Source: Planctomycetota bacterium
Lineage (GTDB): Bacteria > Planctomycetota > Phycisphaerae > Phycisphaerales > Phycisphaeraceae
Assembly: GCA_024279865.1 (NCBI GenBank)
Contig: JAJRRC010000022.1
Coordinates: 124,001-188,000 of the forward strand
DNA length: 64,000 nucleotides
Direction of reading: 5' to 3'
Positions 1-64,000 of this stretch are shown here, piece by piece; position 1 is the stretch's first letter, and each line of letters begins with the position of its first letter. A program made the translations under genes and the position numbers. The notes below the pieces were generated by a model. That model searched no databases. It was not told the origin of the DNA and saw only the letters and a list, made by a program, of their open reading frames with translations.

Positions 1-82
1 GTTGTAGTGTTTTTTTGAATAGTTAACGGGACAGTAGTGACTCGAAAACAATAAGCATTAGAAAGCAACGAAAACCGGGCAC

Positions 83-117
83 GGTTGCGACCATGCAATC
101 ATTACATGATCGCAACC
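83..117 (-). terminator. Probable terminator of the nitrate assimilation operon
   Basis: An 8-bp perfect stem (GGTTGCGA with TCGCAACC) is extended inside by a CATG/CATG pairing. It lies 34 bases past the stop codon of the flavoprotein gene. Read on the minus strand, a pyrimidine-rich stretch with TTTT follows a few bases after the stem, so the T-run is weak. A CCCCCGGCCCCCGGCCCC tract lies between the stop codon and the hairpin. Nothing else is visible in bases 1-150. Confidence 0.5.
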
Positions 118-150
118 CCCGGCCCCCGGCCCCTAGACCTTCACTTCAAC

Positions 151-1830
151 TCAATACACATCACGCTGATACCGACCGGTTTTTTGTAGTTCATCAATGT
201 AATTCTTCGTGGCCTGCTCATCGAGACCGCCCTCTTGAGAAACAACCTGATGCAACGCTTGATCCACGTCCCGCCCCATCTGGCGTGCATCACCACAAAC
301 ATACAAATGAGCACCTTGTTCGAGCCAGTGCCATAACGGCGTAGCCTGTTCGAGCATGCGGTGTTGAACGTAAATCTTTTCTTTTTGATCGCGTGAAAAA
401 GCAACGTCCAGCCGAGTCAATACATTTTTTTCTTGGTATTGAAGCAATTCACGTTCATACAAAAAATCCGTCTCACGTCGCTGATCCCCAAAGAAAAGCC
501 AATTCCCCCCCCCGGAAGTTTTGGATACGTCTCCCCCGGCCCCCCCGGTTCCCCTGACTCCCCTGACTCCCCTGACTCCGGGGGGGCCGGGGGGCGTTTC
601 CAAGGTCGATCTTTCCTGTAAAAAGGCACGAAAAGGTGCAATGCCTGTCCCGGCTCCGATCATGATGACCCCTGCGATTGGATCTCTTGGCAAGGCAAAG
701 TTGTGAGCCTTCTGTACAAAAACTTTCACCGCTTCTCCGGGTTCAATCCGACGGGTCAAATAGTTCGAGGCCACCCCTTGCCGCTGGCGACCGCCGGATT
801 CATAACACACCACGCCCACCGTGAGATGAACCTCTTGCGGATACACCTTGGGCGAAGACGCAATGGAATACAAACGTGGCTGAAGCATTGGCAAAATTGC
901 AAGCAAAGTCTCCACCTCCGGACGGACAGCAGGATAGCGTTCGAGTAAATCCAAAAGCTCCATCTCAGCCAAAGCCTCGTCATCTTCTGCCAAGGCTTGG
1001 AGTTCTGCCTTGACCGAAGCATCGGTCGCATGTTGAGCAAGCAAAGTGACCACATCCTCCTCCAATGCAGTGACCATGCAATGACAACGCAAAACTTCTT
1101 CCAGCAACATTGGTTCATTGCCAAAAGACACTTGCATCTGAGCGTCAAGGTCTAGTTGCTCCAAAATTTGAGAGATCAGCAGGGGATCATTTTGCGGACA
1201 AACGCCCAAGCTGTCGCCTGCTTCGTAGACTAGCCCGCTGTCCGCCAAGTCCAAAGCGACGAATCGGGTGTCCTTGGCAGAACCTTTGCCATTGAGTTTT
1301 TTAACGGTTAATAAGGGAGCGTCAAATAGCTGTGGTCCGTTGTCCTTGAGAACCTTTGCCGATTCAATTTCGCTTTCATCCAAAGCGGGTGCATTTTCTT
1401 TCACCATTTTTTTAAGTGCTTTGGAAGTTTCGGTTCCGCCGGGAGCGCATCGGGTCAAACTTTTTTCGGTCCCCTCAGCAATCGCCGCCGCATAGGTTTC
1501 GCATTGATACCCACATGCCCCACAATCCAACTGCGCCATGGCAGCCATCATCTGCAAGGAGACCGTTCGATCCTTGGCCAGTTCCAATCGCTCGGCCAAT
1601 TCCAATGAACCATCATGCCAAGGATGCGATTCTTCCTCAGGGGGGGCCTCTAAAACAGCAGTCCCTCCCAAATGGTCGGAGGTCATTCCGGGGGCTATTC
1701 CGGGGGCTATTCCGGGGGCACTTCCGGGGGCACTTCCGGGGGGGGGGATGAGGCCGGCAAAGAAGCCGTTGAGCCAAGCTCTTTGCTGGGGGTCAAATGG
1801 AGCGGATTCGGGAATGATTGGAGATTGCAT
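151..1830 (-). CDS. CysJ-like NADPH-dependent flavoprotein reductase with 4Fe-4S domain
   Basis: Last gene of the nitrate operon; 559 aa from the ATG at 1830, with a GTG one codon earlier as alternative. Residues 103-128 hold a four-cysteine cluster motif (CGACGYQC, then C128). The C-terminal part is a CysJ/ferredoxin-NADP reductase module with the FAD motif RLYSIASSP, the NAD(P) motif GAGTGIAPFRAF, the NWLFFGDQ strand and YVCGDARQM. The CysJ flavodoxin domain is absent; the Fe-S domain takes its place, so electrons probably run NADPH > FAD > 4Fe-4S > partner. The partner is inferred to be the siroheme reductase just upstream. Two low-complexity insertions, about residues 30-49 and 412-442, are encoded by G/C-rich tandem repeats; the second splits the NADP domain between FLQER and NWLFFGD. 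Family naming as sulfite reductase alpha would also fit. Confidence 0.85.
   Translation of the reverse strand: MQSPIIPESAPFDPQQRAWLNGFFAGLIPPPGSAPGSAPGIAPGIAPGMTSDHLGGTAVLEAPPEEESHPWHDGSLELAERLELAKDRTVSLQMMAAMAQLDCGACGYQCETYAAAIAEGTEKSLTRCAPGGTETSKALKKMVKENAPALDESEIESAKVLKDNGPQLFDAPLLTVKKLNGKGSAKDTRFVALDLADSGLVYEAGDSLGVCPQNDPLLISQILEQLDLDAQMQVSFGNEPMLLEEVLRCHCMVTALEEDVVTLLAQHATDASVKAELQALAEDDEALAEMELLDLLERYPAVRPEVETLLAILPMLQPRLYSIASSPKVYPQEVHLTVGVVCYESGGRQRQGVASNYLTRRIEPGEAVKVFVQKAHNFALPRDPIAGVIMIGAGTGIAPFRAFLQERSTLETPPGPPGVRGVRGVRGTGGAGGDVSKTSGGGNWLFFGDQRRETDFLYERELLQYQEKNVLTRLDVAFSRDQKEKIYVQHRMLEQATPLWHWLEQGAHLYVCGDARQMGRDVDQALHQVVSQEGGLDEQATKNYIDELQKTGRYQRDVY
509..600. repeat. G/C-rich tandem repeat inside flavoprotein gene
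   Basis: A C-rich tract contains three copies of a 9-bp CCCCTGACT unit flanked by CCCCCGGC and GGGGGGGCCGGGG runs. On the coding (minus) strand it is read in frame as a Gly/Val/Arg/Pro linker at about residues 412-442 of the flavoprotein. Related proteins normally pass almost directly from the FLQER helix to NWLFFGDQ. Confidence 0.8.
1683..1750. repeat. 12-bp tandem repeat (TTCCGGGGGC core), in frame
   Basis: Five consecutive 12-bp units, three of ATTCCGGGGGCT type and two of CTTCCGGGGGCA type, end in a G10 run. On the coding strand of the flavoprotein they encode PGSA/PGIA units at about residues 30-49, between the N-terminal QQR..L.GF..GL helix and the rest of the protein. Confidence 0.9.
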
Positions 1831-1843
1831 CACAATCTTTCTT

Positions 1844-3661
1844 TTAAGATAAAACCAGTTCAGTCAGTTTGCTCGATGAGAATAAAGTTTGAAGTTCTTC
1901 GTCCGTCTGTCGGGCTGTCAATTCGTAAAAAGTTTCATTGGCATCGTGGCGATGCTCGTGATAGGTCTGCAACATTTGCTCGAGAACTTGGGGCAACTGG
2001 GTCGCCTGGACTGGAGGCAATATTTCACGGCCGATTTTCTGCTGCCCCCCGGTCCCACCCGTCCCACCGCCGACAAAAAGGCGATAGCCTTCAGCCATGT
2101 GGCCGTCGGGTTGTTCGAGCGGGAGAGCTTGCAGGCCGATATCGCCGATGTAATGTTGAGCGCAGGAATGATGACAACCGGTGAGATGAATATTGAGCGG
2201 TTGATCCAGTTCGATGCGTGTTTCAAGTTTTTCGATAATTTGCATGGCATGGGCTTTGGTGTCTGCGGCTCCAAATTTACAACCGGCTTTGCCTGTACAG
2301 GCAACCAGTCCTGCTCGCAATTGATTGGCGGACCAGTGCAGGCCTGTTTGTTCCAAAGCTGCCTTCACTGCCGGGACATTTTCTGTTGCAATACCGCTGA
2401 TGAGCAGGTTCTGCCAAACGGTGAGTCGAATTGACCCGCTGCCATATTGATTGGCGATGGCAGCAAGGTCACGCATCTGCGTTGACGTTAATTTCCCCAC
2501 AGGTAAGACCACCCCGACGTAGTGTTTGCCTTCTTGAGATTGTGGGTGAAAGCCCACATGGGCGAGTCGATTGATCGGCCCACGGGGTTCACATTGCGAC
2601 CGGTCTACTTTTGCGAGCGTAAAGGGCAAATGGGTTTGTACTTCCTGAAGAAATTTTTCAAAACCCCAATCATCCAAAAGATATTTTAAGCGAGCTTTGC
2701 GGCGATCAGTTCGGTCGCCATGTTCAATGAACACCTGAAGGATTGCTGTTGCGACGGGAGTACATTGTTCGGGCGAAAGCATGATGCCTGTATCCCTGGC
2801 AAAATCTTTGTGTCCTGTGATGCCGCCAAGTTCTAAGCGAAACCCAACGTCTTTTCCCAAGCGAACCGCAGCGAACCCGATGTCATTGGTTTCCGCCAAT
2901 GAGCTAATGGTTCCTCCGCCATCGAATGCGATGTTGAACTTGCGAGGGAGGCCATGAAGTTCTCGACGGTTGAGGATTTCGTGGTGTATTTCGCGGGCGA
3001 GGGATCGGGTATCGATCCATTCCTGCGTGTCGATTCCTGCGGTGGGACTGGCGGTGATGTTACGAACATTATCGCCGCCGGAGCCTCGAATAATGACACC
3101 CAAATCGGCAAGACTGGTGAGAACGTGAACCGGGTCGGCCGGTTTGATTTCACGGAGTTGCAAATTGGCCCGGGTGGTAACATGGGTATACCCCCCGCCG
3201 TACTGGTCCGCGAGGTCGGCAATGCCTTTCATTTGATGGGCGTTGAGCAGTCCGCCGGGAAAACGCATGCGACACATAAAACTATTTTGAGCGGGTGCGA
3301 CAAAAAACATCCCTTGGAATTTATAGAGAAAGACATCGGTTCCTTTGGGGAATTGTCCTTCACGGGCAGCGGCTCGCATCTGTTCCCAGATATCGAGTCC
3401 ATTGGTTTGGCGTTTGGCTTTTTCTTCATTGGAAAGTTTTTTTCCTTGCGTCAAGAAGCGGTTTTGTGCTTTGCGATGCAGGTCCGTTTCGTCTTGGGGC
3501 GTGGGTGTGTTGGCGTTCTTGTTCGCAATTGTTTGCCCTCCGATGGTTAAACTTTGTGTGAGGGTGGGTAGGCCTTGGGCTTGTCGGTTGGCATCTAGGC
3601 CACTGACAAATCCTTCGAGATAGTTTCTTTGCTGCAAGGTCATATCATCTAAGCAGGTCAT
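1844..3661 (-). CDS. nirA: Ferredoxin-type nitrite (siroheme) reductase
   Basis: Six-electron reductase of 605 aa, with two nitrite/sulfite reductase half-domains. Siroheme/4Fe-4S ligands are visible as C455 and C461 (CTGKAGC) and C496 and C500 (TGCHHSC). The motif ASPTAGID and the tandem ferrodoxin-like repeats also fit. Placement between a nitrate reductase and a flavoprotein reductase argues for nitrite rather than sulfite as substrate, but sequence alone does not exclude sulfite. The ATG at 3661 overlaps the nasA stop codon in an ATGA, which fixes the start and indicates translational coupling; longer upstream reading is spurious. The N-terminus (LQQRNYLEGFVSGL) resembles that of the flavoprotein gene product, suggesting a shared docking helix. 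A short Gly-rich stretch near residue 535 (VGGGTGGTGG) may be another repeat-derived insertion. Confidence 0.88.
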   Translation of the reverse strand: MTCLDDMTLQQRNYLEGFVSGLDANRQAQGLPTLTQSLTIGGQTIANKNANTPTPQDETDLHRKAQNRFLTQGKKLSNEEKAKRQTNGLDIWEQMRAAAREGQFPKGTDVFLYKFQGMFFVAPAQNSFMCRMRFPGGLLNAHQMKGIADLADQYGGGYTHVTTRANLQLREIKPADPVHVLTSLADLGVIIRGSGGDNVRNITASPTAGIDTQEWIDTRSLAREIHHEILNRRELHGLPRKFNIAFDGGGTISSLAETNDIGFAAVRLGKDVGFRLELGGITGHKDFARDTGIMLSPEQCTPVATAILQVFIEHGDRTDRRKARLKYLLDDWGFEKFLQEVQTHLPFTLAKVDRSQCEPRGPINRLAHVGFHPQSQEGKHYVGVVLPVGKLTSTQMRDLAAIANQYGSGSIRLTVWQNLLISGIATENVPAVKAALEQTGLHWSANQLRAGLVACTGKAGCKFGAADTKAHAMQIIEKLETRIELDQPLNIHLTGCHHSCAQHYIGDIGLQALPLEQPDGHMAEGYRLFVGGGTGGTGGQQKIGREILPPVQATQLPQVLEQMLQTYHEHRHDANETFYELTARQTDEELQTLFSSSKLTELVLS

Positions 3662-5814
3662 ACGAGTACCTCCAAGGTTTGAGTTGTGATTTGGGGCAAG
3701 GACACGGGCGTGACCACGGGTTCTAACCGCACCGCGCAAAACTTCAATTCAGGCTGTTTAGAAACAGGGTCCACTTCGGACCCGACCACCACATTTACAT
3801 TGCTATGCGAATCGAAAAGGCTTCCCCAGTGAAAGGCCATAAAGATCAGGCCACGCCGAATGGTATCGGTCACACGCAAGGCTGCACGAGCTTCACCTAG
3901 CCGACTGACAATGCGGATCATCTGTTCTGATTCAACCCCCAATTTCTCTGCATCCTCCGGGTGCATCTCCAAATACGGTGCGGGATCGCGGTCATTGAGT
4001 TGTGGAATTTTTCCGGTTCGGGTTCGGGTATGCCACTGATTGGCCACCCGGCCGGTGGTCAATACAAAGGGAAACAGCGTGCTAATTTGCTCGGCTGGCT
4101 CACGCATATACACCGTTGAAAACCGCGCACGGCCGGTGGGCGTATTGAACTTTCCTTTGGCGTACAAACGAGCGGTTCCTCCATGACGAGATGACGGGCA
4201 AGGCCACTGAAGCGGGCCTCGCTTTAAACGCTTGGTAGTCATGCCAGCTTGATCGCAAACAGTGCCTGCGGTTAATTTTCGAAATTCATCCCAGACCTGA
4301 TCTGAATTTTCATAGTCAAAACCGGCGAATCCCATTTCCTTTGCAATGCGGGAAACAATCCACCAATCGGGCCTGGCAAGGCCGGGCGGGTCGAACATTT
4401 TTTCACTCCGTGAAACAAGACGTTCACTGTTGGTCATGGTGCCTGTCTTTTCACCCCACTGAGCCGCAGGCAACAACACATCCGCAAACGCATTGGTTTC
4501 GGTCTGGCGGTAACAGTCTTGGGCCACGATTAGCTGGGTAGCTTCCAATGCCTCGGCAATCCGATTCGCGTCAGGCATCGACACGGCAGGATTGGTCCCC
4601 CCGACCCACAAACCTTTAATCTTCTTTTGCGCCAAGGCATCAAACATCGCCACCGCAGGCAAGCCTGGCGTGGGTTGAATCGACCCTGGCGATAATTGCC
4701 ACGCCTGTTCAACTACCGCACGATGTTCTGGGTCCGTCACCAAACGATAGCCGGGCAATTGATGGGAGAGATAGCCCACCTCCCGACCGCCCATGGCATT
4801 GGGTTGGCCTGTTAATGAAAAGGGACCACTGCCGGGCTTCCCGATTTCGCCGAGCTGTAAGTGCAACTGAATCAACGCCACATTTTTGTCCACGCCTCGA
4901 ATGCTTTGATTGGTTCCCTGACAATAAAAGCTCAGCAATCTGGGCTCTTCAGACAAGGTATAAACCACTTCATCAATCCGCGCAGGGTGTACATCGCAAG
5001 CATTGAGCAAGGCTTGTTCATCGAGCCATTGCAGCTGCATTTTGTATTCATCAAAGCCTTCGGTGCTTCGGCGGATAAAGGATTCATCCAGACGATTCAT
5101 GGCGAGCAATCGCTTGGCGACCAGTTGGCAGAACGCCACGTCGCTGCCGGGCTTGATAGGGACATGGATGTCGGACCCTTTTGCCGTCGGCGTTTTTCGG
5201 GGGTCAACGGAGATCACTCGCACGTGCGGATTTTGAATGCGGCGTTTGTGAATCATTTTATAAAGCACCGGATGGTTCACCGCCATGTTCGCACCGATGA
5301 TGAGAAACACATCGGCGTGGGCAATGTCTTCATAACAGGGTGGAGGTCCATCGGAGCCCAATGTTTTGACATACCCCGCGACGGCACTGGACATACACAA
5401 ACGACTGTTGGTGTCCATTTGGTTGGTGCCAAGGGCGCCTTTGAAAAACTTGGTAAATAGATACGAAGCTTCGGTATCCAATTGGCCTGACCCGTAATAG
5501 GCTAGTGCGTCGGGGCCATGCTCTTGATGGAGGCGTTGGATTCGTTGGCTTGAAAAGGCGGCTGCCTCATCCCAAGAGACAGGCTGCAATTTTCGTCCGC
5601 GAGCGGTTCGGATCATCGGCGTGGTCAGCCGGGAAGAAGGCTCCCACATGCCTGGGCTTTTCAGCGCGGCTCCTTTGGGACACAACATGCCGTAGTTGGG
5701 CCGTTGGGTTTTGTCTGCGCCGATGCGGGCGATTTTGCCTGCTTCGAGGGTAACTTGAATTTGGCAACCGATGCCGCAGTAGGGGCAAATAGATTTTTCA
5801 GGACTGTTGTTCAT
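3658..5814 (-). CDS. nasA: Assimilatory nitrate reductase, molybdopterin catalytic subunit
   Basis: A 718-aa molybdopterin oxidoreductase that reduces nitrate to nitrite in the cytoplasm. The N-terminal 4Fe-4S motif is clear (C10, C13, C17, C45). It is followed by Mo-bisMGD domains (SRLCMSSAVAGY near the active-site region, GTNPAVSMPD) and the C-terminal molydopterin dinucleotide-binding domain (TTGRVANQWHTRTRTG). No twin-arginine signal is present, which fits a Nas rather than Nap enzyme. No C-terminal 2Fe-2S domain is seen. The ATG at 5814 overlaps the narK stop as TGATG; a GTG at 5817 would give a 4-base overlap. The gene belongs to the narK-nasA-nirA-flavoprotein operon. Confidence 0.92.
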   Translation of the reverse strand: MNNSPEKSICPYCGIGCQIQVTLEAGKIARIGADKTQRPNYGMLCPKGAALKSPGMWEPSSRLTTPMIRTARGRKLQPVSWDEAAAFSSQRIQRLHQEHGPDALAYYGSGQLDTEASYLFTKFFKGALGTNQMDTNSRLCMSSAVAGYVKTLGSDGPPPCYEDIAHADVFLIIGANMAVNHPVLYKMIHKRRIQNPHVRVISVDPRKTPTAKGSDIHVPIKPGSDVAFCQLVAKRLLAMNRLDESFIRRSTEGFDEYKMQLQWLDEQALLNACDVHPARIDEVVYTLSEEPRLLSFYCQGTNQSIRGVDKNVALIQLHLQLGEIGKPGSGPFSLTGQPNAMGGREVGYLSHQLPGYRLVTDPEHRAVVEQAWQLSPGSIQPTPGLPAVAMFDALAQKKIKGLWVGGTNPAVSMPDANRIAEALEATQLIVAQDCYRQTETNAFADVLLPAAQWGEKTGTMTNSERLVSRSEKMFDPPGLARPDWWIVSRIAKEMGFAGFDYENSDQVWDEFRKLTAGTVCDQAGMTTKRLKRGPLQWPCPSSRHGGTARLYAKGKFNTPTGRARFSTVYMREPAEQISTLFPFVLTTGRVANQWHTRTRTGKIPQLNDRDPAPYLEMHPEDAEKLGVESEQMIRIVSRLGEARAALRVTDTIRRGLIFMAFHWGSLFDSHSNVNVVVGSEVDPVSKQPELKFCAVRLEPVVTPVSLPQITTQTLEVLV

Positions 5815-7190
5815 CACGCACGAACCGGGACAGGTTGAAGATTTGCTTCAGTACGGGCCTCCAAAGCAGCTTCGAGTTCAAGCTTGGATTCTTTCTCAGC
5901 AGCAGGTGAGAATCGCACCGCAAACACCAACAGTGAAACACCACTCACGACCAAGCCTAAAATCCAAAAAGACGTGTTCCAGGGAATGTCTGATTTAAAA
6001 AGAAATCCTGCCGCCACAGCCCCAGCATTGCCCCCAGCGCCCACGATGCCAGCCACCGAGCCAAGTGCTTTTTTATTCACAAACGGCACAATGCTGAAGG
6101 TTGCCCCTTCGGCCATCTGAACAAACAGGCTAAACACAATCATCATGGGAATCGCCATGACCAACACGTTCATTTGAGCAAAGAGCATCAGGGCCAAGCC
6201 TTCTCCGAGCAGGACCACAAAGAGCCATCGGACCCGACCTCGTAGGCCGTACTTGATCCCCATTTTATCGCCGATGAGGCCGCCAAGCGTTCGAGCGAAC
6301 AGGTTCATCAGGCCGAACAGGCCAGCAAACAAGCCCGCCATGGCGATGGCTCGGCTGGTGGGCATTTCTTTGAAATATTCAAAATAGTCTAGAAAGTACA
6401 GGGCCGCCACGTTGTTGATCGTCAGTTCCACACCAAAGCACGCACCATAGACCACGAACAGCGCCCAGACGCGTGGGTCTTTACAGGCATTGAGAAAATT
6501 GCCTTGGGATTGGGATCGCTCTGGCATGAGGCCGGCCGCTCGTAAATCTTTGTAATCACCTTCGGGCGTATCCTGGGTGAGTTTGTAATAAGCCACTCCC
6601 GTGGCCATGCAAAGCAAACCCACCACGACCATACACGCACGCCAGCCCATTGCGGTACTCAGGCCTAACACGCCAATGGAGAAGGCAAAGAGTAGAGGCA
6701 TGACCATTTGCGTGATGCCCCCGCCGAGGTTCCCCCAGCCTGCGGTGGTGGCGTTGGCGGTCCCGACACAATTGGGCGCGAACATTTTAGAGGTGTGGTA
6801 TTGCGTGATGACAAAAGCCCCGCCGATACAACCAATGAGTACGCGAAACAGTAAAAATGTTTCAAAGCTATTGGCAAGCCCAATCCCCATGACCGGCAAA
6901 CTCCCCACCACCAACAACCACGCATACGTCCGACGTGGTCCTAAGTGATCACAAAGCCAGCCGATAAACAGGCGTGCAAAAATCGTCGCAGCCACTGAGC
7001 CAATGATGCACCAGCCGACCTGGGAGTGGGTCAAGGACAATTCATCCCGCACCACGGTCATCAATGGGGCGATTCCAAACCATGCAAAAAAGCAGAGGAA
7101 AAAGGCGAACCATGACATGTGAAAGGCTCGCATCTGGACCGAACGAAAATCCCACAACCGAATCCTCGAAGCCTTGTCTGAAGCGGACAT
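5814..7190 (-). CDS. narK: Nitrate/nitrite MFS transporter
   Basis: First gene of the nitrate operon; 458 aa with about 12 hydrophobic segments. The MFS loop motif is visible (GWLCDHLGPRRTYAW) and so are NarK-type glycine-rich signature helices (NATTAGWGNLGGGITQ and GIVGAGGNAGAVAAG). These two nitrate signatures are diagnostic of the NNP family, which imports nitrate or exchanges it for nitrite at the inner membrane. The start at 7190 (MSASDKAS) precedes the first membrane segment by about 25 residues; an upstream in-frame extension to 7259 lacks family resemblance. The short C-terminal tail ends in the overlap with nasA. It is transcribed divergently from uvrB. Confidence 0.92.
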   Translation of the reverse strand: MSASDKASRIRLWDFRSVQMRAFHMSWFAFFLCFFAWFGIAPLMTVVRDELSLTHSQVGWCIIGSVAATIFARLFIGWLCDHLGPRRTYAWLLVVGSLPVMGIGLANSFETFLLFRVLIGCIGGAFVITQYHTSKMFAPNCVGTANATTAGWGNLGGGITQMVMPLLFAFSIGVLGLSTAMGWRACMVVVGLLCMATGVAYYKLTQDTPEGDYKDLRAAGLMPERSQSQGNFLNACKDPRVWALFVVYGACFGVELTINNVAALYFLDYFEYFKEMPTSRAIAMAGLFAGLFGLMNLFARTLGGLIGDKMGIKYGLRGRVRWLFVVLLGEGLALMLFAQMNVLVMAIPMMIVFSLFVQMAEGATFSIVPFVNKKALGSVAGIVGAGGNAGAVAAGFLFKSDIPWNTSFWILGLVVSGVSLLVFAVRFSPAAEKESKLELEAALEARTEANLQPVPVRA

Positions 7191-7279
7191 GAAAATATTC
7201 CTTGTCAAAAAAGTGCGTAGGACAGCAACTTGCACAGACCTGCACCTTGGGCCTGCCAATTCTTCATTGGTTCTTCAAT

Positions 7280-7314
7280 CAAACGTGATACGCTTAGCAG
7301 TATGCAAACGTGAT
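7280..7314. promoter_or_regulatory. Direct repeat in the narK/uvrB divergent gap
   Basis: The 10-mer CAAACGTGAT occurs twice, at 7280-7289 and 7305-7314, 25 bases apart, about 90-120 bases upstream of narK. It is a candidate operator for the nitrate operon or uvrB. No LexA-like or NtrC-like box was recognised, and the remaining 271-base gap shows no gene. Confidence 0.3.
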
Positions 7315-7461
7315 GCCAAAGACGAAATGCTGCAAAAAACATCAGCAAATCATCCAGAAAGGTTCTTTTTTAGGCACTGCCGAAAATAGCCGCCCGTTTT
7401 TTACGCATTCACAAAAATCCAGGCTCCAGAACCCAAACCGCTTTTGAGCTAAAATCCTTGC

Positions 7462-9543
7462 ATGCTCAAAGACGAGTTCCAATTGGTCAGCGATATGCAA
7501 CCCCGAGGCGATCAGCCCGCTGCCATCGAAGCGCTGCTTGAGGGGATTGCCCAAGGAACGCCCTGCCAAACCCTGCTGGGCGCGACCGGGACAGGTAAAA
7601 CCTTCACCATGGCCAATGTCATTGCTCAAACCAATCGACCCACACTGGTCATCAGCCACAACAAAACACTCGCTGCCCAGCTCTATGAAGAATTCCGCGA
7701 TCTGTTTCCCAACAACGCGGTCTGCTACTTCGTCTCCTACTACGACTACTATCAGCCCGAAGCGTACATCCCCCAGCGAGATATCTATATCGAAAAAGAT
7801 GCGTCGCGAAATGACAACCTAGATCGGCTTCGGCTCGCTGCGACGAGTCATCTGTCCGATGGACGGGCGGTGATTATTGTGGCTTCGGTGTCTTGCATTT
7901 TTGGACTGGGGTCGCCTGATGAATATAAAAAATCGATCATCACCCTGGCTGTCGGCGACGAAATCAGTCGGCGGGATTTTTTCCTGGCGATCAACGAATT
8001 GCAATACAAACGCACGGATACAGACTTCAAACGAGGAACCTATCGCGTGCGAGGTGATATCATCGAGATCCACCCCGCCAATGAAGAATTTGCCTACCGC
8101 ATTGAAATGTTCGGCGACGAAATAGAAGCCCTCCAAACAATCGACCCACTCACCGGCGAACTGCTTGCTGAACCACGAGACATCTTCATTTTCCCGTGCG
8201 TCCACTATGTGGTCGACCCATTGAGACTTGAAAACGCACTGGGCTCCATCGAAAAAGAACTCAAAGCGCAAACCCAAACCCTTCGCAGTGACGGCAAACT
8301 TCTCGAAGCCCAACGACTCCAAGCCCGCACGCGGCATGACCTGGAAATGATCGAGGAAGTGGGCTACTGCTCGGGCATTGAAAACTACAGTCGTCATCTC
8401 GACGGCCGCGAGCCGGGGTCTCGGCCGTACACGCTTTTGGACTATTTTCCCAAAGACGACTGGCTGTTGATGATCGATGAAAGTCACGTCACCATCCCCC
8501 AATTAAGAGCAATGTACAACGGCGACCAAAGTCGCAAACGGGTCCTAGTCGAGCACGGTTTTCGATTGCCCAGCGCGATGGACAATCGCCCTTTGCAGTT
8601 TGAAGAAATCGAAGCGAGCTTCCCTCAAACGATTTTTGTGACCGCCACGCCTGGCCCTTATGAACTGGAAAAAACTGATGGTGCGGTGATCGAACAAGTC
8701 ATCCGCCCCACCGGTTTGCTCGACCCGGTCATTGAAATCAGGCCTGCCGCCAACCAAGTCCCTGACCTGATGGAGACGGCCCGCAAACGTGCTCAAAACA
8801 ACGAGCGAACCATCGTCACCACCCTGACCAAACGGCTTGCAGAAAATCTCTCAACCTACCTCGCGGAAAATGATATTCGCTGTCGGTATTTGCACAGTGA
8901 GATTGAAACGCTGGATCGGGTCCAGATCATCCGTGAATTGCGGGAAGGCCAATATGACGTGTTGGTGGGCGTGAATTTGTTGCGTGAGGGATTGGATTTA
9001 CCGGAGGTTTCGTTCGTGGGGATTATGGATGCGGACAAGGCAGGTTTTTTGCGTAGCGCCACGTCACTGATTCAACAGATCGGCCGTGCCGCCCGCCATG
9101 TCAATGCGTCCGTGGTGTTGTATGCCGACGCGGTGACACCTGCCATGGAGCAAGCGATGGATGAAACCAGCCGCCGCCGCGAGAAACAAATGGCCTACAA
9201 CCAAGAGCATGGCATCACGCCCAAAACGATTCAAAAAGAAATCCGTCGGGGCATTGAAGTCGAACTGCGTGCGATGGAAACCGCCCGGGCTGCTGCGTCG
9301 CGTTCGGAGGATGAATATGATCGTTTGGACTTACTCAAAGAACTCGAAGAACAGATGCTCACCGCCAGCGATTCACTTCAGTTTGAACGGGCTGCTGCGT
9401 TGCGGGACCAGATTAAAGAGTTGCGAGATCATTCCGATGCCAGCACCGTAGCCAAACCCCAGCAAGCCCGCCCCGCCAAACCCAAGCCGGGAACGCCGGG
9501 AACGCGGGTTCTTAAAAAGACGAAGTATCAGCGAGATTCGTAG
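7462..9543 (+). CDS. uvrB: UvrABC system protein B
   Basis: Nucleotide excision repair helicase of 693 aa, close to the usual length. Walker A is GATGTGKT at residues 40-47. The beta-hairpin that clamps DNA is visible (YYDYYQPEAYIP), as are the helicase motifs VTATPGPYE, GVNLLREGLDLPEV and QQIGRAARH. A C-terminal UVR motif (EEQMLTASDSLQFERAAALR) contacts UvrC. The tail carries two PGTPGT-like units from a CCGGGAACG repeat, resembling the repeats elsewhere in the window. It acts with UvrA and UvrC, neither of which is in this window. The gene converges on ald. Confidence 0.97.
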   Translation: MLKDEFQLVSDMQPRGDQPAAIEALLEGIAQGTPCQTLLGATGTGKTFTMANVIAQTNRPTLVISHNKTLAAQLYEEFRDLFPNNAVCYFVSYYDYYQPEAYIPQRDIYIEKDASRNDNLDRLRLAATSHLSDGRAVIIVASVSCIFGLGSPDEYKKSIITLAVGDEISRRDFFLAINELQYKRTDTDFKRGTYRVRGDIIEIHPANEEFAYRIEMFGDEIEALQTIDPLTGELLAEPRDIFIFPCVHYVVDPLRLENALGSIEKELKAQTQTLRSDGKLLEAQRLQARTRHDLEMIEEVGYCSGIENYSRHLDGREPGSRPYTLLDYFPKDDWLLMIDESHVTIPQLRAMYNGDQSRKRVLVEHGFRLPSAMDNRPLQFEEIEASFPQTIFVTATPGPYELEKTDGAVIEQVIRPTGLLDPVIEIRPAANQVPDLMETARKRAQNNERTIVTTLTKRLAENLSTYLAENDIRCRYLHSEIETLDRVQIIRELREGQYDVLVGVNLLREGLDLPEVSFVGIMDADKAGFLRSATSLIQQIGRAARHVNASVVLYADAVTPAMEQAMDETSRRREKQMAYNQEHGITPKTIQKEIRRGIEVELRAMETARAAASRSEDEYDRLDLLKELEEQMLTASDSLQFERAAALRDQIKELRDHSDASTVAKPQQARPAKPKPGTPGTRVLKKTKYQRDS

Positions 9544-9678
9544 AGGGACCGGGGGCACACCTAAAACGTCACGGGAATCCGGCCCTGCGGCAGACCTTAG
9601 GGCTCGGCGTTGGGGGAAACCATCTTTCATCTTTCATCATTCATTATTTTTTCAATAGTATATAGATAGCATAGATAA

Positions 9679-9715
9679 ACCGATAGCCGCATACGATTGG
9701 TATACGGCTATCGGT
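9679..9715. terminator. Shared hairpin between convergent uvrB and ald
   Basis: An 11-bp perfect stem (ACCGATAGCCG with CGGCTATCGGT) is extended by ATAC/GTAT. It stands 136 bases after uvrB and 35 bases after the ald stop codon. It is placed to stop transcription in both directions, though T-runs are short. The rest of 9544-9749 contains a CTTTCAT-type repeat and an isolated CCGGGGGCAC unit. Confidence 0.65.
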
Positions 9716-9749
9716 GTTTCAATGGCGTTGTATGTTGTTGAAAAAAGGT

Positions 9750-10835
9750 TTAGCCCCCAAACGCATCGGAAACACCTTTGCAGGTGATTTTCCCGTCACG
9801 CATGTTCAAGGCGTTGGCAAAGCCGGGGTCGGTTTCCATGAGTTGGTCGATGCCTTGGTTGGCCAAACGCAACACATAAGGTTGGGTGGCATGACAGAGT
9901 GCCTGGGTACTGGTGCGACCCACTGCTCCGGGCATGTTGCTTACACAATAATGCACCACGCCATCGACAATATAGGTGGGGTCCTGGTGAGAAGTCGGTC
10001 GGGTGGTTTCGATGCAACCGCCCTGATCCACGCCCACATCGACGATCACCGCGCCTTCTTTCATGTCCTTGAGCATATCTTGGTCAATTAAGATTGGTGT
10101 GCGACCGCCTGGGATCAGCACCGCGCCAATAATGAGGTCTGCCTGGCAGGCATACTTACGCACGCTATGTAGATCGGAATAGACCGTATCGACATTGGCG
10201 GGCATCACTTCATCGAGATATCGCAAACGTTCAAGGTTCACGTCCATGATGACCACGTGAGCGCCCATGCCAGCAGCCATGCGGGCGGCATTGATTCCCA
10301 CCACGCCAGCACCGAGAATTAAAACTTCAGCAGGCTCTACGCCAGGGACCCCGCCGAGAAGAACTCCCCGGCCTTGAGTGGGTGCTTCAAGATATTTCGC
10401 ACCTTCCTGAATGGACATACGGCCGGCCACTTCACTCATCGGAGTCAACAACGGCAATCGCCCTTGCTCATCGGTGAGGGTTTCATACGCCACGGCCGTG
10501 ATTTTTCGCTCTTGACATGCTTTGGTCAATGCTTCATCTGCGGCAAAATGGAAGTAGGTGAAGATGATCTGGCCAGGCCGCATCAGAGGCCACTCTTCTT
10601 TGAGCGGTTCTTTGACCTTGACGATCATGTCCGCTTGAGCAAAAATCTCTGCGTGACTATCAATCATGGTCGCGCCCGCAGCAATATACTGGGCATCGTC
10701 ATAACCGCTACCCACACCAGCGAGTTTTTCAACCACGACCTGATGGCCAGCCTTGGTTAACATTTCCACCCCAACGGGGAGCATGGAAACACGGTATTCG
10801 TGCATCTTGGTTTCTTTGGGAATGCCGATGATCAT
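9750..10835 (-). CDS. ald: Alanine dehydrogenase
   Basis: NAD-dependent enzyme interconverting L-alanine with pyruvate and ammonia; 361 aa. The N-terminal MIIGIPKET start, the catalytic lysine region (KVKEP) and catalytic histidine (FTYFHFA) are conserved. The Rossmann fingerprint is LGAGVVGINAARMAAGMGA, and the family signature VDQGGCIETTRPTSH is present. A GGAG Shine-Dalgarno sits 8 bases before the ATG, confirming the start. It may serve ammonium assimilation after nitrate reduction, an inference from metabolism only. The gene diverges from hemL across 92 bases. Confidence 0.96.
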   Translation of the reverse strand: MIIGIPKETKMHEYRVSMLPVGVEMLTKAGHQVVVEKLAGVGSGYDDAQYIAAGATMIDSHAEIFAQADMIVKVKEPLKEEWPLMRPGQIIFTYFHFAADEALTKACQERKITAVAYETLTDEQGRLPLLTPMSEVAGRMSIQEGAKYLEAPTQGRGVLLGGVPGVEPAEVLILGAGVVGINAARMAAGMGAHVVIMDVNLERLRYLDEVMPANVDTVYSDLHSVRKYACQADLIIGAVLIPGGRTPILIDQDMLKDMKEGAVIVDVGVDQGGCIETTRPTSHQDPTYIVDGVVHYCVSNMPGAVGRTSTQALCHATQPYVLRLANQGIDQLMETDPGFANALNMRDGKITCKGVSDAFGG

Positions 10836-10927
10836 AAGGATATCTCCACGGGTTAATTGTACGTGTTGTATTCTAGGCCTCTCCTGGCCAAGACGCTACC
10901 CATGAATCCTGTTAAACTACGGGACTT

Positions 10928-12241
10928 ATGCAAACACAAACCACTTTATCGAAAACACCCCGTTCTACGGAAGCCTTTGCCCGTGCAGGTCAGCTCATGC
11001 CAGGCGGTGTCAGTTCACCGGTCCGAGCCTATAAATCTGTCGGCCGCGACCCGATTTTCGTCCAAAGTGGCTCTGGTGCGTATGTCAAAGACCTCGATGG
11101 CAACGAATATATCGACTATGTGCTGAGCTATGGCCCGTTAATTCTAGGCCACTGCCCCTCCACCGTCGTCACCGCCATTACCAAAGCAGCAGGCAAAGGC
11201 AGTAGCTTCGGCATGCCTACCACAGCCGAGTCCAACCTCGCCGAACAGGTCATCAATGCCCTGCCAGCCATGGAAAGGGTCCGGTTTGTCAATAGCGGAA
11301 CCGAAGCCACCATGAGCGCGATCCGTCTGGCTCGCGGAGCCACCGGCCGAGCGAACATCATCAAATGCACCGGCTGCTACCACGGCCACAGTGACGGCCT
11401 GCTCGTTGAAGTAGGCAGCGGCGCGACCACATTGGGCGTTCCCAGCTCTCCGGGTGTGCCTGAGGCAATTACGCAACATACCTTGCTCGTTCCGTTTAAT
11501 GACCTTGAGGCAGTTCGATCCATGCTTAAGGCCAATCCTGACACGGTCGCGGCCGTGGTGGTGGAACCGATTGCCGGCAACATGGGAACGATCCCGCCGT
11601 TGCCTGGCTATCTTCAGGGCTTGCGTGATTTATGTGATGAATATGGCGCGTTGCTTTTGTTTGATGAAGTGATGACGGGTTTTCGCGTGGCTTATGGCTG
11701 TGCTCAATCTTTATATGGGATTGAGCCGGACCTGACGTGTTTGGGCAAAGTCATTGGCGGCGGGTTGCCTTGCGCTGCCTATGGCGGGCGAGCCAAGTGG
11801 ATGAATCAGGTCGCCCCATCGGGGCCGGTATATCAAGCGGGTACGCTCAGTGGCAATCCACTGGCCATGGCGGCTGGCATTGCCATGCTCAATGAACTTC
11901 AAGACGGCAGTGCTTATGAACAGCTTGAAGCGATGGCCTCGCGTTTGGCGACTGGCCTTGAACTGGCAGCCTCAGAAGCGGGCGTGGCGATTCAGATCGG
12001 CCGTGTGGGTTCGATGTTAACGTGTTTTTTCCGGGACAAGCCTGTGACCAATTACGACGACGCGTCTGATTGTGATACGAACGCTTTGGCCCGATTTTTC
12101 GGTTCAATGCTCGATCAGGGAATCGTCCTGCCGCCGAGCCAGTATGAAACCTGGTTCCTCAGCACGGCTCACGATGAAGCCTGCATCGACAAAACCATTG
12201 CAGCCGCCAAAGTCGCGATGCAACAAGCAAGCAATCAATAG
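10928..12241 (+). CDS. hemL: Glutamate-1-semialdehyde 2,1-aminomutase
   Basis: PLP enzyme that makes 5-aminolevulinate in the C5 tetrapyrrole pathway; 437 aa. The PLP lysine is K274 in LGKVIGGGLP. The cofactor aspartate lies in LLFDEVMTGFR, and the N-terminal PGGVSSPVRA motif is typical. Heme and siroheme made from this pathway would serve the siroheme reductase and globin also encoded here. The Shine-Dalgarno is weak (GGGA a few bases before ATG). Confidence 0.97.
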   Translation: MQTQTTLSKTPRSTEAFARAGQLMPGGVSSPVRAYKSVGRDPIFVQSGSGAYVKDLDGNEYIDYVLSYGPLILGHCPSTVVTAITKAAGKGSSFGMPTTAESNLAEQVINALPAMERVRFVNSGTEATMSAIRLARGATGRANIIKCTGCYHGHSDGLLVEVGSGATTLGVPSSPGVPEAITQHTLLVPFNDLEAVRSMLKANPDTVAAVVVEPIAGNMGTIPPLPGYLQGLRDLCDEYGALLLFDEVMTGFRVAYGCAQSLYGIEPDLTCLGKVIGGGLPCAAYGGRAKWMNQVAPSGPVYQAGTLSGNPLAMAAGIAMLNELQDGSAYEQLEAMASRLATGLELAASEAGVAIQIGRVGSMLTCFFRDKPVTNYDDASDCDTNALARFFGSMLDQGIVLPPSQYETWFLSTAHDEACIDKTIAAAKVAMQQASNQ

Positions 12242-12275
12242 TCCGGCAGACTTCGTTCTATTCACAAGTGCCTCT

Positions 12276-12310
12276 GACTGACAACTGATAACTGATAACT
12301 AATAGCTTTA
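12276..12310. repeat. Heptamer repeat upstream of serA
   Basis: Four to five consecutive 7-bp units (TGACAAC, TGATAAC, TGATAAC, TAATAGC) end just before the serA Shine-Dalgarno. The same heptamer recurs at 19771-19896, 36094-36131 and 49929-50062. Here it is a single arm. Confidence 0.75.
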
Positions 12311-12328
12311 AAAAAAGGATACGCGGTC

Positions 12329-13972
12329 ATGGCTGACCTATTTAAAATTCTTGCAGCAGATAAATTGGCCCCCGAAGGGTTGCAATATATTGAAGATCAA
12401 CCCGATGCCATACTCGTCAACAAACCGGAAATCACAGAAGACGAACTGGCCAAAATCGCAGGCGATCACGATGGCATGATCGTCCGCAGTGGTGTCCAAG
12501 TCACCGCCAAGGTGATGGAAAACCCAGGCAAACTCAAAGTCATCGCCCGCGCGGGTGTCGGCGTGGACAACATTGACCTCCAAGCAGCCACCGCCAAGGG
12601 AATCCTTGTCCTTAACTCCGCTGAAGCAAGCACCATTTCCACAGCAGAACATGCTTTTACACTGCTCATGGCGTTGTGCCGCAATGTGGGACCCGCGCAT
12701 CTGGCGATGGCCAACGGCAAGTGGGACCGCAGCAATTTCACGGGGATCACCCTCTCAGGCAAAACGCTGGGTGTGGTCGGGTTCGGCCGCATCGGCCAGA
12801 CCGTCGCAGCCCGCGCGATGGCCTTCGACATGAGCGTGATCGCGTATGACCCCTTCATCAATGCACAGACCATGATGGACGGCAAAGTCAAAATGTACAG
12901 CCAATTCACCGACATCTTGCCTCATGCAGATATCCTCAGCTTCCACGTCCCCATGACCGATGAAACCCGTGGCATGCTCAATGACGAAACCTTCGCCCTT
13001 TGCCGCAAGGGGGTTCGCGTCGTCAACGCAGCTCGCGGTGGAATCGTCGATGAACAAGCAATCCTCAAAGCACTCGACTCCGGTCAATGTGCAGGCGTTG
13101 CACTGGATGTTTACACCTCCGAACCACCGCCAGCAGATTCACCCTTGCGAAACCATCCCTTGATCCTCACCACCCCCCACTTGGGCGCTTCGACCAAAGA
13201 AGGTCAACAAGCTGTCAGCATCGTCGCTGCCGACTCACTGCTTGCCTATCTGCGGGGTGAAGGCGTTCGGGGGGCGGTCAACGCCGGCGGCTACCGTGTG
13301 GACCTTGATGCGGCTCAAACACGTTTTGTCGATCTGGCGGATCGCATGGCCACCCTGCTCAAACCCATCTGCACCCGAGGCATTGCCCAAGTCGATATCG
13401 AACTCATCGGCAACAACCTCAAAGCTGCTGCGGGAACCATCGAACGCACCGTTCTCATCGGCCTGCTCAAAGGCAACCTCGACGTGCCTTTGAATGTCAT
13501 CAACATCATGCAGCTCGCTGAACAACGAGGCATCACCGTGCGATGCTCCATGATTGATGCCGCTCCCCAACAACACAATCAAATTACCATTGATGTTCAA
13601 GGCCCTGCCGGCAGCGTCACAGACAAAACCCATCCCGCAGACCACACCCGACACATCATCGGCCGAGTCTATGACGACAACCGCCCCCGCATCCTCGAAA
13701 TCAACGGCTACCGCATGGACATGGTCCCCACAGGACCCATGGTCCTGATCCGAAATGAAGATCAGCCCGGTGTCATCGGCCTTGTCGGCAATGCCTTTGG
13801 CGAAGCAAAAATGAACATCGCAGACATGGCCATCAGCCGACGAGACAATACCGCTTTGATGCTGCTAAAAACAGACGAATCGCCTTCAGCTAATCTGGTT
13901 GAAAAACTAAGGCAAAGCCCAGGCATCCTCCATGTCTCGGTCTCTCAATTGCCCCCGGAATCCGATGCGTAA
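12329..13972 (+). CDS. serA: D-3-phosphoglycerate dehydrogenase, long form
   Basis: First step of the phosphorylated serine pathway; 547 aa, the long type with catalytic, Rossmann, ASB and ACT domains. The nucleotide fold reads GVVGFGRIGQTVAARA, and catalytic segments are AARGGIVDE and HLGAST. The C-terminal ACT domain begins near GPMVLIRNEDQPGVIG and probably gives serine feedback control. An AAGGA Shine-Dalgarno stands about 10 bases before the ATG. The metallophosphoesterase gene begins 6 bases after the stop, so the two may be cotranscribed. Confidence 0.96.
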   Translation: MADLFKILAADKLAPEGLQYIEDQPDAILVNKPEITEDELAKIAGDHDGMIVRSGVQVTAKVMENPGKLKVIARAGVGVDNIDLQAATAKGILVLNSAEASTISTAEHAFTLLMALCRNVGPAHLAMANGKWDRSNFTGITLSGKTLGVVGFGRIGQTVAARAMAFDMSVIAYDPFINAQTMMDGKVKMYSQFTDILPHADILSFHVPMTDETRGMLNDETFALCRKGVRVVNAARGGIVDEQAILKALDSGQCAGVALDVYTSEPPPADSPLRNHPLILTTPHLGASTKEGQQAVSIVAADSLLAYLRGEGVRGAVNAGGYRVDLDAAQTRFVDLADRMATLLKPICTRGIAQVDIELIGNNLKAAAGTIERTVLIGLLKGNLDVPLNVINIMQLAEQRGITVRCSMIDAAPQQHNQITIDVQGPAGSVTDKTHPADHTRHIIGRVYDDNRPRILEINGYRMDMVPTGPMVLIRNEDQPGVIGLVGNAFGEAKMNIADMAISRRDNTALMLLKTDESPSANLVEKLRQSPGILHVSVSQLPPESDA

Positions 13973-13978
13973 CAAAAT

Positions 13979-15259
13979 ATGCACCACTATCTCAAAAATT
14001 TAAGCCTCTTGGTTTTACTGCTGGCCCTAAGCCCAGTCGCAGCTCAGGACACCACTGAACCTGCGCCCAAACCCAAGCCCCAAACGCAAACTTTTCGGAT
14101 CACCGGGCCGGACCAGACGCTGTTTTTAACGTGGCTGAAAGACCCCACCACCACCATCACCGTCCAGTGGGTTGTACCCGGTGGAGCGTTGATGCCCATC
14201 ATCCGCATTACTGAGGCGGACCAGGAACAATGGCGTTTGGTCATGGGCTATCGTGAACCTTTTCCCAACTGCAAAGCCTTTCGCTATCGCGTTCTAATCA
14301 GCGGACTCACCCCAGCAACCGCCTACCAATTCCAAGTCGGCAACACAGGTCCAATTTATAAATTCCACACCGCACCGGCCACACTAGACAAACCCATCAC
14401 CTTTGTCAGTGGCGGTGATGTGATCTTTTCTGACATCACCGAAAAAATCAATCGGCAGGCCGCCAAACATGACCCCCTGTTTGCCCTCGTCGGCGGAGAC
14501 ATTGCCTACGCCAATGGGAAAAAAGTTCTGCCCTGGCTTCAACTGCTGGGCCTCTGGCGAAAAACCATGGTCCGCTCAGATGGATCTTTGATCCCCCTAC
14601 TGGCGGCCATCGGCAACCACGAAGTCCATGGCGCTTTTAACCAGCCCACCAAGCACGCCCCATTTTTCTACAACCTTTTCGGCGGCTTGTTTCACGACAC
14701 CGGCTATGCGAGCTTGACCTTTGGCGATTATCTCCAAGTCATCCTTCTGGACACCGACCACACCACCCCCATCGACGGCAAGCAAACGCAATGGCTCAAA
14801 AACACACTCGCTCAAAGCAGTCAAAAAGCGATGCCGCCGTATCGCTTTGCGTTTTACCATGTGCCAGCCTATCCCTCAGTTCGGCCGTGGGATCATCCAC
14901 TGAGCGCTCGCGTTCGCGAACACTGGGTTCCACTGTTTGAACAGTTCAACTTAAACGCAGCCTTCGAACACCACGACCATGCCTACAAACGCACCCACCC
15001 CATGAGAGAAGGCAAAATCGTCCTTCGCGGATCGACCGACCGAGGCATTCTCTACATCGGCGATGGCGCATGGGGAATTCCCAACCTGCGTGATCCCCGC
15101 CCCCTCACCGAAGCAACCTACAACGCCAAAACCGCCAAGGCCCATCATGTCATCCTCACCACATTGACCCCCACGGAACAGACCCATACCGTCATCACGC
15201 CCGATGGCTCGGTCTTGGATACGTTCACCCGCCCGCGCACGAAAAATGCCGGCCCCTAA
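13979..15259 (+). CDS. Exported purple acid phosphatase-like metallophosphoesterase
   Basis: A 426-aa protein with an N-terminal signal peptide (cleavage likely after PVAAQ). A fibronectin-like N-terminal domain is typical of purple acid phosphatases (TWLKDPTTTITVQW, SGLTPATAYQFQVG). The dinuclear metal site is represented by SGGDVIF, VGGDIAY, GNHE and HHDHAYKR. The protein probably hydrolyses phosphomonoesters outside the cytoplasm. The substrate is unknown. It converges on eno, and no clear terminator is seen between them. Confidence 0.85.
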   Translation: MHHYLKNLSLLVLLLALSPVAAQDTTEPAPKPKPQTQTFRITGPDQTLFLTWLKDPTTTITVQWVVPGGALMPIIRITEADQEQWRLVMGYREPFPNCKAFRYRVLISGLTPATAYQFQVGNTGPIYKFHTAPATLDKPITFVSGGDVIFSDITEKINRQAAKHDPLFALVGGDIAYANGKKVLPWLQLLGLWRKTMVRSDGSLIPLLAAIGNHEVHGAFNQPTKHAPFFYNLFGGLFHDTGYASLTFGDYLQVILLDTDHTTPIDGKQTQWLKNTLAQSSQKAMPPYRFAFYHVPAYPSVRPWDHPLSARVREHWVPLFEQFNLNAAFEHHDHAYKRTHPMREGKIVLRGSTDRGILYIGDGAWGIPNLRDPRPLTEATYNAKTAKAHHVILTTLTPTEQTHTVITPDGSVLDTFTRPRTKNAGP

Positions 15260-15320
15260 GCCAAAGCTTCAGGACCAGCATCATTTTTCGTCATTCATAT
15301 GACAATTTACGCGTCTGGGA

Positions 15321-16607
<1,287 letters not shown>

Positions 16608-16765
16608 CTAGGTCCTTTGTGGTAATTGGTGAAAAATGTTGAGCCCAGTCATTGTAGTGTTTTGTCCGATATCTGCATCTTTGGAGCGTCAGCGTTGACT
16701 TCCCCCCTAGAAAAAAATGATCCAATGGGCTAAACCCTTTGGCGATTGGTGACACTCATAGGTGT

Positions 16766-17359
16766 ATGATGAACTCACGAGCCATGACCATTTTCCCTCA
16801 AACACCCTCAGCCGCGTCAGCGTCCCAGTCGCCTTGCGAAGTCCTTTTAGAGAGTCGTTCGACCTTGAATACCGACCCGCAAGCTCAATTGCTTCGTGAT
16901 TCGCAGGATATTTGGTTTCGGTTTTGTGTGGCCAATTTGCATGAAGTAGATTTAGCGACCGAGGCCGTCCAGGAGACGGCCGTGCGTGTGTTACAAAATT
17001 TGCGGGCTTTTGAAGATCGCAGCACTTTTCGGACTTGGAGTTTGGGGATTGCTTTGAATGTTTGCCGTGAAATACGACGCAGGCAAGCGAGATATTTGAA
17101 AGATGCTTCGCTGGCCCGTCCAGCAACATCGGCAGAAGAACCCCCAAGTCAGGCCTGTCAGGCTGAACAAATCCAACAAGTCCAGGCCTTCTTAAAATCG
17201 TTACCTCCCCGCCAACGTGAAGTGGTCACGTTGCGGTATTTTGAAGGCCTCTCTGTCGAACAATCCGCCACAGTCATGAAATGTGCTGCGGGGACCGTCA
17301 AGGCAACTTTATCTCAGGCCATTTCCAATTTGCGCAAACGATGGGAGCGTTCGTCATGA
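16766..17359 (+). CDS. ECF-type RNA polymerase sigma factor
   Basis: About 197 aa with sigma region 2 (EVDLATEAVQETAVRVL, STFRTWSLGIALNVCREIRRR) and region 4 (LPPRQREVVTLRYFEGLS followed by the helix-turn-helix AGTVKATLSQAISNLRKRW). Starts at 16739, 16766 or 16784 are possible; no Shine-Dalgarno decides. It is the first of three genes joined by ATGA overlaps with a membrane protein and an exported protein, and a terminator closes the unit. The usual logic is that the second gene product is an anti-sigma factor. The stimulus is unknown. Confidence 0.88.
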   Translation: MMNSRAMTIFPQTPSAASASQSPCEVLLESRSTLNTDPQAQLLRDSQDIWFRFCVANLHEVDLATEAVQETAVRVLQNLRAFEDRSTFRTWSLGIALNVCREIRRRQARYLKDASLARPATSAEEPPSQACQAEQIQQVQAFLKSLPPRQREVVTLRYFEGLSVEQSATVMKCAAGTVKATLSQAISNLRKRWERSS

Positions 17360-17790
17360 CAATCAAACAACGCGAAGCAAAACAGGCTTACGACCAACTG
17401 CAATACCCCGGCGATCTGGCCAACGATGTCACCAAGGGCAAGAAGCTTGCCTCTACAACATTGCCGCCCGTGGACCGGCCCATGCAACCGCGTTCTGCGT
17501 GGAAGATATCCAAAAGAAAATTTGTCATGGGACTGGCAGCCATGATCCTGCTGGCCATGTGGCTATCGCCGGCCCCGGCCCCAATATCCAAAGTTCCACA
17601 CCGCCCCACATTAGCCAAAACGCCAGGCATCAAACGAATCTCCCCTCGCATGGTAAAACCCGCGATGCCTTCGTTGGCCAAAGTATCGAAACGAATTCCC
17701 TCAATTGGAAAAATGCCACGTGTGCATTGGACCTTTCGTAAGACGCACAAACGTCAACCCTTCACCCCTTTCAAGGAGCAATCATCATGA
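17356..17790 (+). CDS. Single-pass membrane protein, probable anti-sigma factor
   Basis: 144 aa, start fixed by the ATGA overlap with the sigma gene. A hydrophilic N-terminal part of about 55 residues precedes one membrane segment (FVMGLAAMILLAMWLS), then a strongly basic, Pro-rich exterior part. This topology fits an anti-sigma factor, but there is no zinc-binding HxxxCxxC motif and no recognisable family. The assignment rests on gene order only. Confidence 0.6.
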   Translation: MTIKQREAKQAYDQLQYPGDLANDVTKGKKLASTTLPPVDRPMQPRSAWKISKRKFVMGLAAMILLAMWLSPAPAPISKVPHRPTLAKTPGIKRISPRMVKPAMPSLAKVSKRIPSIGKMPRVHWTFRKTHKRQPFTPFKEQSS

Positions 17791-18254
17791 AAACCATTTC
17801 ACCCCCTCGCAGCCTACTGGCCTTGATCTTAATTGTCGCGGTCGCAACGGTGGCAGCCTCTCAATTCGCACCGACCCAAGTTCTTGCCGAGCGACAAAGC
17901 CAATCGCGCGAGTCCCAGCGTGACCGTGACTCGCGTTTTGATCAGAATGAAGAGGAGGGGAACGAGAATGATTGGCTTGGCCAAATTGCCGTCTACCGCG
18001 AACTTTTGGGACTCATTCAGCAATTCCATGCCATTGCCAGGGACAAGAGCGTAGCCGGCGTCTCGGCAGTCATGGGTGCAGAAGACCATTTTGAAGAACC
18101 CGAGCAGGTGGTCGCGTTTCTCGAACGAATGCTCAATCAAGCCAACGACAAGAGCATTCAACGAGCCATCCGCATCAAGCTCACGGAGATGTACAAAAAT
18201 ATGGGACGACAAGAGGATGCTCAAAAACAACTTGAAGCCTTGATCCTTCAATAA
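17787..18254 (+). CDS. Exported helical protein of the sigma operon
   Basis: 155 aa with a signal peptide (LLALILIVAVATVAASQFA). A charged, low-complexity Arg/Gln/Ser stretch follows, then alpha-helical segments that look TPR-like at the end (IRIKLTEMYKNMGRQEDAQKQL). The AAGGAG Shine-Dalgarno and the ATGA overlap with the preceding gene fix the start. No family was recognised. Its position suggests it is the sensor partner or main target of the sigma/anti-sigma pair. Confidence 0.65.
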   Translation: MKTISPPRSLLALILIVAVATVAASQFAPTQVLAERQSQSRESQRDRDSRFDQNEEEGNENDWLGQIAVYRELLGLIQQFHAIARDKSVAGVSAVMGAEDHFEEPEQVVAFLERMLNQANDKSIQRAIRIKLTEMYKNMGRQEDAQKQLEALILQ

Positions 18255-18280
18255 GACTTCTTTCATCATTGGCAAAATGT

Positions 18281-18313
18281 GAGGCCCTTCGCATAGCGGA
18301 GGGCCTCATGTCA
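18281..18313 (+). terminator. Terminator of the ECF sigma operon
   Basis: An 8-bp perfect stem (GAGGCCCT with AGGGCCTC) and an 11-base loop lie 26 bases after the stop codon; a short T-rich tail follows. The rest of 18314-18535 shows no gene or clear signal. Confidence 0.75.
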
Positions 18314-18535
18314 TTTTAGGGACATGCTCAATCCAACGGTCGCGTTTGAAAAGAATCCGACGCTTCGCTGCGCTCAGCATGCGGCGTTGTGATCACCGCA
18401 CGCAAAACAGGTCTGCCTTTAGAGCCACCTTACAAATTAAGGGGAGAAAAAATCACCCGCTCAGAATGTTTTTCCTGACTGACAACAGGTCACGGATCGC
18501 GGGGAAATTCAAAAAACGAATCGCTCAGAACTTCT

Positions 18536-18544
18536 TGCTATAAT
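18536..18544 (+). promoter_or_regulatory. Extended -10 promoter of the tRNA gene
   Basis: TTGCTATAAT contains a perfect TATAAT with an upstream TGn extension, ending 11 bases before the tRNA 5' end. No good -35 box is seen at the right distance, which fits an extended -10 promoter. Confidence 0.6.
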
Positions 18545-18555
18545 GTCCCGCAACG

Positions 18556-18628
18556 GGGCCCTTAGCTCAGCGGTTAGAGCTGCGAACTCATAATTCGTCG
18601 GTCGCTGGTTCGAATCCAGCAGGGCCCA
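18556..18628 (+). tRNA. ileX: tRNA-Ile(CAU), lysidine-modified type
   Basis: A full cloverleaf can be drawn: acceptor GGGCCCT/AGGGCCC, D-arm GCTC/GAGC, anticodon stem GCGAA/TTCGT with loop CTCATAA (anticodon CAT), and T-arm GCTGG/CCAGC. No CCA is encoded. A CAU anticodon can be elongator Met, initiator Met or Ile2. The G1-C72 pair excludes the usual initiator. The acceptor, D-arm and GGTCGCTGG segment closely match the known E. coli tRNA-Ile2, so Ile2 is preferred; the alternative is elongator Met. Confidence 0.85.
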
Positions 18629-18663
18629 TTAACGCTTTAAAAAGCACATAATAACTGGCAATA

Positions 18664-19242
18664 TTACATATCCGAAGAATGCCATTCATTTAAAATCACC
18701 TCGGTACATGCCTGAATCTGTTCCTCAGAAAAACCTCTATCTGCAGCAAAAGATATCACACATAAGTCTAGTTCTTTCATGAGAGCATTCACCTCCCCCC
18801 GCATTAAATCCAAGCGATTCAACAAGCGGGCTGCGTCTTGATCATGATAAACAGCAGCATGACTATCAGAACTAGACCGATGAACTAACCAGTTTCTTTG
18901 GTCTAAGAATACTTCAAGCCTTTTCTCTAGCTCTGGTTCAAATAACCCGTCCTTCTTCATTCTCTGAAGAAGATTTCCCAAGGTATATTTTTTGGCTTTT
19001 TCAAGTAACTCGCGAGCTTCTTTTTCGACGGCTTTTTCGTCTAGCTCTTTTCCTTCGTCTAGCTCTTTTCCTTCTTCTTCCTCTTTGCCATTCTTTTGCG
19101 CCTGAGTAACAATAATCCAATATGTAGCAAGAGATCCCTCCAGCACTTGGATTTGCCAAAGAACAAAACCAAGTGCCTTAGAAATTTTTTCTAGCCGCTC
19201 AGCCTGCTGTAGTTTTAAGTTTATATTCATCATTAATGCCAT
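18664..19242 (-). CDS. Uncharacterised protein with HEPN-like Rx4H motif
   Basis: 192 aa, mostly helical and charged, with a short internal duplication (GKELDE twice, residues 58-69). The segment LDQRNWLVHR places R116 and H121 as Rx4H, preceded by a hydrophobic helix. This is the catalytic pattern of HEPN RNases found in toxins and phage-abortion proteins. No other family was recognised. The gene is A/T-richer than its neighbours, has no Shine-Dalgarno, and ends 35 bases from the 3' end of the tRNA gene in opposite orientation. These traits suggest an acquired accessory gene. Starts at 19242, 19233 or 19230 are all possible. Confidence 0.6.
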   Translation of the reverse strand: MALMMNINLKLQQAERLEKISKALGFVLWQIQVLEGSLATYWIIVTQAQKNGKEEEEGKELDEGKELDEKAVEKEARELLEKAKKYTLGNLLQRMKKDGLFEPELEKRLEVFLDQRNWLVHRSSSDSHAAVYHDQDAARLLNRLDLMRGEVNALMKELDLCVISFAADRGFSEEQIQACTEVILNEWHSSDM

Positions 19243-19344
19243 TGTGGATCATGATGAATAACCCCGTCAAGGACCTTAGGCAAATGACAGGCGATCAGGC
19301 TAAAAGCATGAAAACGACAGTTTTATTGTAGGTTGACTTGGAAT

Positions 19345-19752
19345 TTAGCCGTGGGAGCATTTTTTGCCATGGCTACCGGGGGCACTTCCGGGGGCGTGGC
19401 TGGGCAGGGTGCCTGAGGTGGCGGTGATGCGGGATCGGATGCCGCCGCGGCCCTTCCAGTCGGTGGTGATGATGAGCCACTTGGGGGCCATGATCTTGGT
19501 GATGTCGTCACAGATTTGATTGGTGACGGCTTCGTAGAAGATGCCTTCGTTGCGGAAGTCTTGCAGATAGAGCTTGAGACTTTTAAGTTCCACGCACAAT
19601 TTGTCAGGCGTAAACTTTACCGTCACCGTCCCAAAGTCCGGATGACCCGTCACAGGACAGACGCTGGTAAATTCCTCTGCCACATGCTCAATGATGTAAT
19701 CACGCTTGGGCTGAGGATTTTCAAAACATTCTAAGAGGTTGATATCAGGCAT
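19345..19752 (-). CDS. queF: preQ1 synthase (NADPH-dependent 7-cyano-7-deazaguanine reductase)
   Basis: Reduces preQ0 to preQ1 in queuosine synthesis; 135 aa, the short unimodular type. The nucleophilic cysteine is C32 and the proton donor D39 in TSVCPVTGHPDF. The NADPH/substrate motifs ELKSLKLYLQDFRNEGIFYE follow. The last 20 residues (APGSAPGSHGKKCSHG) do not look like the family and are encoded by the CCGGGGGCACTTCCGGGGGC repeat at 19376-19398, so the C-terminus seems to have been rewritten by repeat insertion. Confidence 0.95.
   Translation of the reverse strand: MPDINLLECFENPQPKRDYIIEHVAEEFTSVCPVTGHPDFGTVTVKFTPDKLCVELKSLKLYLQDFRNEGIFYEAVTNQICDDITKIMAPKWLIITTDWKGRGGIRSRITATSGTLPSHAPGSAPGSHGKKCSHG
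19376..19398. repeat. CCGGGGGC repeat at the 3' end of queF
   Basis: Two 12-bp units (ACCGGGGGC, ACTTCCGGGGGC) are read on the minus strand as APGSAPGS inside the last 17 codons of queF. Confidence 0.75.
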
Positions 19753-19770
19753 AGCCGAGAATTATAACAA

Positions 19771-19896
19771 GCGATCAGCCATCAGCTATCAGCTATCAGT
19801 AAGACGGAGAAAAAAACAGGCTCTACGCCCTGCTCTAACCCATCTTGAGCCATCTTCTTCTTGCTGATCGCTAATCGCTGATAGCTGATCGCTTAC
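19771..19896. repeat. Foldback pair of heptamer arrays between queF and gatC
   Basis: The left arm (19771-19800) repeats ATCAGCT-type heptamers and ends in CAGTAAGACGG. The right arm (19850-19896) begins CTTCTTCTTGCTGATCG and repeats the complementary TGATAGC/TGATCGC heptamers. The arms are inverted about a 50-base spacer, so nearly the whole divergent gap could form one long hairpin. Promoters of both genes must lie in or beside it. Confidence 0.75.
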
Positions 19897-19920
19897 GATC
19901 CTGTTATTCTATTGGGTACT

Positions 19921-20229
19921 ATGACACAAATAATCAGCGAAAAAGATGCGAGGCACATGGCCAAACTCAGCCGCCTCAAGCTCAGCGATGAGCAGATTGC
20001 CGACTACACCCAACAGCTCGGCCGGGTGCTGGGGTATATGGATAAGCTCAAGGAACTGGACGTGACGGATGTGGAGCCGATGGCCCATGCGATGGACATG
20101 ACCAATGTGCTTCGGGCAGACGAGCCCGTCGAAGGCTTGAGCGTTGAAGAATCGCTCGCCAATGCACCCGCTCAGTCACCGCCGTTTTTCAAAGTCCCCA
20201 AAGTCCTCGGCGACGCAAGCGGCGCGTAG
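19921..20229 (+). CDS. gatC: Aspartyl/glutamyl-tRNA amidotransferase subunit C
   Basis: 102 aa, full length. The family pattern is clear: a helix-rich N-terminus (ARHMAKLSRLKLSDEQ), LGYMDKLKELDVTDVEPM, LRADEP and the PPFFKVPKV end. It stabilises GatA in the GatCAB complex that makes Gln-tRNA(Gln) or Asn-tRNA(Asn). The ATG at 19921 is preferred over an in-frame TTG at 19912. It is followed by gatA; gatB is not in the window. Confidence 0.95.
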   Translation: MTQIISEKDARHMAKLSRLKLSDEQIADYTQQLGRVLGYMDKLKELDVTDVEPMAHAMDMTNVLRADEPVEGLSVEESLANAPAQSPPFFKVPKVLGDASGA

Positions 20230-20292
20230 TCCCGGTCATCCTTTCTTTGTTCGCCTCTTGCATCTATTTGCCCTGCCCATCAAGGTCCAGCC

Positions 20293-21750
<1,458 letters not shown>

Positions 21751-21775
21751 TCCATACCCCCGGAGTTTTTATTCA

Positions 21776-22744
21776 ATGGCAACCAAAACGCAAAAATACT
21801 TTTTGGGTATTGACCTCGGCGGAACCAATATCATGGCGGGGGTCGTCGATGCTGGGGGCAACGTTCTATCCCGTACCAAAAGAAAAACCCGCTCCAAAAT
21901 TGGACCCCAAGGGGTCATCGACCGAATTACCAATGTCGCCAAAGAAGCGACCCTCATGGCCAAGCTTACGTTCAATGATCTCGCTGGCGTGGGAATCGGC
22001 GTGCCTGGCCCGGTCAACCCGGCCACCGGCACCGTCATCACCGCCAACAATCTACGATGGGACAATATCCCCTTGGCGGACCTGCTTGCACAAAAGATGT
22101 CCTATAAAGGGCCCATTGCCGTGGACAATGATGTGAACGTAGGCACGTGGGGTGAATTCAAGGCCGGGGCTGGCAAACCATTTCATGATGTCATGGGCGT
22201 GTTCATCGGCACGGGCATTGGCGGCGGCTTGGTCCTCAACAAAAAACTCTATCACGGCCACTTCAACAGTGCCGGGGAAATCGGACTGACCCTACTGATG
22301 CCCAACGCGCAACTGGGACGGCGCACCCTTGAAGACATGGCCAGCCGGACCTCCATGGCCCGACTGATCACCCAACTCATCGAGGCCAACCATCCCAGCA
22401 TGATCACCGAATTAACCAATGGGAAACTCGATGGCATTCGCTCTAAAATTATTTACCAGGCTATCGAAGCCAAAGATCAAGTTGTTTGCCGCGTGGTCCG
22501 TGAAGCTTGTCAATACGTCGGCGTGTCCATTGCGAACATGGTGACCATGCTCAGCTTGCCCTGCGTGATCATCGGAGGCGGACTCACCGAAGCCTTGGGC
22601 GACACTGTGATCGACTGGGTCAGAGAATCTTTTGACGATGCGGTCTACCCTGAACATCTCAAAAAATGCAAAATCATTGAGGCGGCCCTTGGTGATGACG
22701 CGGGCCTCGTCGGAGCTGCCTTGCTTGCCCAAGCAGCCCAGTAA
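21776..22744 (+). CDS. ROK family sugar kinase (glucokinase-like)
   Basis: 323 aa. The ATP-binding N-terminus (FLGIDLGGTNIMAGVVD), catalytic region (VDNDVNVGTWGEF) and GTGIGGGLVLN loop define the ROK family, which usually phosphorylates glucose, fructose or N-acyl sugars. The usual zinc-binding CGxxGC motif after the active-site histidine is replaced by NAQLGRRTLEDMASR, so the structural zinc site appears to be lost. A GGAG Shine-Dalgarno, in a CCCCCGGAG tract, precedes the ATG at 21776; a long upstream in-frame extension overlaps gatA and is spurious. Confidence 0.88.
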   Translation: MATKTQKYFLGIDLGGTNIMAGVVDAGGNVLSRTKRKTRSKIGPQGVIDRITNVAKEATLMAKLTFNDLAGVGIGVPGPVNPATGTVITANNLRWDNIPLADLLAQKMSYKGPIAVDNDVNVGTWGEFKAGAGKPFHDVMGVFIGTGIGGGLVLNKKLYHGHFNSAGEIGLTLLMPNAQLGRRTLEDMASRTSMARLITQLIEANHPSMITELTNGKLDGIRSKIIYQAIEAKDQVVCRVVREACQYVGVSIANMVTMLSLPCVIIGGGLTEALGDTVIDWVRESFDDAVYPEHLKKCKIIEAALGDDAGLVGAALLAQAAQ

Positions 22745-22853
22745 ACCCTTCTTCAATGGGCAAATACCCTTTAGGGTAAGTCACCCAAAAAATAATGATT
22801 TTTAGAAAAAAAACGCATTAGGTCTTGATTAATAGACCCATTTCACTAAAAAT

Positions 22854-22959
22854 TTGGAGAGAAGCACGTTTCTAAGCCGATTTGTGTCCTATACACCTTG
22901 CTTTCTCCCCTCCGCCCCGTTGTCGCTTCGGTGACAGCGGGGTTTTTACATCTCTCCAA
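22854..22959 (+). promoter_or_regulatory. Structured intergenic region upstream of pntAA
   Basis: TTGGAGAGA (22854-22862) is complementary to TCTCTCCAA (22951-22959), enclosing about 90 bases that include the terminator hairpin at 22915-22947. Further small hairpins lie upstream (GGTCT/AGACC at 22821-22839). It may be a leader RNA of the pnt operon or simply a terminator region. Confidence 0.35.
22915..22947 (+). terminator. Intrinsic terminator between ROK gene and pntAA
   Basis: A 10-bp stem (CCCCGTTGTC with GACAGCGGGG, one G-T pair) with loop GCTTCGGT is followed by TTTTT. It stands 170 bases after the ROK stop codon and 74 bases before pntAA. Confidence 0.8.
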
Positions 22960-23020
22960 TTGGCAGTCCTTCCCAATTACATTAAAGTAATATAAATATT
23001 GTATTTAAGGGACCAAAGCC

Positions 23021-24169
23021 ATGAAGATCATCATTCCCAATCAAACGCAGGACAATGAAAACCGCGTTGCCATTGATCCTTCTGCCGTCAAAAAGCTCAT
23101 TGCCCTTGGTTGTGATGTGGTGATTGCTGCTGATGCAGGAGCCAAAACCTATTATCCAGATCAAGCCTACATCGACCAAGGTGCTACCGTCGCCACGGGA
23201 GAAGCCTTTGCCAAAGCATGGGCCGAGGCAGATATTCTCATCACGCTACACATGCCTGAACCTGAGCAGTTAAAGCAAATCAGGTCGGGCGCGATTCTCA
23301 TGGGCATGCTTGCACCTCTGTCGCACCACGATCAAATGCGTCAACTCCTAGATGGCCACGTCACGGTGTTCAGCATGGAATTTGTCCCACGCATCAGCCG
23401 AGCCCAAGCGATGGACGTACTCAGTTCCCAAGCGAACATCGGCGGATACATGGCCGTCATTCGTGGCACGCAATCCTGCCCGAAAATGATGCCCATGATG
23501 ATCACCGCAGCAGGCACCATTGCCCCCTCCAAAGTATTCATTCTCGGCGCGGGAGTTGCGGGCCTTCAAGCCATCGCCACCGCCAAACGACTCGGTGCTG
23601 TCGTCGAAGCGTATGACGTTCGCCCTGAAGTTGAAGAACAGGTCAAAAGCCTCGGCGGACGGTTTGTAAAATTGCCCACCACCCGTGACGATGCCTCCGC
23701 CGCCGGCGGGTACGCCAAAGAACAGACCGATGAAGACCGACAAAAACAAATCGAACTAATGACCAAACACGTTGCAGGCGCTGACATCGTCATCACCACC
23801 GCAGCCCTCTTTGGCAAAGCGCCCCCACTACTGATCCCCAATGACATGCTCGCCCAAATGGCGCCCGGCAGCGTCGTCGTCGACATGGCCGCAGACCCAA
23901 CCGTCGGACGAGGTAACTGCGAAGCAACCCAGCCCGGCAGCGTCATCGTCACCGATCACGGCATAACCATCGACGGCACACTGAACCTGCCCGGCCTCGC
24001 CCCCGTCCATAGCAGCCAAATGTACGCCAACAACATGCTCGCATTCCTACGCGAAATCATCAAAGAAAAGACGATCACCTTAAACCTCGAAGATGATGTT
24101 CAACGGGGGGCCTGCATCGCTCATGATGGTGAACTCACAAACGAACTTGTTAAAAATGCCCTTGCTTAA
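23021..24169 (+). CDS. pntAA: NAD(P) transhydrogenase subunit alpha part 1
   Basis: NAD(H)-binding domain I of proton-translocating transhydrogenase; 382 aa. The N-terminus MKIIIPNQTQDNENRVAIDP, the RQD-loop region and the Rossmann motif VFILGAGVAGLQAIATAKRLGA are conserved. Soluble on the cytoplasmic side, it forms the heteromer with PntAB and PntB, which follow. The three-gene split type is common in bacteria outside Enterobacteria. An AGGGA Shine-Dalgarno precedes the ATG. Confidence 0.96.
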   Translation: MKIIIPNQTQDNENRVAIDPSAVKKLIALGCDVVIAADAGAKTYYPDQAYIDQGATVATGEAFAKAWAEADILITLHMPEPEQLKQIRSGAILMGMLAPLSHHDQMRQLLDGHVTVFSMEFVPRISRAQAMDVLSSQANIGGYMAVIRGTQSCPKMMPMMITAAGTIAPSKVFILGAGVAGLQAIATAKRLGAVVEAYDVRPEVEEQVKSLGGRFVKLPTTRDDASAAGGYAKEQTDEDRQKQIELMTKHVAGADIVITTAALFGKAPPLLIPNDMLAQMAPGSVVVDMAADPTVGRGNCEATQPGSVIVTDHGITIDGTLNLPGLAPVHSSQMYANNMLAFLREIIKEKTITLNLEDDVQRGACIAHDGELTNELVKNALA

Positions 24170-24208
24170 AACTTAAAACTTGAAATTTAAAATGGAAAGG
24201 TTTTTCCT

Positions 24209-24496
24209 ATGGACCCTTTTGTAACCAGCGTCATTGTTTTTGTCTTGGCGATCTTCATCGGCTTTGAAGTCATCACCAAAGTCCCCTCGGCACTACATAC
24301 CCCACTGATGAGCGGTTCCAATGCCATCAGTGGTATCACCCTCGTCGGCGCGCTCATGGCCTCGATGAATGATGATTTCCAAACCCTTGGCGTCATCCTC
24401 GGAACACTCGCGGTCGTCTTTGCCACCATCAATGTCATCGGCGGCTACGTCGTCACCAACCGCATGCTCAAAATGTTCGACTCCCGCAAAAGCTAG
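24209..24496 (+). CDS. pntAB: NAD(P) transhydrogenase subunit alpha part 2
   Basis: 95 aa with three hydrophobic segments (FVTSVIVFVLAIFIGFEVI, GITLVGALMASM, FQTLGVILGTLAVVFATINVIGGYVV). This is the short membrane part of the alpha subunit in split transhydrogenases. The motif STPLMSGSNAISG-like stretch (HTPLMSGSNAISGI) is diagnostic. A C15 homopolymer begins at the base after its stop codon. Confidence 0.96.
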   Translation: MDPFVTSVIVFVLAIFIGFEVITKVPSALHTPLMSGSNAISGITLVGALMASMNDDFQTLGVILGTLAVVFATINVIGGYVVTNRMLKMFDSRKS

Positions 24497-24511
24497 CCCC
24501 CCCCCCCCCCC
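24497..24511. repeat. C15 homopolymer immediately after pntAB
   Basis: Fifteen consecutive C residues begin directly after the TAG stop and run into CGGAAGC, matching the CCCCCGGAAG core of the dispersed repeat. It is an unusually long homopolymer between two operon genes and a likely hypermutable site. Confidence 0.85.
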
Positions 24512-24627
24512 GGAAGCTGGGCATTCGATAAAGCCCGGCCTGTTGGGGAATTGCCCCTTTGTTTTTTCTGCCAAAAACCAGCCCCCCTTAACTTGCTCAT
24601 ATTAAAAGATTAAAGATTGGTTTCGTT

Positions 24628-26160
24628 ATGCTTAATACCACACTGGCTCTCAGTCCTGATGACATTATGAATCTGCTGTACCTCACCGCGGCGGTTTTGT
24701 TTATCGTCGGCCTCAAACTCCTGTCTAGCATCAAAACCGCCCGACGAGGCAACCTCATCTCCGCATTGGGGATGCTCCTCGCCTGTGCGGTCACCCTTGC
24801 CAAACTCACCGGGCCAACCTTGGGAAGCCTTGCGTGGATCGGTGCAGCCGTCGCAGTAGGAACGATCTGTGGCCTCTTGCTCGCATTAAAAACCCCCATG
24901 ACTGGCATGCCTCAGATGGTTGCCCTGCTTAACGGCTTTGGCGGCATTGCCTCCTTGCTCGTAGCGACAGCAGACTACCACGGCCGCTTTGCACGCACGA
25001 TCCAAACATTTGGGAGCGATGCCCTCGCTGAAACCAAACGCCAGTTCTACACCCAAACCTGGGTCTGGGACAGTAACCTCGCCATCGGACTAACCGTCCT
25101 TGTCGGAGGCATCACCTTTACGGGCAGCCTTGTCGCCTTCGGCAAACTCCAAGGACTCTCCATCACCCCCACCCGACCGATCCAATTCTTCGGCCAAAAA
25201 TTCCTCATCGGACTCGGACTCCTCGCTTGCCTTGCTCTAGCCATTGCACCGTTGGTGGTCTTTGAATCACCACTCACAGCCGACTTGTCCGACCTCGTCA
25301 ACCATGCCCACCAATTCAACTGGTTCATCATTGCCATCTGCGTCATTTCTCTACTACTGGGAATCCTTTTGGTCATCGGCATCGGCGGTGCGGACATGCC
25401 CGTGGTGGTCTCACTTCTTAATAGTTACTCAGGCATTGCCGCAGCCATGGCAGGATTTGCCCTGCGAAACCAAGCACTCATCATCACCGGCGCACTCGTC
25501 GGTGCATCGGGTATTATCCTCACCAACATCATGTGCAAAGCCATGAACCGGTCCCTCGCCAATGTCCTGTTCGGCGGCGTAGGCGGGGCCCCCAAAGCAG
25601 GTAGCTCCAGCAGCGGTAAAATCACCGGAACCGCCCGTGAAATGACCGCTGAAGACGTGGCCATCCAACTTGATGCTGCCAGCCAAGTCATCGTCGTCCC
25701 AGGCTATGGCATGGCCGTCGCTCAAGCCCAGCACGGCGTGGCTGAACTGGGCAAAGCCCTTGAAGACCGTGGTGTTACCGTGAAATACGCGATCCATCCC
25801 GTGGCCGGCCGCATGCCCGGGCACATGAACGTCTTGCTCGCTGAAGCGAATGTTCCTTATGAACAGCTCTGTGACCTTGAACAGATTAACCCTGAATTTG
25901 AGCAAACTGACGTGGTCCTGGTCATTGGCGCCAACGATGTGACCAACCCCGCAGCCCGTCATGCAACGGAGAGTCCGATCTATGGCATGCCGATTCTGAA
26001 CGTCGATCAAGCTCGCTCGGTGGTGGTCATTAAGCGAAGCCTCAACCCAGGCTTTGCAGGCATTCAAAATGAACTCTATTTCCAACCCAACTGTGGCATG
26101 CTCTTCGGCGATGGCAAAGCCATGGTCAATGCCTTGATCACAGCGTTGGCTGAAATTTAA
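24628..26160 (+). CDS. pntB: NAD(P) transhydrogenase subunit beta
   Basis: 510 aa with an N-terminal membrane domain of about eight to nine segments and a C-terminal NADP(H)-binding domain III. Motifs are KTPMTGMPQMVALLNGFGG, GADMPVVVSLLNSYSG, and the NADP site VPGYGMAVAQAQHGV with GANDVTNPAA. It couples proton entry to NADPH formation. The 131-base gap after pntAB, with its poly-C tract, is unusual for this operon, and no Shine-Dalgarno is obvious. Confidence 0.96.
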   Translation: MLNTTLALSPDDIMNLLYLTAAVLFIVGLKLLSSIKTARRGNLISALGMLLACAVTLAKLTGPTLGSLAWIGAAVAVGTICGLLLALKTPMTGMPQMVALLNGFGGIASLLVATADYHGRFARTIQTFGSDALAETKRQFYTQTWVWDSNLAIGLTVLVGGITFTGSLVAFGKLQGLSITPTRPIQFFGQKFLIGLGLLACLALAIAPLVVFESPLTADLSDLVNHAHQFNWFIIAICVISLLLGILLVIGIGGADMPVVVSLLNSYSGIAAAMAGFALRNQALIITGALVGASGIILTNIMCKAMNRSLANVLFGGVGGAPKAGSSSSGKITGTAREMTAEDVAIQLDAASQVIVVPGYGMAVAQAQHGVAELGKALEDRGVTVKYAIHPVAGRMPGHMNVLLAEANVPYEQLCDLEQINPEFEQTDVVLVIGANDVTNPAARHATESPIYGMPILNVDQARSVVVIKRSLNPGFAGIQNELYFQPNCGMLFGDGKAMVNALITALAEI

Positions 26161-26250
26161 GACGCGCCCCCGCGAACGCTGTTAGCGTGTGGCTATTTTT
26201 CAAACGACCCACCTCGTCAGAGGCGGTAAAAAATGATGCCATTTTCTCCA
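26161..26250 (+). mobile_element. Truncated copy of the 115-bp foldback element
   Basis: From GACGCGCCCCCGCG it carries the central hairpin (AACGC TGTTA GCGTG), the GGCTATTTTTCAAACGACCC segment and the right terminal repeat (CGGTAAAAAATGATGCCATTTT). The left terminal repeat is missing; the element starts right after the pntB stop codon. It aligns with full copies at 35945 and 63567. Confidence 0.75.
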
Positions 26251-26261
26251 GGGTGCCATGC

Positions 26262-26339
26262 CTTTCATTTACCGAAAGGGACAAGTCACACTGGGGGACT
26301 TCCGGGGGGCTTTCATTTACCGAAAGGGGCAAGTCGCAC
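26262..26339. repeat. Direct repeat of 30 bp around the fmdB stop codon
   Basis: Two 30-base copies (26262-26291 and 26310-26339) with two mismatches start with CTTTCATTTACCGAAAGGG and are offset by 48 bases. A GGGGGACTTCCGGGGGG unit lies between them. The copy at 26310 contains the fmdB stop codon, and each copy holds a small CCTTTC/GAAAGG hairpin. Confidence 0.85.
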
Positions 26340-26538
26340 CGGGATCGCCACAGCTTCCACAACCGCCCATGGGCATGGGGTCCGGCTGCCCAGACCCCGC
26401 AGAGAAAACGCTATGCACCCGTGCGGTCTGATCGTGGCCACATGCTTCACACGCCATTGGCTCATCTGCCGCAGCCATGGAACGGATCACTTCGGTCAAC
26501 TCATGACATTTTTCACAACGGTATTCGTAAATAGGCAC
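26317..26538 (-). CDS. FmdB-type putative regulatory zinc ribbon protein
   Basis: 73 aa beginning with the family-typical (V/M)PIYEYRCEKC. Starting at the GTG at 26538 gives this exact N-terminus, and a GGAG Shine-Dalgarno lies upstream on the minus strand. Zinc ligands are C8, C11, C30 and C33. The tail is Gly/Cys rich (GGCGSCGDPGATC). Members are small cytoplasmic zinc ribbons of unclear function. Its 3' end lies within a tandem duplication. Confidence 0.88.
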   Translation of the reverse strand: MPIYEYRCEKCHELTEVIRSMAAADEPMACEACGHDQTARVHSVFSAGSGQPDPMPMGGCGSCGDPGATCPFR

Positions 26539-26689
26539 CAGACAACTCCTTGGTGAACGCAATCACTTCACAAAATCAACGTGACGAATTGTAGGAGCAG
26601 AACCCTAACCCAGCAAACATTTGCCACGGCTTGAGCTTCAATAAACCTAACTTTTATTTTAATTTGGATGCCACGCAGTAACGCCCCAA

Positions 26690-27328
26690 TCATCGCAACC
26701 GAATCTGCCAAGGCTGGACCGGCTTCACAATGACCTTGTTTTCAATGCGGGTGGCCACGATGCGGCGTTGGTGACGGCCATCAATGCGGCGGTCGATGCG
26801 GCGATCAATTCGCTGGCTCATCAAAGCGGGATTGGCAACCCTATTCCCAGCAGCACTTACGTGGGTTGCGAGGGGGGAGGTCAGGACTTGATTCATATCT
26901 GGGCTGAGGATAAAAACCGTGTTGGCTGGGATGGTTTCTAGAAAGAGGCCGTCTCGTTTGGAAGATACGTTTTGGGCGAATTCTTGTTTTTTGCCTTTGG
27001 ATTGTTTGATCGGAACCCAATAGTTGGGCTGATCCATTTGAGCGGTCACGCCGGGCGAAACGCGATAGAAGGCTTCGGATCGGGTGCGGCTGGTCAGTGG
27101 GTTGGCTCCGCCGAGCTGTTGCAGTTGCCTGACTCTTTCTCGAGGCACTGCAAACAAGGATGTATGTTCACCATTGGAACGCAACCCTTGAGTCAGTTGA
27201 CGAGAACTACGGCTAAGCAGGTCCAAGTCGCCAACGCCTTGATCCACGGGTCTACCTTGGATCGCTTGTGCCATAACAATGGTGGAGAAAAAACTTCCGA
27301 CAATCAGGATAATCAAAGAGATTCGCAT
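26690..27328 (-). CDS. Exported protein of unknown function
   Basis: 212 aa with a signal peptide (LIILIVGSFFSTIVMAQA). The body is basic and contains a short Arg/Ile/Asp repeat (QRIDRRIDRRIDGRHQRRI) near the C-terminus. No domain was recognised. It diverges from the MoxR gene across about 45-57 bases. Confidence 0.65.
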   Translation of the reverse strand: MRISLIILIVGSFFSTIVMAQAIQGRPVDQGVGDLDLLSRSSRQLTQGLRSNGEHTSLFAVPRERVRQLQQLGGANPLTSRTRSEAFYRVSPGVTAQMDQPNYWVPIKQSKGKKQEFAQNVSSKRDGLFLETIPANTVFILSPDMNQVLTSPLATHVSAAGNRVANPALMSQRIDRRIDRRIDGRHQRRIVATRIENKVIVKPVQPWQIRLR

Positions 27329-27385
27329 ACTTAAGATTATCGGCTCATTCGCCTGTCAAGGCTGAATTTGGGTATGCTAGCCGGT

Positions 27386-28453
27386 ATGTCTGTGGATCAG
27401 GATTTAGCCATTTTCGATGAGATTCCCGCTCGGTGCGAGCAATTGCGTCAAGTCATTGGGCAAGCGGTGGTGGGTCAGTCGCAGACGGTGGAACTCCTTT
27501 TGGCTGCCTTGATCTGTCATGGCCACGTGTTGTTGGTGGGTGTTCCGGGTTTGGCTAAGACACGGCTGGTGCGAACGTTGGGGGCTGCATTGGATTTAAC
27601 CACGCAGCGGATTCAGTTTACGCCTGACCTGATGCCTTCGGACATTGTGGGAACGGAATTGATTCAGCCAAATTCTCAAACAGGCCAGCGGGAGTTGGTT
27701 TTTCAACCGGGTCCTGTGTTTGCACATTTGGTTTTGGCAGACGAGGTAAACCGGGCACCGCCCAAGACGCAGGCAGCGTTGCTTGAAGCGATGGCCGAGC
27801 GTCAGGTCACTGCTGGGGGGCAGACTCGCGGGTTACCTGAGCCGTTTGTGGTGATTGCCACTCAGAACCCTATTGAGTTGGAGGGGACCTATCCGTTGCC
27901 TGAAGCGCAGTTGGACCGATTTATGTTCAGTTGCCACATGGATTATCCAGATCGAGCCCAAGAGATGGCCATTGCGCGTCTGGGCGAAGATGATTTTGAG
28001 CAGGCCATTAAGCCGGTGGTAGATCATCCAACACTTGGGGCATGGAACCGCGTCGTCGGCAAGATGCCTGTGAGCGAGAGGCTCACGGGACTGGTCGTGG
28101 ATTTGGTTCGCGCAACCCGACCCAGTCAACAAGAAACATTGCCAGGAAAACAACCGGGGGAGCCGGGGGTACGACCGGGGGCACTTCCGGGGGCGGGGGC
28201 GGGGGTGGGGGCACTTCCGGGGGTGGATCGTTATCTTTCGTGGGGCGTGGGACCTCGTGGGACTCAGCATGTCTTGCGGGGGGCGTGTGCGTTGGCTGCG
28301 ATGGCAGGCGAGCCGACACCGACATTGGACCATGTTCGTCTCGTGGCACCGGCGGTTTTGCGTCATCGGTTGGTTTTAAATTTTGATGCGATGAGTCAGC
28401 AGATCACGCCTGATCAGATTCTCGAAGAAGTTTTGGAGACATGCCTCAAATGA
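27386..28453 (+). CDS. MoxR family AAA+ ATPase with repeat-derived insertion
   Basis: 355 aa from ATG 27386 (alternative ATG at 27374). Walker A is GVPGLAKTR, Walker B is LVLADEVNRAPPKTQ, sensor region IATQNPIELEGTYPLPEAQLD, and the lid has WGVGPRG. MoxR ATPases act as chaperones, usually beside VWA-domain genes; none is here. About residues 256-276 (PGEPGVRPGALPGAGAGVGALPG) form a Pro/Gly insertion encoded by the G/C-rich repeat, placed between the lid helix VRATRP and the conserved DRYLSWGVGPRG. The next gene overlaps in an ATGA. Confidence 0.9.
   Translation: MSVDQDLAIFDEIPARCEQLRQVIGQAVVGQSQTVELLLAALICHGHVLLVGVPGLAKTRLVRTLGAALDLTTQRIQFTPDLMPSDIVGTELIQPNSQTGQRELVFQPGPVFAHLVLADEVNRAPPKTQAALLEAMAERQVTAGGQTRGLPEPFVVIATQNPIELEGTYPLPEAQLDRFMFSCHMDYPDRAQEMAIARLGEDDFEQAIKPVVDHPTLGAWNRVVGKMPVSERLTGLVVDLVRATRPSQQETLPGKQPGEPGVRPGALPGAGAGVGALPGVDRYLSWGVGPRGTQHVLRGACALAAMAGEPTPTLDHVRLVAPAVLRHRLVLNFDAMSQQITPDQILEEVLETCLK
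28150..28215. repeat. G/C-rich tandem repeat inside moxR
   Basis: CCGGGGGAG, CCGGGGGTACGA, CCGGGGGCACTT and CCGGGGGCG units follow each other in frame, with two copies of GGGGGCACTTCC. They encode PGEPG, PGALPGA and similar linkers in a normally conserved AAA+ lid region. Confidence 0.85.
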
Positions 28454-29259
28454 ACAGCAAACACACAACGCCCCATCACTGGTATCGGATCATCGGATGG
28501 ATCGGCATCTGCTGCCTGGCGAGTTGCTCCGCGGAGTATCAGTCCAAGCAACTGCATCGCGCCCGCCAAGCTTATACCCAAAAAAACTACACACAGTCTT
28601 ACCACTTGTCTGTTGGCATTTTCCGGTCCGCTAGCACGCAGTCGACCGTCACGCAGGAGGCCTACTACCTTGCGGGCATGTCCTCTCACAAGCTCAAAAA
28701 ATTTGCCACCGCCAAGAAGATGCTTCATCAAGCCTCAACGAGTTTGGACCGCCAATTGGCAGGCGACGCGTTGACTCAATTGGGCTTGATCTACAACAAA
28801 GAGTTGCAATTCGCCAAGGCAGCGGCGGCTTTTAGCGGTGCGGCTGTAAAATTAAATGGGCAGGAACGAGCACAGTGTTATTTTCATGCAGGCTTGGCTC
28901 AGCAGAATTTAGGTTGGTGGCCTCGGGCGAGATCTTCGCTGTTACTGGCGCGTGGGTACAACAAAAAAGCAGAGTTGGGCCGTCAGATCCAAGCGTATTT
29001 GAACACCACAGGCTTCACACTTCAGGTGGGCGCTTTTCGCCAGCGGTCTTTGGCGATGCGGCGAGCAGGTGAATTAACCCGTCTCACCCAAAACATGCGG
29101 ATCAGTCTGCCTCGCGTGACTGCGGAAAATCCGTCTCCCAAAAGCCCGTTGTTGTATCGGGTTCACATTGGACACTTTTCCAGCTACAACACGGCCGCCG
29201 CAGCCCGCAAACAAATCCAAGTCTCCGAGGCCATGATTGTCCCACTGGCGAAGCCTTGA
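28450..29259 (+). CDS. Lipoprotein with TPR-like helices and C-terminal SPOR domain
   Basis: 269 aa from the ATG in the ATGA overlap with moxR (28441 is an alternative). The lipobox LASC at residues 23-26 follows a hydrophobic stretch. The middle is built of TPR-like helices (AYTQKNYTQSYHLSVGIF, ALTQLGLIYNKELQFAKAAAAF). The C-terminal 80 residues resemble a SPOR domain (FTLQVGAFRQRSLAMRRAGEL, YRVHIGHFSSYNTAAAARK), which binds denuded peptidoglycan at division sites. A role in envelope maintenance is inferred. Confidence 0.78.
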   Translation: MNSKHTTPHHWYRIIGWIGICCLASCSAEYQSKQLHRARQAYTQKNYTQSYHLSVGIFRSASTQSTVTQEAYYLAGMSSHKLKKFATAKKMLHQASTSLDRQLAGDALTQLGLIYNKELQFAKAAAAFSGAAVKLNGQERAQCYFHAGLAQQNLGWWPRARSSLLLARGYNKKAELGRQIQAYLNTTGFTLQVGAFRQRSLAMRRAGELTRLTQNMRISLPRVTAENPSPKSPLLYRVHIGHFSSYNTAAAARKQIQVSEAMIVPLAKP

Positions 29260-29305
29260 TCAAACCGTTTCATTCGGCACGGCTATTGGGCTCTTTTAAC
29301 AATCG

Positions 29306-29629
29306 TTATTTCTCTATGTCCAAAGGTCTTTCAGAGGAACCCACTGGGGTCAACTGCTGGCATCGTCGCAAAGACGCGAGCAAAAGTCCATGGGCATCTG
29401 AACGGTTGGCCTCGTGAAAATAGGCCTGGATCACTGCGGGCGGATCTTGTGCGTCAAGGAAGGGTTGAACCTGACCTTGGGTCAATTTCCACAACAATTT
29501 AAGAAGCTGAACATCTTCTTCTTGTGGATTTGGGTCAGCCAATGGCGCCTTTTCAGATTGTTCAAACAAGGTCATTGTCCAACTCGTCATCAAGAGAAAA
29601 AACCACTTTTTTATTTCGACATGAAACAC
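29306..29629 (-). CDS. Small protein downstream of the AraC regulator
   Basis: About 107 aa if a GTG at 29629 is used, giving a hydrophobic N-terminus (FFLLMTSWTMTLF) that could be a signal peptide; an ATG at 29590 gives 94 aa. The rest is soluble and helical. The stop codon of the AraC gene is only 10 bases upstream. No family was recognised, and the coding call rests on an open frame and operon-like position. Confidence 0.4.
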   Translation of the reverse strand: MFHVEIKKWFFLLMTSWTMTLFEQSEKAPLADPNPQEEDVQLLKLLWKLTQGQVQPFLDAQDPPAVIQAYFHEANRSDAHGLLLASLRRCQQLTPVGSSERPLDIEK

Positions 29630-29639
29630 AGGTGAGGTG

Positions 29640-30692
29640 CTAAATTCCCATGAGTGCATACGGGTCATAGGTACAGGTTGCCTGTCGATAATCCATCGGC
29701 CGCACCCCAATGCGACGGCCGAACGTGGCGGTAAAGTGGCCATGATCTGAAAAACCACAACGCAGCGCAATCTCTCCCACCGACAGGCGGCCATGAGCCA
29801 ACATCCATTGCGCCACCTGAAGCTGACGTGCCTGCAAATACTGCTTGGGACTGGTCCCAACGTGCTTGGTAAACAAGCGATGAAAATGATACGGACTCAC
29901 CCGTGCAGCCTGTGCAATCGTGGTGAGACTGGGATTTTCATGAAAATGATCCCGAATAAAAGCCACCGCCCTAGCCACCCGATCATCTCCAAACTCGACT
30001 GTCATGCTGATGGATTTATCTTGCATGGGTCTTCGCTCAATGGACCAATACACCGCCTCGGACAATTCAAACACTCGCTGCTTCGTAAAACAAATCCAGT
30101 CCGCATGCTCCCCCCGTTCCATGACAAAATCATGCACCTGCCCAAGAACCAAATCAGGCCAACGCTGAGCAACCACCCTCTGCAAGGCTTCAAACATGGT
30201 CCTGGTGCTTTGATCGTCCCCCGCCAATGCCAATTGCGCCAAGGGGTCTGCGTGAATCAGACGGCCATCATGCCCCAACAAAAACTTGGTCAAACCCAAC
30301 TCAAGACCATAATTAAAAAGTGTTTGCCAATAAGCCAAACGACACTGAGCCGTCACCCTGTCCACAGACGAAAAATGACCCACCTCACGTCGCAACGCCA
30401 AAATCCAAACACGCCTGTCCTTCACCGATTCAATTCGCTGGCAAACCAACAAATGCTCATCACTTTCATGATGAACCCCTTGATCCAAACCCAAGACCCA
30501 GTCACGAACCTCCACCGCGGACCAATTTTGACAGGCCAAAACTTCATCCAATTGCGGATGATCCATATGAAACAAGCCCAACAGAGCTGAATCAGAAGGC
30601 AAACAATGTTTCAACGCTTCCAAAAAAACCGAGCCAGACGGGCTCATTGGAATCGGAGAAGCAAATGATTGATTCTTATATTTGGTCAACAT
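29640..30692 (-). CDS. AraC family transcriptional regulator
   Basis: 350 aa. The C-terminal about 100 residues hold the two helix-turn-helix motifs (SLTTIAQAARVSPYHFHRLFTKHVGTSPKQYLQARQ and VGEIALRCGFSDHGHFTATFGRRIGVRPMDYR in shorter form). The N-terminal 230 residues match no sensor domain I recognise. The target is unknown; the only same-strand neighbour downstream is a small protein gene. Confidence 0.9.
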   Translation of the reverse strand: MLTKYKNQSFASPIPMSPSGSVFLEALKHCLPSDSALLGLFHMDHPQLDEVLACQNWSAVEVRDWVLGLDQGVHHESDEHLLVCQRIESVKDRRVWILALRREVGHFSSVDRVTAQCRLAYWQTLFNYGLELGLTKFLLGHDGRLIHADPLAQLALAGDDQSTRTMFEALQRVVAQRWPDLVLGQVHDFVMERGEHADWICFTKQRVFELSEAVYWSIERRPMQDKSISMTVEFGDDRVARAVAFIRDHFHENPSLTTIAQAARVSPYHFHRLFTKHVGTSPKQYLQARQLQVAQWMLAHGRLSVGEIALRCGFSDHGHFTATFGRRIGVRPMDYRQATCTYDPYALMGI

Positions 30693-30832
30693 CGGATTTC
30701 AACCATTTCTTCGCATCAAAGCGAAATATGACCTGCCCCCCCCCTTCCAGACACGCGGACAACCTAGAATCATTCTACGAACGATAGGCGCTCGAATTCC
30801 ACTATTGGTTATAAAAAAAAAGGGGGACTAAC

Positions 30833-31366
30833 CTAAGGCTTGACCGGTTGATCCGACCAGGCGGTAATATCCGAACAGGGCTGTTCAAGCCTCCATTGTA
30901 GATTTCCGCCCGCGCAATTGATGTGCGCCATGAAGAATTTTCGGCGATAACGCCAGAATAACGGCCAAATAATCTGGCGATCCGTCTGAGGAATCGGCAA
31001 ATCCATGAGCTTGTCCGGATCATGCCACTCCAAAACGCCTTCGTTAAATTTCATTCGCATCACTTTAGCAGGACAGGTTAATTCATACAGAAAAATCAAC
31101 CAATGCGTGGCATCAAGGTAGCCTGTTTCAGAAATAATGCCCGTCAGATGTAAATCTTCAGGCAAGCAGGTCACTTCCACTTCTTCGTGAATTTCACGAA
31201 TCGCACAAGCAGTCGGACTTTCCCCGATCTGCTGCTCAAGCTTCCCGCCGATGGGCGAGTAAAGCTCAATGTTGGGCTCTTTGTGACGATGCAGCAAAAG
31301 CACCCGCCCCTGCTCATCAAAGAGGTAACACAGCGCGGCAATTCGATAAGGTAAATCAGTGGACAT
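30833..31366 (-). CDS. NUDIX hydrolase
   Basis: 177 aa from MSTDLPYR (MSSKM at 31378 is an alternative). The NUDIX box is intact: G followed by KLEQQIGE, then REIHEEVEV. The protein probably hydrolyses a nucleoside diphosphate derivative; the substrate cannot be told from sequence. It follows leuC on the same strand after 39 bases. Confidence 0.88.
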   Translation of the reverse strand: MSTDLPYRIAALCYLFDEQGRVLLLHRHKEPNIELYSPIGGKLEQQIGESPTACAIREIHEEVEVTCLPEDLHLTGIISETGYLDATHWLIFLYELTCPAKVMRMKFNEGVLEWHDPDKLMDLPIPQTDRQIIWPLFWRYRRKFFMAHINCAGGNLQWRLEQPCSDITAWSDQPVKP

Positions 31367-31405
31367 CTTTGAAGACACAACCTTGCTTATTTTCAGTCAA
31401 TCTTT

Positions 31406-32821
31406 TCAGCAGATTCCTGCACTGCCGGTGGTGATGGGGCCGTTGATATAGTCCCGTGGGTCGGTTACATGGCCGGTCAGAGCTGACGCAGCAGCGGTCA
31501 ATGGGGAAGCAAGGAACACGCCTGCTTCTTTGTGACCCATGCGGCCGGGGAAGTTACGGTTGGTCGTGCTGATGCAGTTGATCGGCTCATTGAGACGACC
31601 AAAGGTATCTTGCGGCCCGCCCAAACAGGCTGCACACGAAGCAGCGCCAAGCAGACAGCCCGCGTCTTGAAGCACCTGTTCAATATTCTTTTGACCTTCC
31701 TTCACAGGTTCGCCGTCGAGACCCAGACGTTTCATGTCTGCGTGAACTTCGGTGGAACCAGGGACGACAAAGGTGGGGATTTTCACCTGCTGGCCATGAA
31801 GGATGTTGGCAGCAAAGATCATGTCGGTGATTTTTCCGCCTGTACAGGAACCGATGTAGGCTCGGTCGAGTTTGATGTCTTTGCATTCACGGGCGGTGGC
31901 GGTATTGTCAGGGCTGTGAGGTTTGGCCACGAGGGGTTCAAGGTCATTGAGGTCCCAAGTGAATTCGCCGTCATATTCTGCGTTAACGTCTTCTTGATAA
32001 ACGGTCCAGTCGGGGCGATTGGATCGCGCTTCGACGTAGCGAAGGGTTTTTTCGTCCACATCACAGATGCCGTTTTTACCACCCGCTTCGATGGCCATGT
32101 TGGTGAGGGTCATCCGATCTTCGAGGCTCAAGCTCTGCACGCCGTCGCCGGTGAAATACATGGCTTTGTAGGTTGCACCGGAGAAGCCGACTTGGCCGAT
32201 GACTGCGAGGATGAGGTCTTTGGCGGTGAGGTAGGGCGGGATGTTGCCTTTAAAGGTGAACTTCATGGTCGGCGGCACTTTGAGCCATGTTTTACCGGTT
32301 CCCATGGCAAAGGCGGCATCGGTGTTGCCGACACCGGTGGCGAATTGACCGAAAGCACCTGCGGTGCAGGTATGGCTATCGGTGCCGAGCATGATTTCAC
32401 CCGGACGGCAATGGCCTTCTTCGGGCAGTGCTTTGTGGCACACCCCTTTGTAGTTGGTTTGGGTGGGGTCCCGGTATGGGTTTGGCATTCCTGATCCGGC
32501 CTGTGTATTCACAAAATCGGGGTCGTAGTAATAGGGAATACCTTGCTCGGTCACAAAGTCCCGTAGGATTTGGATGTTGCGATGACATTTATCGTCTGCG
32601 GTGAAGATGTAGTGATCGGGAATGATTGGAATGCGTGTGGGGTCCCAGACTTTGGCGTCTTTGCCGAAACGTTCTTTGAAGATGCCGATGGTTCCTGGGC
32701 CGCAAACGTCATGGGTCATCAGGATATCAACATTGACCCAGACATTGTCACCGGGTTGAACTTGGTCTTGGCCACAATGGGCTGCAAGGATCTTTTCGGT
32801 CATGGTCATCGCACGCGGCAT
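31406..32821 (-). CDS. leuC: 3-isopropylmalate dehydratase large subunit (aconitase superfamily)
   Basis: 471 aa. The aconitase fold is clear: LGTDSHTCTAGAFGQFATGVG, the cluster cysteines in GSCTGGK and SCAACLGG, and TTNRNFPGRMGHK near the C-terminus. The separate C-terminal swivel domain is absent, so a LeuD partner is needed; none is in the window. The N-terminus (MTMTEKILAAHCG) is of the LeuC2/homoaconitase type. Leucine synthesis is likeliest, but another dehydratase of this family is possible. A GGAG Shine-Dalgarno 8 bases before the ATG at 32821 fixes the start. Confidence 0.82.
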   Translation of the reverse strand: MPRAMTMTEKILAAHCGQDQVQPGDNVWVNVDILMTHDVCGPGTIGIFKERFGKDAKVWDPTRIPIIPDHYIFTADDKCHRNIQILRDFVTEQGIPYYYDPDFVNTQAGSGMPNPYRDPTQTNYKGVCHKALPEEGHCRPGEIMLGTDSHTCTAGAFGQFATGVGNTDAAFAMGTGKTWLKVPPTMKFTFKGNIPPYLTAKDLILAVIGQVGFSGATYKAMYFTGDGVQSLSLEDRMTLTNMAIEAGGKNGICDVDEKTLRYVEARSNRPDWTVYQEDVNAEYDGEFTWDLNDLEPLVAKPHSPDNTATARECKDIKLDRAYIGSCTGGKITDMIFAANILHGQQVKIPTFVVPGSTEVHADMKRLGLDGEPVKEGQKNIEQVLQDAGCLLGAASCAACLGGPQDTFGRLNEPINCISTTNRNFPGRMGHKEAGVFLASPLTAAASALTGHVTDPRDYINGPITTGSAGIC

Positions 32822-32992
32822 ATCAGTTACTCCAACTAGGTTCTCAATGGCAGAACAATTGTCTTAAGTTCAAAAGAAGTCCCGTATCATAGCGTTCACG
32901 AGCCAAATCGGCTACATCCGGACTTTACGCCACGGTCCGGTCGTGACACAATAGAACCTTCGCCTGTGAAACACTATTGGAGACCTAGGCCC

Positions 32993-35260
32993 ATGCAGTT
33001 GATGAGTTGGTCCATTGCCCGATTGGGAAGCCGCTTTGGTTTGTTGTTTGAACCTTACAAGCGTCAAGTACGCCACTCGGCACTGGGACGCTTTTTAGAT
33101 GAGCCATTGGACCTTGCAGTGGGTATCGAAGGGCCTGACGGCCAACAGCGTGTCTTGCCCTTCACCGCTGAGGGAGAATTGTTCCACACCATGGAGCAAT
33201 TTGAACGAGCCAACTCCATTACCTTTCGCGCGTTCAGCGCGGACTACAACCTGCGTTTTGAATTGAATATTCATAGCGTGTTCTATCCACAGGATGAATC
33301 GCTTTGCTTGCTCCCGGCAATTTATCTTGAAATGCGAATCAACCCTGCCGGCGGCGTTCGGTGGACCAAGCCCAAATATCCATCTTTGGACAAAATCAAA
33401 CTTTTTTTACGCATCAACCGCGCCAACACGCAAATTGATGCCGACTCCACCTGCAACCATTGCGGTGCATGCTTGAACATGACCTATGAAAACCGCATGC
33501 AACCCACACTCGATGAAGGACAAACCCAAACAGCCATTCCCGCAGATGATCGCGTGGTCGGGGTCACCGAACGCATCGTCAGCCTAAACGAAGAAGCCGT
33601 CGCCGATGCCGATGGCAAGGGAATGTCCCTCACCTTACCCATCACCGAACAAGGCAGCGGCACCAAATGGCGACTTGTCTGGGGCGCTTTCTGCGGCGAC
33701 CCGGTCTTAACGCTCGGCAAAGGTAAAAACGCTGAGCCAATGAAATTCAAATACACCGCGTTGTGGAAAAACCTCGACGCAGTGATCAAAACCGCGGTCG
33801 AAGAACGCGATGACCGCTTGGCCCGTTCACGCAACTTTGAAAAAATCCTCGAACAAGCCCCCCTGCGAACCGCCCAGCGGCATCTTTTAAATCAAAGCTT
33901 TCAGCAATTCCTCAGCAACACCTTCTGGTGTGAACGTGCCGACGGCACAGACTGGTTTAGCGTCTGGGAAGGAAGCTGCTTTTTCCATTCCACCATCGAT
34001 GTCGAATACAACGTGGCGTTGCTTTACCTGACCTTGTGGCCAAGACTGCTTGCCATCCAATTCGATCAGTGGTCTGAACACTTCACCCCACACAAACCGT
34101 CCCGCGGCGCCTTTTTACATCATGACATGGGCCTAGGCATGACCATCGCAGGCCAAGGCTACAACCATGACATGCCCGTGGAAGAAAACGCAAATTTCCT
34201 GCTGTTGTTACAGGTCTATGCCCATTGGACAGGCGACCTGTCACCGGTCCGCCGCCATGAGAAGCTATGGCTGCAACTGGCCAACTATCTACAGTGGACC
34301 GACCGCGACGCCAGTGGGTTCCCCTCTGAAGGAACCGCCAACACAATTGATGACGCGACCCCTGCCCAGCAATATGTACGCAAACAAACCTACTTAGCAG
34401 TCAAACGATTGGCGGCCCTAAGCGCAGCAAGTGAACTTTTAACCCATCTCAACAAAACCGAGTTGGCCAAGCAATACGAAAACCAAGTCCACCTTGATGT
34501 CCCCCGCATCGAAGAAGCTGCCTGGCGGGGCGATCACTTTGCCACATGCATCGATCCGTCGGCTATGGGACTCAGAGATGCCTGGACCCACAAGCCCCTT
34601 GGAACCGAACCTCTCAAAAACACCGAGGCCTATAGCATTTACACCGCCAATGCCCTGCTCTTGCCTGCAATGTGCGGGCGACCTTGGCTGTTGAACACCC
34701 AAAAACTGATCGACGATATGGTCAACAGCTTGCGTGAAACGCTCGGACGTTATGGTTGTGGACACAATGACGCAGAACCTGAAAACGTCTGGGTCTCCCA
34801 AAATCTTTGGCGCGATCATCTCATGCGATATCTCGGTGCCACCGGCCCCAACCACGCTCAAGGCTATTGGGACATGCAGGTAATGAGCAACACCGCCAAT
34901 CAAAGTTTTGGCTTTATCGATACCTACGTCAACAACAACCTCAGCTTCTACCCCCGAGGCATTGTCTCCATCGGCTACCTGCTTTCGTATCCCAGGCTAA
35001 TCATCGACCGCCTAGCATCCGACGGCGTTCATATCAGTGTGGACCCCGACCGAACCTACGCGCAGCGATGGCCATTGCTACCTCTGGCTGACTGGAAGGC
35101 GGGCAAAGTTCCCGTCTGTGTCGTCGACTGCAACGGCAACGGCTCTCATGTGGTCATCGAAACCGCCATCGAATCCGTCATCGTTCGAGGCGATAACGGC
35201 CCCGAAGACACCAGCCAAATCAGCGGCGTCAACGATCCTTCACAACAATGGATCGGCTAG
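32993..35260 (+). CDS. Large (alpha/alpha)6 glycosidase-like protein, GH52-like
   Basis: 755 aa from ATG 32993, with GGAG upstream; a GTG at 32966 is also in frame. There is no signal peptide. The C-terminal half resembles GH52 beta-xylosidases in order and spacing: WEGSCFFHSTIDVEYNVAL, FLHHDMGLGMTI, GTANTIDDATPAQQ, VWVSQNLW and LSFYPRGIVSIGYLL. The N-terminal half is probably a beta-sandwich. Related glutaminase/DUF4965 proteins share the fold. A cytoplasmic glycosidase is inferred, with substrate unknown. The gene diverges from leuC and precedes pyrE. Confidence 0.55.
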   Translation: MQLMSWSIARLGSRFGLLFEPYKRQVRHSALGRFLDEPLDLAVGIEGPDGQQRVLPFTAEGELFHTMEQFERANSITFRAFSADYNLRFELNIHSVFYPQDESLCLLPAIYLEMRINPAGGVRWTKPKYPSLDKIKLFLRINRANTQIDADSTCNHCGACLNMTYENRMQPTLDEGQTQTAIPADDRVVGVTERIVSLNEEAVADADGKGMSLTLPITEQGSGTKWRLVWGAFCGDPVLTLGKGKNAEPMKFKYTALWKNLDAVIKTAVEERDDRLARSRNFEKILEQAPLRTAQRHLLNQSFQQFLSNTFWCERADGTDWFSVWEGSCFFHSTIDVEYNVALLYLTLWPRLLAIQFDQWSEHFTPHKPSRGAFLHHDMGLGMTIAGQGYNHDMPVEENANFLLLLQVYAHWTGDLSPVRRHEKLWLQLANYLQWTDRDASGFPSEGTANTIDDATPAQQYVRKQTYLAVKRLAALSAASELLTHLNKTELAKQYENQVHLDVPRIEEAAWRGDHFATCIDPSAMGLRDAWTHKPLGTEPLKNTEAYSIYTANALLLPAMCGRPWLLNTQKLIDDMVNSLRETLGRYGCGHNDAEPENVWVSQNLWRDHLMRYLGATGPNHAQGYWDMQVMSNTANQSFGFIDTYVNNNLSFYPRGIVSIGYLLSYPRLIIDRLASDGVHISVDPDRTYAQRWPLLPLADWKAGKVPVCVVDCNGNGSHVVIETAIESVIVRGDNGPEDTSQISGVNDPSQQWIG

Positions 35261-35346
35261 CCATTGTCTCGACACAACATCACCCCACCACGTCAACAAT
35301 CCCCCAATGCGACAACAAAAGGCACAATGCCTATACTCTGGCGATT

Positions 35347-35871
35347 ATGAATACACCCCAATTGATTCAACGGATTGCCGACGAGGCATTGCTACATGGC
35401 GACTTCACTTTGCGGTCCGGCCGCAAGAGCAAATATTACCTAGACAAATACCTCTTTGAGACCCAACCAGACATCCTCAAAGCACTGGGCGAACTGTTTG
35501 CCACCCATATTGATGACTCCGTGGATCGACTGGCTGGTGCTGAACTGGGCGGGATTCCACTGGTGGCCTCGACGAGCATGGCCACGGGGAAGCCCAGCAT
35601 CCTCATTCGCAACCAGAAAAAAGACTACGGCACAGCCAAACAACTCGAAGGCAAACTCGAACAAGGTGACCGAGTGGTCATTGTCGAAGACATTGCCACC
35701 ACCGGCGGACAAGTCCTTGAAGCAGCCAAACTCCTCACCGACCTCGGTGCGGTGGTAGTCAAAATCATTGCGGTGATTGATCGCCAAGAAGGCGCTCGAG
35801 AAAATGTCGAAGGTGCAGGTTTTGTCTTTGAATCCCTGTTTACCAAAACAGACCTGGGCATTGACGAATAA
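35347..35871 (+). CDS. pyrE: Orotate phosphoribosyltransferase
   Basis: Pyrimidine synthesis, orotate plus PRPP to OMP; 174 aa. The N-terminal loop FTLRSGRKSKYYLDKY binds orotate, and the PRPP motif is VVIVEDIATTGGQVLEA. RNQKKDYGTAKQLEG is the flexible catalytic loop. The ATG at 35347 gives the usual N-terminus; the open frame extends upstream without family resemblance. A TATACT at 35333 is a possible -10 box. Confidence 0.96.
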   Translation: MNTPQLIQRIADEALLHGDFTLRSGRKSKYYLDKYLFETQPDILKALGELFATHIDDSVDRLAGAELGGIPLVASTSMATGKPSILIRNQKKDYGTAKQLEGKLEQGDRVVIVEDIATTGGQVLEAAKLLTDLGAVVVKIIAVIDRQEGARENVEGAGFVFESLFTKTDLGIDE

Positions 35872-35944
35872 ACCTGAGGCACCCTGCCGCCAGATGCGAA
35901 TCAATTCGTTGGTGTAAGAATCCGACTTTGTCAAAGCCGCAAGC

Positions 35945-36059
35945 AGTGTATTTTTCATCATTTTTTGCCGCCCCCCCGGACGCGCACGCTGTTAGCGTGC
36001 GGCTGCTTTTCAAATGACCCACCTAGCCAGAAACGGTAAAAAATGATGCAAAATACTCT
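35945..36059 (+). mobile_element. 115-bp foldback element, full copy
   Basis: Terminal inverted repeats of 26 bp match at 23 positions (left AGTGTATTTTTCATCATT..., right complement AGAGTATTTTGCATCATT...). Inside, from left to right, are GCCGCCCCCCCGGACGCGC, a perfect hairpin (GCACGC TGTTA GCGTGC), GGCTGCTTTTCAAATGACCCACC and the right arm. No coding capacity. The gap 35872-36136 otherwise holds only a heptamer array. Confidence 0.88.
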
Positions 36060-36093
36060 AAAAGACTCAAAACGCTCTGTCGTCTTCAATCTT

Positions 36094-36131
36094 CTCTTAC
36101 TGAATAGCTAATAGCTGACAACTGATAGCTT
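36094..36131. repeat. Heptamer array near the foldback element
   Basis: CTTCTCTTACTGA leads into TAGCTAA, TAGCTGA, CAACTGA, TAGCT heptamers. The CTTACTGA leader is the same as at the right arm at 50036. Single arm. Confidence 0.65.
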
Positions 36132-36136
36132 CAAAA

Positions 36137-38200
36137 TCACATATCCAACAGCCAGACAGCCACACTGCTAGGACCCAATCGCAGGGATCGGGCATTGGTG
36201 TCAAAAGGTTCGTTCGTGGCAAGGTTGACTGCTTTAAGACCTGTAGGCCACAAAGAGCCCGGCGGAATCGAGCGACTGCCAGGACCAAAGTTTGCCGCAA
36301 TCACATACATCCGATTGTCCCGCCCCATGACCCGCATGACCCGTAACTCGCCATCAATTTTGTGCGTACTTTTGGAGGCCAGGTAACCGGTTTCCTGTGC
36401 ATTGGTGTTGGTTGCGATTACAAAACCAATGTCCAGAATCACCGTATAAGGATGAACCGCCTGCACATGGTTGCGATGATGCCAGCAAAGTTCGTCCACA
36501 TGGAGGCTTTGATATGAGCCACCACGACGTTTAAAGGATCGGTCCAAGCACAATTGACTGCTGCCATAAACACCCACCACGCCGAGACGATGATCGATAT
36601 TGACCCAGTTGCTATTGAGTTCGACGATTTCATCTTTGAGCGTTTCGGTTGCCAGTTGAAGTTGGTTTTCTTCGGTGGTTAAGGTTCGCACGTAGCCGTT
36701 GAACAAATCGTTGGGCAGGTTCATGTGCATGCCCTTGATGACTGCGGGAAAAGCTCTGGTTTCACCGGTGCGACAATGGTGCAATCCGACCATGGTCTGG
36801 CCGTCAGGCAAAGCCACAAAAGCCATCTGCAACGTGCCTAGCTGCGTGCTTTTCCAGCCTTCTGCCACAGGCACGTCAATGCCCTCCGCCAAGCGGCCGC
36901 ATGTGGCAAAACCCCCTTCAAAAGTATCAATATGAAACCCTTCAAGACGACGATGCGTATCGCCTGCGGTATCCCCCATAAAACGCACCACGCTACACAG
37001 ATTCGCAGGGCCTTCTAAAAGATGACCATCGTCTGGAGGCAGGCAAATCGCGCCAAGTTGCTCAGGAGATTGCCACGACATATAGCTCAACCGTGTTGCA
37101 CTGCGATGCCAAACCGCATCCTGCTTATTCGCTTCCCAACCGCCCGCAAGGGATGTTTCCAGATCAATCGCCGAAGAACCCTTCCATTGAATTTGCTGAT
37201 GACAAGCCATCGCCATCGCAATCGTAAACGCTTGATCTGATTCGAGCTTGGCCAAGTAATAAGGATTGGTCTGACGTAAATGAGCGAGGCGACCTGCAAA
37301 AAAACTACCATCGTCATTGTGAGCCTGCTCCTTGGCGATCATCTGCAATTGACTGGCAATCAAATACAAACAGTGGCCATCATCAAGCACATTTGCCGCC
37401 AACAGCATGATCGGCAGCATCTCTTGCTGCGTGGTACAGAAACGGACGGTACGTTGGGGTTCTGTACCCCAATCACAAAGTCTGCCGTCGGCAAACATAA
37501 GACGCTTGACCTCTTGCCACAGATCAGACAATAATTCTTTGGGCAATTCAGCCTCTGGAAGATCAAAATGATACATCGCAGCACTGGCCAAAAGCGAAAT
37601 TTTCCCTGCCAAATCCAACGTTTCATCAAACAGAATCGAACCCGAAGATTTTGAAGCATCATCCGTCACATCTGAATCGGATTCGGATTCGATGGCGGCG
37701 TGCAAACTGGCTTGGACCTGCGGAGAGTCCCACTCGGCCATGCGTTTTAAAAACCAGTCGCTAGCCATGGTCAAAGGCTCGGTTCGTAGATATTTAATTT
37801 CACTCACGAGCACACGATGAAGTGCTTGGACATCTTCCTCTGCAAGGTAATCGGTCATCAAACGCATCGCAAAAAGCGTGCGTTCCAAGGCCTGCACACT
37901 CGCGGGCGTATGCCCCCACTTTCGCCCATCGGTACAAGCAAGGTCGCCTGTTTTGTGAGAAGCAAGGCTAAACCGCAACCCAGCCAATGCCTTGGCCTGA
38001 TGAGCTTGCACATCACGGTCATCAATGGACGCGAGGGTGGCCATGGCTGCGACGAATTGCAGGTTCGCTTGCACGCCCCATGCGTCATAGCCTGTGCCAT
38101 AACAGCCCAAGCCTGGATGGTCAGGCAAATCCAACCAATCAGAACCCGTGCTTTTAGACCAACTAGAAAGCAGCTTTAAACATTGACGTACATCGAGCAT
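36137..38200 (-). CDS. Large protein of unknown function, lyase-like architecture
   Basis: 687 aa with no signal peptide. The N-terminal 350 residues are helical with repeated short hydrophobic helices, as in (alpha/alpha) toroids. The C-terminal half is beta-rich (GFHIDTFEGGFATCGRLAEG, VVGVYGSSQLCLDRSFKRR), as in heparinase- or alginate-lyase-type beta-sandwiches. No catalytic motif was recognised. An acidic linker (ESESDSDVTDDASKSSGS) lies at about residue 180. It is 9 bases downstream of the SCO lipoprotein gene on the same strand. Confidence 0.55.
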   Translation of the reverse strand: MLDVRQCLKLLSSWSKSTGSDWLDLPDHPGLGCYGTGYDAWGVQANLQFVAAMATLASIDDRDVQAHQAKALAGLRFSLASHKTGDLACTDGRKWGHTPASVQALERTLFAMRLMTDYLAEEDVQALHRVLVSEIKYLRTEPLTMASDWFLKRMAEWDSPQVQASLHAAIESESDSDVTDDASKSSGSILFDETLDLAGKISLLASAAMYHFDLPEAELPKELLSDLWQEVKRLMFADGRLCDWGTEPQRTVRFCTTQQEMLPIMLLAANVLDDGHCLYLIASQLQMIAKEQAHNDDGSFFAGRLAHLRQTNPYYLAKLESDQAFTIAMAMACHQQIQWKGSSAIDLETSLAGGWEANKQDAVWHRSATRLSYMSWQSPEQLGAICLPPDDGHLLEGPANLCSVVRFMGDTAGDTHRRLEGFHIDTFEGGFATCGRLAEGIDVPVAEGWKSTQLGTLQMAFVALPDGQTMVGLHHCRTGETRAFPAVIKGMHMNLPNDLFNGYVRTLTTEENQLQLATETLKDEIVELNSNWVNIDHRLGVVGVYGSSQLCLDRSFKRRGGSYQSLHVDELCWHHRNHVQAVHPYTVILDIGFVIATNTNAQETGYLASKSTHKIDGELRVMRVMGRDNRMYVIAANFGPGSRSIPPGSLWPTGLKAVNLATNEPFDTNARSLRLGPSSVAVWLLDM

Positions 38201-38209
38201 AAACAGAAC

Positions 38210-38998
38210 CTATTGCACAGCAGAGACCCCAGAGTCTTCATCGACCAATTGTTGCAAATCCGCCAGCACCTTGTCATTATCCCACAGTTGCCCTTGATAA
38301 TCCCGGGTGAAACGGCCTTTAGAATCAATGATAATCATTTCAATGCTATGACTAAAAGATCCCCCAGAATCGGGATACAGATCTATTTGGAATTCTTGGA
38401 GTAATTCGCTGAACGAGTCCTTGTTCGGCCGCACCATCGTCATGTGCGAGCGACCCTCAAAAAGCAAGCCTCGATCCATGCCATATTTTTTCAATCGCTC
38501 AGGCGTGTCATATACCGGATCGTAGCTGATCAGTAAGAGCTGTACCTTGTCGCCTAGACCTACAGCGAGCACCTTGCGTTGAAGGTTCGCCATCTGCACG
38601 GTGATCAGAGGACACATCCGTGGATCGGGGCATCGGGTGTACATGAATGTCACTGCCGTCGGCCGCGTGACGATTTGGGAGAGCTGCAAAGATTGCCCTT
38701 CCTGATCGGTGACTTCAAAATCCAGGTCGTAAGCATCTCGCTCAGCAGGAACGAACCACTGGCCAGCCCGAGCGGGAGGCTTTTCTTTACGTTCAGCCAT
38801 GACCTCGGCCACCTGTTCGTTGGTTGGCACGGGAGCGACTTCTTTCGTCGGCGGACAACACGGAGGCAAAGCAGATGCGGCCTCGGTCGTCACTTTTACA
38901 TCAGACGACGTTTTCAATGATGCTGGAGACTCCTCTTTACATCCAACCAAACCAAAACTGACACCAACCAAAATCAAAATTGTGAAACGGGCAAACAT
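38210..38998 (-). CDS. SCO1/SenC family lipoprotein
   Basis: 262 aa from ATG 38998. The lipobox LVGC gives lipidation at C20. A Cys/Pro-rich linker (PPCCPPTKE) precedes the thioredoxin-like SCO domain. The copper site is RCPDPRMCP, a CxxxxxC in place of the classic CxxxC, with the distal histidine in SFSHSIEM. SCO proteins assemble Cu-A of cytochrome oxidase or act in thiol redox. No oxidase genes are in the window. A longer upstream reading (39076) runs into repeat DNA and is unlikely. Confidence 0.85.
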   Translation of the reverse strand: MFARFTILILVGVSFGLVGCKEESPASLKTSSDVKVTTEAASALPPCCPPTKEVAPVPTNEQVAEVMAERKEKPPARAGQWFVPAERDAYDLDFEVTDQEGQSLQLSQIVTRPTAVTFMYTRCPDPRMCPLITVQMANLQRKVLAVGLGDKVQLLLISYDPVYDTPERLKKYGMDRGLLFEGRSHMTMVRPNKDSFSELLQEFQIDLYPDSGGSFSHSIEMIIIDSKGRFTRDYQGQLWDNDKVLADLQQLVDEDSGVSAVQ

Positions 38999-39032
38999 GT
39001 GTGCGTCCTTTCGGGTGGAAACGAACTGCTTA

Positions 39033-39067
39033 TCACTTAAAAATAGCCGCAAGCAAACTGCTTGCGC
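39033..39067 (-). mobile_element. Remnant of the foldback element (hairpin part)
   Basis: On the minus strand GACGCGCAAGCAGTTTGCTTGCGGCTATTTTTAA aligns with the core of the copies at 26161 and 35945, but stem bases differ in a compensatory way (GCAAGC/GCTTGC instead of GCACGC/GCGTGC). The outer arms are missing. A long G/C-rich tandem array lies on its left side, where other copies carry CCCCCCCGG. Confidence 0.6.
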
Positions 39068-39083
39068 GTCTGGCATTCCAAGG

Positions 39084-39170
39084 AAACTTCCGGGGAACTT
39101 CCGGGGAACTTCCGGGGAACTTCCGGGGAGATTCCGGGGATTCCGGGGATTCCGGGGGTTCCGGGGGGGG
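39084..39170. repeat. 12-bp and 9-bp G/C-rich tandem array after the rhomboid gene
   Basis: Four GGAACTTCCGGG-type 12-bp units are followed by three GATTCCGGG-type 9-bp units and a G9 run. The array ends 2 bases before the rhomboid stop codon on the minus strand. It lies next to the foldback remnant at 39033. Confidence 0.92.
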
Positions 39171-39172
39171 GA

Positions 39173-40117
39173 TTATTGCTGACGTCGCGTAGCTTCTCCA
39201 AGTGTTTTTTTCTCACTATTGGTCAAACTTTGAATACCAGAGATTTTGACTTTATCGAGGATTCGGTTCACCTCAGCCTCTAAGGAAGTACGGGTCTTTT
39301 CCTCTCGCTGTTGACGCCAATTTTGAGCCCGCCCCGCAAGGGTGGAACCTCGCCCAAACCGGTCGGCAAAGTTCAATAAATTCGGATGACGCACCAGTAA
39401 AAACCCAAGAGCCGCACCGCCCAGATGCGCTGCCTGGCCACCTGCATTACTGCCTGCGTTGATCACGGTATAGGCTGCAATCGCCAACGCGACCCACAGC
39501 ACCACTTTCAACGGCACAGGCAAAATGAACATGACCAAAACCTTCGTGTCCGGAGCGATGCGTGCTGCAGCAACGAGAATTCCAAATATCCCTGCCGACG
39601 CACCCACCAACGGTGTCCATGGCGCATCGACCAAGACACCCATCGAAAGCAACAACAAATACGCCACCGCGCCCGTGATGCCACACAACAGATAAAAAGC
39701 CAAAAACCGCTTGGAACCCAAATACATTTCAATCATCGGGCCCAAGAAAAACAACCCCAGCATATTCATTAAAATATGATTGAAATTCGCATGCAAAAAT
39801 TGAAACGTAATCAATCGCCAAATTTGAAATTGTTGAATCGCCAACGTCGCTGAAAAATGACCCAGCCCATCAAGCAACGGCATCTGCATCATCCCGTGTG
39901 GTGTGGCCTGTGTCACCACCATCCCCATACGAGCAAACAACGCATCGAGAAAAAACGCCGCGATGTTAATAATGAGCAGCCAAGTCACCACGGAATGACG
40001 GCCTAGCTTTGGCAAAGCAAAACGACCCATTCGGGTGTAATTGCCACCCAAATTTCCGGAAGAACTTCCAGTAAAGCCCGATAGGCCACGGTTATAATCT
40101 CGGTCGTGAAAACTCAT
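39173..40117 (-). CDS. Rhomboid family intramembrane serine protease
   Basis: 314 aa with about six membrane segments. The catalytic serine is in GASAGIFG and the catalytic histidine in AAHLGGAALGF; the L1-loop region includes ITFQFLHANFNHILMNM. It has soluble tails at both ends. Substrates are unknown. The ATG overlaps the upstream NUDIX stop codon as ATGA, so the pair is coupled. Confidence 0.92.
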   Translation of the reverse strand: MSFHDRDYNRGLSGFTGSSSGNLGGNYTRMGRFALPKLGRHSVVTWLLIINIAAFFLDALFARMGMVVTQATPHGMMQMPLLDGLGHFSATLAIQQFQIWRLITFQFLHANFNHILMNMLGLFFLGPMIEMYLGSKRFLAFYLLCGITGAVAYLLLLSMGVLVDAPWTPLVGASAGIFGILVAAARIAPDTKVLVMFILPVPLKVVLWVALAIAAYTVINAGSNAGGQAAHLGGAALGFLLVRHPNLLNFADRFGRGSTLAGRAQNWRQQREEKTRTSLEAEVNRILDKVKISGIQSLTNSEKKTLGEATRRQQ

Positions 40118-40665
40118 CGGCTCGCAGTATGATTCCCAAAAGTTTGATAATACAACAACGTCGCAATCGTCTTGCCGTCACGGATTTCTCCGTCACGAAT
40201 CATCGCGATGGACTGTTCCAACGGCATCACCTCAACGGTAATCTTCTCCGAAGCTTCGAGCTGCTGTCCAACGGCTTCAAGATCTGTTGCAAGGTAAGCC
40301 CACATCTGTTCTGTACAAATACCCGGACTGGAAAAAAACGTCGTCAAAAGATTCATCCCCGACGCTCGGTAGCCCGCCTCTTCAATCAACTCCCGACCGG
40401 CTGTCTGCTCAGGCGGCTCGCCCGAATCGAGCGTGCCAGCGGGCAATTCCCAAAGTAACTGACCCACGGCCGACCGATCATTGCGGATCATCACAATCGT
40501 TCGCTCATTGAGCAACGGTAAAATCACCACCGCGCCCGGGTGAACCACCACATCCTTGCGAAACATCCCCGATGCTGGATCACGATTGGGCAGCTCCGTT
40601 GTCACGACATCAAATCGCTTGCCTTCAAATACCTTCGTCGCAGTTTTTTGCAGGTCTTCGTTCAT
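40114..40665 (-). CDS. NUDIX hydrolase, ADP-ribose pyrophosphatase type
   Basis: 183 aa from MNEDLQKT (a longer start at 40734 is possible). The NUDIX box is GTLDSGEPPEQTAGRELIEEAGY in shorter pieces: G, then E at the right spacing, then RELIEEAGY. A conserved Pro 16 residues after the box region and SPGICTEQMWAYLATDL match the ADP-ribose subfamily. The gene is coupled to the rhomboid gene. Confidence 0.88.
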   Translation of the reverse strand: MNEDLQKTATKVFEGKRFDVVTTELPNRDPASGMFRKDVVVHPGAVVILPLLNERTIVMIRNDRSAVGQLLWELPAGTLDSGEPPEQTAGRELIEEAGYRASGMNLLTTFFSSPGICTEQMWAYLATDLEAVGQQLEASEKITVEVMPLEQSIAMIRDGEIRDGKTIATLLYYQTFGNHTASR

Positions 40666-40930
40666 GAAGACACATTGTATACCAATTGCTTCAATAGAAC
40701 ATGATCCTTTCAGATTAAGAACATCCTTTGACAAACAAGATAAAAAGACGGTTTTTCAGTGGCATCAACACCTTTAATCGCGTATTCTCTAATTCCTTCT
40801 GGATGGACGCTTCTATTTAATTTCGGACTTTACTTTTCCCGAAACTGCCGGTCTCCCGGAAACCACTGGCCTTTGAGCCCTTGAAAACGATCAAAGTAAC
40901 GGACTGAATTTGAGAAAGAACAAAGCACCA

Positions 40931-41398
40931 ATGACGCATCAAAGATTGATTTTAAGTGGCTTACTGGCTGCTTGTATGGGACTTTGTGGATGCTCCACGC
41001 TCGGAACCGCCAAAGTCCCCCCGCGTGTGAAATTAATCACGCCACAACGCGTCTATCATCAACTGACCTGGAACCCCGAAGAATTAACCAAAGACGTTGC
41101 AGTACGATCCCATCGCGTCACCCGCAGCGCCAGCTACCACACGGTGCGTGTTCGAACGGCAGAAAAACCCCATGTTCACGACAAACATGACATGGTCGTC
41201 ACCGTTCTGTCTGGCATCGCACGCATCCATCTGGGTCTCAAATCCTTTGACCTCAAACCCGGCGACGTGGTGGAAATCCCACGTGGAACCATCCACTGGG
41301 TCGAAAATTTATCTGCCAAACAAGCCTACGAAGCATTTGTGGTCTTCACCCCACCGTACCATGGCAGAGACAAACGAGTCATCGATCTACCTCGGTAA
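40931..41398 (+). CDS. Cupin-domain lipoprotein
   Basis: 155 aa from MTHQRLILS. The lipobox LCGC follows a short hydrophobic stretch. The second half is a single cupin barrel: PHVHDKHDMVVTVLSG (metal-binding His) and LKPGDVVEIPRGTIHWVEN. An envelope-anchored metal-binding cupin is inferred, with no known substrate. The start at 40910 is less likely because it adds charged residues before the signal. Confidence 0.8.
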   Translation: MTHQRLILSGLLAACMGLCGCSTLGTAKVPPRVKLITPQRVYHQLTWNPEELTKDVAVRSHRVTRSASYHTVRVRTAEKPHVHDKHDMVVTVLSGIARIHLGLKSFDLKPGDVVEIPRGTIHWVENLSAKQAYEAFVVFTPPYHGRDKRVIDLPR

Positions 41399-41591
41399 TC
41401 AAAACAGGCCATGGGCCATTTCTGATTGTGCCTCCCCCACAACAACGTTCCAATAACTCACAATTTGAGATTCATACGCATCTGGCATTGCGTCGATAGA
41501 TCAAATAGTAAGGCAAATAAACTGCCTTCAAACGGTGCTTTGCACCCGCGGCTGCCATATAATACAAATAGCACGTGGCAGACGAGAATAT

Positions 41592-41615
41592 GTTTAGGCT
41601 CAAAAAAGCCTAAAC
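41592..41615 (+). promoter_or_regulatory. Perfect inverted repeat upstream of the Pro-rich exported protein
   Basis: GTTTAGGCT and AGCCTAAAC form a 9-bp perfect stem around CAAAAA, 42 bases before the next start codon. No T-run follows on the plus strand, so an operator or leader hairpin is more likely than a terminator. The rest of 41399-41656 shows nothing else. Confidence 0.5.
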
Positions 41616-41656
41616 ACTGAAACAAAAACAAGTTAAAGTGATCAAGGGGATCGACC

Positions 41657-43438
41657 ATGCAATCAAAAAAACTTTTTGCCATCACCAGCATCCTAGTCTT
41701 TGGCATTGCCGAAGTGACTGTTCAAGGCCAATACGGACTGGACAACAACCTCGAACAATCCTCGAGCCAAATCAACCCCAGCTCCCCTTTGACAGATTAT
41801 GGTGCGAGAAACAACCTCATCACCGGTAACGTCAGTGGAAACAAACAGTTCCGTGGCAACGTCGACTATGGCTCTGCGGGCGATTTCCGAGGTTCCGCCG
41901 GCAGTGACCACCTCTTTCGATACCGAGCCAGCGCAGCCCCCGCAGGCGCGATACGGAACATGCTCAGCCCCCAAAGCATCCGACGCAGTAGTCGAGCAGC
42001 TATTTTGGGCAATGTCCCCACACTTCGCTCGAATTCTCGGAACCTGATCCCATCGGTCGATACCTCCGTCGGCACTTATCGGACAGGTCAAGTCCAACCC
42101 CAAGCACCAGGTGCCAGCCAAGCTGGCCTCAGTAGCAACAGGTCCTTGAATGTACGAACCCGCCAGCAAAGCCGTGCCCAGCCAGGCTCACCCATGACCG
42201 TGAATCTGCGTCCGCTTGCCATCGGCGGCCGCTCTGCTGCCTCGGTCCCCGCGCAGCGAGCTTTCACGCCTTCGCAAACCAACCCCGATAGCTTGCTGGC
42301 TTATCCTTTATCCACCGCCCCCAAACCCACCGCTCAAACACCTGCCCCGGCGCGAAGCCTCCTCTCCTCACAGCCGGCTCATGAGCCTCATGCTTCTCAA
42401 GAACAGCGTGTGTTGAAACTTCAATCTCAACAAACTTCAGATCAGGGATCATTAAACGCCCTGCCCGGACAAGATGCCTTCCAAATGCTCCGCCAAGCCA
42501 AAGCCAACCGCCAACGCATCGCCCAAGGTCTCGAACCACTCACCCACGGCCCCAACCCCACCAACCAACTCATCAAATCGACCCACAAAAAAACCGCAAC
42601 CCCCGGTTCCCCCGGTTCCCCCGGCTCCCCCGGTTCCCCCGGCTCCCCCGGCTCCCCCCGAACCCCTGCAAATACCTTGGGGTCACCCCAATCCCTTGGC
42701 AATGCCCAAACAGTCGCCCAGGCGGACGCGTTTAGCCAAGTGCTTCAAGCCGTGTCTCAAGGTATCACCACGCCACAAGAATTAGCACGCCAACGACAGC
42801 AAGAACAACAGCAAATCACCCACGCACGATTGACTGCCCGAGGTGTCCAAACACCACAACCCGCCATCGCCAGCCCACCCCCCACCGGCGGCTTGTTCGC
42901 AACAGCCAAACCCGCTGCTAAAACCGCCCCTGTGGTCCCAGGAATCCCCGAACACTCTTCACAAACAGCCACCGACTTACAACGCCAGTGGTACAACACA
43001 CGCATGCTCCAACAAGGGAACAATAACTTGCGTCATGGCCAGTATTTTGATGCAGCACGCAAATTCCGAAATGTCCTGCTTTCTGAGCCAAACACGTTCG
43101 AAGCCAGCAGAGGCCTGCTCCATGCTCAGATTGGTGCGGGCATGATCCGCGTGGCCTCGTTGAACCTGCGATCACTTTTTGAAAAATTCCCTCAAAGCAT
43201 CTCAAACAAAGTCGATATCGCAACCTTACCAAACGCAAAAAGACGCAACTGGGTCCGTCAGCAGGCACAAAGTTTAATGGATCAGTTTGGGAATCATGAT
43301 GCGGCTTTGCTCTTGGCCTATCTGGGCTATCAGACATCTGACGCACAGTTGTTACAATATGGCATGAACATAGCGCAGCAGAACCTTCAGGGCGACCCCC
43401 TCCTTCCGCTGCTTCGCCGTGCTTGGCAAGGGAAATAA
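41657..43438 (+). CDS. Exported Pro-rich protein with collagen-like insertion
   Basis: 593 aa with a signal peptide (LFAITSILVFGIAEVTVQG). Residues 20-300 are Gln/Ser/Pro/Arg-rich and low in structure. At residues 314-334 lies a run of PGS triplets encoded by 9-bp CCCCGG(T/C)TC repeats. The last 150 residues are helical and TPR-like (QGNNNLRHGQYFDAARKF, EASRGLLHAQIGAGMIRVA). No family was recognised. A periplasmic or surface scaffold is a guess. Confidence 0.7.
   Translation: MQSKKLFAITSILVFGIAEVTVQGQYGLDNNLEQSSSQINPSSPLTDYGARNNLITGNVSGNKQFRGNVDYGSAGDFRGSAGSDHLFRYRASAAPAGAIRNMLSPQSIRRSSRAAILGNVPTLRSNSRNLIPSVDTSVGTYRTGQVQPQAPGASQAGLSSNRSLNVRTRQQSRAQPGSPMTVNLRPLAIGGRSAASVPAQRAFTPSQTNPDSLLAYPLSTAPKPTAQTPAPARSLLSSQPAHEPHASQEQRVLKLQSQQTSDQGSLNALPGQDAFQMLRQAKANRQRIAQGLEPLTHGPNPTNQLIKSTHKKTATPGSPGSPGSPGSPGSPGSPRTPANTLGSPQSLGNAQTVAQADAFSQVLQAVSQGITTPQELARQRQQEQQQITHARLTARGVQTPQPAIASPPPTGGLFATAKPAAKTAPVVPGIPEHSSQTATDLQRQWYNTRMLQQGNNNLRHGQYFDAARKFRNVLLSEPNTFEASRGLLHAQIGAGMIRVASLNLRSLFEKFPQSISNKVDIATLPNAKRRNWVRQQAQSLMDQFGNHDAALLLAYLGYQTSDAQLLQYGMNIAQQNLQGDPLLPLLRRAWQGK
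42597..42660. repeat. 9-bp tandem repeat CCCCGG(T/C)TC, in frame
   Basis: Six to seven units in a row encode PGS repeated in the exported Pro-rich protein. It belongs to the same G/C-rich family as the 12-bp arrays. Confidence 0.92.
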
Positions 43439-43537
43439 AGTTTCTTCCCCCCAAAAGCCTCCCAACAACACCCGCAAGACCACGTTTCAGCAACCGTTGG
43501 TTCCTTGAAACAGTGCAAAGTATTGTTTGAATTTAAG

Positions 43538-44959
43538 ATGACGAATACCTCAATCCAATCTGCCACCACCTCCGCCATCAACGTTGCCCAGCAACAGGTG
43601 CGTCAGCTCCAATCTGAAAAGCAAGAACTTGTTTCAGAAAAACAAGAGCTCGTTCAGCGCGTCAAAGAAGCTGATGTGCTCTATACCTTGAGTACATTGC
43701 TTTCAGCCCATCGCAATGTGGACGAGTTGCTTAACTCTGCGGCTGAACTGGCTGTCAAGGTCATGCACGCCAAAGCTGCGAGCATCCGTCTGCTCAGTGA
43801 TGATGGGACGGAGTTAATCCCCAAGGCCACTTGTAATTTGTCTGAAGGTTATTTGAAGAACAAGCCCATTCGTGTGGAGAATAGCGAATTGGCTCGCCGG
43901 GCATTTGAAGGGGACGTGACTTATATTCCTGACATTTCCCAGGACACCCGCACGCTGTATCCCAGTGATGTCAAGCGTGAGGGGCTCGTCTCCATGCTCA
44001 GCGCGCCGATGGTGTACAAGGATCAAACCTTGGGCACACTCCGGGTTTATTCAGGTGAACCGCGTGCGTTTTCACCTTCTTCGGGAGAGCTACTCAAAGC
44101 GGTCGGTCACTTGATGGCTGCGGCGATTGATCACGCCCGCGTGGATGCAAGAGAATCTGAACGTCGTCACGTCAAGCGTCAATTGCAGATGGGTGCTGCG
44201 GTGCAACGACGGATGTTGCCTGCGACGATGCCTCAGATGCCGCCGTTTGATATTGCAGCGCGTTATGAAGCGAGTTTGGATCTGGGGGGCGACTTTTTTG
44301 ACTTTATCGATCTCGAAGGCCACCTCGGCGTGGTCGTTGCAGACGTGGTCGGCAAGGGCGTGGCTGCCAGTTTACTCATGTCTGCCGTCCGAGCTTCCTT
44401 ACGAGCGTATGCACAAGATGTGTACGATCTGGATGAAGTGATTTCCCGCGTGAACTATGCCATGAGCCGCGACACGCTGGTCAATGAATTTGCAACCTTG
44501 TTTTATGGGGTCCTTGATCCACAGACCTGTCAGTTGACCTATTGCAATGCAGGCCACGAGCCGCCGCTGCTTTTGCGAGACGGGAAAATCCAAATGCTCG
44601 AAACAGGCGGCATGATCATCGGGGTCGATGATCAAGAAGTTTACGATAAGCAAAACGTCAAGCTCCAGGCAAACGACTACCTGCTGTTTTACACCGACGG
44701 CCTCACCGAAGCCTTTGATTTTAACGATAAACAATTCGGTCGAGAACGCATCAACAACGCCCTCAAAGAAGCAGCCGAAGCTCGCATGGATGCTCAAACC
44801 ACCCTCAAACACATCCACTGGCAGCTCAGACGTTTCACCGGCTTACGGGACTTGATGGATGATTTAACCATTGTGGTCATTCGTGTCACCGACGAACAGG
44901 CAGCTCTGGCATTGCCAACCAACAACAAAACCCAATACAAAAACGAGATCGAATCATGA
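43538..44959 (+). CDS. GAF and PP2C (SpoIIE/RsbU) type serine phosphatase
   Basis: 473 aa from ATG 43538. An N-terminal coiled coil carries a duplicated heptad (SEKQELVSEKQELV). A GAF domain follows at about residues 50-205 and a SpoIIE phosphatase domain at about 215-460. Metal-binding aspartates sit in GGDFFDF, VVADVVGKGVAASL and DGLTEAFD; GVLDPQTCQLTYCNAGHEPPLL is typical. Such enzymes dephosphorylate anti-anti-sigma proteins in partner switching, but no STAS or anti-sigma kinase gene is adjacent. Its stop codon overlaps the next start as ATGA. Confidence 0.9.
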   Translation: MTNTSIQSATTSAINVAQQQVRQLQSEKQELVSEKQELVQRVKEADVLYTLSTLLSAHRNVDELLNSAAELAVKVMHAKAASIRLLSDDGTELIPKATCNLSEGYLKNKPIRVENSELARRAFEGDVTYIPDISQDTRTLYPSDVKREGLVSMLSAPMVYKDQTLGTLRVYSGEPRAFSPSSGELLKAVGHLMAAAIDHARVDARESERRHVKRQLQMGAAVQRRMLPATMPQMPPFDIAARYEASLDLGGDFFDFIDLEGHLGVVVADVVGKGVAASLLMSAVRASLRAYAQDVYDLDEVISRVNYAMSRDTLVNEFATLFYGVLDPQTCQLTYCNAGHEPPLLLRDGKIQMLETGGMIIGVDDQEVYDKQNVKLQANDYLLFYTDGLTEAFDFNDKQFGRERINNALKEAAEARMDAQTTLKHIHWQLRRFTGLRDLMDDLTIVVIRVTDEQAALALPTNNKTQYKNEIES

Positions 44960-46038
44960 CTCAGCTTGCAGGATTTTGGATGATCGTGGCCAGCTTTTCC
45001 CCCACGGACCAAGCGGGCTTACATGTCTATCAGATGGATGCCCAGACAGGTCAACTGACCCATGTCCGACACGTGACTGAGGGAATCCATCGCCCGCTGT
45101 ACACCACCACAAACCCCACACAACAATACCTCTACGTGGCGGACCTTGTTCCCAAACAAAACGATGCCATCGCAGCCTATGCGATCAACGCCAAAACCGG
45201 CGACCTGCAATTTTTGAATAGCAAACCTTCAGGCGGCAAAGTGCCTTGCTATGTCAATATTTCGCCAGATCATCACGCTGCCCTCGTCGCCAACTACAGC
45301 AACGGAACCGTCAGTCTGCTGAACCTCGAAAGTGACGGCAAGATCGGACAAACCCTCGTCACCCAAGAACACCAAGGACATAGTGTTCACCCCAAACGCC
45401 AAAAAACGTCACACCCCCATAGCTTTCAATTTTCCCCCGACGGCCGCTTTGCACTGGCAGCAGATTTGGGAACCGACCGAATCGTCATCTATCGCGTCAA
45501 TGCAAAAAACAACACACTCCAGCCCAATGACCCGCCCTATTTCACAACCCCTCCCGGAAGTGGACCGAGACATCTCGTCTTTGATTCGACCGGAACGCAG
45601 GCCTTTGCCACCACGGAATTAGACAACACCATTCTGTCCATGCGATACGACCCACAGGCGGGAACCCTCAAGCTCATTGAAGTCATCAGCATGCTCCCCC
45701 AAGGGACCACCGCTGACAGCTATGCCGCGGACCTGCATATCCATCCCAACGGCAAATTCCTCTATGCCTCCAATCGCGGCACGGACAACATTGTCATCAT
45801 GTCTATCGACCCTGCCTCGGGAAAACTCGAAGTCGTCGGCCACGAGCCGACACAAGGCTCCTTCCCACGGGGTTTTGCCATTGAGCCCACAGGACGCTTC
45901 CTGTATGTCGCCAATGAGCGGTCTGACAATGTGGTAGTATTCAAAATCGACCCACAAACCGGCAAACTTTCCCCCACCGGACAAACGGTCGAACTTGATG
46001 CCCCCATGTGCATCACCTTTATCCCCATCAAGCCATAG
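44956..46038 (+). CDS. Lactonase-type seven-bladed beta-propeller protein
   Basis: 360 aa. Repeated blade motifs (HVYQMDAQTGQL, AYAINAKTGDLQFL, LYASNRGTDNIVIMSIDPASGKL, LYVANERSDNVVVFKIDPQTGKL) define the YbhE-type 6-phosphogluconolactonase family. GPRHLVFD and YAADLHIHPNGKFLY are conserved. It probably hydrolyses a sugar lactone in the cytoplasm. No signal peptide is seen. It is coupled to the upstream phosphatase gene by the ATGA overlap. Confidence 0.9.
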   Translation: MTQLAGFWMIVASFSPTDQAGLHVYQMDAQTGQLTHVRHVTEGIHRPLYTTTNPTQQYLYVADLVPKQNDAIAAYAINAKTGDLQFLNSKPSGGKVPCYVNISPDHHAALVANYSNGTVSLLNLESDGKIGQTLVTQEHQGHSVHPKRQKTSHPHSFQFSPDGRFALAADLGTDRIVIYRVNAKNNTLQPNDPPYFTTPPGSGPRHLVFDSTGTQAFATTELDNTILSMRYDPQAGTLKLIEVISMLPQGTTADSYAADLHIHPNGKFLYASNRGTDNIVIMSIDPASGKLEVVGHEPTQGSFPRGFAIEPTGRFLYVANERSDNVVVFKIDPQTGKLSPTGQTVELDAPMCITFIPIKP

Positions 46039-46199
46039 TCGGAATAAGACATGAAATCCACCGAATCGAACATAGCATCGCCCTCACGCGAGCGATAAGA
46101 TTTCTCCAGCAGTGCCTTAAACACCCTCATTTGTTTCACCGGAGATTTACGCTATGCCCGCATCTGTTAATACGGTTGTCCCTCAGGTTCAAGCTTCCA

Positions 46200-47540
46200 G
46201 TGGGAAAGTTCCCAACAGCGCCCTATCAGTCGATGACGTTTGAATATCTTGAACGTTCGTTGCATCGGATCATGTGCGCTTGGGGCAATCAGTTTTTGGA
46301 CTGGGATGATAAGCAGGCCTTGAGCCGTCATGTCTGGGAGCAGGCTGAAATTGTGCGGCGACTGCGAAACCGCATTGAGCAATTCCCAGGCCTCAAAGCA
46401 GGCGCACCTGTTTCCAAAGAACTCGAAATACTCGCCAATACTGTGTTGATGGCCACAGATTTTGAAGATGCGGTCAATGGCATTTACCAGATTCTCTCCA
46501 ATGCGTTGGTGCTGGCGTATGATCATTTTTCACAGTCGGTGCATCCGATTCACGATGCGCCGACCCATGAAATCATTCAGGAAATTGTCTCGATCAAAGA
46601 ATTGCAGCGGACTTGGCTGCGTGACTATCGACGGCGAAACCCCCATCAAACAAACCAGGCCTACCAACAAACGATTGCGGACTGTCTGGTCAATACAAAG
46701 CAATTGCAATCACCGCTTCCTCTTAAGGGGCAGGCCGCTGAGCAAGTGGGCCTCAACACGACGTTTAAGATGAAGGAGCCTCGTATTGATCCGTCATGGG
46801 TGATTAGGCCTGACAAAGAGGTCATGCCTCACCTCATTGCTGATTTTGCCAACAACATTGAAACCCGCCGATTATTTTGGGCCATTGGGTACATGCGGGA
46901 ATTGAATCTGGCCATTGCTCAGTTGAAGTGGATGTACGACGCGCCTTACATGCCTTGGGCGTTTCACCATGACGAATCACGCCACATGTGGGACGAATCA
47001 CGTCACGGCGACTCAGGCTATTCCAGACTCAAAGATTTTGGCTTGAAAATCCAAGACATCGGATTTACAAATGCCTCCAAAACATATCCCGCCCTGGGTG
47101 ACCCCACAAACCCACTCACCCCAAAAGAACTCTACGAAGCAGTTTTTTTCATTGGCATGGTGGCTGAAACCGGGCACTTCAAGGTCAAACGTGAAGCCTA
47201 TGCGGACTTTCAGGCAGGCGGGGACATGGAATCTGCGGAGATGATGCTATTCGACATGATTGATGAAACCGCTCATGTACAGTACGTCAAACGTTGGCTG
47301 GGGCCCATTGCGAAGCATGACTCGACGATTGACCACGCCAACTATGAGCAACGAGCGTCCGAAGTTCGCTCCCAAAAACAAGTGGAGAAAAACCTGACAG
47401 CCCAAGAAACTCGCCAATTGCCCCGCCAAACTGGCGACCCACCATGGGACCAATATCAGCATTTCCTTCAAGTCATGAGGCAAATCTGTCCGCTGAGCAA
47501 TGCCCAGTCCTGCCCCCCTCGCCTGCCTTTGCCGATGTAG
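46200..47540 (+). CDS. Ferritin-like di-iron protein, 5' end possibly frameshifted
   Basis: 446 aa if a GTG at 46200 is used; ATG 46233 gives 435 aa. Helical, with metal-ligand patterns HHDESRH, ETGHFKVKRE and DETAHVQYVKRWL typical of ferritin-like (DUF455-type) proteins. A better start with a GGAG Shine-Dalgarno is the ATG at 46154, but it lies in another frame and stops after 29 codons. If one base near 46207-46212 (GGGAAAGTTCCC) were removed, MPASVNTVVPQVQASSGK would join FPTAPYQSMTFEYLER. This suggests a recent frameshift or a sequencing error. Function unknown. Confidence 0.65.
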   Translation: MGKFPTAPYQSMTFEYLERSLHRIMCAWGNQFLDWDDKQALSRHVWEQAEIVRRLRNRIEQFPGLKAGAPVSKELEILANTVLMATDFEDAVNGIYQILSNALVLAYDHFSQSVHPIHDAPTHEIIQEIVSIKELQRTWLRDYRRRNPHQTNQAYQQTIADCLVNTKQLQSPLPLKGQAAEQVGLNTTFKMKEPRIDPSWVIRPDKEVMPHLIADFANNIETRRLFWAIGYMRELNLAIAQLKWMYDAPYMPWAFHHDESRHMWDESRHGDSGYSRLKDFGLKIQDIGFTNASKTYPALGDPTNPLTPKELYEAVFFIGMVAETGHFKVKREAYADFQAGGDMESAEMMLFDMIDETAHVQYVKRWLGPIAKHDSTIDHANYEQRASEVRSQKQVEKNLTAQETRQLPRQTGDPPWDQYQHFLQVMRQICPLSNAQSCPPRLPLPM

Positions 47541-47678
47541 CCCGAGGCTCAAAGCGGCCGATCCCTCTCCAATTCTTCCAAACAGTCCAACCCTCGTTGG
47601 GCTATAGCCCCAGCTTCGACTATACTGTGGGGCTAGAATTTTTACTTCAGTTTAGAGATGGATATAAGGAACCGAATC

Positions 47679-48449
47679 ATGACAAGCCGCAAGCCATTCG
47701 TAGGCGGTAACTGGAAGATGAACCTGCATGGTGCTGAGGCACAAAACCTCGCCACGCAGCTAACCGAATCATTGCCCACCACCGACAAAGTTGATATCGC
47801 GATCTTCCCCGCATTTGGCTATCTCGCACAGGTCGGAAAAATCATCGAAGGGTCGAGCATCAAACTCGGCGCACAAGATTTTTACCATCAGCCCAACGGT
47901 GCTTTCACCGGCGAAGTGAGCTTGAGCATGTTGACCGACCTCGGCGTCAGCGTCGTGCTCATCGGCCACAGTGAACGACGTCATGTCATCGGCGAAACCG
48001 ATTCGCTGGTCAACGACAAAGTCCTTGCTGCTCTGGAAGCAAACATGCAGGTCATCCTCTGCGTGGGCGAAACACTCGAACAACGCGAAGCTGGCAAAAC
48101 CGATGCGATCAACATGGGACAAACCCTCTTGGGACTCGCCGGCGTCAAGGCTGAGCAAATGGCTCAAGTGACCCTTGCTTACGAACCCGTCTGGGCCATC
48201 GGCACCGGCAAGACCGCCACGCCCGCAGACGCACAGTCGGCACACCTGCATATCCGTCAAGCCCTTGCGCAGAGCTTATTCAACCAGAAAATCGCAGACG
48301 CAGTACGCATTCAGTACGGCGGATCGATGAAGCCCGGCAACGCATCGGAGCTCTGTGGCGAACCGGATATCGACGGCGGCCTCATCGGCGGTGCAGCCCT
48401 ACAAGCAGCAGACTTCGCAGCCATCTGTGAAACAGCCGCAAGCCAGTAA
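47679..48449 (+). CDS. tpiA: Triosephosphate isomerase
   Basis: 256 aa. Catalytic residues are K13 in GGNWKMN, the histidine in IGHSERR, and the glutamate in AYEPVWAIGTG. The phosphate-binding IQYGGSMKPGNA and GGALIGGAAL-type end (GGLIGGAAL) are present. The ATG at 47679 has AAGGAA upstream. It is followed by secG, an order seen in several phyla. The 118-base gap after it contains CTGGC/GCCAG and TCACA/TGTGA pairings. Confidence 0.97.
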   Translation: MTSRKPFVGGNWKMNLHGAEAQNLATQLTESLPTTDKVDIAIFPAFGYLAQVGKIIEGSSIKLGAQDFYHQPNGAFTGEVSLSMLTDLGVSVVLIGHSERRHVIGETDSLVNDKVLAALEANMQVILCVGETLEQREAGKTDAINMGQTLLGLAGVKAEQMAQVTLAYEPVWAIGTGKTATPADAQSAHLHIRQALAQSLFNQKIADAVRIQYGGSMKPGNASELCGEPDIDGGLIGGAALQAADFAAICETAASQ

Positions 48450-48567
48450 ATTTCGTCACACTGGCAAACGCCAGCTTGTAAAATTGTGACACCCTCGTGT
48501 TCATTGAACTCACAACGCCAGATGCAAAGAAAAACGCGTCTGGCCTGAAACTTCGGAGTATTCATCC

Positions 48568-49032
48568 ATGTTGCTACCCACCCTTGGAGCTTGGCATATC
48601 ACGCTGATGTCGATTGCCTTTATCTTCGTCTGTGTTTTGCTGATTCTGCTGATCCTGATCCAACGTCCCAAGGGCGGTGGACTGGCGGGCGCCTTCGGCG
48701 GCGCAGGCGGATCAGACCAAGCCATGTTCGGTGCCAAGGCAGGCGATGCACTGACATGGATCACAGTGAGCTTTTTTGCAGCCTTCTTGCTGCTGGCCAT
48801 GGGACTGACATGGGCCGTCAAGCCAACCCTTGAATTAGCCCCGCCCGCCATCACGACACATCAATCAGGCGAGGTCCCCGAAGCACCACTGACCCCCGGA
48901 ACCGCCGCCACCCCCGTCACATCCGAAGCACCAGCCGCTGAAGCTGCCACCGAAGTTATTCCTGCTGCTGTGGATGCAGCCGTGCCTGCGACAACGCCTA
49001 TCCCCACGCCCGCCACGGAGACGGCTCCTTGA
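48568..49032 (+). CDS. secG: Protein-export membrane protein SecG
   Basis: 154 aa. Two membrane segments flank the family motif [16 protein letters not shown]. The SecYEG translocon uses this subunit. The C-terminal 65 residues form an Ala/Pro/Thr-rich tail, longer than in model SecG proteins. The stop codon overlaps the TTG start of yicC. Confidence 0.93.
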
Positions 49033-49925
49033 TCCGGTCGATGACGGGATTTGGTCAAGCCAGTGAACAAGTTGATGGCATTGTTTATGTCGTCGAAGTG
49101 CGCACGGTGAACAACCGCTACTTCAAGGCATCGGTGCGTTTGCCCGAAGAACTGTTTAGCCTTGAAGCACAACTTGAAACACAACTACGCAAACATACCC
49201 TTCGCGGGTCGATCACGCTCAACGTCAAGTGGAGCATCGCCAACGACCGGGCGGGGCATCAAGTCAACGACCAGGCTTTGCTGCAATATCTGGAGCATCT
49301 TGAAACCATCCATCAACGAATGGCAGGCAATCATTCGGTCAATATTGATCTCACGGCCCTGCTGACGTTGCCTGGTGTTTTGCAGCCCGCACAAGACAAA
49401 AACCTGCTGGCTCAAAAAGCAGGTCCCGTTCTTTTGTCACTCGTTGAGCAAGCCTGCGAAAAATTAACACAGATGCGTCAGACCGAAGGCAATGCGTTGG
49501 CCAAAGACCTTGCCACGCATCGCAAAGTCATTGCAACGAGACTCCAAGCGATTGCTGACCGGGCCCCTTTGGTCGCGGAGCAATACCACCAGCGATTGAA
49601 AAATCGCATGGACGACCTGCTTGCCAAGGCCCAGCTTGAAGTCGCTCAACCGGAGCTAATCCGGGAAGTGGCGATTTATGCAGAGCGTTGTGACATTGCT
49701 GAGGAGATTGCCAGGCTCAGTGGGCATCTTCAACAGTTTGATGAGATCATCAACAACGCCGATGGCGAGCCTTCGGGCCGCACCTTGGACTTTCTCTCTC
49801 AAGAAATGCTCCGAGAAGCCAACACCATTGCCAGCAAATCCAATGACGTGCAGATCAGCCACGCCATTGTGGAGGTCAAAGGTGCAATCGACCGAATCAA
49901 AGAACAGGTTCAAAACGTCGAATAG
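49029..49925 (+). CDS. yicC: YicC family protein (endoribonuclease family)
   Basis: 298 aa. The start is TTG at 49029, overlapping the secG stop as TTGA; this gives the family-typical N-terminus MIRSMTGFG. The conserved C-terminus [20 protein letters not shown] with [20 protein letters not shown] end fits exactly. E. coli YicC was reported as a nuclease that affects sRNA stability. The next gene is separated by a heptamer foldback. Confidence 0.93.
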
Positions 49926-49928
49926 TAA

Positions 49929-50062
49929 AGTGATCAGTTATCAGTTGTCAGTTATCAGCAAGATAAGAAACGATGAAAGCCGTGCCTCGGGGTGAGCGGT
50001 GGTTTTTGGGATTATTATTTGTTGCGTATATTCTCTTACTGATAGCTGACAACTGACAACTT
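49929..50062. repeat. Foldback pair of heptamer arrays between yicC and the kinase
   Basis: The left arm (49929-49966) has ATCAGTT/GTCAGTT heptamers ending in CAGCAAGATAAGAAA. The right arm (50030-50062) starts ATTCTCTTACTGATAGC and continues with TGACAAC heptamers. The arms are inverted about roughly 65 bases, the same plan as at 19771-19896. Confidence 0.75.
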
Positions 50063-50076
50063 GAGAAAGAAGTCTG

Positions 50077-51234
50077 ATGCCACTACCGCCACCACCACCG
50101 AGTCATCCCACTGCCGCCACGGTTGGCATGAGTGGGTTGTCTGCCTCGGGGCCGTCGGGGGTTTCTAGTGCAATGACTGCGAGCAGTGGGCGAAGTCGTT
50201 TTGCGGTTGAAGAGTTAGCCATCGTGTTGTCTTACTATGACATCGGCGTGATTGAATCGATCCAGGAATTCCCACGCGGTTCGCGTAAAGCCCCCAAGTC
50301 ATTGATTCGCTCGGACAATGGGCTTTATTTGCTCAAACGCCGCGCCCGAGGCAAGGATGATCCATTTAAGGTCGCCTTTAGCCATCAATTGCAACTTTAT
50401 CTGGCTTCGAAGCAATTTCCGCTGCCTCATCTCATTGGCACCAAAAAAGACAACAATTCTATCTTGCAATGGCGGCATGGGGTTTATGAATTGTTTGAAT
50501 ATATCAAGGGCATGAGCTATGACAACTCCCTTGATGCCACAGCCGACGCGGGAAAAACGCTGGCCTTGTTCCATAAATTGCTCGCTGACTTTGAGCCTGA
50601 ATATGAACCTGCCCTCGGCTCGTATCATGCGTCGCGTTCGGTGGCAGCGTCCTTTGGCCGCATTCCTCAAGCCTTGGGCAAAACAGACCCCGCCTCGGTC
50701 AACCCAAGCGATCAACGGCTCACGGATGTCGTCCATTTTGCAAGAACCGCCTATAACGAGGCTGCCTTACGTGTCAATGAAATGGGCCTAGCCGACTGGC
50801 CTATGCAAATTGTTCATGGCGATTGGCATTCAGGCAACATGCTCTTTCGCGGCTCACGCGTGGTCGCGGTGATTGATTATGACTCAGCCCGCATTCAGCA
50901 ACGCATTACCGATATCGCCAATGCAGCCTTGCAGTTTTCCATCATCGGAGGCGGCGATGACCCGACGCAATGGCCTGACCATCTTGATGAACTGCGATTC
51001 AAACGATACTTACGGGCTTATGATTCGGTCCCCAATTGTGTGCTGTCCCGAGCAGAATTGCGGACCATTCCTTGGCTGATGATTGAAGCTTTGATTGCTG
51101 AAAGCGTCATCCCCATTGCCCAGACAGGCTCCTTTGCACGCATGGATGGCATGGGATTCCTCTTAATGGTTGAACGCAAAGTTCGCTGGATGCAAAAAAA
51201 TGCTCAGCGTTTGGCCACCCTGCTCGATGGATAA
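50077..51234 (+). CDS. APH/homoserine kinase-like phosphotransferase
   Basis: 385 aa. The catalytic loop HGDWHSGNMLF and metal motif VIDYDSARI define the aminoglycoside phosphotransferase/choline kinase superfamily. The first 45 residues ([16 protein letters not shown]...) are Pro/Ser-rich and disordered. The substrate is unknown; resistance is not implied. The next gene follows after 6 bases. Confidence 0.85.
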   Translation: MPLPPPPPSHPTAATVGMSGLSASGPSGVSSAMTASSGRSRFAVEELAIVLSYYDIGVIESIQEFPRGSRKAPKSLIRSDNGLYLLKRRARGKDDPFKVAFSHQLQLYLASKQFPLPHLIGTKKDNNSILQWRHGVYELFEYIKGMSYDNSLDATADAGKTLALFHKLLADFEPEYEPALGSYHASRSVAASFGRIPQALGKTDPASVNPSDQRLTDVVHFARTAYNEAALRVNEMGLADWPMQIVHGDWHSGNMLFRGSRVVAVIDYDSARIQQRITDIANAALQFSIIGGGDDPTQWPDHLDELRFKRYLRAYDSVPNCVLSRAELRTIPWLMIEALIAESVIPIAQTGSFARMDGMGFLLMVERKVRWMQKNAQRLATLLDG

Positions 51235-51240
51235 GACCCC

Positions 51241-51993
51241 ATGCACGCACTTGTTTTTTTGATGCTCTGGTGGATGCCTTTGGCGGTCAATGTCAATGAC
51301 CCGGCCATCCTCAGACAACTCAACGCCCCAGACCCGGCAATCCGTACCACTGCCACGCAGACCCTCTTGCAAGACCCGAATCTCACCCTCGAACAAATCG
51401 AAACGCTGCTCCAAAAATCGCCCCACCTCGAACAACGCCACCGTTTGCTAGACGTCGCCAAGCACCTTGTGTTTCGCCAACTTATTGAGCCGTTCTATCA
51501 ATCTTCACGCAAAGGCTCCTTGGGCGTACGCCTCTATGAGCCCCCCGTTCGGGGAATCAATCCGGGGATTCATCCTTTGGAGCCGGAGATTGAAGATGCT
51601 TCTAAGCTCCCCAATGCCAGTACCCATGGCATCATCATCGGTCGAACCTTGCCGGGCTTTCCGGCTTATGCCTATCTTCAGCGAGGCGACATCATTGTTG
51701 CCATCAACCAAACGCCTCTACCGAAGCGACGCAACGGCATCAGCATGACCAAAGCCTGCATCGCCATGATTACCATCCATCCCCCGGGCAAAGAAATTCA
51801 ACTGGACCTCATTCGCAACCACAAACCTTTGAGCGTCACATTTCCCCTTGCCCCCTTTGAAGCATTGGCACACCTCTACGAACACAAACAAGTCAAAGCA
51901 GGCCAACGGATCACCCTCACCGCGACCGCTCTGGAACAATGGAACAAACAACTGCAACGCTGGGGTGATATTCTCCAGCCACAAGAGCATTGA
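51241..51993 (+). CDS. PDZ-domain protein, probably exported
   Basis: 250 aa. A short hydrophobic N-terminus (LVFLMLWWMPLAVNV) is probably a signal peptide or anchor. The middle contains a PDZ-like fold (GIIIGRTLPGFPAYAYLQRGDIIVAIN). No protease domain is seen. It is likely cotranscribed with the kinase gene. Confidence 0.7.
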   Translation: MHALVFLMLWWMPLAVNVNDPAILRQLNAPDPAIRTTATQTLLQDPNLTLEQIETLLQKSPHLEQRHRLLDVAKHLVFRQLIEPFYQSSRKGSLGVRLYEPPVRGINPGIHPLEPEIEDASKLPNASTHGIIIGRTLPGFPAYAYLQRGDIIVAINQTPLPKRRNGISMTKACIAMITIHPPGKEIQLDLIRNHKPLSVTFPLAPFEALAHLYEHKQVKAGQRITLTATALEQWNKQLQRWGDILQPQEH

Positions 51994-52009
51994 CTTCAAG
52001 CTATACTGT

Positions 52010-52291
52010 ATGAACCTTATGAAACCAACCTTTTGCTTATTCATGTTCCTGCTGCTCATGGGTCTTGGCTCCCAAGCCATCGGCTGTCCCAATTGCACGA
52101 CTTTTGTCTCTGATGCCGCCGAAGCTTCGGCTCAAGCCATGTCCCCAGCACAGGTGGCATCCTTAGGAACCGGTTTTTATTGGTCCATCCTTCTGATGAT
52201 GTCTCTGCCCTTCCTCTGCGTCGGCGGATTTGGAGGCGCCCTGTGGCTGAACCATCGCCAACGTGCCGCCCGCACAAACCAACCACGCTAA
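52010..52291 (+). CDS. Small exported membrane protein
   Basis: 93 aa from MNLMKP; an ATG at 52019 is an alternative. It has a signal peptide ending near SQAIGC, a CPNC motif, then one membrane segment (GFYWSILLMMSLPFLCVGGFGGALWL) and a short basic end. The CPNC pair could bind a metal or be redox active. Function unknown. Confidence 0.7.
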   Translation: MNLMKPTFCLFMFLLLMGLGSQAIGCPNCTTFVSDAAEASAQAMSPAQVASLGTGFYWSILLMMSLPFLCVGGFGGALWLNHRQRAARTNQPR

Positions 52292-52395
52292 AACCGCCAA
52301 CTTATCTTTTTTCTCTTTTTATTTGCACAAGCCCTTTCTGAATCGTTCTGTTGCATCAGTTGACAAACAAGAACCATTTTGAGGAGGCACCCCAA

Positions 52396-52617
52396 ATGAA
52401 AAAACTCGCAATCTTTACAGCATGGACCTTTGTTGCTGGCGTTGTGCTTTACACCGCTCTGAGTCCCGCAGCAGGCGTGATTCACCAAAATCCGATGGCT
52501 GCTCTGGGGCTGGGCTTGATCGGCTTTGGGCTTTGCAAAGATGCCCGTAAAAACAGCCCTTCGCTTGCTTTGGTTCCCGTCTTTGGCCGCAAGAAAACCC
52601 GCCGCGAAACAGTGTGA
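52396..52617 (+). CDS. Small membrane protein of unknown function
   Basis: 73 aa with two hydrophobic segments (FTAWTFVAGVVLYTALS, PMAALGLGLIGFGLC) and a basic C-terminus. A strong GAGGAGG Shine-Dalgarno precedes the ATG. No family was recognised. Confidence 0.7.
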   Translation: MKKLAIFTAWTFVAGVVLYTALSPAAGVIHQNPMAALGLGLIGFGLCKDARKNSPSLALVPVFGRKKTRRETV

Positions 52618-53048
52618 TCATTCTAAAGAACATCCTTTTTTTGGTTCATCCGGCTATCGCGTGCGTCGTAGTTGAGTCTTTGGGTCGCACTCTTTTTCGC
52701 CCTGGCGACCCCAACGGTTGGACGAGGGCCAGCAGGACAAAAAAAATTTCTGTAAAGGCTGTTTACAAAACCGTTTCCTGCGTTTAATAACAGGCGGCAA
52801 GCATTTTTAACCCCTTTGATCTCTCGCCCACAATCGCAGGGCGAGGGGGGGGAAATGCGGCTCTATTTCCAGGCAAGTACGCATTAACCGGATGAACCCT
52901 GTTTTTGCAGCACTGAACGACCATCAAAAATACATGGCTGCCTAACTCACGATCAAAATATTTCAATATTTTTGTCACTCAATAATTAATCGAACACCTC
53001 AAAACACCGATACCAAAGGTAGTATTTTATCCTGAAAGGCCCCTTGCC
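52618..53048. other. 431-base non-coding gap with hairpins upstream of the globin
   Basis: No credible gene. Three structures are visible. GGGTCGC/GCGACCC (52682-52711) has a partly competing CTGGC/GCCAG pairing. CTCGCCC/GGGCGAG lies at 52823-52845. The A/T palindrome AAAATATT-TC-AATATTTT lies at 52955-52972, 77 bases before the globin start. A small RNA or leader is possible. Confidence 0.45.
52955..52972. promoter_or_regulatory. A/T palindrome upstream of the globin gene
   Basis: AAAATATT and AATATTTT are perfect 8-bp half-sites separated by TC, 77 bases upstream of the globin start codon. This is a plausible operator for a dimeric regulator. It is not a clear FNR or NsrR box. Confidence 0.4.
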
Positions 53049-53474
53049 ATGGTATTGAATATTGACCTGTTAGAACGAAACTTTGCTTCTATCGTTCCCA
53101 AAGCAAGTGAATTAACAACTGTTTTTTATACACACTTGTTTAAAAACCACCCTGAACTCCGCCCCATGTTTCCCACGGAAATGGCGGTACAAAAGAAAAA
53201 ACTCGGAGCATCTCTCGCGTTAGTCGTCGCAAACCTTCGCAATCCCAAAGTACTCACAGCCTCGCTAGGTGAACTGGGAATCCGTCATATCGACTACAAC
53301 GTCAAACGTGAACACTACCCCATCATCGGTAAAAACCTGCTAGTGACGCTTGCAGAGATATCAGGCGATCAATGGACCGAAGAACTAGAGGAGGCTTGGG
53401 CTCAAGCTTATGAGGACGTGGTGAAAATCATCTTTTCAGCATTGGATAACTACGAAAAACGACACGCAGCCTGA
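53049..53474 (+). CDS. Single-domain bacterial haemoglobin
   Basis: 141 aa with the globin fold of the Vitreoscilla haemoglobin/flavohaemoglobin type. The proximal histidine is H89 in REHYPIIGKNLL, the distal glutamine is probably Q48, and F41 lies in MFP. The reductase domain of flavohaemoglobin is absent. It likely binds O2 or NO; NO from nitrite metabolism is a possible link to the nitrate operon. A terminator follows. Confidence 0.93.
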   Translation: MVLNIDLLERNFASIVPKASELTTVFYTHLFKNHPELRPMFPTEMAVQKKKLGASLALVVANLRNPKVLTASLGELGIRHIDYNVKREHYPIIGKNLLVTLAEISGDQWTEELEEAWAQAYEDVVKIIFSALDNYEKRHAA

Positions 53475-53504
53475 TACGATCCTCCTTTGTATTCAAAATA
53501 ACAA

Positions 53505-53547
53505 GAAACCCACCACCCCTGATAGCGTGCGTGGGTTTTCTTTTTTT
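53505..53547 (+). terminator. Terminator of the globin gene
   Basis: GAAACCCAC pairs with GTGGGTTTTC (G-T at one position) and is followed by TTTTTTT. It starts 31 bases after the stop codon. Confidence 0.8.
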
Positions 53548-53548
53548 C

Positions 53549-53663
53549 GATACAGATCGTCTTTTTTACGTCAAGTCAGACACACAAGCAAGTTTGCTTG
53601 CTGCTATTTGCGAACATTAAAAACAGGCTGAAAAAACGGCAAAAAGTCATGCAAAATGTGTGA
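53549..53663 (+). mobile_element. Diverged full-length copy of the foldback element
   Basis: The right arm ACGGCAAAAAGTCATGCAAAAT aligns with ACGGTAAAAAATGATGCAAAAT of the copy at 35945. The core hairpin is AAGCAAG-TT-TGCTTGCT, followed by GCTATTTGCGAACATT. The left arm GATCGTCTTTTTTACG matches TCATCATTTTTTGCCG. The length, about 115 bp, equals that of the other copies. The polyC tract is missing here. Boundaries are approximate. Confidence 0.6.
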
Positions 53664-53681
53664 GGTCAATCAAACAACATG

Positions 53682-54698
53682 CTATGAAAGAGATGAAACC
53701 TCTGTCATTGAGGCAGAACCACCTGTCGCGAGAAGGTCCGTCGCACCTTGTGCTAGCAGGTCATCAAGCACCTTCTGAGCTGCTTTGGCAAGGTGTTTTC
53801 CTTCAGCCTTGGCCAATGCCGCAAGGGTGATTTTCCCGTCAGGACTAAAGACCTTGGCCTCGATTTGGAAATGACGTCCTTCAGCATCTAAGGGCTGCGC
53901 CAAAACCGCAATCGGACTATGACAATTCCCTTCGAGGCGGGCAATGATTTGCCGCTCTGCGTGAACTGCCAATGATGTGGGCGTATGGTTTAACAGCAAA
54001 GTCCGAGAGACGGATACATGGTCATCGGTGCGGCACTGAATTCCCAGTGCCCCTTGACTGGCTGAGGGAAGAATGGTTTCAATCGCAATGGGCTTATCCG
54101 CATAAGTGCCAAGTCCAGCCCTTTGTAGGCCACACACTGCTAACAGCGTGGCATCAAGGGCATGATGCTCAAGCACGCGTGCCAATCGGGTTTGAATATT
54201 CCCCCGTAGCAATTCGGTTTTAAGGTCCGGGCGCAAGTGTAACAGTTGTGCCACGCGACGCGGACTTGCCGTGCCGACGGTCGCGCCCATGGGAAGTTCT
54301 TCGATGCTGTTCGCTTTATCGCTGATGAAGCAATCGCGTACATCCCCGCGTTTGGGAATCGCTGCAAGAGACAGGCCCGGCGTGAGACCCACCGGCATAT
54401 CTTTGAGGCTGTGGACGGCAATGTCTGCTTCTTCAGTAAGCAAAGCTCGCTCAACAGCTTTGGTGAACAGACCTTTGCCGCCTGTGTCCGCTAGAGAGAT
54501 GTTTGTTTTTTGATCGCCCTCGGATTCAATCCAAAAATATTCTACTTCAATCTGAGGATGCAAGGCGCCCAAAGCACGCCCCACAGCCAAAGCTTGAGCC
54601 CGCGCCAAGCGGCTACGACGTGATGCAATTCGAATCGGCCGGTGACTTCTTCGCAAAATACGATCTCCATAAAACACCAAGAGAAACAAACCCGACAT
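53682..54698 (-). CDS. hemC: Porphobilinogen deaminase (hydroxymethylbilane synthase)
   Basis: 338 aa from ATG 54698 (54710 also possible). The core starts at PIRIASRRSRLARAQA, about 25 residues in, so the N-terminal hydrophobic extension (SGLFLLVFYGDRIL) is unusual. HSLKDMPVG, the SPRR motif ASPRRVAQLL and the dipyrromethane cysteine in EGNCHSPIAV are conserved. It makes the linear tetrapyrrole for heme and siroheme, with HemL earlier in the window. It is transcribed toward the globin gene. Confidence 0.96.
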   Translation of the reverse strand: MSGLFLLVFYGDRILRRSHRPIRIASRRSRLARAQALAVGRALGALHPQIEVEYFWIESEGDQKTNISLADTGGKGLFTKAVERALLTEEADIAVHSLKDMPVGLTPGLSLAAIPKRGDVRDCFISDKANSIEELPMGATVGTASPRRVAQLLHLRPDLKTELLRGNIQTRLARVLEHHALDATLLAVCGLQRAGLGTYADKPIAIETILPSASQGALGIQCRTDDHVSVSRTLLLNHTPTSLAVHAERQIIARLEGNCHSPIAVLAQPLDAEGRHFQIEAKVFSPDGKITLAALAKAEGKHLAKAAQKVLDDLLAQGATDLLATGGSASMTEVSSLS

Positions 54699-54840
54699 AT
54701 TGACGGACAAAAAAACAAAATCATTGCCGTCACCTGTCTTGGGCCTTACTATAACGAGACTGGCGGATTCATGCAGAACATTTGAGTCCCTAGCGATTAA
54801 AATAAAAACAATTTAATCCGTTTTATTGGATCTTGGGTAT

Positions 54841-56232
54841 ATGAAAAAACAAAATTTATTGACTGCCGCCATCTTCGCAGGATTGGTCCTCGGACTCATT
54901 GCGGGGGAACTTCTGTTTCGCCATTACAGCGGAGACGTGCCAACAAGCTGGCTTGATGGCTTAAATTTCGTCGGCGACACCTTTTTCATGCGGCTACTTA
55001 AAATGGTCCTCGTCCCACTGGTCGCCTCCAGTGTCATCGCAGGGGTGGCCTCCATTGGTGATCCATCCCAGCTCGGCCGCGTCGGCGGCTGGACCGTGGT
55101 CTATTATTTCTCCACCATGGCCGCAGCAGTCATCCTAGGCGTGGTCTTGGTGAGCCAAATCGGCCCAGGCGAAGGCTTTCCCAGCGAATTACGCATCGAG
55201 AGCGTGGTAGCCTTTGATGCTCAACAGGGAACCATCCAGACCCGCGTCTCCGAGGCCTCTGGCACAGGCTTGTGGGGGGCGTTTCAAAACATCTGCAAAC
55301 AACTGATCCCCTCCAATCCTGTCGGCGCGGCAGCTCAAGGCCAATTACTCCCAACGATTTCATTTTCCTTGCTACTGGGCATTGTGCTAACCACACTTGG
55401 AAGTAAGGGCAGACCGGTGCTGGACTTTTTCCAAAGCCTGTTCGAGGCCATGATGAAACTCGTCGGCTGGATTCTCTGGCTTGCCCCGCTGGGTGTGGGA
55501 TGTCTGGTTGCCTGGACGGTAGCACGCATTGGGTCGGTTGCATTGGTAGGCCCATTGGGCAAGTACATGCTCACGGTTTTTATAGGCTTACTCTTGCATG
55601 GGGCGATTGTTTTGCCCTTGGTACTTTGGCTGGTGGGCAGGACCAATCCTTACCGTTTTATGTGGCAAATGAAAGATGCGTTGATGACTGCTTTTGGCAC
55701 GGATTCATCCAGCGCGACGTTGCCTGTGACAATTGAAACGGCTCAGAAGTCAGGTGGCTGTTCTAAGCGTTCCAGTGAATTTGTCTTGCCGTTGGGCGCG
55801 ACGATTAACATGGATGGGACTGCGTTATACGAAGCGGTTGCGGTGGTTTTCCTGTTTCAATGTTTTGGCATTGACCTTGGCCCCGTCCAGCTTGGCATTG
55901 TGGTGCTTACTGCCACGCTCGCGGCCGTGGGCGCGGCAGGGATTCCCAGCGCGGGTTTGGTCACCATGGTCATCGTTGTCGAAGCGGTGAACGGCTCTTT
56001 GGGCGATCAAACACCCCACTTGCCGTTGGCTGCGGTGGGGATCATTTTGGGCGTGGATCGTATTTTGGACATGTGTCGAACCACGGTCAATGTCTGGGGC
56101 GATTCGGTGGGCGCGAAGATCATCACCCGCTTGGCTCCGGACACCCCCGGAAGTGTCCCCGCCCCCGGCAGCGCCCCCGGCAGTGCCCCCGGTAGTGCCC
56201 CCGAAAACTCCTCTGGCAATGCCTCGGAATAA
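54841..56232 (+). CDS. Dicarboxylate/amino acid:cation symporter (DAACS family)
   Basis: 463 aa from ATG 54841 with about eight membrane segments and two hairpin loops. The transport core is clear: the serine-rich SSSATLPVTIE, GATINMDGTALYEA and GIPSAGLVTMVIV. Substrates are glutamate, aspartate or C4-dicarboxylates. The last 30 residues (PGSVPAPGSAPGSAPGSAPEN) are a repeat-encoded tail beyond the usual end of the family. Confidence 0.93.
   Translation: MKKQNLLTAAIFAGLVLGLIAGELLFRHYSGDVPTSWLDGLNFVGDTFFMRLLKMVLVPLVASSVIAGVASIGDPSQLGRVGGWTVVYYFSTMAAAVILGVVLVSQIGPGEGFPSELRIESVVAFDAQQGTIQTRVSEASGTGLWGAFQNICKQLIPSNPVGAAAQGQLLPTISFSLLLGIVLTTLGSKGRPVLDFFQSLFEAMMKLVGWILWLAPLGVGCLVAWTVARIGSVALVGPLGKYMLTVFIGLLLHGAIVLPLVLWLVGRTNPYRFMWQMKDALMTAFGTDSSSATLPVTIETAQKSGGCSKRSSEFVLPLGATINMDGTALYEAVAVVFLFQCFGIDLGPVQLGIVVLTATLAAVGAAGIPSAGLVTMVIVVEAVNGSLGDQTPHLPLAAVGIILGVDRILDMCRTTVNVWGDSVGAKIITRLAPDTPGSVPAPGSAPGSAPGSAPENSSGNASE
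56141..56212. repeat. 12-bp repeat encoding the symporter tail
   Basis: Units of CCCCCGGCAGTG type (12 bp) follow each other in frame and encode PGSA repeats just before the stop codon. Confidence 0.9.
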
Positions 56233-56319
56233 AAAGCATTCTGGTTCTTCTGTTGTTCTTCGCTAAACATAGATTAAACATCATCACCTCATTGCCTTCT
56301 AAATTTTGGAGAACCCCTC

Positions 56320-56526
56320 ATGGCCCGCCTCATCCGCCACACTGATACTGGTCCTGTTGAACTAAAACCTTGTGAAAAATCCCAATGGGTCTATGCCTGT
56401 GGCCTAAGCCAAGGCATGCCGTTGTGTGACGGCTCCCACAAAAAAGCACGCCAGGAAGATGCAAGCAAGCTCCATGTCTACAATGCCGACCGCACCGAAG
56501 TCGTCGAAGCCTGTGACGACAAATAA
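56320..56526 (+). CDS. CDGSH iron-sulfur domain protein lacking one ligand
   Basis: 68 aa, a complete small CDGSH (mitoNEET-type) domain. The pattern C-x-C-x2-S-x3-P-x-C-D-G-S-H is present as Y25-A-C27-GLSQGMPL-C36-DGSH40. The first cysteine is a tyrosine (TAT where TGT would be cysteine), leaving C27, C36 and H40. The 2Fe-2S cluster may be absent or altered. A GGAG Shine-Dalgarno lies before the ATG. Confidence 0.88.
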   Translation: MARLIRHTDTGPVELKPCEKSQWVYACGLSQGMPLCDGSHKKARQEDASKLHVYNADRTEVVEACDDK

Positions 56527-56753
56527 TTAAGATCGGCTCTTATGAAAAACATAAACATGCCTAAAGCTATTTCTTGCTAGCTCATTATCTTGCTGGGCAT
56601 GCTTACCTTCCTCGTCCTCATTGTGCACTGGCGGATGAATGTGGGCGGATAATCCGTGATGCGGATAAAGTCCAATCCCGGTATAATGGAGGTTTCGCGT
56701 TGCCTGTTTGAGGCAACACGCCGCTATTTCTCTGACTTCAAGTGAGCGCACGG

Positions 56754-59700
56754 ATGCCCGGCCAATTTGTCCATCTTCATCTACACAGCGAGTTTTCCCT
56801 GCTTGATGGGGCGAACCGGATCGACAAGCTCATCGCACATGTCAAAGACCTAGGCATGGACTCGGTGGCGATCACCGATCATGGCAACCTCCATGCAGCA
56901 TGTCAGTTCTACACCAAAGCCAAAAAAGCTGGCATCAAGCCAATCCTTGGGATTGAAGCGTATGTCGCACCGGACCTCAATGGGTTATCCTCAGACCGCA
57001 CGCGTCGTGAGAAAACAGGTGTCGCCGACGGCGGGTTTCATCTGGTGTTGCTCGCAGAGAATCAAACCGGCTGGCAGCACATGCTTAAGCTTTCGTCTGA
57101 TGCGTATCTCACGGGCTTTTACTTTAAGCCTCGCATGGACAAGTCCACGCTCGCTCAATGGGCTGACGGCCTCATCGCCATCAACGGCCACCTCGGCAGC
57201 TCCATCGCCCATCATCTGTGCCAATTCGTTTTAACCAAAAACGAAGTCCACTATCAAAATGCGGTCAAAGAAGCCCAATGGCATGCAGAAGTTTTTAAGC
57301 CCAATGAAAAAGGCGAGCCTCGCTTTTACATTGAACTGCAAAGTCACGATGTTCAAAAGCAACAGGAAATCAATCCGCATCTCATCAGGCTCGCCAAGGA
57401 ACTGGATTTGCCGTTGGTCTGTGACAATGATGCGCATTTCCTGACCGAAGATGACTGGGACGCGCACGACACGCTTTGCTGCATTTCCATGGGTAAGATC
57501 AAATCCGATCAGCAACGGATGCACTACTCCAAGGACTTGTACGTTAAAAGTCCGCAGCAAATGAAAGATCTGTTCAAGGACACGCCCGAGGCATTTGAAA
57601 ACACGTTGGCCATTGCTGAGCGTTGTAATGCGAATATTGACTTCACCGCCAACCACGCCCCGGTGGTCAAAGTTCAGCTTGGCGAAGTGCTGCACAGAAA
57701 CCACGCACTGCCTGCTGATGAACAAGTCCTCGCCTTTCCAAGTGAACACCCCATCGGCTCAGCCAAATGGCTTGAAGCCTTTTGTAGCCACATCGAATTG
57801 ATTCCCTTCGATCAAGAAAAAGACGCGGACATCACCGAAGACGAACTGAAAATCCAATGCGACAAAGCACTCCGCCTGCTCTCTGAAGCAGGTGCGGTAT
57901 GGCGGTACGGAACCGACGGCATCACCGAAGAAATTCGAGCCCGCCTTGAACGCGAACTCAAAATCCTCGCAGACAAAAGTATCTCCGCCTACTTCTTAAT
58001 CGTCTGGGACTTTGTCAATGAAGCCCGCAGACGAGGCATTGCCGCCAACGCCCGTGGCTCTGCCGTTGGCACGATGGTTGGGTTTGTTCTGGGGATGTCC
58101 AACGCTTGCCCCGTCCAATACGGACTGTTGTTTGAACGCTTCACCGACCCGGACCGAAGTGAATATCCTGATATCGATATCGACCTCTGCCAAGATGGTC
58201 GACCCCAAATCATCGAATACGTCCGCGAAAAATACGGCCACGTCGCGCAAATCATCACCTATGGAACGCTCAAAGCGCGGGCTGCGATCCGAGACGTCGG
58301 CCGGGTGATGGACCTGCATCTCAGTGAAGTGGACAACCTCTGCAAACTCATCGGCGACGGCTTGGGGATCTCCCTTGAAGCTGCGCTGAAGCAGGAACCG
58401 GACCTGCAAAAAATTTACGATGAAAGCCCCGACCATCGCCGGGTTTATGACACAGCCATCCGCCTTGAAAACATGGCCCGCCATGCAGGGGTTCATGCTG
58501 CGGGCGTGATCGTCGCGACTCAGCCGTTGGATAATATTGTTCCGCTGTGCAAACCTTCAGGGACCGATCAGGTTGTCACGCAATGGGACGGTCCGACGTG
58601 CGAAAAAGTCGGCCTGCTCAAGATGGACTTCCTGGGGCTAAAGAACTTGTCCATCATCGAACGGGCCCGGCATCTCGTTGGACAATGCTTAAATATCCAG
58701 ACCCAACGCAAAGCCATTGAACACAATGCTGGGGGACCACGGGAATTCACCGATCAAGGCGAAAACTTTGACCCACTGGAACTCGAACGGCTGACTTTTG
58801 ATGACCAAAATGTGCTGGGCCTGTTTCGTCGGGGCGAAACGGCGGCTGTGTTCCAGTTTGAATCAGGCGGTTTTCGCAATGTCCTGCTGGGCATGGAACC
58901 TGATCGGCTTGAAGACCTCATCGCAGCCAATGCGTTGTATCGCCCGGGACCGATGGCGTTGATCCCCGATTACAACGACCGCAAACATGGCCGTCAGGAA
59001 GTCCCCAAGGTTCATCCCGTGGTCGATGAAATCACCGCGGAGACCTATGGCATCATGGTCTACCAGGAACAGGTCATGCTCATCGCCCACCGACTGGGCG
59101 ATATTCCCCTGCGCGATGCGTATAGCCTCATTAAAGCGATCAGTAAAAAGAAAGTGGACGTCATCGACGCCAACCGTGCCAAGTTCCTCGAAGGCGCGCA
59201 GGAAAAAGGACTCGCCAAGGATAAAGCTGACGAGCTATTCGACCTGATCCTCAAGTTTGCCGGCTACGGCTTTAATAAATCTCACTCCACCGGCTATGCC
59301 ATTATTGCCTATCAGACGGCCTACCTAAAAACCTATTTCCCCGTGCAATACATGGCGGCGGTGCTGACGTATGAATCAGGGACCACCGAAAAAGTCGTCG
59401 AATACATCGACGAATGCAAACGCGTTCGCCTCCCCAACGGCAAACGTGGTATCGAAGTCAAACCGCCAGACATCAACCACTCTGAAATCGGCTTCACCGT
59501 TGTCTATGGCGACTCTGAAGCACGTGAACCTCACACCGGACATATCCGCTTTGGCCTTAATGCGGTCAAAGGCGTGGGCGAAAAAGCAATTGTTTCGATC
59601 CTCGAAGCACGTGAAAAAGATGGATACTTTAAAAGCCTCCATGATTTCTGTGAACGAATCTCACTGCGGGCCGTCAACCGCGCGACCATCGAAGCACTCA

Positions 59701-60737
59701 TCAAATGCGGAGCATTCGACGCCATCCATGGCATCGAAAAACGTGCGGCAATGGTCCAAGGCATGGCCGACGCGATCAGCAACGGTCAACGAGCCGCTGA
59801 AGATCGCAAAGCTGGACAAATGAACTTTTTCGAATCACTTGCCGAGCAAGACCCCACACCTCAGGATCAGACCGCTGAGGCAACCTTGCCTCAGGTCACC
59901 CCCTGGAACACGCGAGAACAACTCGAACACGAAAAATCGGTGCTGGGCTTTTATGTCTCCAGCCATCCGATGGATGAATACCGTGACACCCTTGACCGAT
60001 TCAGCAATGCCTCCATTGCCGATGTCAAACAAATGAAAGCAGAACTAGAGGTCACCCTCAGCGGCATGCTCACCCGGGTCCGAACGACGTTTGTCAAAAA
60101 TGGACGCAGCGCAGGCCAAAAAATGGCCATGATCACCCTTGAAGATCAGACCGAATCCCTCGACGGCGTGGTCTTTTCAGATTCTTATGCCATTTTCTCG
60201 CATCTTCTGGAATCTGATGCCATTGTGCTGCTCAAGGGGAATATTGATCGCCGCCGCAAGGAACCCTCGATTATTGTCAACCAGGTCATCCCCGTAGAAC
60301 AGGCTGCTGAACAACTGACTGCTGCGGTCAAGATCACCTTGTCGCCCCGTGAACAAAGTTCAGACCCCCAAAATAAAGACACGGGGTTCAATGGCGAGTT
60401 CTCCCAGCTCAAAGCCCTTTTGTATCAGGCCCGCCATCAAACCACCGACAAAGTCCCCGGCGCAGCCCCCGGAGCAGGTGTGTTTTTTGAAATCCATGAA
60501 CAGGACAAAATCATCCGGCTGCGGGCCAATGACGTTAAAGTTCGTGTAACCGCAGACTTACCCGACCGAATCGCTACTTTGCTCCGATCCCCGGGCTGTT
60601 GTGAACTACTGGGTCCTCCCAAGCTGATGCCCAAAGAAAACAAGGTTCAAGCCGACGATCCTGCCCCGCAAAAATTGGCACCTGCCGGGGCTACCGGGGG
60701 CACCGACGCATCTTGCGCCTCGATTGATCGGTATTAA
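56754..60737 (+). CDS. dnaE: DNA polymerase III alpha subunit
   Basis: 1327 aa from ATG 56754 (GTG 56742 possible), longer than the usual 1150-1200. Domain order: PHP (FVHLHLHSEFSLLDGAN), palm with catalytic aspartates in YPDIDIDLC, fingers, tandem HhH, OB fold (LEVTLSGMLTRVRTTF) and a C-terminal domain. The motif RGSAVGTMVGF and KIDLLGLKNL-type MDFLGLKNLSII are conserved. A repeat-encoded PGAAPGAG lies at about residue 1235 and the end (GATGGTDASC) is also low complexity. rpsB follows after a structured leader. Confidence 0.96.
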   Translation: MPGQFVHLHLHSEFSLLDGANRIDKLIAHVKDLGMDSVAITDHGNLHAACQFYTKAKKAGIKPILGIEAYVAPDLNGLSSDRTRREKTGVADGGFHLVLLAENQTGWQHMLKLSSDAYLTGFYFKPRMDKSTLAQWADGLIAINGHLGSSIAHHLCQFVLTKNEVHYQNAVKEAQWHAEVFKPNEKGEPRFYIELQSHDVQKQQEINPHLIRLAKELDLPLVCDNDAHFLTEDDWDAHDTLCCISMGKIKSDQQRMHYSKDLYVKSPQQMKDLFKDTPEAFENTLAIAERCNANIDFTANHAPVVKVQLGEVLHRNHALPADEQVLAFPSEHPIGSAKWLEAFCSHIELIPFDQEKDADITEDELKIQCDKALRLLSEAGAVWRYGTDGITEEIRARLERELKILADKSISAYFLIVWDFVNEARRRGIAANARGSAVGTMVGFVLGMSNACPVQYGLLFERFTDPDRSEYPDIDIDLCQDGRPQIIEYVREKYGHVAQIITYGTLKARAAIRDVGRVMDLHLSEVDNLCKLIGDGLGISLEAALKQEPDLQKIYDESPDHRRVYDTAIRLENMARHAGVHAAGVIVATQPLDNIVPLCKPSGTDQVVTQWDGPTCEKVGLLKMDFLGLKNLSIIERARHLVGQCLNIQTQRKAIEHNAGGPREFTDQGENFDPLELERLTFDDQNVLGLFRRGETAAVFQFESGGFRNVLLGMEPDRLEDLIAANALYRPGPMALIPDYNDRKHGRQEVPKVHPVVDEITAETYGIMVYQEQVMLIAHRLGDIPLRDAYSLIKAISKKKVDVIDANRAKFLEGAQEKGLAKDKADELFDLILKFAGYGFNKSHSTGYAIIAYQTAYLKTYFPVQYMAAVLTYESGTTEKVVEYIDECKRVRLPNGKRGIEVKPPDINHSEIGFTVVYGDSEAREPHTGHIRFGLNAVKGVGEKAIVSILEAREKDGYFKSLHDFCERISLRAVNRATIEALIKCGAFDAIHGIEKRAAMVQGMADAISNGQRAAEDRKAGQMNFFESLAEQDPTPQDQTAEATLPQVTPWNTREQLEHEKSVLGFYVSSHPMDEYRDTLDRFSNASIADVKQMKAELEVTLSGMLTRVRTTFVKNGRSAGQKMAMITLEDQTESLDGVVFSDSYAIFSHLLESDAIVLLKGNIDRRRKEPSIIVNQVIPVEQAAEQLTAAVKITLSPREQSSDPQNKDTGFNGEFSQLKALLYQARHQTTDKVPGAAPGAGVFFEIHEQDKIIRLRANDVKVRVTADLPDRIATLLRSPGCCELLGPPKLMPKENKVQADDPAPQKLAPAGATGGTDASCASIDRY

Positions 60738-60773
60738 GCCTGCAACTAGCCCCCTCTTGAATCCGGCCGACAC

Positions 60774-60801
60774 TTGCAGTGATTGGGCCCCTTGTTACAA
60801 T
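60774..60801 (+). promoter_or_regulatory. Sigma-70-type promoter for rpsB
   Basis: TTGCAG and TACAAT are separated by 16 bases, 37 bases after the dnaE stop codon. Transcription would start near 60808, giving a leader of more than 200 bases. Confidence 0.55.
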
Positions 60802-60835
60802 GATGGATCAGTCGTGGTGGGCTACCAGCGACTGA

Positions 60836-60875
60836 AAAGCGTGGCAATAAGGACGTTGCCGCTTTCAAATTTTTT
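60836..60875 (+). terminator. Hairpin with T-run in the rpsB leader (possible attenuator)
   Basis: AAAGC-GT-GGCAA pairs with TTGCC-GCTTT and is followed by CAAATTTTTT. It lies about 30 bases after the predicted transcription start, and 149 bases before rpsB. It could be the dnaE terminator or an attenuator of rpsB-tsf. Confidence 0.5.
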
Positions 60876-61023
60876 GTGTGTTTGATGTTTGCCAGCAATA
60901 ACGCGGGCATTCGTTTTTTTGTCAAGCGCCCCTGAAAGTCAAAGTGACTGGCGTGATAGCGCGTCAGGTTGGCCTGCACTTTTTGGCTGGTGTCGCTGCC
61001 TCTGAAAAGAAAGAGTAATTGTT

Positions 61024-61932
61024 ATGGCATCCATGGTTAAGGATCTAATCGACGCGGGTATCCATTTTCGACACCGCACCACCCACTGGAACCCAAAGAT
61101 GGCTCCGTACATCTTCGGCAAACGAAACAAAATCCATATCATCGACGTGCGAGCCACCATCAAAGGCCTGCTCCTAGCACGTAAGTTCCTCACCCGTGTC
61201 ACCGCAAGCGGCAAAGATGTGCTCTTCGTCGGCACCAAACGACAAGCCAAGGGTTGCCTCGAACAACTCGTCAGCGAAACCGAAATGCACTACGTGACCG
61301 AACGTTGGCTCGGCGGCACGTTAACCAACTTCCGCACCATTCGTGAACGTCTCAAGCGACTCGAAGAACTCGAAGCACTCGAAGAATCAGGCGAAATCAA
61401 TTCCTACTCCAAAAAAATGGAATCCCAACTTCGTCGTGAAAAGAATAAAATCAACCGCAACCTCGACGGCATCCGAAAAATGACCAAGCTCCCCGGTGCC
61501 CTAGTCGTCATCGATGTCAGTCGTGAAACCAATGCTCTTAAAGAAGCCCGCAAGCTGGGTATTCCAACCGTGTGCTTGATTGATACGGATTCTGATCCTG
61601 ATTACGCAGACATTCCGATCCCAGGCAACGATGATGCCATGCGATCTATTGAAGTGGTGACCACCGCTCTTTGTGCTGCGATCCAAGAAGGCAAGCAAGC
61701 TCGTGCAATCGAAAAGCAGAGCAAAGAAGATTCTCAGTCTTCAGAACCTCAGCGTAAGCGAAGCAGCCGATCCCAGTTCCGTGCAGCCGAAGAAGTTCCG
61801 GCAACTGAAGCACCTGCTGCAACCGAAGCACCTGCTGCTCCGGCAACTGAAGCTCCTGCTGCACCTGCTGCGGACCCAGCTCCTGTTGCCGCTGAAGCAA
61901 ACACCCCTGCACCCAAAGTGGCATCTGAATAA
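61024..61932 (+). CDS. rpsB: 30S ribosomal protein S2
   Basis: 302 aa. The core (MVKDLIDAGIHFRHRTTHWNPKM, FVGTKRQAKGCLEQL, RWLGGTLTNFRTIRERLKRL, IPIPGNDDAMRSIE) is fully conserved. The last 60 residues form an Ala/Pro/Glu-rich extension (ATEAPAAPATEAPAAPAADP), an extended tail not seen in model S2 proteins. It is made of near-repeats of PAATEAPAA type encoded by GCACCTGCTG-like units. tsf follows, the usual order. Confidence 0.97.
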   Translation: MASMVKDLIDAGIHFRHRTTHWNPKMAPYIFGKRNKIHIIDVRATIKGLLLARKFLTRVTASGKDVLFVGTKRQAKGCLEQLVSETEMHYVTERWLGGTLTNFRTIRERLKRLEELEALEESGEINSYSKKMESQLRREKNKINRNLDGIRKMTKLPGALVVIDVSRETNALKEARKLGIPTVCLIDTDSDPDYADIPIPGNDDAMRSIEVVTTALCAAIQEGKQARAIEKQSKEDSQSSEPQRKRSSRSQFRAAEEVPATEAPAATEAPAAPATEAPAAPAADPAPVAAEANTPAPKVASE

Positions 61933-62003
61933 AAGAGTAAACTGACCCACTTTTCGAATATTTAACTTTTTTCACCAAATAACCCCTAATTGGAGGAAAC
62001 GAT

Positions 62004-62807
62004 ATGGCGATTGCCGCCAAAGACGTGATGGCTCTGCGTAAACGCACAGGCGTTGGCATGATGGACTGTAAAAAAGCCTTGACCGAGGCCGATGGCGATG
62101 CCGAAAAAGCCATCGAAATCTTACGAGAAAAGCTCAAAGGCAAGATGGACGAACGGTCCGACCGTGAAGCTGGCGAAGGTGCCATTGCCATCGCTCAGAC
62201 CGACGGTGCCATTGCCATCATTGAACTGCGATCTGAAACAGACTTCACCGCTCGCAACGATGATTTCCTGGCAACAGCTCAGAAAACAGCCGAGATTATT
62301 CTTGCTGGCGATGATGGTGAAACCACCGAAGCCAATGCTGAAATTACTGAAATGGTCGATCAACTGCGAATCACCATCAAAGAAAACATCAGCTTCGCCC
62401 GAGGCCTCAAAATCTCAGGCCCCAAGGTCGGTAGCTATGTCCACTTTGATAAAAAAACAGGTTCCATCATCGCTGGCGATGGTGAACTGAGCGATGAACT
62501 GCTCACCGGCGTGGCCATGCACATCACCGCATCCACCCCAACACCTCTGGGTGTTGATCAGGACAGCTTGCCTCAAGAGCAAGTTGAAGCGGCACGCAAT
62601 GCTGCCATCAACGAAGCCAAAGAGTCTGGCAAGCCTCAGGAAATCGCTGAGAAAATCGCCACCGGCAAACTCCGCAAATGGGTCGACGAGAACACCCTGC
62701 TCGGCCAGATTTATCTCCGCGAAATGGACGCCAAAAAGCCTGTTCGAGATTTTTTGCCACAGGGTTCAACCCTTCAGTCCTTCGTCCGATATGCTGTGGG
62801 TAGCTAA
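62004..62807 (+). CDS. tsf: Elongation factor Ts
   Basis: Nucleotide exchange factor for EF-Tu; 267 aa. The N-terminal UBA-like domain (DVMALRKRTGVGMMDCKKAL) and the core motif LRSETDFTARNDDF are conserved. A perfect GGAGG Shine-Dalgarno precedes the ATG. Confidence 0.97.
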   Translation: MAIAAKDVMALRKRTGVGMMDCKKALTEADGDAEKAIEILREKLKGKMDERSDREAGEGAIAIAQTDGAIAIIELRSETDFTARNDDFLATAQKTAEIILAGDDGETTEANAEITEMVDQLRITIKENISFARGLKISGPKVGSYVHFDKKTGSIIAGDGELSDELLTGVAMHITASTPTPLGVDQDSLPQEQVEAARNAAINEAKESGKPQEIAEKIATGKLRKWVDENTLLGQIYLREMDAKKPVRDFLPQGSTLQSFVRYAVGS

Positions 62808-62839
62808 AATAAGCCCACTGACAATTAAATATCAAGAAA

Positions 62840-62873
62840 CAGACGAGTCTTTCAATGGCTCGTCTGTTTTTTT
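62840..62873 (+). terminator. Terminator of rpsB-tsf
   Basis: CAGACGAG pairs perfectly with CTCGTCTG over an 11-base loop and is followed by TTTTTTT, 32 bases after the tsf stop codon. The remaining bases up to 63090 hold nothing clear. Confidence 0.93.
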
Positions 62874-63090
62874 AGATACCCAACAAATTCCCCTTGTTTT
62901 AGATGATTTAATCTCATTGGCCGCATGACAGGGCTGGGTTTCTGTCCAATAATGTTAACTTGATGGCGTTCTTTGTATAAGTTTTCTGACAAAAATGCCG
63001 ATGAAATCAGTGTCAAGGGGGAGGCACATTGAGCGATGGATGCCGATGTGTACTAGACGTTTTTCCTTTTCGTCGTGCAAAGGACGGTAC

Positions 63091-63534
63091 ATGCCCACGC
63101 AAAACGCCTCATTAACGTTGTCTCGATCCCCCAAGCCAGGCAAAAAATACTTCACCGCCGATGAAGCCAATCGCTCTTTGGCGTATATCAGCCCGGTCAC
63201 TGATGACCTCATGAGTTGTTACACGCAAGTCGTGAATATTCGCCGTCGCATTGAGCAGCCCAATGAGGGCGATAGCCGTGAACAGCTTGAAACTCATTAT
63301 GAAAAGACAATGGATCGCCTCAGCGATCTGGTTGATGAGTTGCATTATGCGGGTGTGGAACTGAAGGATTTTGAACGGGGTCTCATTGACTTCCCATCGA
63401 TCCATGAGGGCCGCGAGATTTACCTCTGCTGGCAGTTCGGCGAAGAACAGCTCCTCGCATGGCATGAAACCGATGCAGGCTATGCAGGCAGGCAGGACAT
63501 CGCCCTGCTCCTCGAACGCTCTCAAGCGGCGTAA
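63091..63534 (+). CDS. DUF2203 family protein
   Basis: 147 aa from ATG 63091 (MPTQNASL). The family pattern is clear: [15 protein letters not shown], a long helix, [45 protein letters not shown]. Function unknown. The open frame continues upstream to 62995 without family resemblance. Confidence 0.85.
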
Positions 63535-63566
63535 GAAGTTGCCCGTTATCAGTAAGAGCAGAGGCC

Positions 63567-63684
63567 TAGAGCATTTTTTATCATTTTCTGCCGCCCCCCC
63601 GGACGCGCACCCTGTTAGCGTCCGGCTGCTTTTCAAATGCCCCACCTAGGTCAGAGGCGGTAAGAAATGATGCAAAATGCTCTA
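63567..63684 (+). mobile_element. 118-bp foldback element, full copy
   Basis: The outer 11 bp are a perfect inverted repeat (TAGAGCATTTT ... AAAATGCTCTA), and 22 of 27 bases match over the longer arms. TA at both ends could be a TA target duplication. Inside are GCCGCCCCCCCGGACGCGC, the hairpin region around CCCTGTTAGCG, and GGCTGCTTTTCAAATGCCCCACC, as in the copy at 35945. Confidence 0.9.
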
Positions 63685-64000
63685 TCCCACTTCACGTCAA
63701 TCATTTCCCGTTTTAATTGCGTTTGTCGTTTAAAAATAGCTGGGTGTGAAAACCGTTGCTCCGGGGGGCCGGGGAGCCGGGGGGCCGGGGGGCCGGGGGT
63801 GCGTCTGCAAAAAGACATAAGACGCGACACTTGGATGAATCACGCTCTAATACCTCACATTCTGTGTTTTCATGGAGCTTGCTTGTGGAGAGCCGCATGA
63901 ACCACCAGTTTGTCCAGCGTGTTTGCGGGGTTCCCCGTGGGTGACTGAGCATAAGTCATTCGCACCCGGACATAGAACGCTTGTCTAGGCTGCCAATGGT
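63685..64000. other. Non-coding end of window with a G/C-rich array
   Basis: No gene could be supported. At 63758-63798 is a G-rich array (GCCGGGGAGCCGGGGG units, 9 bp), and at 63926-63937 a CGGGG/CCCCG hairpin. Confidence 0.5.

Follow-up and report, generated by a model that had tools for sequence, protein, structure and literature searches.

Tandem G-run arrays and a hairpin-bearing miniature element in a planctomycete genome

The genomes of Xanthomonas and Nostoc carry G-rich heptamer repeats of the form GGGNATC, which are able to form quadruplexes (Rehm et al. 2015, PMC4692102). The arrays of the planctomycete genome described here resemble these repeats in that G-runs are arranged in tandem at sites throughout the genome, the number of units varies, and quadruplex formation is possible in principle. 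However, the planctomycete units are mostly ~8-14 bases long (the bulk of them 9-13), with a CTTCCGGGG core, and are not heptamers. In addition, the Xanthomonas and Nostoc repeats are mainly non-coding, whereas the planctomycete arrays are polar and many are located in frame within genes. Polarity is also a property of the human FMR1 CGG tracts, which are interrupted repeats with 3′ polarity. The planctomycete arrays and the FMR1 tracts are alike in that the longest uninterrupted run lies at one end of the array, but they differ in unit length, sequence, and organism.

A miniature element found in the same genome is comparable to the MITEs of the IS630/Tc1-mariner group, which it resembles in being ~115 bp long and non-coding and in having inverted ends. 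Many copies also show a terminal TA, as read with a search pattern that favours TA, and the element end resembles that of a resident IS630 transposase gene (one end compared). Unlike these MITEs, the planctomycete element encloses a hairpin of REP-like form that is bordered by a G-run. GTAG- and CGTC-tagged REPs are hairpins that are sometimes nested in longer palindromes, and the CGTC kind is without its own transposase (Di Nocera et al. 2013, PMC3733652). The planctomycete hairpins are likewise short, intergenic, and present in high copy, either solo or nested, and no dedicated transposase was found nearby. They nevertheless fall outside both REP definitions. CGTC REPs have an unpaired CGTC, a stem of 8-9 bp starting with AT, a loop of 4-5 bases, and a CCA tail, whereas the planctomycete hairpin has CGTC at its 3′ end (when read with the G-run), and neither the AT start nor the CCA tail; a RAYT gene flanked by the repeat, as in GTAG REPs, does not accompany it. 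A search of the accessible literature yielded no description of such arrays, or of such an element, in planctomycetes.

The miniature element and its hairpin

The draft genome (G000) comprises 3.42 Mb in 122 contigs, and comparison of pyrE placed its closest named relatives in the Phycisphaeraceae and other Planctomycetota. A 64,000-nucleotide stretch (the window) was analysed together with a genome sample of stretches totalling 1.23 Mb (36% of the genome), in which densities may be somewhat high because some contigs were picked for element or array matches. A first, loose hairpin pattern was dropped (85 matches, versus 38 in the reversed control). BLAST identified 42 element copies in the genome, and a profile search gave 103 matches in the sample. 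The elements are 110-120 bp long, and their ends are inverted (TAGAGCATTTTGCAT...) and often carry TA on either side. Complete copies have the layout TA-GAGCATTTTGCAT...-hairpin-CCGGGG...-ATGCAAAATGCTC-TA. The hairpin carried by this family ends in GCGCGTCCGGGG; it has a 7 bp stem (CGCACGC or CGCAAGC), the 3′ end GCGCGTC, and the tail CCGGGG. Among 68 strict hairpins in the sample, both terminal repeats were present in 14, one in 16, and neither in 38, compared with pairing TAGAGCATTTTGCAT ends at 2 of 2000 random sites. TA was present at the left end in 11, and at the right end in 10, of 16 copies with both repeats, although the search pattern itself favours TA. The end of an IS630 transposase gene (C17:23222) matched the terminal repeat at 18 of 22 bases, the other IS630 end being off the contig, whereas chance produced at best 12-15 matching bases in element-free sequence of the same length. 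Judged by the one IS630 end compared, the element thus looks like a putative IS630-type miniature transposon with an inner hairpin.

Mobilisation by a RAYT protein was considered and rejected. The genome contains two Y1_Tnp matches, no hairpin was near either of them within the stretches retrieved, and the match at L107 resembles an ordinary IS200-type protein. A second foldback subfamily, with the same hairpin and other inner flanks (...AATACAAGTGGAGATCATTTACGCAA...), was observed at C38:13120-13202, C110:10044-10127, and C62:24175-24257. In several hairpins, an insert of the CCCCGGGG type, or a G-run, immediately precedes CGCGTC in the 3′ arm (C22:26649, C22:55344, C62:4323, C73:2389, C82:46697, C38:106024-106114, and window 26161-26187); no such insert was seen in a 5′ arm.

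Copies 1 and 2 of the foldback element in the window both lie on the minus strand. Copy 1 (35945..36059) has inverted repeats at its termini, encloses an inner hairpin (35979..36003; GCCGCACGCTAACAGCGTGCGCGTC read on the minus strand), and shares 90% identity with copy 2 (63568..63683), which has TA at each end (CCTAGAGC ... GCTCTATCC) and whose inner hairpin (63602..63626) differs from that of copy 1 by two substitutions. Each copy folds into a single long hairpin, with z = -6.5 for copy 1 as RNA and z = -4.9 for copy 2 as DNA. A C/G tract, reading CCCCCCCGG on the plus strand, lies at the 3′ edge of the minus-strand inner hairpin in both copies (35971..35979 and 63594..63602), and its last G is the first base of the GACGCGC hairpin start, confirming the direct contact described in the initial annotation. 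A diverged third copy, with GCGGGGGCGCGTC in the 3′ arm of its hairpin, is located at 26147..26247 (minus strand; nhmmer match C38:150147-150247), and a weak fourth copy, with the hairpin AGCAGCAAGCAAACTTGCTTGTGTGTC, at 53564..53658 (minus strand; nhmmer match C38:177564-177658, E = 1.8e-9). The hairpin GCCGCAAGCAAACTGCTTGCGCGTC at 39046..39070 is on the plus strand, opposite to the hairpins of copies 1 and 2, and no terminal repeats were seen around it. This site had been described as a remnant at 39033, but it is better named a solo hairpin, the larger part of the strict hairpins in the sample (38 of 68) likewise lacking both repeats. Rfam searches of the window (at the gathering threshold) and of three element loci (at E-value 1) returned no fitting RNA family. 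In the pyrE neighbourhoods of 80 relatives, neither the element nor a comparable array was found at the place of copy 1 (35945).

Arrays at the hairpin edge

The solo hairpin is accompanied by an intergenic array on the plus strand (39090..39171), which contains eight CCGGGG-type units with a period of mostly 11 and then 9 bases. The array lies on the 3′ side of the hairpin, in hairpin orientation, and is 19 bases away. The initial annotation was thus right that, at this hairpin (39046-39070), the side bearing the tract in copies 1 and 2 is occupied by an expanded array, which is of the TTCCGGGG kind; the array starts after the 19-base gap and not directly against the hairpin, and eight units were counted instead of "nine-ish", the last with nine G. 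A period-8 array at 63763..63799 (plus strand) is ~80 bp outside copy 2; neither its side nor its strand fits an origin from the element tail. Arrays without a nearby hairpin include a G/C-run array at 533..593 (minus strand), a period-12 array (ATTCCGGGGGCA) at 1688..1747 (plus strand) with a last G-run of ten bases, a mixed-spacer array at 28154..28223 (plus strand), and two minus-strand arrays within reading frames, with periods of 9 (42600..42666) and 12 (56144..56203). Placement beside a hairpin, as predicted, holds for one of eight window arrays (39090), a proportion similar to that in the genome sample. The window also holds a separate class of repeats, the seven-base tandem arrays at 12277-12304, 19770-19799, and 49929-49958 (ACTGATA, AGCTATC, and AGTTATC). 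At 24498-24513, a single long C run followed by GGAAGCTGGG adjoins a sequence resembling a tRNA 3′ end, where no tRNA was called.

Counting as arrays all tracts of three or more G-runs, the sample contained 207 arrays and 129 hairpins. Their association was assessed by relocating the hairpins 200 times to non-coding sequence inside the same sample. Within 25 bp of a hairpin, on its 3′ side and on the same strand, 12 arrays were found, compared with a null mean of 0.9 and a null maximum of 4; within 100 bp, 20 were found, compared with 2.7 expected. One orientation out of four was shared by 12 of the 14 arrays lying within 25 bp. The initial annotation had named the lack of an array excess near elements as the observation that would speak against it. 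Because the excess found is clear and has the right polarity, that objection falls away, and the link between hairpin and array is real and local.

The distance from the hairpin to the right terminal repeat is 21-24 bases in most of the 16 complete copies, and is expanded in three of them, to 50 (C102:13831), 53 (C121:12071), and 37 bases (C46:39659). The sequence added in these three copies holds further copies of GCGCGTCCGG or GCATCCGGGG, and some of the array units repeat the hairpin tail GCGCGTCCGGGG. The array excess, the varying tract length, and these tail-copy units together show, by comparison of sequences, that tract expansion has occurred within some element copies. The suggestion that arrays arise by slippage inside the element is supported to this extent, slippage itself being the presumed mechanism. 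Its extension to arrays in general, which were proposed to originate within the element and to spread from it, was not supported: a hairpin of any placement lies within 100 bp of 27 of the 207 arrays (~87% are without one), arrays on the predicted side amount to ~10%, and hairpin-poor genomes are equally rich in arrays (see below). The element is one starting point among many for arrays, and not their source.

Whether the hairpin does more than supply a starting sequence depends on the comparison made. Non-coding CCGGGG loci reach three or more runs at 6 of 25 hairpin tails (24%) and at 43 of 247 other loci (17%; p = 0.42). When all hairpin tails are included, with the four masked as reading frame, the fraction is 10 of 29 (p = 0.04), and relative to all other seeds the same 10 of 29 gives p = 0.003. 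The odds of an array per seed are thus ~1.5-3.5 times higher at a hairpin tail, with p ranging from 0.42 to 0.003. Since hairpin-tail seeds expand more often in some of these counts, the element is perhaps not a merely passive seed, and a modest enhancement of expansion by the hairpin is possible. In a stronger version of this idea, the hairpin would stall replication and the G-runs on its 3′ side would slip much more often, creating a local array factory without spread, which is compatible with expansion in place. The strict polarity of the association, the higher odds per seed, and the confinement of the CCCCGGGG inserts to the 3′ arm favour such an effect. However, a hairpin is lacking at the majority of arrays, and no significant difference emerged when the comparison was restricted strictly to non-coding sequence, so that this stronger version is possible but rather unlikely.

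Arrays in hairpin-poor relatives and in genes

The pair CCCCCGG..CCCCCGG occurs 765 times in G000, compared with 32 for the reversed pattern. Two relatives were found to have similar numbers of array pairs with almost no hairpins (732 pairs and 3 hairpin matches in G015, 609 and 1 in G035), the hairpins in relatives being counted by a sequence pattern that other hairpins could escape. Six genomes combine rich arrays with background hairpin counts (G015, G035, G001, G021, G029, and G033), whereas G005 and G034 are array-poor members of the family. In the 37 family members compared, the number of arrays did not vary significantly with the number of hairpins (Spearman 0.20, p = 0.24). The CTTCCGGGGG unit is common to the arrays of G000 and those of sister genomes without the hairpin. 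Derivation of the common unit CACTTCCGGGGG from the hairpin tail GCGCGTCCGGGG was ruled out, because the hairpin-free G015 shares the unit. Longer tandem repeats were noted at C1:72676-74026, C121:49352-49483, and C59:43134-43273, comprising a 66-bp unit repeated 20 times, as well as units of 45 bp with a CTTCCGGGGG-type core.

The spacers between G-runs give a similar picture. CTT-CCGGGG is the dominant spacer form in both G000 (0.34) and G015 (0.49), and CTT dominates in hairpin-tail arrays and other arrays alike. Of the internal spacers, the element-tail forms CGT, CAT, and TGT account for 13% in hairpin-tail arrays and for 1% elsewhere. Adjacent spacers of the same length share 83% identity when they belong to one array, compared with 50% for spacers from different arrays, and this locus-specific likeness points to expansion in place. 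Arrays within genes show a further constraint: a period that is a multiple of three characterises 32 of 33 in-frame arrays (both flanks coding, in one frame), compared with 11 of 28 non-coding arrays. The G-runs are on the coding strand in 18 in-gene arrays and on the template strand in 15.

These data bear on the idea that arrays were born by slippage in the foldback element and spread genome-wide, and that the element was later lost. The clear array excess at the hairpin 3′ edge, the expanded tracts in complete elements, and the somewhat more frequent expansion of hairpin-tail seeds would fit such an origin. Nevertheless, it is very improbable and already largely refuted: hairpin-free sister genomes equal G000 in arrays, element-tail spacers are rare away from hairpin tails, the spacers are specific to each locus, and many arrays are in frame within genes, where insertion of an element would be disruptive.

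The arrays are also directional. Among 72 arrays with a single longest G-run, the 3′-terminal run was the longest in 46 and the 5′-terminal run in 11, where 21 would be expected for each. In the window, G-run lengths from 5′ to 3′ are 5,5,5,5,10 in the array at 1688-1747, and 4,4,4,4,4,4,5,9 in that at 39090-39171. In G015, the last run was longest in 8 of 11 arrays and the first in 3, which is not significant alone. This polarity suggests directional array growth, although selection or decay of 5′ units could yield the same pattern.

A shared word, CTTCCGGGGGGG, occurs 226 times in G000 and 158 times in G015, with no occurrence as a reversed control in G000, and three more genera have ~63 occurrences each. 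It is frequent in G000, G006, G015, G026, G028, G030, and G033, with the reversed control absent or nearly absent. A search for a conserved box upstream of CTTCCGGGGGGG gave nothing clear past the AAC adjoining the core. Many arrays contain four or more G-runs. The abundance of this word in several family genera and the precedent of quadruplex-forming repeats in Xanthomonas and Nostoc (PMC4692102) are compatible with conserved functional sites under selection, for example G-quadruplex or protein-binding sites, which the element would exploit or mimic. This is a doubtful explanation, however, as arrays in coding sequence have G on either strand, unit lengths are many, and array numbers are patchy across related genera.

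G-runs are error-prone in short reads, and the genome is a draft in 122 contigs, so that poly-G errors or collapsed repeats might have been introduced by sequencing or assembly. An artefact of this kind is nonetheless extremely improbable, given that in-gene periods keep the reading frame and that the same unit is found in independent genomes.

Probable expansion in place and its significance

The most probable reading, held with good confidence, is that CCGGGG-type seeds expand in place throughout the family, and that the element carries one such seed, perhaps 1.5-3 times as likely as others to expand, and does not seed arrays elsewhere. Short CCGGGG seeds, mostly (A)CTTCCGGGG, would grow in place, presumably by replication slippage, to tandem arrays with units of ~8-14 bases. 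Units would be added, or kept young, at the 3′ end, and within genes almost solely periods divisible by three persist. A separate family of miniature elements, probably mobilised in the IS630 manner, carries the hairpin ending in GCGCGTCCGGGG, and the CCGGGG at the hairpin edge would be one seed of many, which would account for the expanded tracts in some element copies. A bolder and unlikely extension is that a dedicated enzyme, or a defect in polymerase or repair, drives an active process in which CTTCCGGGG seeds gain G-run units directionally at their 3′ ends, genome-wide, in genes and between them, in many genera, and also at the edge of the mobile hairpin.

Two look-alike things are thereby set apart, namely a presumably mobile element that bears a hairpin and a tandem-repeat process at work across the whole genome. 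The element is a further case of a REP-like hairpin nested within a miniature transposon. The polar, in-frame arrays in genes constitute a natural record of G-run expansion in bacteria, and a family with both array-rich and array-poor members is well suited to a search for its cause.
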